IMG/VR virus record: IMGVR_UViG_3300031857_000599
Location: 1-36,703 of that record
DNA: 36,703 bases
Source of the DNA: a virus
Reading direction: 5' to 3' (one strand)
Shown here in pieces: positions 1 through 36,703 of the stretch. The notes beneath the pieces are model-generated. The model was not told the origin of the DNA, did no database searches, and saw only the letters and a list, made by a program, of their open reading frames with translations. Each line of letters starts with the position of its first letter. Positions within the stretch are counted from its first letter, which is position 1. The position numbers were made by a program, and so were the translations under genes.

Positions 1-74
1 GAAATAGCACAGAGTCCAAAAAATACCAGAACAATTGCACCAACAATAATAAAAGATTGTGTTTCTTCTCTCAT
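1..74 (-). CDS. small membrane protein, 3' part beyond window
   Basis: Partial gene that runs off the left edge. Its ATG (72-74) overlaps the TGA of the next gene upstream in an ATGA junction, so it is co-translated with it. The visible N-terminus reads MREETQSFIIVGAIVLVFFG and then LCAI, a short polar start followed by an uninterrupted hydrophobic segment typical of a single membrane-spanning helix. It is too short and incomplete to assign a role. Small phage membrane proteins of this kind are common in the early regions of T4-like cyanophages; that is context, not proof of function. Confidence 0.5.
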   Translation of the reverse strand, partial: MREETQSFIIVGAIVLVFFGLCAI

Positions 75-334
75 TTGTTGCTCCTATACCATTCCAAGTT
101 GCGTGGTTTCCAATCAATTATACTACAGTCAAATTGAAATCGTTTGTATCGTATAAAACCCCCAACCAAATGACTTGAACCAATACTCAACTGAAATGAT
201 GGGAGGATTTCATCCCCACTATAATCGTCCCACTGGATCGTAAGGTCAAGTAGAGCAAACTTTGAGGATGTGAGAACCTGAAAGAAATACTCCGTCCCAT
301 AGTCGGAATATGTCTCATAATCAAAGAGTTTCAT
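71..334 (-). CDS. hypothetical protein, paralog of 1948-2214
   Basis: An 87-residue ORF joined to both neighbours by ATGA overlaps. I do not recognise a named family. It is clearly related to the 88-residue product at 1948-2214: both have a DYGT(E/D) motif near residue 11-15 followed by an aromatic stretch, a W-(D/N)-DY motif about 20 residues later, a central alternating beta-like region and a Trp/Tyr-rich C-terminus. No signal peptide, membrane helix or catalytic motif is visible. The pair suggests an old duplication inside this block of small early genes. Function unknown. Confidence 0.65.
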   Translation of the reverse strand: MKLFDYETYSDYGTEYFFQVLTSSKFALLDLTIQWDDYSGDEILPSFQLSIGSSHLVGGFIRYKRFQFDCSIIDWKPRNLEWYRSNK

Positions 335-492
335 TCTTTGTCTCCTAAAGTCACAGGTGGTTGAATGTCGTTGAGTTCATCATACAGCATCTTGGCAAAC
401 CCATAGTGAGGTCTTGTGCCAGTTTCAATACTGGTTGAAGTGGCAACACTCCACATAATATCAAGTTGTAGTTTATCGGGTAGTGGTTTCAT
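331..492 (-). CDS. small hypothetical protein (53 aa)
   Basis: A 53-residue ORF that fills what would otherwise be a gap. It begins MKPLPDKLQLDIMWSVATST and ends in LGDKE. Its ATG (490-492) overlaps the TGA of the upstream gene and its own TGA (331-333) overlaps the ATG of the downstream gene, so both junctions are ATGA. This double coupling is the main evidence that it is real. No domain is recognised; the centre (TGTRPHYGFAKMLYDEL) looks helical and soluble. Confidence 0.6.
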   Translation of the reverse strand: MKPLPDKLQLDIMWSVATSTSIETGTRPHYGFAKMLYDELNDIQPPVTLGDKE

Positions 493-815
493 TCGTCCCA
501 AGGTGCTTTACGAGTTAATAGTTTAGCAAGGTTCTCATTATATTGTGGTGGTTTGTTGATTGACTCTACCAGAACATCAAAGTCCTTTTGTGGTAGGATA
601 ATCTTCTCTGGTTTAGCACCTTTACCCCAGAACTTCTCAAATTCCCACTTGTAATTTGTATCATACCATCCAGAGTTGATAGAATACCAAAACTCCTTCC
701 AAATATGATAGTCATCAAATCTAAATCCTTCGTGAGAAATTAACCTATACCACCACCAGAATGGAGTATAATGAAGATACCTGTTGCAGATTATGAGTTT
801 ATGGAGGATTACCAT
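489..815 (-). CDS. Trp-rich protein with DUF1778-like antitoxin tail
   Basis: 108 residues. The first 65 are very rich in Trp, Phe and Tyr (FWWWYRL, WKEFWYS, EFEKFWGKG). The last 40 (KIILPQKDFDVLVESI, then NKPPQYNENLAKLL, then RKAPWDE) follow the pattern of the C-terminal neutralising segment of DUF1778/TacA-type antitoxins: a hydrophobic strand, a helix, then PP-x-x-N-x-x-L-x-x-LL and a final PW. The DNA-binding ribbon-helix-helix that normally precedes it is absent, and no GNAT toxin lies next to it. The start at 815 overlaps the upstream stop by 7 bases. The family link is from memory of the motif, so treat it as tentative. Confidence 0.6.
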   Translation of the reverse strand: MVILHKLIICNRYLHYTPFWWWYRLISHEGFRFDDYHIWKEFWYSINSGWYDTNYKWEFEKFWGKGAKPEKIILPQKDFDVLVESINKPPQYNENLAKLLTRKAPWDE

Positions 816-1012
816 CTTCCTAACCTCAGTTTTCTTTCAGGTGACAGATAAGGATTGTATGGGTCATCATAAGGATAGATGTATTCACTCATCCAACCCC
901 ACGATAATGCCTCCCAGAAATCACCATATCCATACTTATGCCCATCATTATAACAACTTAGGGCATATGAAATGTTGCTGAATCCCTCAACGAACCATTC
1001 CCACTTACTCAT
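809..1012 (-). CDS. hypothetical protein, aromatic-rich (67 aa)
   Basis: 67 residues starting MSKWEWFVEGFSNISYAL, with many Tyr and Trp (YGYGDFWEALSWGWMSEYIY) and a basic end (RKLRLGRW). It starts in an ATGA overlap with the gene upstream and its stop overlaps the start of the next gene, so it sits inside one translationally coupled chain. No known family is recognised. The W/Y-rich composition resembles the N-terminal part of its downstream neighbour, which may reflect a related fold, but I see no clear alignment. Confidence 0.55.
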   Translation of the reverse strand: MSKWEWFVEGFSNISYALSCYNDGHKYGYGDFWEALSWGWMSEYIYPYDDPYNPYLSPERKLRLGRW

Positions 1013-1227
1013 TCAATTACCTCCCAGTGTGCGTCTGCCTTATCACCAAAACGATTGGTGCCTGTGCGAGTTGATACCCAAAAAAAGTATTTGCGATTTT
1101 CGGCAGCAAGAAACAACTCACCACCAGTATCCTGCTCCACAGTACAGACAGGATTGTTCTCCATAATATTGGCAAGACGATTTTTTGCCTTGCTGGATTT
1201 AGGTTTGACTGTGACTTTTCTCATCAT
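1009..1227 (-). CDS. conserved hypothetical protein (72 aa)
   Basis: 72 residues (71 if the second ATG is used). The N-terminus is basic (MRKVTVKPKSSKAKNRLANI), followed by a compact beta-rich part with single Cys, a GGELF turn and a WEVIE end. The layout looks like a small single-domain beta protein. It begins directly after the upstream TGA and ends in an ATGA overlap. It resembles small conserved proteins of cyanophage early regions, but I cannot name a family or a function. Confidence 0.6.
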   Translation of the reverse strand: MMRKVTVKPKSSKAKNRLANIMENNPVCTVEQDTGGELFLAAENRKYFFWVSTRTGTNRFGDKADAHWEVIE

Positions 1228-1446
1228 TCATTTTCCTTCCAGTTCATCAAGGATTTTTTCGGCATAAGAGGTAAAATCAACCTTATCACTCACATCACAT
1301 CGTCCCTCATCAACATCAACATCAATCATATACTCATCAAATGCAAGGAACACTTGAACTGCTCTGCGTTTGTCGTGTTCTGTGATGGTAGTATGAGGAG
1401 AGGCAATAATGTGAGTAATGTGGTTAAAGAGTTCGTCCATCGTCAT
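1228..1446 (-). CDS. hypothetical protein (72 aa, acidic C-terminus)
   Basis: 72 residues, acidic overall (EYMIDVDVDEGRCDVSDKVD) and probably mostly helical at the ends. ATG 1446 overlaps the upstream TGA (ATGA); a second ATG two codons later is an alternative start. No motif points to a function. Position and coupling make it part of the chain that begins at the promoter near 1726-1731. Confidence 0.55.
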   Translation of the reverse strand: MTMDELFNHITHIIASPHTTITEHDKRRAVQVFLAFDEYMIDVDVDEGRCDVSDKVDFTSYAEKILDELEGK

Positions 1447-1700
1447 TTCAGTTCCTCCTCGTTTTTAAGTTCCCAGAACATAGCATTTAGAAACTCAATT
1501 GCGTGTTTTCCTACAATAAAAGCATCCTTGTCCTCAAAGAACCTGTCCCCCACGGTTCTCATATCATAACCATCTTTGGTTTCATCAAAGAAAGCAAGAA
1601 CATAACACAACTCCTTTTGGTTACAGTCCTTATACCACTTGACGAGTTCATACTTGTTGTTACATTTGCTCCAACGGAACTCTGTGTCTCTGAACCTCAT
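1443..1700 (-). CDS. hypothetical protein (85 aa), first gene after a promoter cassette
   Basis: I place the start at ATG 1698-1700 (MRFRDTEFRWSKCNNKYELV), giving 85 residues. The open frame continues upstream to 1742, but that extension lies over the TATAAT box (1726-1731) and its leader, so it cannot be translated from that promoter. The protein is mixed alpha/beta with charged C-terminus (WELKNEEELK). No family is recognised. As first gene of the cassette it leads the block running down to position 1. Confidence 0.6.
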   Translation of the reverse strand: MRFRDTEFRWSKCNNKYELVKWYKDCNQKELCYVLAFFDETKDGYDMRTVGDRFFEDKDAFIVGKHAIEFLNAMFWELKNEEELK

Positions 1701-1725
1701 AATGGTCTTTTGTGTGTATGAGTGT

Positions 1726-1731
1726 ATTATA
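1726..1731 (-). promoter_or_regulatory. promoter -10 box with CATACAC leader
   Basis: Minus strand reads TTGCCCTATAATACACTCAT followed by ACACACAAAAG and then the start of the 1443-1700 gene. The TATAAT box is exact. There is no recognisable -35 hexamer because a hairpin occupies that place. The same arrangement recurs at 5688-5693 and 6980-6985. Confidence 0.7.
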
Positions 1732-1734
1732 GGG

Positions 1735-1763
1735 CAAAACACTCCCCTGCGGTGGAGGAGTGT
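1735..1763 (-). terminator. hairpin terminator upstream of promoter
   Basis: On the minus strand ACACTCC pairs with GGAGTGT around a GC-rich loop and is followed by TTTT. It lies between the stop of the 1773-1964 gene and the next -10 box, so it probably ends the upstream transcript just before a new one starts. Confidence 0.6.
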
Positions 1764-1781
1764 GCCAGTTCTTCAAGTGTC
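1761..1781 (-). repeat. GAACTGGCACA motif, copy 1
   Basis: Minus strand GACACTT-G-AAGAACTGGCACA. The TGA stop of the 1773-1964 gene lies inside it. It differs at a single base from the copy at 7016-7036; a shorter copy is at 5722-5732. Confidence 0.7.
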
Positions 1782-1964
1782 AGTTATCCTCTCTCCCCAT
1801 ACCCATCTGGTTTCTTTGGTTGGATTTGGATGCAGTTCATAATATTCATCATCACCCAATCTCCGAAACGCATAATGAGATCCATCTTCTCTTTCACAAA
1901 TGTATTCACACTTGTGGGGAGAATAAAGACGTGCCTCAATTATCTTATCACTTTTGTTGAGCAT
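1773..1964 (-). CDS. hypothetical protein (63 aa)
   Basis: 63 residues, basic N-terminus (MLNKSDKIIEARLYSPHKCE) and a beta-like centre with REDGSHYAFRRLGDDEYYEL. It overlaps the end of the upstream gene by 17 bases. Its last codons and TGA are part of the repeated GACACTT/GAACTGGCACA element, which then leads into a terminator, so it is the last gene of its transcript. No family recognised. Confidence 0.5.
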   Translation of the reverse strand: MLNKSDKIIEARLYSPHKCEYICEREDGSHYAFRRLGDDEYYELHPNPTKETRWVWGERITDT

Positions 1965-2214
1965 CGTAATCCCTAATGTAATCCCAACTCCAAGTCCTAC
2001 TCACAAAATCAATGTCCAGACCAAACTTATAGACCCAAAAAATAAAACTCAATAAACCACCACTACCAGAAGTGATTTGAATATAAGGCCAGGAAGGGTA
2101 GTCATTCCAACTCAAAGAAATTTGAAAGAGGCTCCATTTCTTCAGGTTAAGAAATTGAATATAAAAATCAGTTCCGTAATCTTTTCTGCTATTAAATCGA
2201 ATTAATTTTTTCAT
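1948..2214 (-). CDS. hypothetical protein, paralog of 71-334
   Basis: 88 residues starting MKKLIRFNSRKDYGTDFYIQ. It shares the DYGT(D/E)-aromatic motif, the W-N-DY motif and the Trp/Tyr-rich end with the protein at 71-334, and is about the same length. The start is an ATGA overlap with the gene upstream. The C-terminal third has a hydrophobic run (LLSFIFWVYKFGLDIDF) that could sit in a membrane or in a protein core. Function unknown. Confidence 0.6.
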   Translation of the reverse strand: MKKLIRFNSRKDYGTDFYIQFLNLKKWSLFQISLSWNDYPSWPYIQITSGSGGLLSFIFWVYKFGLDIDFVSRTWSWDYIRDYDAQQK

Positions 2215-2405
2215 TGGTCAAGTTCCTGTGCGAGTTCCAGTATGTCGTTTTTATCCAGAACAATCATATCATTCTGTGCTGTATAAGACTTTGTGTTTTC
2301 TGCCACAACCCGAAGAATTGCTGCTACCAGTTTCTCTTCGGTGTCTGCACCAGTATTCCTCAGTTCCCACACCTTACTCATAAATGCTTGCGAACGTTCA
2401 GTCAT
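2211..2405 (-). CDS. hypothetical helical protein (64 aa)
   Basis: I choose ATG 2403-2405 (MTERSQAFMSKVWELRNTGA) because it overlaps the upstream TGA as ATGA; a longer reading to 2429 would lie wholly inside the upstream gene. The 64-residue product looks all-helical, with an acidic second half (ENTKSYTAQNDMIVLDKNDI) and an ending ELAQELDQ. This is the profile of a small soluble phage protein. No family assigned. Confidence 0.6.
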   Translation of the reverse strand: MTERSQAFMSKVWELRNTGADTEEKLVAAILRVVAENTKSYTAQNDMIVLDKNDILELAQELDQ

Positions 2406-2983
2406 TTTACTTTTCCGTGAAGAGGACAATCACCATTCACCCATTTTTTATTATCAGGCATTTCTTCATTATCCATTACAGGACACTTACATCCGTTTTC
2501 AACAGCAGCATAAGAACCAGGAACAAGATTATTCAAGGCATTATACTCTTCAGAAGTCATAGCGTCCATTTCCTCATCAGTATATTGAGCGTTGTCAGGT
2601 TGCTCAAAACGGGAGAGTTTTGCCTTCAGGTCACGGATTTCTTTTTCTTGAGCGTAAATCTTATCCTCAAGTTCAATCACTTTCTTTCCATGTACTTCTG
2701 CAAGAACCAAGTCAAAGTAATCCGCAGTTTTCTGCATATCCTCAGTTGAACGGTCTTCACTGAATGCAATTGATGCGGCACCTCTTGAAATACCCTGTTC
2801 GTTATGCCCAATCATATACATAAACTTACTAAATGCACGAAACATTTGATAAGAAGTTGCATCTTCTACAGGAAACTCATAGGTTACGTTCTCTTCTGGA
2901 AGAATATCCTCACCAAAGGTACTTCCAATCTTATGTTCCCAAGTGCTTTCGTATTTAAGAGTGACTTTTGCTTTGTAGGTCAT
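2402..2983 (-). CDS. conserved hypothetical with coiled coil and C-terminal Cys cluster
   Basis: 193 residues. Residues 1-95 form a mixed domain that begins MTYKAKVTLKYESTWEHKIG. Residues about 98-128 are a predicted coiled coil (KVIELEDKIYAQEKEIRDLK). The tail carries CKCP and, about 20 residues on, CPLHG, which could bind a metal like a small zinc ribbon. It is the first gene after the hairpin and TATAGT box at 3006-3039. I recognise no named family; a regulatory or adaptor role is possible but unproven. Confidence 0.65.
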   Translation of the reverse strand: MTYKAKVTLKYESTWEHKIGSTFGEDILPEENVTYEFPVEDATSYQMFRAFSKFMYMIGHNEQGISRGAASIAFSEDRSTEDMQKTADYFDLVLAEVHGKKVIELEDKIYAQEKEIRDLKAKLSRFEQPDNAQYTDEEMDAMTSEEYNALNNLVPGSYAAVENGCKCPVMDNEEMPDNKKWVNGDCPLHGKVK

Positions 2984-3005
2984 CGCTTTGGATTTGTATG
3001 TACAT

Positions 3006-3011
3006 ACTATA
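3006..3011 (-). promoter_or_regulatory. promoter -10 box (TATAGT) with hairpin upstream
   Basis: Minus strand TATAGTATGTACATACAAA precedes the 2402-2983 gene. As at 1726, 5688 and 6980, a strong hairpin lies directly upstream and a CATACA-type leader directly downstream. The box is one base off TATAAT. Confidence 0.5.
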
Positions 3012-3012
3012 A

Positions 3013-3039
3013 GACCCCTGACTCAAAAAGTCAAGGGTC
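3013..3039 (-). terminator. hairpin between 3063-3260 and 2402-2983
   Basis: GACCC-x-TGACT pairs with AGTCA-x-GGGTC around a short A/T loop, with one internal mismatch. Only a short T run follows, so termination is likely but weaker than at 6991-7015. Confidence 0.5.
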
Positions 3040-3043
3040 GGTG

Positions 3044-3060
3044 GACACTTTATGAACTGG
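3044..3060 (+). repeat. GAACTGG motif in opposite orientation
   Basis: Plus strand GACACTTTATGAACTGG. It matches the repeated element at 1761-1781 and 7016-7036 (GACACTT-n-AAGAACTGG) but lies on the other strand and lacks the final CACA. Confidence 0.55.
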
Positions 3061-3062
3061 TC

Positions 3063-3260
3063 TTACATACTTAAGATTTTTCTACACACTCTCTTACATT
3101 CCGACTGATTATCATTACATTCGATTAGACACTGATAGTAATCATTAATTAGTTCACCTTGCTCTATAAACTCATCAAGTGTATTTTCTAATTGTCTCCA
3201 AGAAGCCAACTGATTGTAAGAAATTAAGTTATGCATCATAACCTCTATGCACGAGAACAT
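3063..3260 (-). CDS. small Cys-rich conserved protein
   Basis: 65 residues, or 58 if the start is the second of two adjacent ATGs (MHNLISYNQLASWRQLENTL). A helical first part is followed by a conserved-looking Cys block, YQCLIECNDNQSECKRVC, with four cysteines. Small proteins with this C-x3-C...C-x3-C block occur in T4-like cyanophages, from memory. The cysteines could bind a metal or form disulfides. It ends just before the inverted GAACTGG element and hairpin. Function unknown. Confidence 0.6.
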   Translation of the reverse strand: MFSCIEVMMHNLISYNQLASWRQLENTLDEFIEQGELINDYYQCLIECNDNQSECKRVCRKILSM

Positions 3261-3345
3261 TATGATAAAGAATTTTATGCTGTAGTACTCTCACCGATAC
3301 TAATTTAGCACAAAATATTCTTTTTATGTTGATTTCTTAATAGAA

Positions 3346-3465
3346 CTACATACCACCTTCTATCTTACCAACAATATAACCAATAACTATCCCACACATA
3401 AATGCAACAAACAAATACAACATATGTGCTGTAAATTGTATGAATATTAAAGTTTCTTCAGTCAC
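3346..3465 (-). CDS. small membrane protein with GTG start (39 aa)
   Basis: A 39-residue ORF with a GTG start at 3463-3465 that overlaps the stop of the upstream gene by 8 bases (GTGACTGA). It begins MTEETLIFIQFTAHMLYLFV and continues with AFMCGIVIGYIVGKIEGGM, which gives one long transmembrane helix with small-residue GxxxG-like spacing. No family is known. Between 3261 and 3345 I see no gene or clear signal. Confidence 0.5.
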   Translation of the reverse strand: MTEETLIFIQFTAHMLYLFVAFMCGIVIGYIVGKIEGGM

Positions 3466-3790
3466 GGCGTCTCCAACTATTATCTTCGTCACTCAAATCA
3501 TCACGCTTAAACCAATCTACAATCTCATCTACACTATCAAATCCAGATCTACCGAATCTTTCGTGCCCCAATCCACCAATATCAAGTTGATTGAGGAAAT
3601 CATCCATATCACCTTCTTGCATATCAGGATTCTCTGCCTTTCTACGTGCCTGACGAAGAATTTTGGCGGCAGATTGATTTGCCTTTGCTAGTTTCTCTGC
3701 CCAAATCATATCCTCCAAACTTACTTCCCCACCATTCACAATCTTTTCGCAGATTGCTTCTAAACGGAGACGATATTGTGTAGATAGCAT
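3458..3790 (-). CDS. conserved cyanophage hypothetical (110 aa)
   Basis: 110 residues. The first 55 are helical and basic (MLSTQYRLRLEAICEKIVNG, then WAEKLAKANQSAAKILRQAR), the rest is acidic and loosely structured (MQEGDMDDFLNQLD, DDLSDEDNSWRRRD). I recall similar proteins from T4-like cyanophages without known role. A GGAG ribosome site lies 7 bases before the ATG and a CCTAAATA late promoter (3811-3818) lies just upstream, so it may be expressed late and could be a minor virion or assembly protein. That last point is inference. Confidence 0.65.
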   Translation of the reverse strand: MLSTQYRLRLEAICEKIVNGGEVSLEDMIWAEKLAKANQSAAKILRQARRKAENPDMQEGDMDDFLNQLDIGGLGHERFGRSGFDSVDEIVDWFKRDDLSDEDNSWRRRD

Positions 3791-3810
3791 AAAGAACTCC
3801 AGATATAGGG

Positions 3811-3818
3811 TATTTAGG
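3811..3818 (-). promoter_or_regulatory. late promoter CCTAAATA
   Basis: Minus strand CCTAAATACCC about 21 bases before the 3458-3790 gene. It contains the TAA stop of the gene upstream (3814-3816). The pattern fits the T4-type late promoter used in cyanophages. Confidence 0.55.
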
Positions 3819-4056
3819 ATTGTTTTTCTTCTTTAACACGTTTGAAATACTCTTTATAGTATTTCTTTTTCATAGTATTAATGTAGTTTAATTCATCTTC
3901 TTCACCCACACATTCCAACAAATAAGAAACGCCCTCTAATTCAGATAGAAGGCGAGCAATTGTTGTTGATTTAGTGGGATTTACATTCCACTTGGATTTT
4001 TTAATTTCTAGGTCTCCAGTCAAAATCAATATTAAACGATAGAACTTTCCTCTCAA
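3814..4056 (-). CDS. hypothetical protein, start uncertain
   Basis: Up to 80 residues. No ATG fits; the longest reading starts at TTG 4056 inside the upstream gene, and a shorter one starts at another TTG near 4022 (TGDLEIKKSKWNVNPTKSTT). Neither has a convincing ribosome site. The supported core is helical, with LLSELEGVSYLLECVGEEDE and a Lys-rich end (KKKYYKEYFKRVKEEKQS). The consistent frame and the way it fills the space to the next promoter argue that it is real, but it is one of the weaker calls here. Confidence 0.45.
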   Translation of the reverse strand: MRGKFYRLILILTGDLEIKKSKWNVNPTKSTTIARLLSELEGVSYLLECVGEEDELNYINTMKKKYYKEYFKRVKEEKQS

Positions 4057-4612
4057 CCTGAGACTTATTTGGAGTTGTGAAATGATTTATAGATGAGGGG
4101 AAAAATAACATAGAACCTTCATCCACATGTTGAGGGATGAAATAATCAACTTCTCCAGTAAACAAATTGTTATATGGGCACAAGAAATGCACTGGCGTAT
4201 GCAATTGTCGATTATATTCTAAGTAGCAGACTACACTAAATGCGCCATATCCATGATTATGAATTCCATGGAACATGTTTTCTTTTTCAGTTTGAAACCA
4301 AGCCAGATCGATATTTTTAAAATTGACTTCAAAAGTATCTTCAACTGCTTCCAACTCTTCCTTCAAAATACTTGCTATTTCTGTTTTGAGAAGTAAATCA
4401 CTTTTTTTACTGTGATTATCATTTGCATAGAAAAATGTTGTATCTACGGAATTGTTTGGAGATCCCTTAGCCCCCTTAATATAATTTTCTGCTGGAGAAA
4501 ATTCTTGTAGTTCACATAATTCCAAAAGTTTTGGTTTTTTTTCTTCCCAATTTGGCACCGATACATGAAGAATCGGACATTGAAACATGTTTGTCAGATA
4601 ATTATTCGTCAT
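4001..4612 (-). CDS. 2OG-Fe(II) oxygenase, family 5 type
   Basis: 203 residues. The pattern fits the putative 2OG-Fe(II) oxygenase group common in T4-like cyanophages: HNHG (His118 and His120) as proximal iron-binding region, a beta strand with CYLEY, a GSMLFFPSSINHF strand with distal His177, and Arg188 eleven residues on for the 2-oxoglutarate carboxylate. Such enzymes hydroxylate proteins or other substrates using oxygen and 2-oxoglutarate; the phage substrate is not known. It overlaps its upstream neighbour by 11 bases. The first 60 residues are the usual substrate-side part. Confidence 0.75.
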   Translation of the reverse strand: MTNNYLTNMFQCPILHVSVPNWEEKKPKLLELCELQEFSPAENYIKGAKGSPNNSVDTTFFYANDNHSKKSDLLLKTEIASILKEELEAVEDTFEVNFKNIDLAWFQTEKENMFHGIHNHGYGAFSVVCYLEYNRQLHTPVHFLCPYNNLFTGEVDYFIPQHVDEGSMLFFPSSINHFTTPNKSQVERKVLSFNIDFDWRPRN

Positions 4613-4853
4613 TCTGTTTTAAATTTAAAAATTCTTTTTCAAGTTCTTTTGCTATTCTATCATACTTCCATTTCATCATCAAATTAGTGATAGGATTGCG
4701 TGGATGAAATCTAATCATCCATAACATTCTTTCGGTATTAACTCTCATAATCTTAAAGATAAGAGTCAAATAAATTGCCACATTTTCATCTACCCACATT
4801 AGGTAAGCAAGTATGCCAAAGATTACAACACAGGCAGATTGAAAAGGTGTCAT
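4602..4853 (-). CDS. small membrane-anchored protein
   Basis: 83 residues with an N-terminal hydrophobic helix (SACVVIFGILAYLMW, about residues 6-20), a second weaker hydrophobic stretch (NVAIYLTLIFKIM) and a charged, helical cytoplasmic-looking tail ending LNLKQNDE. It is preceded by a TCTAAATA late promoter (4879-4886) and followed by the oxygenase, so the two probably share a late transcript. Function unknown. Confidence 0.6.
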   Translation of the reverse strand: MTPFQSACVVIFGILAYLMWVDENVAIYLTLIFKIMRVNTERMLWMIRFHPRNPITNLMMKWKYDRIAKELEKEFLNLKQNDE

Positions 4854-4878
4854 ATAAAGTTTACCCCTCTATTGGCAT

Positions 4879-4886
4879 TATTTAGA
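4879..4886 (-). promoter_or_regulatory. late promoter TCTAAATA
   Basis: Minus strand TCTAAATAATGCC, 26 bases before the 4602-4853 start. The TAA stop of the gene upstream (4882-4884) is part of the box. Confidence 0.6.
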
Positions 4887-5085
4887 AACCGACTGCCTTG
4901 GTTTTCTTTTTGGACTTGTCAAGGACGTTTATATAATCCAAATAATCGGGGATTTGGTTGTGGGTGAACCAGAACACCTGGACTGCATCCCAATCATCAA
5001 AATTTACGGTTTCCCCCGTTTTGAGCACCAAAGAGTAGGTGTGGCGGTCGTATGGAGCATCAGAAGTCTGCCGAAACACCTCCAT
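4882..5085 (-). CDS. conserved hypothetical protein (67 aa)
   Basis: 67 residues from ATG 5083-5085, which shares bases with the upstream stop as TGATG; a GTG one codon earlier is possible. The core reads SLVLKTGETVNFDDWDAVQV followed by FWFTH, a small beta-sheet profile seen in short T4-like cyanophage proteins with an F-D-x-W/Y-D-x-V-x-x-F-W signature. The tail is basic (DKSKKKTKAVGF). Role unknown. Confidence 0.6.
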   Translation of the reverse strand: MEVFRQTSDAPYDRHTYSLVLKTGETVNFDDWDAVQVFWFTHNQIPDYLDYINVLDKSKKKTKAVGF

Positions 5086-5285
5086 CACTGCACCCCATCA
5101 AACTGACGGACAAACCGCAGGCACTGTTGAAACTGATCCCATTCCTGATTAGAAAAATTATCAGATGCATAGGGAATCTGAACGATTGCTGCACAAAGAC
5201 GATTGACATTTAAAGTCACCATCATTTCATTTGCTCCTGCTGCTTGACAGAACAGAAATGGTAAAAGAAAAACCAGTTTTCTCAT
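5085..5285 (-). CDS. small exported protein with signal peptide
   Basis: 66 residues. The N-terminus MRKLVFLLPFLFCQAAGANE is a clear signal peptide: two basic residues, a hydrophobic core and an A-x-A-like end (AAGA) for signal peptidase I, or less likely a lipobox at Cys13. The mature part has two cysteines (RLCAAIV and QQCLRFV) that could form a disulfide in the periplasm. It is coupled to both neighbours by ATGA and TGATG overlaps. A role at the host envelope during infection is plausible but is inference. Confidence 0.65.
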   Translation of the reverse strand: MRKLVFLLPFLFCQAAGANEMMVTLNVNRLCAAIVQIPYASDNFSNQEWDQFQQCLRFVRQFDGVQ

Positions 5286-5518
5286 AGGAATTGTTGCAGT
5301 GATGCAGTAGATTTTTTAGGTTTAGTAATCTTTAGTTGCTTTTGAATGTAATCTTTGGCGCTCTTGAGGGAATTGGTATCATGAACCTGTTGCCCGTTAT
5401 GAAGTATAACGAACTTTTTCCCCCAAGGAACCGCTGCCCACATACCATCTTTGGTAACATAACCAAGTGGAGATGTGGGTTTTGCGTTCAAAATGCCAGG
5501 ATTTTCAACATTTAGCAT
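5282..5518 (-). CDS. hypothetical protein (78 aa)
   Basis: 78 residues. The pattern NPGILNAKPTSPLGYVTKDG followed by WAAVPWGKKFVILHNGQQV looks like a small beta domain, and the C-terminal third is helical and basic (KSAKDYIQKQLKITKPKKST). The ATG shares a base with the upstream stop (TGATG) and the stop overlaps the next ATG. Similar small proteins occur in cyanophages; no function is known. Confidence 0.6.
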   Translation of the reverse strand: MLNVENPGILNAKPTSPLGYVTKDGMWAAVPWGKKFVILHNGQQVHDTNSLKSAKDYIQKQLKITKPKKSTASLQQFL

Positions 5519-5658
5519 CAGAGTACGGCAGTCACACCTACAACTTTAGCAGAAGGATTACGTGCCAGAGCAGTACGCTTTGCATCTTCATAGTCCCTTG
5601 CTTGCACTTCTTCATAGAAGACTTTACCAGCAACGTAGAGTTGAACTTTGCATTTCAT
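5518..5658 (-). CDS. conserved small cyanophage protein (46 aa)
   Basis: 46 residues: MKCKVQLYVAGKVFYEEVQA, then RDYEDAKRTALARNPSAKVV, then GVTAVL. I recognise this layout (K-x-Q-L-x-V-x-G-K-x-F, a short helix with DAK, then ARNP-x-A-K-V-V-G-V) as a small protein found again and again in T4-like cyanophages, of unknown role. A good ribosome site (GGAGA, 7 bases before ATG) follows directly after the promoter cassette at 5688-5722, so it is the first gene of that transcript. Confidence 0.7.
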   Translation of the reverse strand: MKCKVQLYVAGKVFYEEVQARDYEDAKRTALARNPSAKVVGVTAVL

Positions 5659-5687
5659 TTGGAGAATCTCCTTTTGTGTATGTTAGT

Positions 5688-5693
5688 ATTATA
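5688..5693 (-). promoter_or_regulatory. extended -10 promoter (TGCTATAAT)
   Basis: Minus strand TTTCTGCTATAATACTAAC followed by CATACACAAAAGGAGA. Exact TATAAT with a TG extension one base upstream, a hairpin in the -35 place and the shared CATACACAAA leader. Confidence 0.7.
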
Positions 5694-5697
5694 GCAG

Positions 5698-5722
5698 AAA
5701 GGGGCTCCCCTGAGAACCCCTT
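5698..5722 (-). terminator. hairpin after the helicase gene
   Basis: AAGGGG pairs with CCCCTT on the minus strand, followed by a short T run, between the helicase stop and the next promoter. Part of the shared cassette. Confidence 0.55.
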
Positions 5723-5732
5723 GTGCCAGTTC
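5722..5732 (-). repeat. GAACTGGCACA motif, copy 2 (short)
   Basis: Minus strand GAACTGGCACA that begins inside the TGA stop of the helicase. It lacks the upstream GACACTT half found in the other copies. Confidence 0.6.
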
Positions 5733-6957
5733 AGCGATTGATCGTGCTGAATGCCACGTCGCCCTTCTGGAAGATGATATCCACCACGTTCTGAACCTTC
5801 TGTGCCGTGCCCGTGGATGCCTTGTCAAAGGTCGGGCAGATGACCAGACCATAGGATTTGGTGTAGGACTCCAGAGCACCCGCCTGAAGGGCACCAGAGC
5901 GGATTCCAGCGGCATCTGCAGGGTGCAGTCGCAGGGTCCGACCCACCGTTTGACCGATGCCAACAATATCCATAGAACGCATAAACACAACCGCTTCCAG
6001 AGCAGAGATGTTGATACCTTCTGCCAGAATGCTATGGTGAAGAACAACAAACTTCTTGTCTGCATCCTTGCCCCATTCATTCAGAGTGTCAAAGAACACC
6101 TCACGATTGACCTTATCACCATCAATAAATGCACCGTGCTTGGAAGTAATGTGCATCACAGAATAACCTTCCTCTGCCAGTTGTTCGGCAAAGTCAGTTT
6201 GAGAAAGCAGACCAATAATGTGCTTGGTTGCCTTGGCACAAATCAGGATTTTATCAACGGGATTTTCCTGAATGGTCTGGAGCAGATACTCACAGTCACG
6301 CTGAGCAATATCCTCACCTTTGACAGAGAGGCGCATTTGAGTTGCAATCACCTTGGGAGGAATAATGTAACCGTTCTGTACCAGTTGAGGAGCAGGAACC
6401 TTGGCAATGATTTGACCATAAACATCAACATCATTCATACCTGCCTTACCAATTACATTGCTGTATTTGGGAGTTGCGGTGAAGAAATAGCAGCGTTGTG
6501 CCTCTGCACTGAAATACTCTACTGCAGGGAAGAAGTGGCGTTGAATGCTATTGTGTGCCTCGTCAAAGTAAATGGTATCCACAGTGATTTCTGCACGTTG
6601 CAGTTGCTGCAGAGAGTTGTAGGTAGTGAAGATAAGTTTGTGACCCGAAGTGTTCTCGGCAAACCAGTGAATGTCAGAAGGTTTGGTAGAAGAATAGTGA
6701 TGAGTCTCACCACTATGAACGTGCATCACAGTTGCATTCGTGATAAACTCAAGATACTCAGAAGACAGTTGCTCTACCAGCAGAATACGGGGAGCAACCA
6801 CAACGATGGTTTGAGGAGTATCAGACTCCAGTTGCTTCATCGCATCAAAGATACCAACGTTGGTCTTACCACCGCCGGTAGGGAACACACAAATACCTTT
6901 AGAATGCTGCTGGAGAGCATTCAGGGCATCTTGCTGGTGGGGACGGAGTTGAAGCAT
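5731..6957 (-). CDS. SF2 DEAH-box helicase (COG1061-like)
   Basis: 408 residues from ATG 6955-6957 (MLQLRPHQQDAL). A longer frame to 6981 would start inside the TATAAT promoter, so it is rejected. Motifs in order: Q-like LRPHQ at 4-8, Walker A PTGGGKT at 26-32, DEAH at 132-135, TATP (motif III) at 160-163 and QTVGRTLR (motif VI) at 336-343. This is the two-RecA-lobe core of the type III restriction/UvsW-like helicases. T4 UvsW is about 500 residues with an extra N-terminal domain that is missing here, so I would not call it uvsW. It probably remodels phage recombination or replication forks. It has its own promoter cassette. Confidence 0.85.
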   Translation of the reverse strand: MLQLRPHQQDALNALQQHSKGICVFPTGGGKTNVGIFDAMKQLESDTPQTIVVVAPRILLVEQLSSEYLEFITNATVMHVHSGETHHYSSTKPSDIHWFAENTSGHKLIFTTYNSLQQLQRAEITVDTIYFDEAHNSIQRHFFPAVEYFSAEAQRCYFFTATPKYSNVIGKAGMNDVDVYGQIIAKVPAPQLVQNGYIIPPKVIATQMRLSVKGEDIAQRDCEYLLQTIQENPVDKILICAKATKHIIGLLSQTDFAEQLAEEGYSVMHITSKHGAFIDGDKVNREVFFDTLNEWGKDADKKFVVLHHSILAEGINISALEAVVFMRSMDIVGIGQTVGRTLRLHPADAAGIRSGALQAGALESYTKSYGLVICPTFDKASTGTAQKVQNVVDIIFQKGDVAFSTINR

Positions 6958-6979
6958 CTGTCTCTTTGTGTATGCATAC

Positions 6980-6985
6980 ATTATA
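6980..6985 (-). promoter_or_regulatory. extended -10 promoter (TGTTATAAT) of the helicase
   Basis: Minus strand TTTTTTGCTGTTATAATG followed by TATGCATACACAAAGAGAC and the helicase ATG. Exact TATAAT with the TG extension; no -35 hexamer; the terminator hairpin lies where it would be. Confidence 0.7.
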
Positions 6986-6990
6986 ACAGC

Positions 6991-7015
6991 AAAAAAGGGG
7001 GTCTGTGGAGCCCCC
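6991..7015 (-). terminator. Rho-independent terminator
   Basis: Minus strand GGGGG ... CCCCC stem with a short loop followed by six T. It separates the fibre gene region from the helicase promoter. Confidence 0.75.
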
Positions 7016-7036
7016 TGTGCCAGTTCTTAAAGTGTC
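7016..7036 (-). repeat. GAACTGGCACA motif, copy 3
   Basis: Minus strand GACACTT-T-AAGAACTGGCACA, one base different from copy 1 at 1761-1781. Here it is not in a coding region, so its conservation is not explained by protein sequence. Confidence 0.7.
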
Positions 7037-7067
7037 CTAGAATCTCATCTTCAACGGAGACAAACCT

Positions 7068-7096
7068 AGTCTACAGAGATTTAGAGATTATGTCAA
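7068..7096 (-). promoter_or_regulatory. possible sigma70 promoter after the fibre gene
   Basis: TTGACA (exact -35, 7091-7096) and TAGACT (7068-7073) with a 17-base spacer. It overlaps the stop of the fibre gene and points towards the terminator at 6991-7015, so a transcript of about 70 bases could result. The weak -10 box makes this tentative. Confidence 0.35.
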
Positions 7097-9498
7097 GTCA
7101 CTCCCTGACCATAAAGGACAAATGTGTTCGCTGCAACACAAAGAAGTGTTGCGACACCAAAAGCTCCTAATACTTGGGGTAGAGTAGTAACTGAATCACC
7201 AGCAACTCTAATCACTGTAGTTGCACCACCACCAGAGTTGGTAATGTTGCATGTAGACGTAGTGTTATTAACTAGAATAACGTACTGACCTGCACTAAAC
7301 ACACCATCAGGAACAATAATTCCGTTCGTTGTGTTGGTAATTAATACGTGCTTGCCATCATCTGTCGAGGTTAATGTATATGCAGTTGCTGATGTACTTT
7401 GTGAGTTTTGTGGGTAGTCACGTACATTTCCGATACCATCACTAATGTTTGTACAAGTAAGTGTATTTGTGCTGGCATTATATGACAATGTGGTGTTATC
7501 AATGAATGTTGATTGATAACCAGTTGCAACGTTTCCTACCAGTAGTGGATATGCAGTCGTATCGGTTGATGTTGTGGAAGATACGTTAACATCACCAAAA
7601 CCGAACCAAGCTCCGTTATATCCTTGGAAATCACTTACAGTACTATTGTAAATGATTCCACCATTAATTGGAGTTGTGATAGTGCCTCTCTGTACTGTCG
7701 TAAGTGTAGGAGCAATAAAGAATCCGTAACTTACTGCCGCACCAACAACACTACCAAAGTCGAGAATTGACCTTGGTTGTGATATGTTATATCCTAAACT
7801 TGTATATGGGTCAAATGAAATTGATGACCTAAGTTCTTGAGACCCTAAGAAATAAACATCTTGCCCATAAATCTGCATATTACCATATGCACCATCATCA
7901 AGAGGATCATATAGTGCTGTGGTTCCAACTCCAACACTATCAAGCAATGTAAGTCCTTCTACTGCAAAGGATGCACCTAACGGTATGGAGTTAACTCCAA
8001 GTTGTAAAATTTGCCCAACTGAATTGGAAGCATCAAATCCATATTTTGGTCTATCTGTTCCTATTCCTAAGGAACTAAATCCAACAGGATCGTATATGTG
8101 TAATTCTTTAACAGTAGATACTCCACTTGATGCATATATGTTAGTTGGTAGAAGTCCACCAGCACCTATTCGTGCTCCCGCAACAGTAAGAGTTCCATCT
8201 ATACTCAGATTTCCTCCGATTGTTGCTCCACCAGATACAAAGGTGTTTCCAGTTACATGCAGAGATTGGTCTGGATTAGTTTTACCTATGCCAAGTTTTC
8301 CGTCATATGTAAGGGATAATACTTCATTTCCAGTTTGCCCATAAAACCAACCCCATCTTCCAGTTTGAACTCCAGATTGCTTTGCTCCATTATGAATAAT
8401 GAAGTTGAAGTTACCCTGGTCATTATTAATAATATCAAAGGTTCTTCTAGAGTTTCCAAATCTTAAGACTGCACTACTATTCGCAGTGCCCACATTTTGA
8501 GTACTTTGACCAATTGCAATTCTTGCCTGATTAGTGTTACTAATAACTTCTAATAAAGTATTTGCTACTGATCTTACCTCTAAGTTTGCAATTGGAGTTG
8601 TTGAACCAATTCCAATTCTTCCGTTAGAAGCAACGGTTAATAATGTTGCTCCAGTACCAACTGTTACCAGATTAGTAACTGATAGAGCTGCACCAACATT
8701 TAATCTATCAGTTACAGTTGCAGTCGTAATTCCAAGAGTCCCTACACTTCCAGATACTGCTATAATACTTGAAGCAGTAACAATTCCCAGATTATTTAAG
8801 TTTGATCCTGCTATTATTCCTGTTGCACTCTGAGCAATTCCAGTTAGATTTCCATAGAATTGGGTTGTTGCACTAATAACACCAACTTGCAATGGATCTG
8901 GAATTTTGATATTTGTAATTTGTGGGATTACATCAAGTGGAAGTAATCCCGTAGTAATTTGAGAAGCATTGAGGGAAGTAAGTCCTGCACCACTACCAAC
9001 ATATTGGAATGCACTTATAATTCCAGTAGTATAGATGTTACCATTTGAGTTTATACCAACACCATTTCTGAATGGTTGCTCAGGATTTCCACCAATCTGT
9101 AAAGACCAAAATGGACTAGTAGTTGCTATCCCAACGTTTCCCTGAGCATATATGCTAGTGAAACCTAATCCAGGTTCATTAACGTCAATCCATTGTGATG
9201 TTGGTAGGTTAGAAAGTGTAGCACCATTTCCATAGAATGCTGTGGCAGTTACTACACCAGAAGAACCTTGTATTGCAATAAAACTTCCAGACCTAATTTC
9301 ATTAAATGTTCCAATTCCAGACAGTTGTTGATTGTTTGCAATCAACAAACTATTAAATTTAGCATTTCCATTCGTAACTTCAAATCTTTCTGTGGGAAGA
9401 GAAGTTCCTATTCCTACCAGACTTCCACGTACAATAAATTTATCTACATCAACTTGAACACCATTCCTAAAATTAAAAGATTTATTATAATTAGTCAT
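7093..9498 (-). CDS. large fibre-type virion protein with GIGT repeats
   Basis: 801 residues. It carries at least five repeats of the type GIGT-x-x-P-x-x-x-L-x-V (for example near residues 32, 113, 295 and 400), a motif typical of beta-rich tail fibre and other virion proteins of T4-like cyanophages. The rest is Gly/Ser/Thr/Asn-rich with low charge, as expected for a fibrous trimer. The C-terminal 100 residues (from DYPQNSQST) look like a separate beta domain that could contact the host. It follows the S74 fibre gene after an AATAAATA late promoter and only 13 bases, so both are made late. No peptidase S74 domain is present here. Confidence 0.75.
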   Translation of the reverse strand: MTNYNKSFNFRNGVQVDVDKFIVRGSLVGIGTSLPTERFEVTNGNAKFNSLLIANNQQLSGIGTFNEIRSGSFIAIQGSSGVVTATAFYGNGATLSNLPTSQWIDVNEPGLGFTSIYAQGNVGIATTSPFWSLQIGGNPEQPFRNGVGINSNGNIYTTGIISAFQYVGSGAGLTSLNASQITTGLLPLDVIPQITNIKIPDPLQVGVISATTQFYGNLTGIAQSATGIIAGSNLNNLGIVTASSIIAVSGSVGTLGITTATVTDRLNVGAALSVTNLVTVGTGATLLTVASNGRIGIGSTTPIANLEVRSVANTLLEVISNTNQARIAIGQSTQNVGTANSSAVLRFGNSRRTFDIINNDQGNFNFIIHNGAKQSGVQTGRWGWFYGQTGNEVLSLTYDGKLGIGKTNPDQSLHVTGNTFVSGGATIGGNLSIDGTLTVAGARIGAGGLLPTNIYASSGVSTVKELHIYDPVGFSSLGIGTDRPKYGFDASNSVGQILQLGVNSIPLGASFAVEGLTLLDSVGVGTTALYDPLDDGAYGNMQIYGQDVYFLGSQELRSSISFDPYTSLGYNISQPRSILDFGSVVGAAVSYGFFIAPTLTTVQRGTITTPINGGIIYNSTVSDFQGYNGAWFGFGDVNVSSTTSTDTTAYPLLVGNVATGYQSTFIDNTTLSYNASTNTLTCTNISDGIGNVRDYPQNSQSTSATAYTLTSTDDGKHVLITNTTNGIIVPDGVFSAGQYVILVNNTTSTCNITNSGGGATTVIRVAGDSVTTLPQVLGAFGVATLLCVAANTFVLYGQGVT

Positions 9499-9511
9499 TG
9501 ATGTTTTTTAA

Positions 9512-12500
9512 TTATTTATTGTTAATTTGATTCTGTAAGTCTTCAACCTTGGCAGTTAAATCCTTGATTGCCTCAATTAATAAGGGAACTATTTTCTCAT
9601 AACGAACTGCCAGATATCCATTTTCTCTTGTTGTAACCGCTTCAGGAAGAACTTCAAGAACTTCTTGTGCAATTACACCAACATCATTTCCTTCTTTTTC
9701 TGATTTTTCATTCCAATCAAATGTGTTACCACTGATTGAAAGAACTTTACTCAGTGCATCAGGAATTGGAGTGATGTTATCCTTCAGTCTTTGGTCTGAA
9801 GTGAAGAATGCCGTGATGTCTCCGGTTACATTCAATGCACCTCCAATTAGGACATTTCCATTAGTCTTAAGTTCATTATTAGTGTCACAGAAGAGTGAGG
9901 CAGATCCAGTATTTCCTGCATTAAACAGAGCTAAATCACCACCATTATTCACTTGTATTGCAGTGCCACCGCCACCACCATTAACTGTTAAAGTTCCTGT
10001 TAATGTAGTGTTTCCAGTTACGGATAAAGTAGATAAAAGATTGGTCGCTCCCGTAACAGATATTGTAGACTGGAATGTAGTTGTTCCCGTGACAGTTATG
10101 TTTCCAGAAATTCCAGCATTTCCACCAACATTTAAATTCTTGGCAATACCAATTCCACCAGAATAAACTGCAGATCCATCACTGATAGTAGTTGATTGCG
10201 CTGCGTTTGTTACCTTAAGTAGACTATCAACAGTTACTACATCATTTAATTTAACCTCATTGTTAAAGGTTACCGGACCATCAAACTGAGATAGAATTGT
10301 TCCAGAATTTCCACCCTCTACTAGAAGTCTTTCTTTAACCGTAACTTCATCATAAACCACACTCAATCTAGAAGGATCTAGTCCAGTGATAGTTGGTGTT
10401 GGAATTGCAAATGTAGTTTGTTGACCACTAGATGCTGAATACTTGGTATTTCCAATATAAAAGTCACCATCATTATTCATTCCAGTGTAAATTATACTAC
10501 CACCCGATCTTTGTTGTGACTGTACAAGATAAGATTCTTTCTCTGAAAGTGATTTTAATTGAACTTGAGGAAGACCAGTAGAATAGTTTCCAGGTCCATA
10601 TCCAAGATATTCAAAAGTATGTCCAGATGCACGAAGAATGGATGGTCTACGGAATTCAATTGGTAGGACTTTAATCTTCTTAATAAGTGAACCTGTAGTA
10701 TGTTCAGCAATAATTGTTCCAAGAACTCCACGTAAAACTGTAATTTTATTAGATGGAGAACCACTTAAAGTGCTCTTGGCAATTCTCATAATTTCAGAAT
10801 CAATCTGAATATATGATCCTATTTCAAATCGTTTTGTTGTACTAATTCCAGAAACTGGAGATGAAACACTAAATGATGTCTCGCTCGATGATGCGGTAAT
10901 AGTTTGTTCTAGTATTAGAACTTCATTATTGAACATAATGACATCTCTAACACCTAGATTCTCGCCACCAGAATCTGAGAGACCTTCATTTGCGGCAAAT
11001 CCAAGTTTATAAATGTAACTTGGTGTGGTATTAAATGCACCATCTATTTCTGAATTAAAGCTGGTAACACTTAATCTATCATTAACAATAAAATCTCCTA
11101 GATTATTATTACTAGCATCGAGTACTCTGAATTTATTTCCTGTTAATAATCCATGCGCTCTAGTGGTTGTAAATGTCGCTATTCCAACAACAGAGTTATA
11201 AACTACAGAACCACTTAAATCAGTTTTTCTACTTACAACAACACCATATTGACCGAGTGCAACATATGGGTCACCAATGGTAGATGCAATAGTGATTCTA
11301 TCTCTATCTGGAACTGTTGAAATTACTCCATAATGATCTTGATATGTGCTAATTCCAGTGAATTGAACTACATTTCCTATAGCTGTGGAAATTCCTGTTG
11401 CCGCAAGAGTAATTGTTGCGTTTGCTGCTCCACCAATCTTAGTGGTATCAAAGTAAAGAACCTGCCCATTAGCATATCCAGAACCAGGAGATGTAATATC
11501 TGCAGCAACAACGGCATTGCTGCTTATAGTAACTCTTGCGGTTGCACCTTTCCAAGAAGTTAATGCTGCATTATCATAAAGTTTTACATTATAGAAAGTT
11601 CCGTTGGTTTTACCAGTTCCACCAGATAGAGCACTATATGTTACAATTCCAGAAAGATTATGGTCTTTTCTGAATACAACAGTCGTAATACCTACTGTAT
11701 TATTTCTTTGTGAGAACGATACTGCGACACCAACACCAAAGTCTTGCAAGAAAAGGTCTACAGTTTCTCTAGTGAGACTCTTCTTGAGGTCATTCGTTAC
11801 AACTTCACCTAGAGGAGCTCTTTTTGCGTATGTTTTTGTTGCTTGTGGATTATCATCAACGTTGTCGAGATCTAATTGTGGATAGAGGTCAACAATATTT
11901 TGACTATATTTTAGATTTGTGAATGTATCTTCCACAGGGTTTGTGGAATTTAAAACATATAAATGGTAGACTCCATCCTGACTATTCTTAATATAAGGAC
12001 TAATTACTTCATTTCTGTAGATATAATAATTGCTGAGAAGATCTCTTCTCTGGAATCTAGGTAGAGTTAGAGTTCTGTTACTTGTATCTGGGCTTGTGAA
12101 AGTTCCTGGGACACGAGTAACTCCAAATGTATCAACATTTGTATATTCAAATACTTGTGAGAAAGGAGTTGAAGTAACTACGAATTCACCATTGAACCCT
12201 TCATTTTCGGTAGCAAATGGATTTGCAGAACTCTGCACATTTAAAATGGTTACCTTTTCACCAACTTTTAAATTATGTGGAATCTCTGTTGTTACTCTAA
12301 TAGTAGATCCACTATAAGTACAGGAGCTGATAAATCTTGGATTTCTATTGTATTCAAAATCAGATGATTCTAAGGTTGTAATTGCAGGGTCAAAGTCACT
12401 TCTGAATCCAGTCTTACTTGACTCTTGAATAATAAATGCTACTGTAGGATCTTTAGTATTTTGTGCTTCTTTTGGAATGAAAACTCTCAGTTTATAAATC

Positions 12501-14884
12501 TTCTCGTCAATACTTCTACTGTCTGCAATTCTCTTGAAGTTGGGGATTGGAGATCTCACCCCAAGATTACTTACACCTAAAGTTCTCAATCCTTGATAGA
12601 TATCACTGTTTCTATTGGTATGAATATACCAGTTTGACCTAGTAGTATCAAATTGTATTGGATGCCCTGGATCGCCAGGATTTTTATCAGATACTCTACT
12701 TACAACTTTTAATCTAGTTCCACCATATATTTTAATTGCATTTGATAAAGTTGCATTTGTCGGTGATGATGCAAGTTTAATCGTTGTGGAACTATTGAAG
12801 ATTACATAATACTTTGTTTCTGGATTAATATTTTCTGGAAGGTCTCCAGTGTCGCTGAATATTCTAACTGATTCCCCAGTGTATAATCCATGTGGAACTC
12901 CCCCAAGATTTAAAATATTATTGGTTGGACCAGAAGCTACTTGATATACTTTTTCACTAGTGAAGTTTCCATAAGAGACTGTTCCACCGATTGAAGAAAC
13001 TGCAAATTCATTAATAGAATCCGTCATCAAAATATTGGCAGTTACTGTACCACCAATGCCAGTAGGAAGATATAATTTATCGTTTACTCTTGCACCAACT
13101 CTAAATCCTTGAATATTAATTGGTGGTGTATCGTCTCTTGAAGTAAATCCAAACAGATACAGGTGACTGGTAATACCAACGGCAGTTGTTAATCCAACAT
13201 CAAACGATAACCAGTCAATGTCAGATTCTTCTCTTATAACTGCTCTAGGAGCAATAATTGAGGTTATGACTGCAGTATTATCCTTTTCAAACGCTTCATT
13301 CTTAAATCCCTCAGCATTCAGAGCAATTTGCCCAAAGTTAGAGTTTGAGTTAGTGATAGATCCATCACCACCACTTAGAGCGTCAAAGTGTTTATTATAT
13401 CCGATTGCGAAGACAGAAACAATCTGAATGAACGAATCATTTGATAGTTTAATATGACTTGTTTCCCATCCTGGTCTGTAAATAGCATCAGAATCTAGGT
13501 GATATGCCTGAGTTATATCTGTGGATGTTGCTCCCGATGATAAATCTTGACCTGTTACACGATTAATGGGATTGATTCCTTCATAAACTCTAGAAGATTG
13601 ATTGTACTTTACAAATGCTCTATCGTCTTTTTGAAGTGAAACACCAGTAAATTGAGCAACAACCATTGAACGGAATCCGCTCGCTCTGTCACCATCAGCG
13701 TGCATTCCATTCATACCCCAAACCGAACGTAAGGAGCAGTTGAATACGTATGGAGATGCTCCACTAACCGTATCACTCTCAATCGTTACGGTTGCACCAC
13801 CAGGGTTAGGAGTTGCTTGTAGAGTAGGACTGACAACTGGAAGAATATAAGTAAATTCTGTGTCAGATAATATTGTTTGTACTTTTGTTGAAATATTATA
13901 ATCTCGTGCCGTTACACCATTAATTTTAATGGGTGTTCCAGCAGTAAACTTATGGTCTACTGATGTAGTTACGGTAACAACGTTTCCTGGTGTAAATCCA
14001 TCACCAGAAACAATTTTAGAAATATTAATTGGGTCTGGAGCAAATGCACCAACAATTTCCCATTCAGGTCTTTGTTTCGTAAATCCTAGTGTTGCGGTTG
14101 GATACTTCTGGTCAATATTTCTACCTGAAGCTTCATTATATGCATTAGAGACCTTGCTATAATACATGTCAAGGTCAGTTAGATCATAACCAATTACTTT
14201 GTTGACGCCATCAGCATACTCAAAGCAAGTCAGTTTGTGGTGTGAGAATGTTGGTGCTGCAGAGTTTGAGATTGAAAAGTCTGAGGAATCTGTATAAACC
14301 AGTGAAGATTCTAGACCATCAAAGAAAGACATTTGCCAAAAATAACAGGCACCAGTAATTCTTAGAATAGCTGATGCCCTTACATTCGCATCAGTTGGAT
14401 TAGGTACGTATAGAGGTCTTACTTTTGTCTTTCTTAAGTCTAGACCAACAATAGAAGTTCCTCTAGGTACAATCGTACCACCATAAACACTATTAAACTT
14501 ATAAAGAATATTATTTCTTTGTAAGATATCAAAGTTTGATGTTAAGGTAAGTGATAATTCTGTAGTCGCATTAAAAACTGTTCCAGACGGAGCAACAGCT
14601 TTTACTCCACCATCATCTTTAAGTGCAAATCCTGGTCTGTTATCTATAAGGTGCTCACCAGGAAGCAGAAGGATGGTTGTTTTTTCTGTAATATCATTAT
14701 CATTACCTCTCAGATATGAAAATCTAGCAGATTCTAACAGTGCTCTTTGAATTGTTTTAAAGGGTTGCGAAAGAGCGTTTCCCTGATTAGTAATACTGTC
14801 GGTTGCGTTAAGATCACTAGGACTTACGTATAAAATTCGACCATCAGTATTTTTGATAAAATTGTCAAGTCTATTAAGAGGCAT
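9512..14884 (-). CDS. giant tail fibre with C-terminal peptidase S74 chaperone
   Basis: 1790 residues. The first 130 residues (YVSPSDLNATDS, then NALSQPFKTIQRALLESARF) look like the start of a right-handed beta-helix. A long beta-rich central part follows; residues about 1580-1670 hold short repeats such as TVTGTTTFQSTISVTGATN. The end is a peptidase S74 intramolecular chaperone: SDQRLKDNI with the Ser1696/Lys1701 pair, then FDW, GVIAQEVLEVLPE, LAVRYEKIVPLLIEAI and a coiled coil. In endosialidase-type fibres this domain folds the trimer and cuts itself off before the Ser. Made from the late promoter at 14917-14924. Confidence 0.85.
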   Translation of the reverse strand: MPLNRLDNFIKNTDGRILYVSPSDLNATDSITNQGNALSQPFKTIQRALLESARFSYLRGNDNDITEKTTILLLPGEHLIDNRPGFALKDDGGVKAVAPSGTVFNATTELSLTLTSNFDILQRNNILYKFNSVYGGTIVPRGTSIVGLDLRKTKVRPLYVPNPTDANVRASAILRITGACYFWQMSFFDGLESSLVYTDSSDFSISNSAAPTFSHHKLTCFEYADGVNKVIGYDLTDLDMYYSKVSNAYNEASGRNIDQKYPTATLGFTKQRPEWEIVGAFAPDPINISKIVSGDGFTPGNVVTVTTSVDHKFTAGTPIKINGVTARDYNISTKVQTILSDTEFTYILPVVSPTLQATPNPGGATVTIESDTVSGASPYVFNCSLRSVWGMNGMHADGDRASGFRSMVVAQFTGVSLQKDDRAFVKYNQSSRVYEGINPINRVTGQDLSSGATSTDITQAYHLDSDAIYRPGWETSHIKLSNDSFIQIVSVFAIGYNKHFDALSGGDGSITNSNSNFGQIALNAEGFKNEAFEKDNTAVITSIIAPRAVIREESDIDWLSFDVGLTTAVGITSHLYLFGFTSRDDTPPINIQGFRVGARVNDKLYLPTGIGGTVTANILMTDSINEFAVSSIGGTVSYGNFTSEKVYQVASGPTNNILNLGGVPHGLYTGESVRIFSDTGDLPENINPETKYYVIFNSSTTIKLASSPTNATLSNAIKIYGGTRLKVVSRVSDKNPGDPGHPIQFDTTRSNWYIHTNRNSDIYQGLRTLGVSNLGVRSPIPNFKRIADSRSIDEKIYKLRVFIPKEAQNTKDPTVAFIIQESSKTGFRSDFDPAITTLESSDFEYNRNPRFISSCTYSGSTIRVTTEIPHNLKVGEKVTILNVQSSANPFATENEGFNGEFVVTSTPFSQVFEYTNVDTFGVTRVPGTFTSPDTSNRTLTLPRFQRRDLLSNYYIYRNEVISPYIKNSQDGVYHLYVLNSTNPVEDTFTNLKYSQNIVDLYPQLDLDNVDDNPQATKTYAKRAPLGEVVTNDLKKSLTRETVDLFLQDFGVGVAVSFSQRNNTVGITTVVFRKDHNLSGIVTYSALSGGTGKTNGTFYNVKLYDNAALTSWKGATARVTISSNAVVAADITSPGSGYANGQVLYFDTTKIGGAANATITLAATGISTAIGNVVQFTGISTYQDHYGVISTVPDRDRITIASTIGDPYVALGQYGVVVSRKTDLSGSVVYNSVVGIATFTTTRAHGLLTGNKFRVLDASNNNLGDFIVNDRLSVTSFNSEIDGAFNTTPSYIYKLGFAANEGLSDSGGENLGVRDVIMFNNEVLILEQTITASSSETSFSVSSPVSGISTTKRFEIGSYIQIDSEIMRIAKSTLSGSPSNKITVLRGVLGTIIAEHTTGSLIKKIKVLPIEFRRPSILRASGHTFEYLGYGPGNYSTGLPQVQLKSLSEKESYLVQSQQRSGGSIIYTGMNNDGDFYIGNTKYSASSGQQTTFAIPTPTITGLDPSRLSVVYDEVTVKERLLVEGGNSGTILSQFDGPVTFNNEVKLNDVVTVDSLLKVTNAAQSTTISDGSAVYSGGIGIAKNLNVGGNAGISGNITVTGTTTFQSTISVTGATNLLSTLSVTGNTTLTGTLTVNGGGGGTAIQVNNGGDLALFNAGNTGSASLFCDTNNELKTNGNVLIGGALNVTGDITAFFTSDQRLKDNITPIPDALSKVLSISGNTFDWNEKSEKEGNDVGVIAQEVLEVLPEAVTTRENGYLAVRYEKIVPLLIEAIKDLTAKVEDLQNQINNK
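9513..9520 (-). promoter_or_regulatory. late promoter AATAAATA
   Basis: Minus strand AATAAATAATTAAAAAACATC, 14 bases before the 801-residue fibre gene; it overlaps the TAA stop of the S74 fibre gene. Confidence 0.5.
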
Positions 14885-14916
14885 CTGACTATATTTCCAG
14901 AAATATTTCTATGTTT

Positions 14917-14924
14917 TATTTATG
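14917..14924 (-). promoter_or_regulatory. late promoter CATAAATA
   Basis: Minus strand CATAAATAAAACATAG about 32 bases before the giant fibre gene. The TAA stop of the 14920-15231 gene lies inside it. Confidence 0.65.
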
Positions 14925-15231
14925 ATGGCAAATCTTCCCCATCATAGTCAAACTCTAGTTCATCTGGTAAATCTTCAGGGTTTTCTAACTCAACTGGAAA
15001 GAAACAAGGATGTGCCTCCTCGTCTATCAGATAAAAAGAGTTTCTATATAAGTCTTCTGGTTCAAATGTACGATATTTGTCTGCCGTTCTACAGAGTTCT
15101 TGATCGTATAAGTGCCCGTCTGGGAGTTCATCAAAAGTAAATGGAATCTCGTTGATGAAGTACATTTTCACTATCATACTGCCATTATTGTACCAACAGT
15201 ATGCATGAGTGATTTTGTACTTATAAGACAT
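14920..15231 (-). CDS. hypothetical acidic protein (103 aa)
   Basis: 103 residues beginning MSYKYKITHAYCWYNNGSMI. The second half is strongly acidic (ELENPEDLPDELEFDYDGED). An AATAAATA late promoter sits about 20 bases upstream and the giant fibre gene follows, so it is probably a late protein. The acidic end is the sort seen in small assembly factors or DNA mimics, but nothing specific supports either. No family recognised. Confidence 0.6.
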   Translation of the reverse strand: MSYKYKITHAYCWYNNGSMIVKMYFINEIPFTFDELPDGHLYDQELCRTADKYRTFEPEDLYRNSFYLIDEEAHPCFFPVELENPEDLPDELEFDYDGEDLPS

Positions 15232-15251
15232 TTGAGTGTTTCAATATCTTA

Positions 15252-15259
15252 TATTTATT
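15252..15259 (-). promoter_or_regulatory. late promoter AATAAATA
   Basis: Minus strand AATAAATATAAGATATTG about 20 bases before the 14920-15231 start and just after the 3' end of the Leu-type tRNA. Confidence 0.55.
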
Positions 15260-15263
15260 TTAA

Positions 15264-15336
15264 TACCCGTGAGTGGATTCGAACCACCGCTTGAGAGATT
15301 TTAAGTCTCTTGCCTCTTCCGCTGGGCTACACGGGC
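15264..15336 (-). tRNA. tRNA with UAA anticodon (Leu codon), class I shape
   Basis: 73 bases. Acceptor GCCCGTG/CACGGGT with discriminator A, D-stem GCC/GGC, anticodon stem AGAGA/TCTCT with loop CTTAAAA, T-stem GGTGG/CCACT with loop TTCGAAT. No CCA is encoded. The anticodon UAA reads the Leu codon UUA. The variable loop is only 5 bases (CAAGC), whereas bacterial tRNA-Leu normally has a long variable arm. It would help translate an AT-rich phage genome. It has its own sigma70 promoter at 15351-15379. Confidence 0.85.
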
Positions 15337-15350
15337 GTTTGTGTAAGACC

Positions 15351-15379
15351 ATTATAACTCAAAGAATCATAATAGTCAA
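15351..15379 (-). promoter_or_regulatory. sigma70 promoter of the UAA tRNA
   Basis: TTGACT (15374-15379), 17-base spacer, TATAAT (15351-15356) on the minus strand. The expected start lies a few bases before the tRNA at 15336. Confidence 0.75.
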
Positions 15380-15380
15380 G

Positions 15381-15453
15381 TGCTCCTTGTCGGGATCGAA
15401 CCGACCTTAGCCGAATTATGAGTTCGGAGCTTTCGCCAGAGAGCTAAAGGAGC
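15381..15453 (-). tRNA. tRNA with CAU anticodon (Met or Ile2)
   Basis: 73 bases. Acceptor GCTCCTT/AAGGAGC, discriminator A, D-stem GCT/AGC, anticodon stem CCGAA/TTCGG with loop CTCATAA, variable loop CTAAG, T-stem GTCGG/CCGAC. The CAU anticodon can be elongator Met, or Ile for AUA codons if the host lysidine enzyme TilS modifies it; sequence alone does not decide. No CCA encoded. Confidence 0.85.
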
Positions 15454-15457
15454 ATTC

Positions 15458-15480
15458 GCTATTCGCAAATAACGAATAGC
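15458..15480 (-). other. perfect hairpin between two tRNA genes
   Basis: GCTATTCG and CGAATAGC form an 8-bp perfect stem around a 7-base loop, in the 29 bases between two tRNAs. No T run follows, so a terminator is unlikely; an RNA processing signal is possible. Confidence 0.5.
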
Positions 15481-15482
15481 AA

Positions 15483-15570
15483 TACTCGTGGATGGATTCG
15501 AACCATCTCAAAGGCGCTAATCTGGCGCAAATCGTTTATAAGACGACTCTGACTACCAAGTCTCACGAGC
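15483..15570 (-). tRNA. tRNA with UAU anticodon and long variable arm
   Basis: 88 bases. Acceptor GCTCGTG/CACGAGT, discriminator A, short D-arm (GAC/GTC with GGTAGTC as in Leu tRNAs), anticodon stem GTCGT/ACGAT with loop CTTATAA, variable arm of about 23 bases with a GCGC/GCGC stem, T-stem GATGG/CCATC. The loop gives anticodon UAU (Ile codon AUA), but a long variable arm belongs to Leu, Ser or Tyr tRNAs. Its amino acid is therefore uncertain. No CCA encoded. Confidence 0.75.
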
Positions 15571-15586
15571 ATAAAAACTCAGAATA

Positions 15587-15760
15587 CTACTGAGCTTCGT
15601 TGTTTAACTCGGTGTGTATTCGTATAATCTCGTCGTCTGCAGGAATCATTACTGCCGATCTTCCGTCTTCACCGACAATTGCTATTTTTTCTCCATTCTC
15701 GACTCTTTCAAGGAGTTCGTCAAATTGTTGTTGAAATTGTTCCACGGTAAAAACTTCCAT
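15587..15760 (-). CDS. Phd/YefM-like antitoxin without a visible toxin
   Basis: 57 residues: MEVFTVEQFQQQFDELLERV, then ENGEKIAIVGEDGRSAVMIP, then ADDEIIRIHTELNNEAQ. This is the Phd/YefM layout: first beta strand, helix with F-D-E-L-L-E-R-V, N-G-E turn, and paired strands ending in the M-I-P-A-D-D block. The normal C-terminal toxin-binding tail is short. No Doc, RelE or PIN-like partner is adjacent; the gene upstream (15764-15949) does not look like one. Phage orphan antitoxins can counter host toxins, or the fold may act as a DNA-binding regulator. Both are inference. Confidence 0.7.
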   Translation of the reverse strand: MEVFTVEQFQQQFDELLERVENGEKIAIVGEDGRSAVMIPADDEIIRIHTELNNEAQ

Positions 15761-15763
15761 TTA

Positions 15764-15949
15764 TCAAAGAGGATCGGAATATGCAAGGCAATCATCACTT
15801 ACCTGAGCACGAACCACTTCAAGAACATTCATAAACTGGTCTGGAGTCTCACAATTTACAACTCGTTCACCACCCTCACTAGAATACAGGTAGAACTTAC
15901 GTGCCAGTGTATCGACAACACAACGGGTCAGGGTCTCTTCGGCAGGCAT
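15764..15949 (-). CDS. conserved hypothetical protein (61 aa)
   Basis: 61 residues: MPAEETLTRCVVDTLARKFY, then LYSSEGGERVVNCETPDQFM, then a helical end with VVRAQVSDDCLAYSDPL. Small proteins with this LARKFYLYS...V-N-C-E-T-x-x-x-F-M pattern are, from memory, present in several T4-like cyanophages. The strong promoter at 15976-16004 lies just upstream, so this is the first gene of the early-type island that also holds the Phd-like gene and the tRNAs. It ends four bases before the Phd-like ATG region. Confidence 0.65.
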   Translation of the reverse strand: MPAEETLTRCVVDTLARKFYLYSSEGGERVVNCETPDQFMNVLEVVRAQVSDDCLAYSDPL

Positions 15950-15975
15950 CAGGAGTTTCGTTTGATTACCTAGGT

Positions 15976-16004
15976 ATTATAGGGCATCTGGAGCGGGGTG
16001 TCAA
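15976..16004 (-). promoter_or_regulatory. consensus sigma70 promoter
   Basis: TTGACA (15999-16004), 17-base spacer, TATAAT (15976-15981) on the minus strand: a perfect match at both boxes with ideal spacing. It reads into 15764-15949, the Phd-like gene and the tRNAs. Confidence 0.85.
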
Positions 16005-16016
16005 GGGGTTTGGCAA

Positions 16017-16604
16017 TTACTCGTACATGATATTAACGGAACCAAGATCATATAATGCCGTTCCAGAAACTGATGTTAATCTAACTCGGTCTAGTGTTCC
16101 AGGTAGAGTAACATTGCCACCACCAGTAATCTGTACGCCAGTTCCTCCAGGTCCGGTAACTAGTGCTCCCCCATGACTAGCTAGCCAAGTATTCCCAGTT
16201 ACATTTGTAATAATAACATTGACCCATATAATTTCCGCAGGGTTTCCCAGGTGTATACCAAATCCCGCAGAACTTGCCGAAGTACCTGTTCCTGCACCAT
16301 ATGCAAATCCCCAGTAACTCGTGTATCCAGAATTGGTGACTCCGGCAGAAGTTCCCAATTGTATCAGAAATGGAGTGAGAGCATTAAGACTTGCACCGTT
16401 CATCATCACTGTAATTCTCTTTGCCCAACTTGGAATTCCAGTAAAATTAATGTTACTTCCCGCAGATCCATCAGCAGGAAGATTTACAGCAGTTGCAAGT
16501 GTTATTGATGCGCCAGGAATTGTGGCAGATCCATCAGAATTTAGGACAATATTTGTGGATGCAGATGTTGGATTTTTAATATTATTTGTAATTAGAGTAC
16601 TCAT
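16017..16604 (-). CDS. short fibre-like virion protein, member C
   Basis: 195 residues. The N-terminus MSTLITNNIKNPTSASTNIV, then LNSDGSATIPG, matches the N-terminal module shared by the other short fibre-like genes of this cluster (MSTL-x-x-N-x-I ... L-x-x-x-G-S). The rest is a Gly/Ser/Thr-rich beta body with TGIPSWAKRITVMM and an unrelated C-terminus (LYDLGSVNIMYE). This suggests a common attachment end with a replaceable distal part. It follows the second XkdW-like chaperone gene by a few bases and is the last gene of the cluster before the 15976 promoter. Confidence 0.65.
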   Translation of the reverse strand: MSTLITNNIKNPTSASTNIVLNSDGSATIPGASITLATAVNLPADGSAGSNINFTGIPSWAKRITVMMNGASLNALTPFLIQLGTSAGVTNSGYTSYWGFAYGAGTGTSASSAGFGIHLGNPAEIIWVNVIITNVTGNTWLASHGGALVTGPGGTGVQITGGGNVTLPGTLDRVRLTSVSGTALYDLGSVNIMYE

Positions 16605-16606
16605 AA

Positions 16607-16924
16607 TTATTCAGGTTTAGGATACTTGTTTTTAATTTCATCTATACTTTCTTTCCAAGCATCATATCCACCATGATAAAGTAAATCAAATTGTTCGGCA
16701 AAGGAAGGATACTTTTTGGCGCGAAGTCTTTGATATTCATTATAATCCCATTCATCTCTAAGTCTTTCAATTTCTACCTCAACTTCTTCTTTTGTTGGGG
16801 GCAGAATGTCATTCTCGTGCCAAACCATATCCTCATAGTTGTCCCCATAACAAGACCACTGTGCTCCTGGACGAAGAGAAAGCAATGCCTGAGGTAATTT
16901 AATGTCTTCTCTTTTAGTATTCAT
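16607..16924 (-). CDS. XkdW-like tail fibre assembly chaperone, copy 2
   Basis: 105 residues from ATG 16922-16924, which overlaps the upstream TGA as ATGA (a reading to 16963 is rejected). The pattern ALLSLRPGAQWS, then YQRLRAKKYPSFAEQFDLLY, then HGGYDAWKESIDEIKNKYPK and a final PE is the classic D-x-L-Y-H-G-G...W...I...K-x-K-Y-P-K-P signature of XkdW-type proteins and related fibre assembly chaperones. It is paralogous to 18421-18762. Position directly after a set of fibre-like genes supports a role in folding or attaching them. Confidence 0.75.
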   Translation of the reverse strand: MNTKREDIKLPQALLSLRPGAQWSCYGDNYEDMVWHENDILPPTKEEVEVEIERLRDEWDYNEYQRLRAKKYPSFAEQFDLLYHGGYDAWKESIDEIKNKYPKPE

Positions 16925-17412
16925 GCTACTATCTCCATTATCATCATTGAATTCGTACCCCAATATCCAGTAATTGCTGCAGCTTCTCCATCATAACTTC
17001 TTTGGTATATTTCAAATGTAGTTGGGTTTGTAGTATTTGCATTTACATAATGTATGATTTTTCCGGGAGCATAAGCATTCCCCCCTGGTGGAGTGCTTCT
17101 ATATACAAAATTATCTGAATTACTTGCACTATTTATTACCGCCCCATCTCTGTATAATTTTACCATACAACCACCATCACTAACAGTATTGGTATATACT
17201 AAATTAAAAATAAATCTTATGTATAATTTTGATGTTGCTTGTAATGGAGTAAAATTTATAGAAATACCAGTAGGAATATAAGATGTCGATGTTGTTGTTG
17301 GTTGAGATGTAGTTATTGAATTTATAAATTTAGATTGCAATACATTTCCAGTGGATCTTAGTATTGTTTTATCACCTGTTGTGGTTACTAAATTTGTTCT
17401 TAATATTGTCAT
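16921..17412 (-). CDS. short fibre-like virion protein, member B3
   Basis: 163 residues. N-terminus MTILRTNLVTTTGDKTILRS, then TGNVLQS, is the shared module of the cluster. The middle (TGISINFTPLQATSKLYIRF, then VKLYRDGAVINS) and the end (MMIMEIVA) match members B1 and B2, with lower identity. The -ISI-TP-SKLYV- core looks like a compact beta sandwich. ATGA overlap at its start. Probably a receptor-binding or decoration protein of the distal tail, by context. Confidence 0.65.
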   Translation of the reverse strand: MTILRTNLVTTTGDKTILRSTGNVLQSKFINSITTSQPTTTSTSYIPTGISINFTPLQATSKLYIRFIFNLVYTNTVSDGGCMVKLYRDGAVINSASNSDNFVYRSTPPGGNAYAPGKIIHYVNANTTNPTTFEIYQRSYDGEAAAITGYWGTNSMMIMEIVA

Positions 17413-17918
17413 GCTACGATTTCCATAACGGTAAATTGATTAGCTCCCCAATCCCTACTTACAACTCCAGTTCCACCCCATTGGTCACCGAAAAATAACG
17501 TAAATGTAGTGGTTGCGGTGCTATTTGCATCTACAAGATGAGATACTGCAAGTTGTCCATGATTATTATTTCCATTAGATTCAGGTCTATAAAATAATGA
17601 ATCACCTCCATCTGTTGATACTGGTTTTACCGTGTTTATTGCAACACCATCACGATAGATTTTAAAAGCAACACCATCATCACCAGCACCACCATTAAAT
17701 TTAGAATTGCCAATAAATTCTACATAAAGTTTTGATGATGCTGATATTGGAGTAATTGAGACACTTAATCCTGTTGTCACATAAGCTGCCGAAGTGGTTG
17801 TAATTTCACCGGTAAGACCAATAGTGTTTGCATTTACTACTTGTAAAATACTTCCAGTATTATTTAAAATAATTTTATTATTAGTATCCTGTATTTGATT
17901 AACTCTTAGTGTACTCAT
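17409..17918 (-). CDS. short fibre-like virion protein, member B2
   Basis: 169 residues from ATG 17916-17918 (MSTLRVNQIQDTNNKIILNN). The longer frame to 17993 overlaps the upstream gene and is rejected. It is a close tandem copy of B1 (17921-18418): shared blocks include YVTTGLSVSITPISASSKLY, KIYRDGVAIN, TATTTFTLFF, DQWGGTG and QFTVMEI. Differences cluster in the loop between KIYRDG and LFYR, where receptor contact would be expected. Confidence 0.7.
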   Translation of the reverse strand: MSTLRVNQIQDTNNKIILNNTGSILQVVNANTIGLTGEITTTSAAYVTTGLSVSITPISASSKLYVEFIGNSKFNGGAGDDGVAFKIYRDGVAINTVKPVSTDGGDSLFYRPESNGNNNHGQLAVSHLVDANSTATTTFTLFFGDQWGGTGVVSRDWGANQFTVMEIVA

Positions 17919-17920
17919 AA

Positions 17921-18418
17921 TTATGCTGCAATTTCCATAACTGTAAATTGATGAGTTCCCCAATCTCTGGAATAAAATCCAGTGCCACCCCATTGATCAG
18001 AAAAAAATAGTGTAAATGTTGTAGTTGCTGTACTATTTGCATTCACAAAATGAGATAATGCAACAGGAAAATGGTGATTTTGAGTACTGGCATCACTTCT
18101 ATAAAAAAGACAATCACCAGCACCTGAGTTTATTGCAGCACCATCACGATATATTTTAAATGTTACACCGTTGTCTCCTGGTTCTGTGGGATGATTATAT
18201 TTACAATTACCAACGAGTTCAACATAAAGTTTTGATGTTGCCGATATTGGAGTAATTGAGACACTTAAACCTGTTGTTACATAAGCTACTGAAGTCGTTG
18301 AAAGTTCACCAATAACACCTACACTGTTTGCATTTACAACCTGTAAAATACTTCCACTATTTCTTAAAATAATTTTACCAACAGTATCTTGTATTTCATT
18401 AACTTTTAAAGTACTCAT
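17921..18418 (-). CDS. short fibre-like virion protein, member B1
   Basis: 165 residues, MSTLKVNEIQDTVGKIILRN at the start. Close paralog of B2. It follows the first XkdW-like chaperone gene by two bases. The shared N-terminal 30 residues across the whole cluster suggest a fixed docking end, while the body differs between groups A, B and C. No enzyme motif is visible. Confidence 0.7.
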   Translation of the reverse strand: MSTLKVNEIQDTVGKIILRNSGSILQVVNANSVGVIGELSTTSVAYVTTGLSVSITPISATSKLYVELVGNCKYNHPTEPGDNGVTFKIYRDGAAINSGAGDCLFYRSDASTQNHHFPVALSHFVNANSTATTTFTLFFSDQWGGTGFYSRDWGTHQFTVMEIAA

Positions 18419-18420
18419 GA

Positions 18421-18762
18421 TTATTCTGGTTTAGGGTACTTTGCCTTCACTTCTAGGCACTTATCTATATATTCCTGCATTTGCTCTTGATCACCTTTTA
18501 CAATACCATCCAGATAGTCCCTAAAATCTGGATATTCCTTTTCACGAAGTCTATGATATTGATAAGAATCTGCAATATTTTGAAGTCTTTCTACTTCGGC
18601 AAGAACAGATTTTTTTGATGGTAAATTATATTCATCAGATTTGAAGTTCTTAATGCTCTCATAAGTATCTTCTACACTCCAGGTTGACCCTGGACAAAGT
18701 GTATGAAGGGCATCAGAGATTTCAATTTTTGATCTTTTTAAAAAATTAATTTCGTAAGTCAT
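18421..18762 (-). CDS. XkdW-like tail fibre assembly chaperone, copy 1
   Basis: 113 residues. Blocks ALHTLCPGSTWS, NLPSKKSVLAEVERLQ, YQYHRLREKEYPDFRDYLDG and KCLEVKAKYPKPE align with the second copy at 16607-16924. Compared with it, the LYHGG segment is replaced by GIVKGDQEQM, which may reflect adaptation to a different fibre set. The start overlaps the upstream stop as ATGA. It follows fibre-like members A1 and A2, so each chaperone closes a fibre module. Confidence 0.7.
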   Translation of the reverse strand: MTYEINFLKRSKIEISDALHTLCPGSTWSVEDTYESIKNFKSDEYNLPSKKSVLAEVERLQNIADSYQYHRLREKEYPDFRDYLDGIVKGDQEQMQEYIDKCLEVKAKYPKPE

Positions 18763-19310
18763 ACTACTACCTCATATATTACTGCTGTTGAAACCATATT
18801 TTCTTGAAAATCTGTACCAGTACTATTTACAACTCTATTTAAATACAGCGTATAAGCAGTTCCACCAGAAGCTCTGATTGCAGGAGCATAAGTTCTAGAT
18901 GCCGTTGAACCTGCAATTTGACTGTACATCATAAACATATTATCCGGAGTAGTACTATTATCAATATCATATCTGATAGGACTATACCCCACCCAACGAT
19001 TATTTGATAGATTATTTCTACCTTCTTCTCCAACCGTTGTAATCAGTGCTCCATCACGATGAATCAAAAATACATTATCCCAGTGAACCTCAAAATTAAT
19101 CATCCATTGGCAAATAAGTCTGTTATTTGCATTTGTAGGAGTGATTGATATATTTAAGTCAGTAATTGTAGTACCATCACCAGTTACGGCAGATGCATAT
19201 GTATTTGTTGCATCAGTTCTGGCATAAACTACCTGAATTATATTACCACTAGTATTAAGAAGAGTCTGAGTATCTCTTGCCTCTACTTTATTTACTACTA
19301 AAGTGCTCAT
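18759..19310 (-). CDS. short fibre-like virion protein, member A2
   Basis: 183 residues. Shared cluster N-terminus (MSTLVVNKVEARDTQTLLNT). The body is close to A1: ISITPTNANNRLICQWMIN, DNVFLIHRDGALITT, GEEGRNN-x-SNNRWVGY, MYSQIAGST-x-SRTYAPA and an end in V-I-Y-E-V-V-V. The same sandwich-like order of strands as in group B (ISITP ... HRDGA) hints at a common fold. Starts as TAATG on the stop of A1. Confidence 0.7.
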   Translation of the reverse strand: MSTLVVNKVEARDTQTLLNTSGNIIQVVYARTDATNTYASAVTGDGTTITDLNISITPTNANNRLICQWMINFEVHWDNVFLIHRDGALITTVGEEGRNNLSNNRWVGYSPIRYDIDNSTTPDNMFMMYSQIAGSTASRTYAPAIRASGGTAYTLYLNRVVNSTGTDFQENMVSTAVIYEVVV

Positions 19311-19867
19311 TAGACAACCACCTCATAAATGATTCCCGTTGAAACCGTTCTTTCATATGCATCCTGACCAGCATCAGTTGAACCCACGGTTCTATTTAAA
19401 TAAAATGTATAAGCAGATCCACTAGAACTTCTGACTGCAGGAGCATAGGTTCTGGATGTCGTTGAACCTGCAATTTGACTGTACATAATCACCCAATTAC
19501 TTTGAGTACTATCTTCGTTTTGGTCATAATATGCAGAGGCATATCCGACCCAACGATTGTTAGATATATTATTTCTACCTTCCTCTCCGGGTGTGGTAAT
19601 CAGTGCTCCATCACGATGAATCAAAAATACATTATCTTGATGCAATTCTCCATTAATCATCCACTGACAAATAATTCTATTATTTGCATTAGTGGGAGTA
19701 ATAGACATGTTCAAGTCGGTAATTGTATTACCATCGCCACTTATAGCAGAAGAATATATGCTTCTGGCATTAGACCTCATATAAATGGTCTGGACGACAC
19801 TACCACTACTATTTAAAAGTGGTTTTCCTGCTACTGAAAGTATTTGATTCGTTCTTAGCGTACTCAT
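19310..19867 (-). CDS. short fibre-like virion protein, member A1
   Basis: 185 residues, MSTLRTNQILSVAGKPLLNS at the start. Tandem paralog of A2. Differences concentrate in YYDQNEDSTQSNWVIM versus the same stretch of A2, and near the C-terminus (TDAGQDAYERTVSTG). First gene of the fibre cluster after the small repetitive protein 19871-20248. Probably a receptor-binding or accessory fibre protein, by position between the spike genes and the tail fibres. Confidence 0.7.
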   Translation of the reverse strand: MSTLRTNQILSVAGKPLLNSSGSVVQTIYMRSNARSIYSSAISGDGNTITDLNMSITPTNANNRIICQWMINGELHQDNVFLIHRDGALITTPGEEGRNNISNNRWVGYASAYYDQNEDSTQSNWVIMYSQIAGSTTSRTYAPAVRSSSGSAYTFYLNRTVGSTDAGQDAYERTVSTGIIYEVVV

Positions 19868-19870
19868 GAC

Positions 19871-20248
19871 TTATACAATAGACCAAGTTGCTCCGGAGTT
19901 TACAGTTACAGTAACTCCAGTTTGAATTGTGATTGGGCCGACACTCATTTCGTTAAAAGATGATGATATACCATAATTAGAAGTTATGATTGGAGTATTT
20001 CTTACAAACGGATTATTAGTTAATGAAATAGTTCCTGCGGAAAAAACTTGGTCACTTAAACTAGAAATTCCAGAAACATTCAGTTGACTTAAATTAGAAG
20101 TAGAGGAAACATTCAGTTCACTTAAATTAGAAGTAAAAGAAACGTTAAGACTTCTAATATTAACATTACTAGTAATATTAACATCACTATAAAAAGTGAC
20201 GTTTTCATTAAAAACTGCGGGAGAACCTGTAACTTGAATGTCTGACAT
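19871..20248 (-). CDS. small repetitive beta-structured protein
   Basis: 125 residues. The central part repeats LNVSxTSNLSxLNVSSTSN and similar units of about 10 residues (SLNVSFTSNLSELNVS...SQLNVSG), which suggests a narrow beta-helix or beta-prism. The C-terminus (GPITIQTGVTVTVNSGATWS) resembles short beta-solenoid ends of phage fibres. It lies between the spike protein and the fibre cluster. Probably a small tail or fibre component. Function inferred from composition and place only. Confidence 0.6.
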   Translation of the reverse strand: MSDIQVTGSPAVFNENVTFYSDVNITSNVNIRSLNVSFTSNLSELNVSSTSNLSQLNVSGISSLSDQVFSAGTISLTNNPFVRNTPIITSNYGISSSFNEMSVGPITIQTGVTVTVNSGATWSIV

Positions 20249-20252
20249 ATTT

Positions 20253-20813
20253 CTATCCTATGGATGGTACTCCACCACCAAATGCAGGTCTAGTTTTATC
20301 AGCACCTACATAAGTTCCAGCAAAACATTGTTCACCGAATGTAGATCCTTCTGGAGGTAGATTTCCTGTCAGTGCATCACAATCTGCCTTGTTTGCCTTC
20401 AGAAGAATTTTACCAGATCCAGAATCTAATGTTATATTTCTTCCAGCCTTGAGGTCAATATCTTCATCAGCCTCAATCATAACATTTTGTGCTCTTATTC
20501 TTACTCTACCATTTTTCTCTGCAGTAATACATACATCACCATTTCTTCCAGATATAACAATATCAATTCCAGTTGAAGAACTCTTTTGACCTGCAATAAT
20601 TTCTATCGACTGGTCATTATATAGTTTATAAATTCCACCTTCAGTAAGACTTGTAACCGATACTTCCTTATTATCTGTGGTAGAGTACTGAGTATGAACA
20701 TCAGTACCGTTAGCACCCATTTGAGGATTGGCAACATCACTCCTGACTTTAGGTCCATCACTCTTAAGCTTACGACCCTGCCAATTTTGTTTATTTTTTG
20801 ATCTTGCAGGCAT
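20253..20813 (-). CDS. baseplate spike beta-helix protein (gp5 C-terminal type)
   Basis: 186 residues. After a basic N-terminus (MPARSKNKQNWQGRKLKSDG), residues about 68-140 repeat a short strand pattern: SIEIIAG, GIDIVISGRNGDVCITAEKN, GRVRIRAQNVMIEADEDIDL, KAGRNITLDSGSGKILLKAN. This is like the triple-stranded beta-helix of T4 gp5 or of membrane-piercing spikes. The C-terminus carries two Cys and PAFGGGVPSIG. It starts in a TGATG overlap with gp5, so hub and spike are made together. In T4 the helix is part of gp5; here it seems to be a separate chain. Confidence 0.65.
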   Translation of the reverse strand: MPARSKNKQNWQGRKLKSDGPKVRSDVANPQMGANGTDVHTQYSTTDNKEVSVTSLTEGGIYKLYNDQSIEIIAGQKSSSTGIDIVISGRNGDVCITAEKNGRVRIRAQNVMIEADEDIDLKAGRNITLDSGSGKILLKANKADCDALTGNLPPEGSTFGEQCFAGTYVGADKTRPAFGGGVPSIG

Positions 20814-22837
20814 CAGCTAACACAATCGATAGATTTAATAGGAGTTCCAAATCTTCCTGCAACTGTTCCTACTATTGGTCTTAATACAGCCCCAAATCCA
20901 GTATCAGACTTGACAGTAAGTGTTGGAAGATCCGTAACTGCTTTATTTATGGGGTTAACCTTAACGATTCTTCCATCAGATACATTGAATGTATATGCAT
21001 TTCCAAGATTATCGTTTATAACATCAGTTTCAGAATAATTTTCTCCAGTTTCTTGTATTAAGATATCCTCAAGATAATAATCTGCTTCTAAATCTATTGG
21101 GTAGTTTTCTCCTTCAGAAATAATATAGATGTATTTGATTGTTCCATCATCATTTAATACTGACCTTGCTACTACACCATATCCTTGCCCACAATTATCA
21201 CTAATATCAACAAATGGTGGGAAGAAGTAACCAGAACCAGCATTTAAAAGTTTGACTCCAATAATACTTCCAGTTTTACTAGATCCACTACCAACTATAT
21301 CACCAAGAAGAGGAATTGCTTGAGCACCAGTTCCACCGCCACCAAAAATTTCAACTTTCGGTGGACCACAGAATTTCGGAGTACCTGCATAACAACCATT
21401 AGCACTTGGAGAACCAATATTTGCAGCAGATGCAAATGAACTGAAAGAGTCTATTAAACTCGATGCAGAATTTAGTAATCCTGTTGCCTGACTCAGTGCA
21501 TCACTAACGCCATTTGCAGCTTTAGCAAGAGTAGATCCAATATTATTTGCTCTTTCCAATACGTCATCAAAATTAATATTATTTTGTGGTTGTTGACCAT
21601 ACCCTATTGTCCATTTCTCGACCATCCCTCTAGTTTTATTTGCACTTTGCCCACAATCTAATGAAGCACTTGTTCCAGAAATTGAACCTTTTCTTAGAAT
21701 ATCTGATACACTGAATCCACCCGCAAACTTAAGAACTGGTCCTAATCCAGAAATTGCAGAAGATAATCCACCAGAAATATTATTGAAGATGTCATTTATC
21801 AAAGTTCCAGCAAATTGATTAGCAACACATGAAGTGAAATTTTTAACAGCACCCAATGCTACCTTTAACATTCCTTTTATAATATTACCCAGTCCGCCAA
21901 CTATATTTCCACTTAAACATGCTATTTGAGATTGTAAGTTTTTTACTGGATCTACCATCGCCTCTTGAGCGGCAACACCAGCTTTATGAGCGACTGATTC
22001 TATCCTAGTAGCTGCAAATACTAGAGCATATGTAACATCATATAATGATTTTAATCCAGAATTAATGATTGGAATCATCTTGGTATATGCCTTATTGACG
22101 GCATCTCCCACCATTTGATTTGTTATTGCTTGAATTTTTTCAGAAACTCTATCTATTTCACTTTCAATATTATTAAGAAAACCTCCTGCATTTTCTATTT
22201 TCTTTGCAAGATTTGAAATTTCTGTAGATATTTTATTAACTGTTGTGTTTTTAGTAGTATTTCCTAATTGAATGTCTTCACCTATTGCAGAAAAATAAGA
22301 TATTTCATCACCTGGAGATAATGAAATACTTTTTGCCAGTGCTGGAGATACGTGGCGTGGAGACTTTTGAGATTCTGAGTTTGATTCGTTGGATTGACTT
22401 GCTTTTAAAGTTCCGTTCGGTTTCTTAACTTTATCGGTATACCCAGTAAATGGTTGAAATGGATTTTTATAATCTCCAGTCCCCACTGCGGCAGTTCTAC
22501 CAAAGCATCCCATAATTACTGGAATCTGAGCATTATCACCGTCAAGGAAAAATCCTAGTACAACATCACCTGGAGATATTTTTACAGAAGTTGAATTATT
22601 TCCGGCACCCGTTCCATCAGTCGTAGATAATAAACATTGTGCCCATGGTAAATCTTGATTTGGTAATTCGGTTTCATCATTTGGATGATAACCCATGATA
22701 CGAACTTTAAATCTATTTCCCCATCCACCGCCATTAATTTGATCTCCATGAGAAGATTCTGGTGGTATTTGCCCTACCCACCAACGAAATCCATCTCTAC
22801 CAACAAAATTACTTTTAAGAAGTGATTGGTCAATCAT
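20813..22837 (-). CDS. 5: baseplate hub gp5-like protein with OB-fold
   Basis: 674 residues. Residues 1-115 match the gp5 N-terminal OB-fold type (GFRWWVGQIPPESS, then NRFKVRIMGYHPNDE, then LPWAQCLLSTTDGTG, then VVLGFFLDGDNAQIPVIMGC). A long helical and Gly/Ser/Asn-rich middle follows (residues about 195-470), then a beta-rich end. The T4 lysozyme domain between the OB-fold and the helix is not visible; the muralytic role seems to be in the 24177-26099 protein. It overlaps gp27 by four bases. It forms the centre of the baseplate that pierces the envelope. Confidence 0.8.
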   Translation of the reverse strand: MIDQSLLKSNFVGRDGFRWWVGQIPPESSHGDQINGGGWGNRFKVRIMGYHPNDETELPNQDLPWAQCLLSTTDGTGAGNNSTSVKISPGDVVLGFFLDGDNAQIPVIMGCFGRTAAVGTGDYKNPFQPFTGYTDKVKKPNGTLKASQSNESNSESQKSPRHVSPALAKSISLSPGDEISYFSAIGEDIQLGNTTKNTTVNKISTEISNLAKKIENAGGFLNNIESEIDRVSEKIQAITNQMVGDAVNKAYTKMIPIINSGLKSLYDVTYALVFAATRIESVAHKAGVAAQEAMVDPVKNLQSQIACLSGNIVGGLGNIIKGMLKVALGAVKNFTSCVANQFAGTLINDIFNNISGGLSSAISGLGPVLKFAGGFSVSDILRKGSISGTSASLDCGQSANKTRGMVEKWTIGYGQQPQNNINFDDVLERANNIGSTLAKAANGVSDALSQATGLLNSASSLIDSFSSFASAANIGSPSANGCYAGTPKFCGPPKVEIFGGGGTGAQAIPLLGDIVGSGSSKTGSIIGVKLLNAGSGYFFPPFVDISDNCGQGYGVVARSVLNDDGTIKYIYIISEGENYPIDLEADYYLEDILIQETGENYSETDVINDNLGNAYTFNVSDGRIVKVNPINKAVTDLPTLTVKSDTGFGAVLRPIVGTVAGRFGTPIKSIDCVS

Positions 22838-24177
22838 TTGTTATTCGTTCCGTAACGTCCAAAAGTGTCTCTAATCAATTTCATAGAAGTGTATGATGCA
22901 GTAGAATCAAAATGATGACATAGTTCTTTAATCATATATAGACCGCTTTGGTCTTTATCATATTCTTCTTTATTGGATCTAGTTATAGTTGGAAACTTAC
23001 ATGAAATCACATCACCAGCTTTTAGATTAGTATTCAATGGAATCATCATATTCAAAGTCTGAGTAAACAATAAGTTATATCTCATAATTGCCTGAGATTG
23101 ATATTTGTCAGGTTCTGCATTGGTTTCAATTGAGACATCTTTTTCCATTGTTCCAACATCAAGGATGCCAGTTAAAAATCTCGTCGGAGTTTTTCCAAGG
23201 TCTACATCAGAATCACTTGAAATTTTAGGTAATGTCACCGATTGCCCAAGATTTTTTGCCTTTCCTGCATAATCTTCTAGTTTAAAAAGACCCTTTTGGG
23301 GACTAGTGAATTCGAATGTTAATGGATTATAAAACATCCTATAACTAGAATAAGTTCCCATTCTTAACTTTTCAATTAAGTTTTGGTTTTGTTCTGTATT
23401 GTAACTTAAGATTTTGAAATCATTTGAGGGTAAATCAGAAGTTCCTTCGTATTCAACTGATGATTGATTGACCTCGGTAAATGTATATTCTGCAATAGGG
23501 TCTTGTGATATTAACTTATCCAATGACCTAAATTGAAATCCGTCTTGTGTCTGATAGAATACGAATCCAGCGGTTGCATCTCCTGAAGATTCTGGTACTG
23601 CCTTAGATGCCAACCATACCAAAACACTAAAGGGCTTCTTCATATTTCCCAAAAACCCATACTTATTTGATGATTTATCAATAGTTCCAATCTGAGATGT
23701 TTTAAGATAGTTTTTTAAAATATCATTTACAGATTCATCTATTGTTGATGTAACTGGATATTTTTTACCTACTCTAGATGTTTCATTTGCAAATGCTTCA
23801 CGAGAAACTAGATGAAGTGTGAATGATTCTCTTTGAGTATCTGAGATAATATCACTAATACTTGAAACATAAAAATATCTTGTGGCATCCGTAGAAAAAT
23901 CTAGTCCTTTATTTGTACTTGAATTTGCCGCAATTTTAATTGATACTCTTTCTGCACCTCTTAGAGGTAAACCATTATAAATTGATTGCTTCTCACCACT
24001 ATCTTCAGAAGCAATCGTATCACCACCATTGATAATTCTCAATTTAGCAGTAATAATTGGAGAGAAAATATCCTCATAATAATCAATAGATACTGTACCA
24101 ACTCTAAGATCAATTGTTTTTTCCTGATCGTTAGACTCAATTATAATTTCTTCGTAAATAGATTGTTTTGTTGACAT
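22834..24177 (-). CDS. 27: baseplate hub protein gp27-like
   Basis: 447 residues. N-terminal IDYYEDIFSPIITAKLRIIN and the C-terminal block GLYMIKELCHHFDSTASYTS followed by MKLIRDTFG fit the gp27-like hub family of T4-like cyanophages. The protein should form the trimeric ring that links the spike (gp5) to the tail tube. It lies directly upstream of gp5 with an ATGA overlap. T4 gp27 is about 390 residues, so this version is slightly longer. Confidence 0.75.
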   Translation of the reverse strand: MSTKQSIYEEIIIESNDQEKTIDLRVGTVSIDYYEDIFSPIITAKLRIINGGDTIASEDSGEKQSIYNGLPLRGAERVSIKIAANSSTNKGLDFSTDATRYFYVSSISDIISDTQRESFTLHLVSREAFANETSRVGKKYPVTSTIDESVNDILKNYLKTSQIGTIDKSSNKYGFLGNMKKPFSVLVWLASKAVPESSGDATAGFVFYQTQDGFQFRSLDKLISQDPIAEYTFTEVNQSSVEYEGTSDLPSNDFKILSYNTEQNQNLIEKLRMGTYSSYRMFYNPLTFEFTSPQKGLFKLEDYAGKAKNLGQSVTLPKISSDSDVDLGKTPTRFLTGILDVGTMEKDVSIETNAEPDKYQSQAIMRYNLLFTQTLNMMIPLNTNLKAGDVISCKFPTITRSNKEEYDKDQSGLYMIKELCHHFDSTASYTSMKLIRDTFGRYGTNNK

Positions 24178-26099
24178 TATGTGTATGCTAAATCTAGAAG
24201 TAAGTGATTCTTGATAAGACTATTTAATACTTTTGATTTATCCATTGCTGGCATCATCATCGGTGCTGGCTGGGCACCTACATTTTGGGGAGCCTGCATT
24301 TGCTGTTGTGGAATATCATTTATTATAGCAACTTGTGGTGCTCTTCTAGAAGTAGAAGGAACTTGTTGCCCTGGTTTTGGTAGTGCTATTTGTGCTGGAG
24401 GAATTATATTGGCAGATGGAACTGCTGGTGCAACAAACCCTTGTGGAGGTTTTGTAGAGAAAATCATCACGTCTGTATATGGATCTGGATTTAACTCACC
24501 ACCATAAGAGGTTCCAGCCATGTTCCTAGTCGCTTCCATATGGATATGTGGTCCTGTTGACTTTCCACTATTTCCACTTCTGGCAAAAGGTCTTCCTGCT
24601 GGAATATCACCACTTTTGATTAATTGAGAACTCAGGTGGGCAAATCTAAGTCTTATATTCAATGAAGGAATTATAATGTCAGTGTAATACCCATATCCAC
24701 GTTGAAATCTTGCCTCCACAACTTTACAAGGATACTTACACGAAATGTAAGTTCCTATATTACAAGCTAAGTCAATTCCCTTATGTGCTCCACCTCTACT
24801 TAAATATGCATCACTTTTTATAGTAGATTGAACTTTAGCATTAACTGCAATTCTTTTACTTGGATTTATTGCTGCCGATGTAGGTGCTGATGTGGTTTGT
24901 GCTGGAGTTGGTTGTGCTGGAGTTGGTTGTGATACTGATGTACCCAGTGACTTTTGGTACACGTTCTGCACTGACTTCAAACCTTTAGTTGGTTGATCCA
25001 GTCCAATTGTTTTTCCAGGGAATGAAGCCCATTGTCTACCTAGAAAGGAAGATACTTTTGGACTCATTCCTTCTTTTGCTAACAATTCTTGAGTAACACC
25101 ATATTGTCTAGCTAATTCTATGGCAGCTTTATCTTGATTTGCTGGACTAAAATCTTTTAATCCAAGTTTTCTAGCAAGTCCGTCCCAAGTAGTACTCAAA
25201 AACTGATATCTTCCTGCAGCATCAGAAGCATAACCATTACTTCTTTGAATTTTTCTAGGGTGGTCTTCAAATCCACTGAATTGTTTTCCAGTGAACATTG
25301 TATTATATCCATCGTTTGGATATTTTGCGGTTCCTTCAGCGAAGGCAATTGAATCCAACATTGCTCTCTGCTCTTTTGTTCCAGCACCTCCACCACCAGT
25401 TGTAACAGTTCCAGTTCTTTCTCCAGCACCAACTTGTTCTGGAGCAACTGTTAAATCATCACCAAATCCTGCAGCAGTTTCACCTGGCATTTGTCCAAGA
25501 GGAGTTGTAACAGAATTAATACCATCACGTATTCCAGTTTGTAAATCTGAAAATGTATTCTGAAGATCAGTAAAGGCACTTTCAACTCTATTACTTGTAT
25601 CAAATATATCCAAAGTTACAAGGTTAGTTAAAACTGCCCCTAGTAGTCTTGTTGACCCACTGAATATTTTTCCAATATTTTTTACAAAATTTCCTAATAT
25701 TTGTCCAGCCGTTTTAATTCGAGTAATTAAATTCTCAGCCATTCTAATAATATTGGGTAAATTATAAACCAACCACCCAACAATAAAGGATCCTATGGCA
25801 TCCATTATCCTTCCAAGAAATCCTTTGGTACTATTTTCTACTATATTTTGTCCAGATTTAGCAACCGCTCCAATCTGACTTGCTTCAAGTGTATCTTCTG
25901 ATATTTTTCTCCTTGAATTTTCTCTCCTTTTATTAAATAACTTTTGATCATTTACTATTGCTTCTCTCTTTACCTTTGTCTTCTTAAATAATATTTTACC
26001 AATCCCAACAGAAGTTTTTGCAGCAGAACTGAAACCACTACGAATAGTTTTAAATTGATTTTGTATTTTTACAGATGGTTTTAAGGTAGTTACTGCCAT
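24177..26099 (-). CDS. tail lysin with GH104 lysozyme-like and M23 peptidase domains
   Basis: 640 residues. Residues 1-70 are basic; 93-160 hydrophobic and helical (AIGSFIVGWLVYNLPNIIRM). Residues about 243-365 resemble lambda R endolysin (GH104 transglycosylase): LDSIAFAEGT with probable catalytic Glu255, DHPRKI, AAGRYQFLSTTWD, LGLKDFSPANQD. Residues about 430-530 are an M23 metallopeptidase: HKGID (His439, Asp443), FAHLS (His488), GPHIHME (His518, His520). A linker rich in PTPAQ joins them. It would cut both glycan and peptide bonds of peptidoglycan during DNA entry. Neighbours are tape-measure-like protein and gp27, so it is a virion tail-tip enzyme, not a free endolysin. Confidence 0.85.
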   Translation of the reverse strand: MAVTTLKPSVKIQNQFKTIRSGFSSAAKTSVGIGKILFKKTKVKREAIVNDQKLFNKRRENSRRKISEDTLEASQIGAVAKSGQNIVENSTKGFLGRIMDAIGSFIVGWLVYNLPNIIRMAENLITRIKTAGQILGNFVKNIGKIFSGSTRLLGAVLTNLVTLDIFDTSNRVESAFTDLQNTFSDLQTGIRDGINSVTTPLGQMPGETAAGFGDDLTVAPEQVGAGERTGTVTTGGGGAGTKEQRAMLDSIAFAEGTAKYPNDGYNTMFTGKQFSGFEDHPRKIQRSNGYASDAAGRYQFLSTTWDGLARKLGLKDFSPANQDKAAIELARQYGVTQELLAKEGMSPKVSSFLGRQWASFPGKTIGLDQPTKGLKSVQNVYQKSLGTSVSQPTPAQPTPAQTTSAPTSAAINPSKRIAVNAKVQSTIKSDAYLSRGGAHKGIDLACNIGTYISCKYPCKVVEARFQRGYGYYTDIIIPSLNIRLRFAHLSSQLIKSGDIPAGRPFARSGNSGKSTGPHIHMEATRNMAGTSYGGELNPDPYTDVMIFSTKPPQGFVAPAVPSANIIPPAQIALPKPGQQVPSTSRRAPQVAIINDIPQQQMQAPQNVGAQPAPMMMPAMDKSKVLNSLIKNHLLLDLAYT

Positions 26100-26100
26100 A

Positions 26101-27723
26101 TTACATTACAACATTGTAGTTTACTTGAGAATACAATGCATAAAAATTATCAGGATTGGAAGAATCTATAGAAGGAACATCACTTGCAGCGCCAGGTTGA
26201 GATGCTAATACAGTATCAGGTCTTCCCTGTGCCCCAGGAACAGAAGACATCATGATAACATTTGGCTTTGCTTCTGGTTCCGGACCAACCTTTGCAGCGG
26301 CACTTGGAACGCTTTGGGTTTGTGCTGGAGTAATAGATGCTGGTTGAGATTGTCCAGTTCCTCCCGATTCAACTGGTGCTGCAACTTCTCCAAATTCTGC
26401 AGGAGTAGAGAAATCCATGCCTTCTGGAACATCTTTCATTTTGCCAGGATCAAATGAAAGTTCTGCAGAAGATGGCATCATTGGTGTAGATGGAGTTGCA
26501 GTAGATGCAGGTTTTGCTGGTGCTGGCGCTGGTGCTGCTGCTGATGGTTCGTTGAATGCCTTTTCTTTTGCTGCTTTAGTTTTATCCCCCTGCTCAGTAA
26601 CTTGACCCACTCTTCTTTTGAGGGAATATGCATCTATTAACAGCGATACTGCAGTTCCTGGTCCGGCAAAAGTGCCAGCAATTCCAGATGCAAATTCTAA
26701 GCTAGCCCCAAATGGATCTCCGGCATATAATCGTTCTATACCAAATGCACCTCCAGCTAGTAGGCTTACTCCAGGAAACTTTTTGAATAATGATTTTCCT
26801 GCAGTTTCCGCACCTTCTTTGGCTATTTGTTTTCCTGCCGCTTGAGACGCTTCAGTTCCAACTGCTTTCGCTGTTGCAGTTGCTGCCGTTTCTGCTGCTT
26901 GAGTTCCAGTCACTTTTGAAATAATAGAAGTAGCGCCAGATGCTATACCTTTTCCAGCGGCAACAATTCCATTTGCTATGGCACCCAAACCTTTAAATAA
27001 TAATCCAACTCCACTCACCAGGAATTTGGCAAGTAATTTGGTTACTCCCGTTACAATTCCAATAATACCCCTAAAGGTTTTGTTAATTACTTGCAGTCCT
27101 TTAAATACTGCAGTAATACTACTTACAATAGTATTAAAAATCTGTTGAAGTAGATTTTGGTTGTTCTGGGAATCTGCCCTGAACATATCCAAAATATTAG
27201 TAGTCAACCATCCCAGTAAAAATATACTTAGAGCTTCTTGTAATTTTGCAAATATTGATTGTGCCTGTGCGGTTACTACTCTAATGGGTGCAAGTATAGC
27301 ATTTTGGAGTTTTTGCTCAAGTTGACTTTCCTTTCCTGCCCTTACACCTTCTTCTGTTAATTTAGTTTCTTGTAGTTGCTCTTGTATTTGCTGCTTTCTT
27401 TCTAGTTCTGCATCTGTAACTAATAATTTATTATTTTGTTTAAAGGAATTACCTAAATCCCTAACATTTACTGCAATTGTTTGTAAATTAGTCTGAATAT
27501 TTCCTAATTCTTTTTGAAATGCTACTATTGATTCTGATTGCGATTTCCTTAATGTTCCTACTTCTTTTTGAAGTTGTACAATAGTATTACTTTGTCTTAC
27601 TACGATTGCCGAAGTTTGAGGGTCTCCACCACCTCCACCGCCGCCACCGCTTATGACAGAACGAGAAACAGTTCTTGCCGCAACAGTAATAGTGGGTCCG
27701 ATTGGAGATGCTAGGCTAGCCAT
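26101..27723 (-). CDS. tape-measure-like tail protein
   Basis: 540 residues. Gly run near residues 25-32, a coiled coil about 45-140 (QLQKEVGTLRKSQSES), then long hydrophobic helical stretches about 160-290 (IFLLGWLTTNILDMF, GVTKLLAKFLVSGVGLLFKG) and an Ala/Pro-rich low-complexity C-terminus. This fits a tape-measure or hub length protein (role of T4 gp29), although it is short for that role. The LLGWLxxNILxM segment resembles FIVGWLVYNLPNIIRM of the lysin downstream, so both may line the tube together. It is directly preceded by the gp26/57-codon pair, the normal place of a tape-measure gene. Confidence 0.65.
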   Translation of the reverse strand: MASLASPIGPTITVAARTVSRSVISGGGGGGGGDPQTSAIVVRQSNTIVQLQKEVGTLRKSQSESIVAFQKELGNIQTNLQTIAVNVRDLGNSFKQNNKLLVTDAELERKQQIQEQLQETKLTEEGVRAGKESQLEQKLQNAILAPIRVVTAQAQSIFAKLQEALSIFLLGWLTTNILDMFRADSQNNQNLLQQIFNTIVSSITAVFKGLQVINKTFRGIIGIVTGVTKLLAKFLVSGVGLLFKGLGAIANGIVAAGKGIASGATSIISKVTGTQAAETAATATAKAVGTEASQAAGKQIAKEGAETAGKSLFKKFPGVSLLAGGAFGIERLYAGDPFGASLEFASGIAGTFAGPGTAVSLLIDAYSLKRRVGQVTEQGDKTKAAKEKAFNEPSAAAPAPAPAKPASTATPSTPMMPSSAELSFDPGKMKDVPEGMDFSTPAEFGEVAAPVESGGTGQSQPASITPAQTQSVPSAAAKVGPEPEAKPNVIMMSSVPGAQGRPDTVLASQPGAASDVPSIDSSNPDNFYALYSQVNYNVVM

Positions 27724-27889
27724 TCGCTTGATTCTTCAAGTTTTCTTCTTCAATGTACTGTTGAAGTAGTGAGATATAAACGTCTCTTTCCCACGGAATC
27801 ATATTTTCTAACTCCGTCAAAGAGTATTTATGATGCTGAATCAAAGCAAAATTTGTCTTGTAGTATGACTCAATACTTTCATGAGCCAT
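27716..27889 (-). CDS. 57-codon T-like ORF, probably a -1 frameshift extension of gp26
   Basis: 57 residues: MAHESIESYYKTNFALIQHH, then KYSLTELENMIPWERDVYIS, then LLQQYIEEENLKNQANG. The F-x-L-x-x-x-H-x-x-S-x-x-E-L-x-x-M-x-P-W-E-R pattern is that of the small second half (T part) of tail assembly chaperones. The ATG has a poor ribosome site (AGG one base away). In the -1 frame the ORF is open back through a T TTT TTC heptamer at the end of gp26, giving a 297-residue gp26 fusion. It overlaps the tape-measure start by 8 bases. Confidence 0.7.
   Translation of the reverse strand: MAHESIESYYKTNFALIQHHKYSLTELENMIPWERDVYISLLQQYIEEENLKNQANG
27825..27832 (-). promoter_or_regulatory. possible late promoter CATAAATA
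   Basis: Minus strand CATAAATACTC inside the 57-codon ORF, about 100 bases before the tape-measure gene. The box is perfect, but it may be coding sequence by chance. Confidence 0.3.
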
Positions 27890-27891
27890 AC

Positions 27892-28608
27892 CTACGCGAA
27901 AAAAGCCGATAGTCCCTCCAGCAGAACTTCACTTTCGACTCCAGTATTTGGATTTTTAATCTCAATAGTATGAGAAAGTTTCGGCATGGTTTCAAAGAAT
28001 TTTTCAATTTCTTTGAACTGTTTTGAACTTAACTGATCAAGAAACTCCATTACCTCTTTTTTAGTAAAGTCACTTGTATTCCAAGATTCTTCTTCATTAT
28101 AAATTTGCTCAATACATGAAGAAATCAAATCAAATGTATCATCAACACTAATATCTGTTGTTGAGAAATTCGATTTAACAAATTCGTCCATTGATGGATA
28201 CTTCATTCGCAAAGTTAAATTCTCATCTAAAACAATATCTCTATTATGTTCTTTGGGAACATGGACTCCAATATCATCTAGGTTAATTGAAACCGGAACC
28301 TGAGTAGTTTCATCATCTGGGCATGTGATAAGCACATCAACAGTTTCCCCAACTGACTTTCCACGAATATTTAAAAATAGATATTCGATGTCAAAAGTAG
28401 AAAGTTCATTAACTTTAATACCCTTCGAAAGAATGCAGTTAGTGATAACGTTCTTAACTGCAAGTGCGATTTGTTTAGGATCTTCACTTTCCATCGCAAT
28501 GATAAGAATTTTTTCTTCTTTGACTAGAAAAGGTCTATATCTAATTTTCTTTTTAATAGAAGGTAGTTCCAACTCATAAATTGGAGTTGCAATTCTTGGT
28601 AACGGCAT
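27892..28608 (-). CDS. 26: baseplate hub / tail assembly protein gp26-like
   Basis: 238 residues. It fits the T4 baseplate protein family that includes gp26 (PF12322 type): YELELPSIKKKIRYRPFLVK, then EEKILIIAMES, then NVITNCILS, then FDIEYLFLNIRGKSVGETV. In T4 this protein acts in hub assembly and is thought to be a chaperone-like factor. The last codons GCT TTT TTC GCG TAG hold a slippery heptamer that would shift ribosomes into the 57-codon ORF. A TCTAAATA late promoter (28640-28647) lies about 32 bases upstream. Confidence 0.8.
   Translation of the reverse strand: MPLPRIATPIYELELPSIKKKIRYRPFLVKEEKILIIAMESEDPKQIALAVKNVITNCILSKGIKVNELSTFDIEYLFLNIRGKSVGETVDVLITCPDDETTQVPVSINLDDIGVHVPKEHNRDIVLDENLTLRMKYPSMDEFVKSNFSTTDISVDDTFDLISSCIEQIYNEEESWNTSDFTKKEVMEFLDQLSSKQFKEIEKFFETMPKLSHTIEIKNPNTGVESEVLLEGLSAFFA
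27898..27919 (-). promoter_or_regulatory. programmed -1 frameshift signal
   Basis: Slippery heptamer T TTT TTC at 27898-27904 in the gp26 frame (X XXY YYZ), with a Shine-Dalgarno-like GGAGGG at 27914-27919, 9 bases before it, the spacing that stimulates -1 shifting in dnaX. The -1 frame continues CGC GTA GGT ATG into the 57-codon ORF. Confidence 0.7.
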
Positions 28609-28639
28609 AATCTTTGGATTATTAAAAATTCAGATACTT

Positions 28640-28647
28640 TATTTAGA
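28640..28647 (-). promoter_or_regulatory. late promoter TCTAAATA
   Basis: Minus strand TCTAAATAAAGTATC about 32 bases before gp26; contains the TAA stop of the gp54-like gene (28643-28645). Confidence 0.6.
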
Positions 28648-29473
28648 TGCTCACATTGAAGTATCCACTACTAAATCCACTATCACTGCTGTTTACTGGG
28701 GTACTATTACTCTTTAAATAATTTTGTAAATCTTGATTTGAATTTTGCTTGATATCCTTATTATTTTCATAAGGAACTTTTTGAGCTAATTCCTCAATGT
28801 TGGTTGCGTTTCTATTCGTCAATCCTATATTTGATAAAACATTATTTGCCAATTGACGTTTTACATCTAAACTATATGCTTTTCCACAAACATATCTCTC
28901 ATAATTAAATGATGCACTGACGACTAACGTAGAAGATGATTCATACGAAACTCCAACAGAAGACATAGAAACTGGAAAAAGTCCAAAAAAGTTATATTCT
29001 AATTCATTTCTACTATTATAATCTCGATTAAATTTTGTAACTTTTGTATAATCAATTTTATATTCATCAGGATAACGCATTTTAAAGAAATAATCACTTG
29101 TTGTTGGAACTACTCCAGAAGCACCAGAAATATATTCCATCCAGTGCTCTAAAAATTTAATTACTTTATATTCCTTATCAACATAAAAAGTTAAATCAAT
29201 AGGAGTGAATATCCTAGTATGAGCAACTTTCTCCATCAATCCAGTATAATTTCCTGTAATATCTGCAGTTGCAAATGTTGACCCAGGAAGAGATGCAGAA
29301 TTGCAAAGTAATCCAACAGTTTCTCCAATAAATCTAGAATCAACTCCTCGATTACTTAAATGATCCCTAAGTCCCTTTTGAAAACCACCAAATTGCACTT
29401 CATAATGAGAAGTCTGGGCTAGATTTGTAAATATTGGTTTAATATCAGATATTTTACGTGGCTTTACTGGCAC
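28643..29473 (-). CDS. 54: baseplate tail tube initiator, gp54-like
   Basis: 276 residues with a GTG start at 29471-29473. The middle (KMRYPDEYKIDYTKVTKFNR, then ELEYNFFGLFPVSMSSVGVS, then LVVSASFNYERYVCG) is the tail-tube-like fold used by gp54, gp48 and gp19 in T4-like cyanophages. By length and position next to gp26 it is best called gp54-like, which starts polymerisation of the tail tube on the baseplate. gp19-like tube protein is an alternative. Its promoter TCTAAATA (29504-29511) lies 30 bases upstream, in the start of the divergent gp4 gene. Confidence 0.65.
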   Translation of the reverse strand: MPVKPRKISDIKPIFTNLAQTSHYEVQFGGFQKGLRDHLSNRGVDSRFIGETVGLLCNSASLPGSTFATADITGNYTGLMEKVAHTRIFTPIDLTFYVDKEYKVIKFLEHWMEYISGASGVVPTTSDYFFKMRYPDEYKIDYTKVTKFNRDYNSRNELEYNFFGLFPVSMSSVGVSYESSSTLVVSASFNYERYVCGKAYSLDVKRQLANNVLSNIGLTNRNATNIEELAQKVPYENNKDIKQNSNQDLQNYLKSNSTPVNSSDSGFSSGYFNVSI

Positions 29474-29481
29474 TCTAAATA
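29474..29481 (+). promoter_or_regulatory. late promoter TCTAAATA for gp4 operon
   Basis: Plus strand TCTAAATACC, 29 bases before the gp4 start and touching the GTG start of the divergent gp54-like gene. Confidence 0.6.
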
Positions 29482-29503
29482 CCTATTATGGAAATATTGT
29501 AAT

Positions 29504-29511
29504 TATTTAGA
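29504..29511 (-). promoter_or_regulatory. late promoter TCTAAATA for gp54-like gene
   Basis: Minus strand TCTAAATAATTAC, mirror image of the plus-strand box at 29474-29481, with the A of the gp4 ATG as its first base. Confidence 0.6.
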
Positions 29512-29948
29512 TGGCATATAAAGGAAAATATTCACCCTCATTCCCAAAAAAATATAAAGGTGATCCCACAAATATCATCTATCGTTCTTTATGGGAAAGA
29601 AAATTCATGAAATACTGTGATTTGAATGAAAATATCTTGGAATGGGGTAGTGAAGAAATTGCATTACCATATGTTTCACCCATTGACAATAGAGTACACA
29701 GATACTTTCCAGATTTTTATATCAAAGTAAGAGAGCAAAACGGACAAATCAAGAAGTATATTATAGAAATCAAACCAGCAAAGCAGACAAAGGAACCAGA
29801 AAAGAAAAAGAAAATAACAAAAGGTTATGTTTATGAAGTGGTTGAATATGCAAAGAATCAAGCAAAGTGGCAAGCTGCAAAGGAATTTTGTGATGACCGC
29901 CAATGGGAGTTTAAAATTCTTACAGAAAACGAACTAGGTCTTAACTAA
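29511..29948 (+). CDS. 4: head completion protein gp4 (nuclease-like)
   Basis: 145 residues. IIYRSLWERKFMKYCDLNEN (about 22-41), W-G-S-E-E at 45-49, LPYVSPIDNRVHRYFPDFYI with PDF at 67-69, and IIEIKP at 84-89 match gp4 head completion proteins of T4-like phages. The E...PD...EIK order is that of a TnsA/PD-(D/E)XK-type endonuclease fold. In T4, gp4 acts at the portal after DNA packaging and is needed for head-tail joining. First gene of the four-gene plus-strand operon. Confidence 0.8.
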   Translation: MAYKGKYSPSFPKKYKGDPTNIIYRSLWERKFMKYCDLNENILEWGSEEIALPYVSPIDNRVHRYFPDFYIKVREQNGQIKKYIIEIKPAKQTKEPEKKKKITKGYVYEVVEYAKNQAKWQAAKEFCDDRQWEFKILTENELGLN

Positions 29949-30352
29949 TGCCAAGAAAAACATTAAGGCAGAGAACAGGGAACCCAGTAAGCGAAACAAA
30001 CGAACTTAATAGAGTTCGTCAAATTTTGGATGATTTATCTGGAATTGAAGATCCTGATGATTTAATGATAGAACTTTTGAACGTATTGAATGAAGGTACT
30101 AAATCTGTTATTCCAGGAAATTATTATACATTTGTATATAATCCAAAAACACCCCTAATACAGTACGATCAGAATCCTCTTGTTGCAGTTACCGGTATAT
30201 TTAATTGGGGATTTAGGGGAATTAATTTACATTGGAATCAACCAAGGCAATATACCTGGGATGAAATACCTGGAGGAGTATATCAAATAAGACCAGAGGA
30301 AGTTGATGATGTTAAAAGTATTCCATATGCGAAAATTCGTCTAAATAATTAG
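29948..30352 (+). CDS. conserved T4-like cyanophage structural/neck-region protein
   Basis: 134 residues. Begins in a TAATG overlap with gp4. A helical first part is followed by GNYYTFVYNPKTPLIQYDQN, PLVAVTGIFNWGFRGINLHW and NQPRQYTWDEIPGG, a block I recall as conserved between gp4 and gp48 in T4-like cyanophages. No function is established to my knowledge. The beta-rich core and operon place fit a minor virion or assembly role. Confidence 0.65.
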   Translation: MPRKTLRQRTGNPVSETNELNRVRQILDDLSGIEDPDDLMIELLNVLNEGTKSVIPGNYYTFVYNPKTPLIQYDQNPLVAVTGIFNWGFRGINLHWNQPRQYTWDEIPGGVYQIRPEEVDDVKSIPYAKIRLNN

Positions 30353-30362
30353 AAAACTATTA

Positions 30363-31379
30363 ATGGCTAATTCAATAACTGGATTTCAATTATCACAATC
30401 TGGAGTTGACCTGTCGAAAACGTCAGGAGCCGCATCTGTTAGCAAAACTTCTGATTCAAACTCACCTTCTTTAAGAGGAACAGGTATACCTACCTATAGA
30501 TATCCAAATAAAGCTATAAAAGAATCCGACGATTATCTAGAAATTAGAGTTGTTAAATATACACCTCCCGGAACTCAATCTATTGCCGAGAACAACGTTT
30601 CCTTTAAAACTACGACACAAGTACTAAATGAAAGTCCAAATATAAAGACTCCAGTTGCAATTATTACTCTCCCAATGCCTCAGGATATACAAGATTCCAA
30701 TTCTGTTGAATGGGGTGACAGCAGGTTAAATGCACTCGAAGCCGCTACAGTATCAGCAACTATGGAGGGAATGAAATCAGGAAATCCTCTTAGTGGTGCT
30801 GCTACTGGAATCAACAAAATATTAGAAACACTTAAAAGCACTGCTGCATCAGGAAATGCTCAAGACCTAGCACAATCGTATTTTGCTGCACAATTAGTAC
30901 AGGTTTTCAATTCAAACGTTGATGCTGCATCTTTATTGTCAAGATCCACTGGACAAGTCTTGAATCCAAACCTAGAACTTCTATTTAAGGGAGTTGGTCT
31001 GAGGGAATTTTCATTTAATTTTGATTTTGCACCAAAAAGTCCTGATGAGGCAAAAGTTGTTAAGGACATTATCAGAACTTTTAAAAAAGGAATGGCACCA
31101 AGAAGTTCATCAGGAACTGCTACTGGTGCTGGACTTTTCATAAGTGCTCCAGATATATTTGTACTTGAATACAAATCTGGAGGAAAACCCCATCCATTCT
31201 TGAATAAATTTAAACCAATGGCAATGAAAGGAATGGGTGTTAATTACACTGGATCGGGTACATATTCTGTCTATAGTGACTCAACTCCAGTTCACATGAA
31301 ACTTACATTAACTTTCCAAGAAGTTAACCCAATATACTTCGAAGATTATCAAGATTCAGACGTAGGAGTAGGTTACTAA
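30363..31379 (+). CDS. 48: baseplate tail tube cap gp48
   Basis: 338 residues. TGQVLNPNLELLFKGVGLRE followed by FSFNFDFAPKSPDEAKVVKD is the signature seen in gp48 of T4-like phages, also used in the related tube proteins. The first 110 residues are loosely structured with YRYPNKAI and ITLPMPQDI. T4 gp48 caps the baseplate hub and, with gp54, forms the platform for the tail tube. Next gene gp53 starts in a TAATG overlap. Confidence 0.8.
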   Translation: MANSITGFQLSQSGVDLSKTSGAASVSKTSDSNSPSLRGTGIPTYRYPNKAIKESDDYLEIRVVKYTPPGTQSIAENNVSFKTTTQVLNESPNIKTPVAIITLPMPQDIQDSNSVEWGDSRLNALEAATVSATMEGMKSGNPLSGAATGINKILETLKSTAASGNAQDLAQSYFAAQLVQVFNSNVDAASLLSRSTGQVLNPNLELLFKGVGLREFSFNFDFAPKSPDEAKVVKDIIRTFKKGMAPRSSSGTATGAGLFISAPDIFVLEYKSGGKPHPFLNKFKPMAMKGMGVNYTGSGTYSVYSDSTPVHMKLTLTFQEVNPIYFEDYQDSDVGVGY

Positions 31380-32041
31380 TGGGATACTTCAGAGAACTTC
31401 CAGAGATAGATTATCAATCCTTTCTCTTAGAAAAAAATGGATCAGATTCTTACATAAGAGTTAAGAATTTATTCCGTAGAGTTAAATTACGTGATGACCT
31501 ACAAAATGTCGTTACGATTTTCAATAAGTATCAGATTCCAGAAGGATATCGTCCAGATTTGGTCGCAGAAGAACTTTATGGTAGGGCAGATTTAGATTGG
31601 GTTGTTTTATTAACTGCAAATATTGTGAATGTTAGAAATGAATGGCCATTATCGAATAGAGAACTTTACAATTTTTCTGTTGACAAGTATGGAGTTGAGA
31701 ATTTAAATAGCATAAAATTTTATGAAACTACTGAGGTCAAAGATTCCCAGGGTCGTTTAATTTTACCTTCTGGAAAAGTAGTTGATAAAGATTTTACAAT
31801 CCCCAATCCAGATAAAATTTATGATAGTATAATACAAACTTTAAATCCAGTAGTTGGTATTAGTAACTATGAATATGAAACTAGAAAAAATGATGAAAAG
31901 GGATCAATCTACGTTTTAAAAAAATCATATCTACAACAATTCTTGAATGATATAAGAAAAATTATGAATTATGACAAGTCATCCCAATATGTAAATCCAA
32001 AACTAGTTAAAACAGAAAATACTAAAAATACATTACCATAA
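31379..32041 (+). CDS. 53: baseplate wedge protein gp53
   Basis: 220 residues. MGYFRELPEIDYQSFLLEKN, then YIRVKNLFRRVKLRDDLQNV, then IPEGYRPDLVAEELYGRADL and DWVVLLTANI match gp53 wedge subunits, including the LysM-like D-x-x-A-x-x-x-Y-G-x-x-x-L-D-W-V-x-L segment. gp53 joins neighbouring wedges around the hub. It is the last gene on the plus strand here; its stop overlaps the end of the Mom-like frame on the other strand. Confidence 0.85.
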   Translation: MGYFRELPEIDYQSFLLEKNGSDSYIRVKNLFRRVKLRDDLQNVVTIFNKYQIPEGYRPDLVAEELYGRADLDWVVLLTANIVNVRNEWPLSNRELYNFSVDKYGVENLNSIKFYETTEVKDSQGRLILPSGKVVDKDFTIPNPDKIYDSIIQTLNPVVGISNYEYETRKNDEKGSIYVLKKSYLQQFLNDIRKIMNYDKSSQYVNPKLVKTENTKNTLP

Positions 32042-32058
32042 GAGTTCTAGACTCTTAT
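32038..32058 (+). terminator. inverted repeat after gp53
   Basis: ATAAGAGT and ACTCTTAT form an 8-bp stem with a 5-base loop directly after the gp53 stop. There is no T run on the plus strand, so only a weak terminator or an RNA 3'-end stabiliser is suggested. Confidence 0.35.
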
Positions 32059-32469
32059 CAAACATCATAACATAACGGTGCTTGCGGGAGCGTTCTTTCC
32101 ATTCTCCCTCGGCACCTTTTACTTTTCCGCGTGAATGCTTGGTGCCGTCTGCATAATAGAAATCTTTCTTTGCATCTGTAAGACCGCAGTACTTAAAATT
32201 ACAAGCCCTATAGATTGTGCCACCATGAAAATCAGAATCGGCGTATGAAATGATCGCTTTGACTTCAGTATCTTTTCGTAACTGTCTAATCGCTTTTGAA
32301 ACGAACCAAGAAGTGATATTATACTCGCCCTGTTGAGTTTGTGGATGAATACAGAGTCTTGAGAGTTCGAAAAGTCCTTGTTGTTCATTTCTTTCAAGTC
32401 CAAAAGCGCCTTTTGCAATTTCTGGTACTGGTAATCCTGTAAAAATTATTACACCTTGCAGTCCGCCAA

Positions 32470-32477
32470 TATTTAGA
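32470..32477 (-). promoter_or_regulatory. possible late promoter TCTAAATA
   Basis: Minus strand TCTAAATATTGGC near the 5' end of the Mom-like frame. It would give late transcription of the remaining Mom-like sequence independent of gp32. Confidence 0.4.
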
Positions 32478-32491
32478 GGAAAGAACTCATT

Positions 32492-32514
32492 AAAAAGGGG
32501 GAGTTGACTCCCCC
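32492..32514 (-). terminator. Rho-independent terminator of gp32
   Basis: GGGGGAGT pairs with ACTCCCCC with almost no loop, followed by five T, 15 bases after the gp32 stop. Confidence 0.85.
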
Positions 32515-32528
32515 ATCATATCATAGAA

Positions 32529-33446
32529 TCAGTCTTCTGCCAACTTGGCAAAGTAGGACAGAGCATCATCATCCTCATCTTCTTCAACCGCAGGTCGGCG
32601 AGTCGGTTTCAGATTGCTGAGTTCAGTACGAAGGTCTTCAGTAAGTTCTCGGGCAGAACCACGAGTATCATCTTCATCATCAACTTCCTCATCAACTCGA
32701 CGAGAACCTTTAGAACCAAGAACATACTCAAGGCGCTTCTTCAGTTCATCATAAGACTTGAATTGGTCGGCAGCAACAAGTTCGGCAAGAGAATATTGCC
32801 TCTTCCAGACTTCTTCCATTGCTCCATCATCATCCAGCAGAGCACCCTGAGAGGCAAACTCACTGGAGTCATAGTTACGATAACCAGCAACATTCTTTGC
32901 CTTCAGTTTGAAGTTTGCACCTTGCCAGAAGTCAAACGGATCGATAGGAGTCTCATCCTCAAACTCAGGTTGCATTGCCTCAGAAATCTTATCAAAGATT
33001 TTCTTACCATACTTGAAGAGGAAGACCTTACCTTCGTTTTCGGGATTGGCAGGGTCTTTGACGACATAGATATTGCTCACGTAAGTCAGTTTACGCTTTT
33101 GCTTACGAGCAATTTCTTTACCAGCATCAGTACCATTATTCCAGAGTTCAGAATTAAGTTCTGACACTGGGTCTTTTTGACCAGTAGTGGTCAAAGAATT
33201 CTCGATATACCAACCACCAGGACCTTGGAATGCATGACTGTAGAGTTTCACGAATGGCAGGTCTTCACCATTCGGAGCAGGAAGGAAACGGATAACGGCA
33301 TAACCATTGCCGCTCTTATCTACATCCAGTTTCCAGATGCGGTCATCACTAGAACCGCTATTAGTATTCATTTTTTCAACTTCTTTGACCAGTTTGGCGG
33401 TCAGAGAGCCCAGTTTAGATTGCTTTTTAAGGTCAGCAAATGACAT
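32529..33446 (-). CDS. 32: single-stranded DNA-binding protein gp32
   Basis: 305 residues. Basic N-terminus for cooperative binding (LKKQSKLGSLTAKLVKEVEK), OB-fold core (VIRFLPAPNGEDLPFVKLYS, GPGGWYIENS, KRKLTYVSNIYVVKDPANPE, FLFKYGKKIFDKI) and a very acidic C-terminus (VEEDEDDDALSYFAKLAED) that recruits partners. The protein contains no cysteine, so the zinc site of T4 gp32 (His and three Cys) is lost, as in other cyanophages. GAGG lies 8 bases before the ATG. A consensus sigma70 promoter and a strong terminator flank it, so it is made in large amounts on its own. Confidence 0.9.
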   Translation of the reverse strand: MSFADLKKQSKLGSLTAKLVKEVEKMNTNSGSSDDRIWKLDVDKSGNGYAVIRFLPAPNGEDLPFVKLYSHAFQGPGGWYIENSLTTTGQKDPVSELNSELWNNGTDAGKEIARKQKRKLTYVSNIYVVKDPANPENEGKVFLFKYGKKIFDKISEAMQPEFEDETPIDPFDFWQGANFKLKAKNVAGYRNYDSSEFASQGALLDDDGAMEEVWKRQYSLAELVAADQFKSYDELKKRLEYVLGSKGSRRVDEEVDDEDDTRGSARELTEDLRTELSNLKPTRRPAVEEDEDDDALSYFAKLAED

Positions 33447-33490
33447 TTGGATTACCTCGGATAAATTGGATTCGGGGGATTTACTTGGAT

Positions 33491-33519
33491 ATTATAGCAA
33501 GGATTCTCTCAAAGGTCAA
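33491..33519 (-). promoter_or_regulatory. sigma70 promoter of gp32
   Basis: TTGACC (33514-33519), 17-base spacer, TATAAT (33491-33496) with a TG extension (TGCTATAAT), 45 bases before the ATG of gp32. Confidence 0.8.
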
Positions 33520-33841
33520 CGTATTGCTTGAGAGATTCAATAGTTTTAGTCATACTGTTAAACAATGTCTGCATATCAGTATCTGGGGGAAATCCCATCA
33601 AGGATACTGATTTACGTAGGTTTTCTTTCATTTCAATTGCCTCAGGATCATTCGAAAGAGACAATCTTGTGTACATTATACGTTGTTTTTCTAATAGTAT
33701 TTGTAATTTTTCAATGTGCTCCAGTTTAGTATCACGATCCATCATACCAAAAGTGAGAATACTTCCGTAAATCTCTTCTTGTAATTTATTAATTTCTTTC
33801 AGTTCTTCTTGAATAATATCAGAATCAAAAAAATTACTCAT
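33509..33841 (-). CDS. DUF1825-like protein
   Basis: 110 residues. FFDSDIIQEELKEINKLQEE, then IYGSILTFGMM, then KLEHIEKLQILLEKQRIMYT and RLSLSNDPEAIEMKENLR match DUF1825, a family I know from cyanobacterial genomes and their T4-like phages. Almost all helical. It lies between gp59 and gp32, the place where T4 has other replication or late transcription factors. Its function is not established to my knowledge. The shared family supports a cyanobacterial host. Confidence 0.75.
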   Translation of the reverse strand: MSNFFDSDIIQEELKEINKLQEEIYGSILTFGMMDRDTKLEHIEKLQILLEKQRIMYTRLSLSNDPEAIEMKENLRKSVSLMGFPPDTDMQTLFNSMTKTIESLKQYVDL

Positions 33842-34424
33842 TGATAATTTCCCTTAAAATCTTTTTAAATTGGAACACGTCAATATTTAGAAATGGTTTG
33901 TACTTCTTGATTTTCAAACTTACGGTTTCCCACACTGGGTCTAAAAGTTTCTTATCAAACTTGTTCCCGAACAGGAATATTTTATCATATATGACTAGTG
34001 TTTCCAGACTAATATTCCCGCTCAGGAACTTTTTTAGAATTGGTGGATGCCCTTTGGAGCAAGTCAAGGCATCTTCTAATTTTGTTTGTAAGAACAATTC
34101 TTCCGACTGTTCTTTGAACAAGTAAGTCAAACTCTGTTGTCTTCGCATCCAGTCTGCGTAAGTCCTTTCTCCAGAATTGATAATTTCTCCAATCCATAAA
34201 TTTTGTGGGTTATCTACTGATACGAAATTTGAAAGAAGAAAATCTACGACTTCCTTATCCGAATATTTACGACTAGTTTTTTCAAACCAATACTTATCCT
34301 TACGTTTGTTGAATGAAGTTACGGTAGCTCGTGATTTGCCTCCATATTTAAAAAAGTCATATTTACTATTCGTAAAATGACTTTTCATCGAAAGATAAGT
34401 TTGGTAGGTCTCAAAAGGACTCAT
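33834..34424 (-). CDS. 59: loader of gp41 helicase, gp59
   Basis: 196 residues. MSPFETYQTYLSMKSHFTNS, then KYDFFKYGGKSRATVTSFNK, RKDKYWFEKTSRKYSDKEVV and the C-terminal LDPVWETVSLKIKKYKPFLN fit T4 gp59 (YKLYLMIKQHMNGKYDVIKY and RRDKYFFQKLSEKY). gp59 loads the replicative helicase on gp32-coated forks. It lies between gp33 and DUF1825/gp32, close to the T4 gene order. Overlaps both neighbours by a few bases. Confidence 0.85.
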   Translation of the reverse strand: MSPFETYQTYLSMKSHFTNSKYDFFKYGGKSRATVTSFNKRKDKYWFEKTSRKYSDKEVVDFLLSNFVSVDNPQNLWIGEIINSGERTYADWMRRQQSLTYLFKEQSEELFLQTKLEDALTCSKGHPPILKKFLSGNISLETLVIYDKIFLFGNKFDKKLLDPVWETVSLKIKKYKPFLNIDVFQFKKILREIINE

Positions 34425-34672
34425 AGTGGAAGTTTTGCCTTCGAAGTTTTTTTCATAAAGTTAAGACGAATTGCGTCCCACTTTAATCTTTCTTTCAGAG
34501 GTTTTGAAATGAGTTTTGTTACAGATTCAACCTCAAGCGTATTAACATCACAATAGTGAATAATCGCATCAATATAATTTAAATTTTCTTCGGCAACTAT
34601 TTTCTCAATCTCCAAGGCAAACTTGGATGGTGTGAGAAATTTACTTTCTATTGCTTGTTCTAGTTCATTCAT
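34421..34672 (-). CDS. 33: late promoter transcription accessory protein gp33
   Basis: 83 residues from ATG 34670-34672, which overlaps the upstream stop by 8 bases (ATGAATGA); a reading to 34777 would lie inside the nuclease gene and is rejected. MNELEQAIESKFLTPSKFAL, then EIEKIVAEENLNYIDAIIHY and C, matches the gp33 pattern of T4 (IIEKMVEEFGMSYLEATTAF) in shorter form. gp33 links sigma factor, RNA polymerase and the sliding clamp for late transcription. The end KKTSKAKLPL is typical of the cyanophage version. Confidence 0.75.
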   Translation of the reverse strand: MNELEQAIESKFLTPSKFALEIEKIVAEENLNYIDAIIHYCDVNTLEVESVTKLISKPLKERLKWDAIRLNFMKKTSKAKLPL

Positions 34673-35339
34673 ATTCGATAAGTTTAGATTCAACAAACTC
34701 TCTAATATATTTGGCGAGTAGTTTGATGTACTTTGATTTGTCGTATTCTTCGTAGACGGTGCATTCTCCATTTTCACAAGCCATTATGATTACAAGTTTT
34801 TTAACTGGAATACCAGTTATTTCATATAGCATACATCCATATGCCATACACTGAACAAAATAGTGTTCAATCCACTCTCGTGGTTTTGGTTTTTTAGAGG
34901 TCTTAAAGTCGATTATTGATAGTTCGCCATCAAATTCGGCAATACAATCTACGGTTCCAGCAATTCCTAATTGTTTGCTGTAAAGAGAACCTTCAAGAGC
35001 ATGAATATTATTTATGCGCTTTAAATCTTTCTTTGCAATTTTAAAAAGAAAATCTGGAAGAGGTTGAACTGTTGGAAGTTCTCGATTATGCAAATAGTTT
35101 TCTACCAAATTGTGCATATCAGTTCCACGACTGGTTGCTTGTCTGGTAATTTTATCTGCTTCTTCCTCACCGATCCTTTTACGCCATTTTGCGAAAAACT
35201 GCCGATTTTTATGACTAGTTACCGAAGTAATTGAAACTAGTTTTAGTAATTCTCCATCATCAGGAACTTTATAGTATCTTACCCCATCAATTGTTTCTCT
35301 TTCGAGTTGAGGTAATTCCAAGTCAACATGTTTAAACAT
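34665..35339 (-). CDS. PD-(D/E)XK exonuclease (RecB/MGME1-like)
   Basis: 224 residues. RGTDMHNLVENYL (about 71-83), GTVDC (Asp131), IIDFKTS (Asp144, Lys146) and QCMAYG (Gln163, Tyr167) are the ordered motifs of the RecB/MGME1-like branch of PD-(D/E)XK nucleases. Such a nuclease probably trims DNA ends in replication, recombination or host DNA breakdown. It starts right after PhoH (shared base region) and ends in an overlap with gp33. Common at this place in T4-like cyanophages, from memory. Confidence 0.8.
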   Translation of the reverse strand: MFKHVDLELPQLERETIDGVRYYKVPDDGELLKLVSITSVTSHKNRQFFAKWRKRIGEEEADKITRQATSRGTDMHNLVENYLHNRELPTVQPLPDFLFKIAKKDLKRINNIHALEGSLYSKQLGIAGTVDCIAEFDGELSIIDFKTSKKPKPREWIEHYFVQCMAYGCMLYEITGIPVKKLVIIMACENGECTVYEEYDKSKYIKLLAKYIREFVESKLIEYE

Positions 35340-36097
35340 TAAAAACCAGCATCCATTTTTGCAATGATATATTCTTTGACAAGTCCAGAGCGGACAATAT
35401 CTTCTACACCAAATTCGATAACATCAAAAGAAGGCATAGACCTTAAAATTTTCATAAAATCAATGATACCATTTCTGTCATTTGTTTTTAGCAAGTCTGA
35501 CTGAGTGGCATCTCCGCAAAACATAATTTTGCTGTCTTCACCTATTCTTGTAATAATACTATCAAGTTCGTGAAATGTCAAATTTTGGAATTCATCTACG
35601 ATAACAATAGACTTATCAAGAGTAGTTCCACGAAGAAAAGAGGTGCTCCAGAACTTAATAGTTTCCTGTGACTTGAGATTTCCATAAAGCATCTCAAATT
35701 CACTATCGCTTGGCATCTGGAACATGTACTTCACCATATTCTTATAAGGAATTTGGTAAATATCTGCCTTATCATCATGATCTCCAGGAAGAAATCCAAT
35801 CTCACGAGTGGCGACAAGAGAGCGAACTAGATAAATTTTTTCGTATGGTGTCTTTTCATCTAAAACATCACAAAGAGCATTGTAGAGTGTAATGAATGTT
35901 TTACCAGTTCCAGCACACCCATATGCAACAATATGTCTTCCCTTTGCATAAGATTCAAATAAATTTTTTTGATTATCAGTTAACGGTTCAATCTCTAAAA
36001 GATACTCTTGATTTAAAGGTTTTCTTCTTTTCATCTGACGAGTAGTAAGACCAACTCCGATTGGTTGGTCAATATTACCTCTTTTTCTTCTTGCCAT
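35339..36097 (-). CDS. phoH: PhoH-like ATPase
   Basis: 252 residues. Walker A GCAGTGKT at 60-67, VRSLVATREIGFLPGD (91-106), Walker B IVIVDEFQN at 164-172 and FCGDATQSD fit the PhoH family, related to SF1-type helicases. The N-terminus is basic (MARRKRGNIDQ). PhoH is widespread in marine and freshwater cyanophages; its true role during infection is not settled, despite the phosphate-regulon name. It is coupled to the nuclease downstream. Confidence 0.85.
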   Translation of the reverse strand: MARRKRGNIDQPIGVGLTTRQMKRRKPLNQEYLLEIEPLTDNQKNLFESYAKGRHIVAYGCAGTGKTFITLYNALCDVLDEKTPYEKIYLVRSLVATREIGFLPGDHDDKADIYQIPYKNMVKYMFQMPSDSEFEMLYGNLKSQETIKFWSTSFLRGTTLDKSIVIVDEFQNLTFHELDSIITRIGEDSKIMFCGDATQSDLLKTNDRNGIIDFMKILRSMPSFDVIEFGVEDIVRSGLVKEYIIAKMDAGF

Positions 36098-36103
36098 AAT
36101 TGA

Positions 36104-36346
36104 TTAGATTTTTTTTACTGTTGAACCAGGAGACTTACCTGCCTTGGCGAGAACATCGTTCCACCCTGGATTTCTACTGATAAGTTTGTCTTTCCACTCA
36201 CCTACTTCACCTGGAGTAGCGCATCCTTGCGACCAATCTCTTTGCCATTCAGGATTATCATTATACCATTGAGTAATATCATGAACGCTCATTTCAATTA
36301 CTTTAGTTTCACCAGTTTCTTTATGAATAATTGGATAAATCGCCAT
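36104..36346 (-). CDS. small conserved cyanophage protein (80 aa)
   Basis: 80 residues: MAIYPIIHKETGETKVIEMS, then QWYNDNPEWQRDWSQGC, then GEVGEWKDKLISRNPGWNDV and LAKAGKSPGSTVKKI. The pattern N-P-x-W-x-x-D-W...G-x-W-K-D-K-L...N-P-G-W-x-D-V-L is one I recall from T4-like cyanophages. It resembles the start and end of FmdB-like small proteins but has only one Cys and so no zinc ribbon. It has its own TCTAAATA late promoter. Function unknown. Confidence 0.65.
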   Translation of the reverse strand: MAIYPIIHKETGETKVIEMSVHDITQWYNDNPEWQRDWSQGCATPGEVGEWKDKLISRNPGWNDVLAKAGKSPGSTVKKI

Positions 36347-36368
36347 AAGTTATAAAATCAAGATATTT

Positions 36369-36376
36369 TATTTAGA
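36369..36376 (-). promoter_or_regulatory. late promoter TCTAAATA
   Basis: Minus strand TCTAAATAAAATATC about 22 bases before the 36104-36346 gene; contains the TAA stop of thyX (36372-36374). Confidence 0.6.
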
Positions 36377-36703
36377 CCCACTCTAGAGCCTGTGAGACTG
36401 AAGGAAATTGTTCCTTAAAGACTTCTTTACATGCAAGTGCAACGTCCATGTGCTCCTTTTGAGTACCATTTGCCGAACGAAGATTGATGTAGTGTACCCA
36501 ACTGCGGCAAGAACCCGTCATATAGATGCGTGTGGGCGTTGCCAAGGGCAGTACAAACCTTGCACACTCCTTTGCTACCCCTGCCTCTAGAAGGCGCTTG
36601 TAGAGGGCATTGGCGGCAATGAAATGCTCGGAGATTTCACCCTGCAATTTGAGTTTTACATAATCAGAAATGTCATCAATCGAATTCTGACGATTTTTCG
36701 TAT
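36372..36703 (-). CDS. thyX: flavin-dependent thymidylate synthase ThyX, C-terminal part
   Basis: Partial: the frame stays open to the right edge (about 110 residues visible). ALYKRLLEAGVAKECARFVL, then PLATPTRIYMTGSCRSWVHY, then INLRSANGTQKEHMDVAL is the C-terminal signature of ThyX (AGVAKECARFVLP and the R-S-W-x-H-Y-I-x-L-R motif that binds dUMP and FAD). ThyX makes dTMP from dUMP with methylene-tetrahydrofolate, which supports AT-rich phage DNA synthesis. The N-terminal half with the RHR motif lies outside the window. Confidence 0.85.
   Translation of the reverse strand, partial: TKNRQNSIDDISDYVKLKLQGEISEHFIAANALYKRLLEAGVAKECARFVLPLATPTRIYMTGSCRSWVHYINLRSANGTQKEHMDVALACKEVFKEQFPSVSQALEWV

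Follow-up and report, generated by a model that had tools for sequence, protein, structure and literature searches.

How many proteins are made from gene 26 of this T4-like cyanophage? In the window, by which we mean the entire stretch of 36,703 nucleotides of viral DNA that was analysed (IMG/VR record IMGVR_UViG_3300031857_000599), the gp26 reading frame stops just after a run of T nucleotides, and a second open reading frame (ORF) lies in the -1 frame across the stop codon. As argued below from comparative sequence analysis, one gene very probably gives rise to two tail-assembly chaperones (TACs), the short form gp26 and a 297-residue gp26-T fusion, by programmed -1 ribosomal frameshifting. 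The features concerned, all on the minus strand, are the following.

27892..28608, minus strand: zero-frame product gp26, the short ‘G-like’ form, 238 amino acids (Pfam T4_baseplate PF12322, PHROG 150)
27914..27919, minus strand: SD-like GGAGGG, candidate upstream stimulator, 9 nucleotides 5′ of the heptamer
27898..27904, minus strand: slippery heptamer T_TTT_TTC, in phase with gp26
27892..27894, minus strand: gp26 zero-frame stop codon TAG, read from the sequence
27860..27895, minus strand: putative RNA hairpin 3′ of the heptamer, from folding and covariation
27716..27898, minus strand: -1 frame extension, the ‘T-like’ domain, 60 amino acids after the Phe-Phe of gp26 (PHROG 634)
27716..27889, minus strand: separate ORF of 57 amino acids with its own ATG, from the ORF listing
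26101..27723, minus strand: next ORF, 540 amino acids, in a tape-measure-like position, identity unproven

The 3′ end of gp26 reads GAG GGA CTA TCG GCT TTT TTC GCG TAG, and from the heptamer the -1 frame runs open via CGC GTA GGT ATG to position 27716. The initial annotation had placed the end of gp26, the T TTT TTC heptamer at 27898-27904 and the GGAGGG correctly to the base, and translation through to 27716 bears out the 297-residue fusion that it predicted, whose junction is ...LSAFF-RVGMAHES.... A full-domain profile match (E value of 2.3e-76; residues 9-238 against profile positions 2-219 of 219) assigns gp26 to PF12322 / PHROG 150. PHROG 634 (‘baseplate hub assembly catalyst’) is the family matched by the 57-residue ORF, which also shows weak similarity to the C-terminal end of PHROG 150.

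Gene 26 follows a tail-tube match and precedes the 540-residue ORF (27723-26101), which the end of the 57-residue ORF overlaps by 8 nucleotides. This had been described as an overlap with the start of the tape-measure gene; the overlap is real, but the tape-measure identity is not carried by any family, as family profile searches with the 540-residue ORF gave no match to a tape-measure family. In the 640-residue ORF two genes downstream of gp26 (24177-26099), an M23 peptidase domain is found along with matches to phage families of the endolysin/lysozyme type; its product is possibly a tail protein with domains for cell-wall degradation. Elsewhere in the window, a 1790-residue ORF (9512-14884) matches tail fiber families, and its C-terminal end has many matches to families of long-tail-fiber distal subunits.

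A motif of the form X_XXY_YYZ is by itself weak evidence for recoding because such heptamers are common in the window, where 60 of any kind occur within 31 ORFs. In-phase TTTTTTC occurs as a single copy among the 9,846 codons of the window, three codons before a stop. The heptamer is significant because it is conserved across relatives. Among IMG/VR loci with ~69-100% gp26 identity, xxT TTT TTC precedes the gp26 stop in 80 of 80, and the T ORF, which could be placed in 79 near relatives, has the same relative frame (-1) in every one of them. When the comparison is widened to 166 distinct loci, which include cultured phages of other hosts, a single codon separates TTTTTTC from the gp26 stop in 154; the heptamer lies at a neighbouring position in two more, and TTTTTTT takes its place in five. 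The slip run, counted with these variants, is thus present in 161 of the 166. The heptamer is retained in phages of Stenotrophomonas, Acidovorax, Aeromonas (phage 65), Vibrio (6E35-1b, 1.081.O) and Rhizobium (IC12), even though their gp26 proteins are only ~21-31% identical to that of the window.

Phe-Phe is conserved in the protein and slippery heptamers are frequent, so one might suppose that the heptamer and the -1 frame reflect chance or protein-level conservation and nothing else. Codon usage within the same gene refutes this proposal. Among 101 non-redundant gp26 representatives (<85% identity), the terminal Phe-Phe is encoded by TTT-TTC in 100, versus 4 of 113 other Phe-Phe pairs in the same gene. 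Furthermore, T is the third base of the preceding codon in 100 of 100 cases, whichever of Ser, Ala, Asn, Asp or Gly this codon specifies; in gp26, only 31% of Ala codons are GCT. Conservation of the protein is therefore insufficient as an explanation for the locked TTT-TTC and the T before it, and we put the probability of this proposal at practically nil. The check proposed with the initial annotation was an alignment of this junction in relatives; in it, strong synonymous constraint accompanies a conserved heptamer, SD-like site and -1 frame. Within the window’s family we encountered neither a missing heptamer nor the two ORFs in unrelated frames, either of which that annotation had named as counting against a frameshift.

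The slip run is absent from five of the 166 loci, one of which is a likely homopolymer error. Vibrio phages K393 (L087:2180-2230) and VAP7 (L093:2215-2260) and Aeromonas phage TSW001 (L091:2215-2290) lack the canonical heptamer and carry CTT TTC or GTT TTT CGC instead, yet their -1 frame leads without a stop from gp26 into a T-like ORF; K393 and VAP7 each have a single gp26 gene. In TSW001, a G+C-rich inverted repeat directly follows the stop codon. These three phages may use another slip site. In a Stenotrophomonas phage record (L181:2245-2262), T5C stands where its near-identical twin (L180) has T6C, and the gp26 frame is shifted. This is probably a homopolymer sequencing error, and we treat it as such because the twin keeps the full run.

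The missing T in this record could also be taken as a sign that RNA polymerase slips on the homopolymer, such that a mixed population of mRNAs, some encoding the fusion, would be transcribed from the T6 run. A run of six T nucleotides is short for transcriptional slippage. Moreover, 99 of 100 sequences have exactly T6 and then C rather than a longer run, the phase of the run is locked, and it is flanked by an SD-like site and a hairpin. A fixed run, phase and flanks are the marks of a ribosomal shift, and we judge transcriptional slippage highly improbable.

The upstream flank is the GGAGGG, which we consider a candidate stimulator of frameshifting. At least 4 nucleotides of SD match are found within 24 nucleotides upstream in 98% of loci, compared to 34% of control windows. 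Of 97 sequences, 74 use GAG for the conserved Glu that supplies the SD-like GAGG, compared to 10-32% in other conserved Glu columns.

On the 3′ side of the heptamer, the RNA of the window is predicted to form a hairpin that was not among the features listed in the initial annotation. Its upper stem, UAUGGCUCA/UGAGUCAUA, pairs positions 27890-27882 with 27872-27864, and GUAG/CUAC can form an optional lower stem. The predicted folding energy is -17.9 kcal/mol for 75 nucleotides (z of -2.5). Across the window’s clade, the 42 nucleotides past the heptamer average -13.4 kcal/mol, versus -4.65 for control windows, and the upper stem is kept in nearly all of the clade’s 43 sequences. Base pair 21-35 alternates between U-A and G-C, with pairing possible in 41 of 43 sequences; mapped on the gp26 tree, its state changes at least 13 times. 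Only three well-supported independent pairs of sequences are available for the U-A (T-A)/G-C switch, all of them concordant, and because three are too few, the tree-based case for independence falls short of significance. The data are thus suggestive of a switch that occurred independently across the tree, and recombination is possible.

A different hairpin is present in the sister clade, where changes on both sides are seen at all five pairs. In clade C, a search for a conserved hairpin found none, while the heptamer is kept there; the hairpin is therefore lineage-specific and the heptamer general. An Rfam search returned nothing beyond one sub-threshold snoRNA match. We consider the hairpin a putative second stimulator beside the SD-like site. 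The arrangement resembles that of Escherichia coli dnaX, in which an SD-like sequence lies ~10 nucleotides upstream of a slippery heptamer and a hairpin follows a few nucleotides downstream. However, the dnaX shift occurs at A_AAA_AAG and yields the shorter product, whereas the shift in the window would yield the longer one.

A further question is whether the T domain could be made without any shift. If ribosomes terminate at the TAG and reinitiate at an ATG located 2 nucleotides past the stop, a free protein of 57 amino acids would result and the T run would be incidental. The position of this ATG invites such a reading, as does the occurrence of ATG within the first nine -1 codons of 119 of 155 loci, and sequence records annotate the -1 ORF as a separate gene, with those of relatives labelling it ‘gp51 / baseplate hub assembly catalyst’ or leaving it unannotated. 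However, in 29 of the 155 loci, spread over several parts of the tree, none of the first nine -1 codons is ATG, GTG or TTG, yet the T domain is intact. For these phages, the conserved T domain therefore seems reachable only by shifting. In all complete cases the -1 ORF is 55-68 amino acids long.

Reinitiation also offers no explanation for the synonymous lock on T_TTT_TTC, which extends to the last base of the codon before Phe-Phe. The ATG of the 57-codon ORF is enclosed and paired by the conserved hairpin in the window, the GGAGGG lies 24 nucleotides away from it, and the T domain is physically fused in T4-type gp51 (see below). As the only route to the T domain, reinitiation is very unlikely, and frameshifting remains the reading that we favor. 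Because an ATG is retained at the start of the -1 ORF in most near relatives, some free T protein is possibly also made. Among the loci that lack a start codon are those of ACG-2014b and ACG-2014j, in which no gene is annotated at this place; in the records of ACG-2014b, S-CAM1, ACG-2014j and VmeM-32 (L083, L082, L098 and L092, respectively) the T domain is unannotated and hidden in the interval that separates gp26 from the following gene.

Comparison with T4 and its kin bears on how the two parts belong together. The T4-type gp51 of phage HY126 (250 amino acids) matches PF12322 over residues 1-201 and PHROG 634 over residues 147-248, and T4-type gp26 (208 amino acids) matches PF12322 only. 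T4 and HY126 each carry two PF12322 genes, which are divergently transcribed, and in T4 the PHROG 634 match sits in the gp51 frame. Each of the 14 other records searched (14/14) carries one PF12322 gene, 12 of them with the heptamer or its T7 version. The products that these phages appear to make from a single gene are thus divided between two genes in T4. The window would encode a gp51-like protein only if the shift occurs, because the second part is present only in the -1 frame.

From these matches, the ~57-codon ‘gp51’ of cyanophages appears to be the counterpart of only the C-terminal part of T4 gp51. Frameshifting would be the ancestral state, and we lean towards a scheme in which the ~57-codon ‘gp51’ entries of cyanophage records are C-terminal extensions of gp26, frameshifting with an SD-like site and lineage-specific covarying hairpins is ancestral in the T4 superfamily, and T4 and its close kin escaped it by duplication into gp26 and a fused gp51.

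Frameshifting in TAC genes is well precedented. In lambda G/GT and other TACs with -1 shifts (Xu, Hendrix & Duda 2004, as cited in PMC9024508 and PMC10885494), short and long forms come from one locus, the shift being placed close to where the first ORF ends, and the next ORF lies in the tape-measure position, as in the window. The window differs from lambda G/GT in its family (PF12322), its heptamer (T_TTT_TTC) and its setting in T4-type contractile-tail phages, and its case is known from sequence. In Pseudomonas phage Adele and the Vandenendeviridae and Andersonviridae (PMC12846349), a myophage TAC gene likewise has a conserved poly-T -1 site, and the -1 frame is open in all relatives as it is here; the motif is GTTTTT, the phage families are others, and the likeness to gp26 is by description only. 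Closest are the T4-like TACs, which belong to the window’s gene family, with gp26 as the short form and gp51 as the long form. T4 encodes these forms in two separate genes with divergent transcription, whereas the window has one gene and a -1 ORF.

The initial annotation held that such a shift was undescribed for T4-type gp26, which is probably wrong. Vladimirov, Gautam & Davidson 2022 (Virology 566:9-15) identified T4-like TACs, according to citations in PMC10885494 and PMC12846349, and its title and those citations suggest that gp26 and gp51 are the proteins named there. PMC12846349 credits the same work with poly-T slippery sequences known in the TAC-N genes of T4-like phages, and PMC10885494 states that a short gene plus a fused long gene takes the place of frameshifting in some T4-like phages. 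Because of these statements in the two citing papers, the principle of frameshifting in T4-like TACs has probably already been published. In a literature search that covered Vladimirov et al. 2022 through citing papers, no description of the cyanophage gp26 slip site, SD-like element or hairpins was recognised.

The initial annotation had proposed a G/GT-type chaperone pair made by a -1 shift of gp26. The shift is supported by conservation, the codon lock, relatives without start codons, the hairpin and the gp51 fusion, but the chaperone function comes from elsewhere: its family, gene position and published work on T4-like TACs suggest this role for gp26, and chaperone or cofactor roles have been proposed for T4 gp26 and gp51 (PMC9024508). 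An AlphaFold2 model of gp26 is confident, with a pLDDT of 88.9. A fold search of the PDB with this model gave no significant match; the HK97 TAC (2ob9_B) was ranked 9th with a non-significant E value of 1.6 and a probability of 0.54. A PDB sequence search with gp26 gave no match, and single-protein scans with distant gp26 members gave few loci or none.

Several features expected of a programmed -1 frameshift are thus found together: an X_XXY_YYZ heptamer in the zero frame, constraint beyond the protein level, and a -1 frame that is open, conserved and coding across relatives. At the sequence level, stimulatory elements are represented by the SD-like site and by a hairpin in the window’s clade and the sister clade, absent in clade C. 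Site, phase, frame, putative stimulators and T domain are conserved; that the shift occurs, its rate and the ratio of short to long product we infer from this pattern. Most ribosomes would end at the TAG and produce gp26 of 238 amino acids. For a fraction, the hairpin and the SD-like GGAGGG would cause a pause, followed by a one-base backward slip on U_UUU_UUC; the stop would then be bypassed and ~60 residues added to give the 297-residue gp26-T fusion. Gene 26 is thus predicted to yield a short and a C-terminally extended form, and the many copies of the former and few copies of the latter would constitute the G/GT pair for tail assembly around the tape measure.

If frameshifting operates in this manner, the set of proteins made from a core tail gene becomes testable in hundreds of sequenced cyanophages, and the hairpin and SD-like site provide concrete positions for reporter work in cyanobacteria. 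Frameshifting would explain why ORFs of ~57 codons are annotated apart as ‘gp51’ or omitted. Finally, the same protein pair would be reached by recoding in one group of phages and by two genes in a related group.
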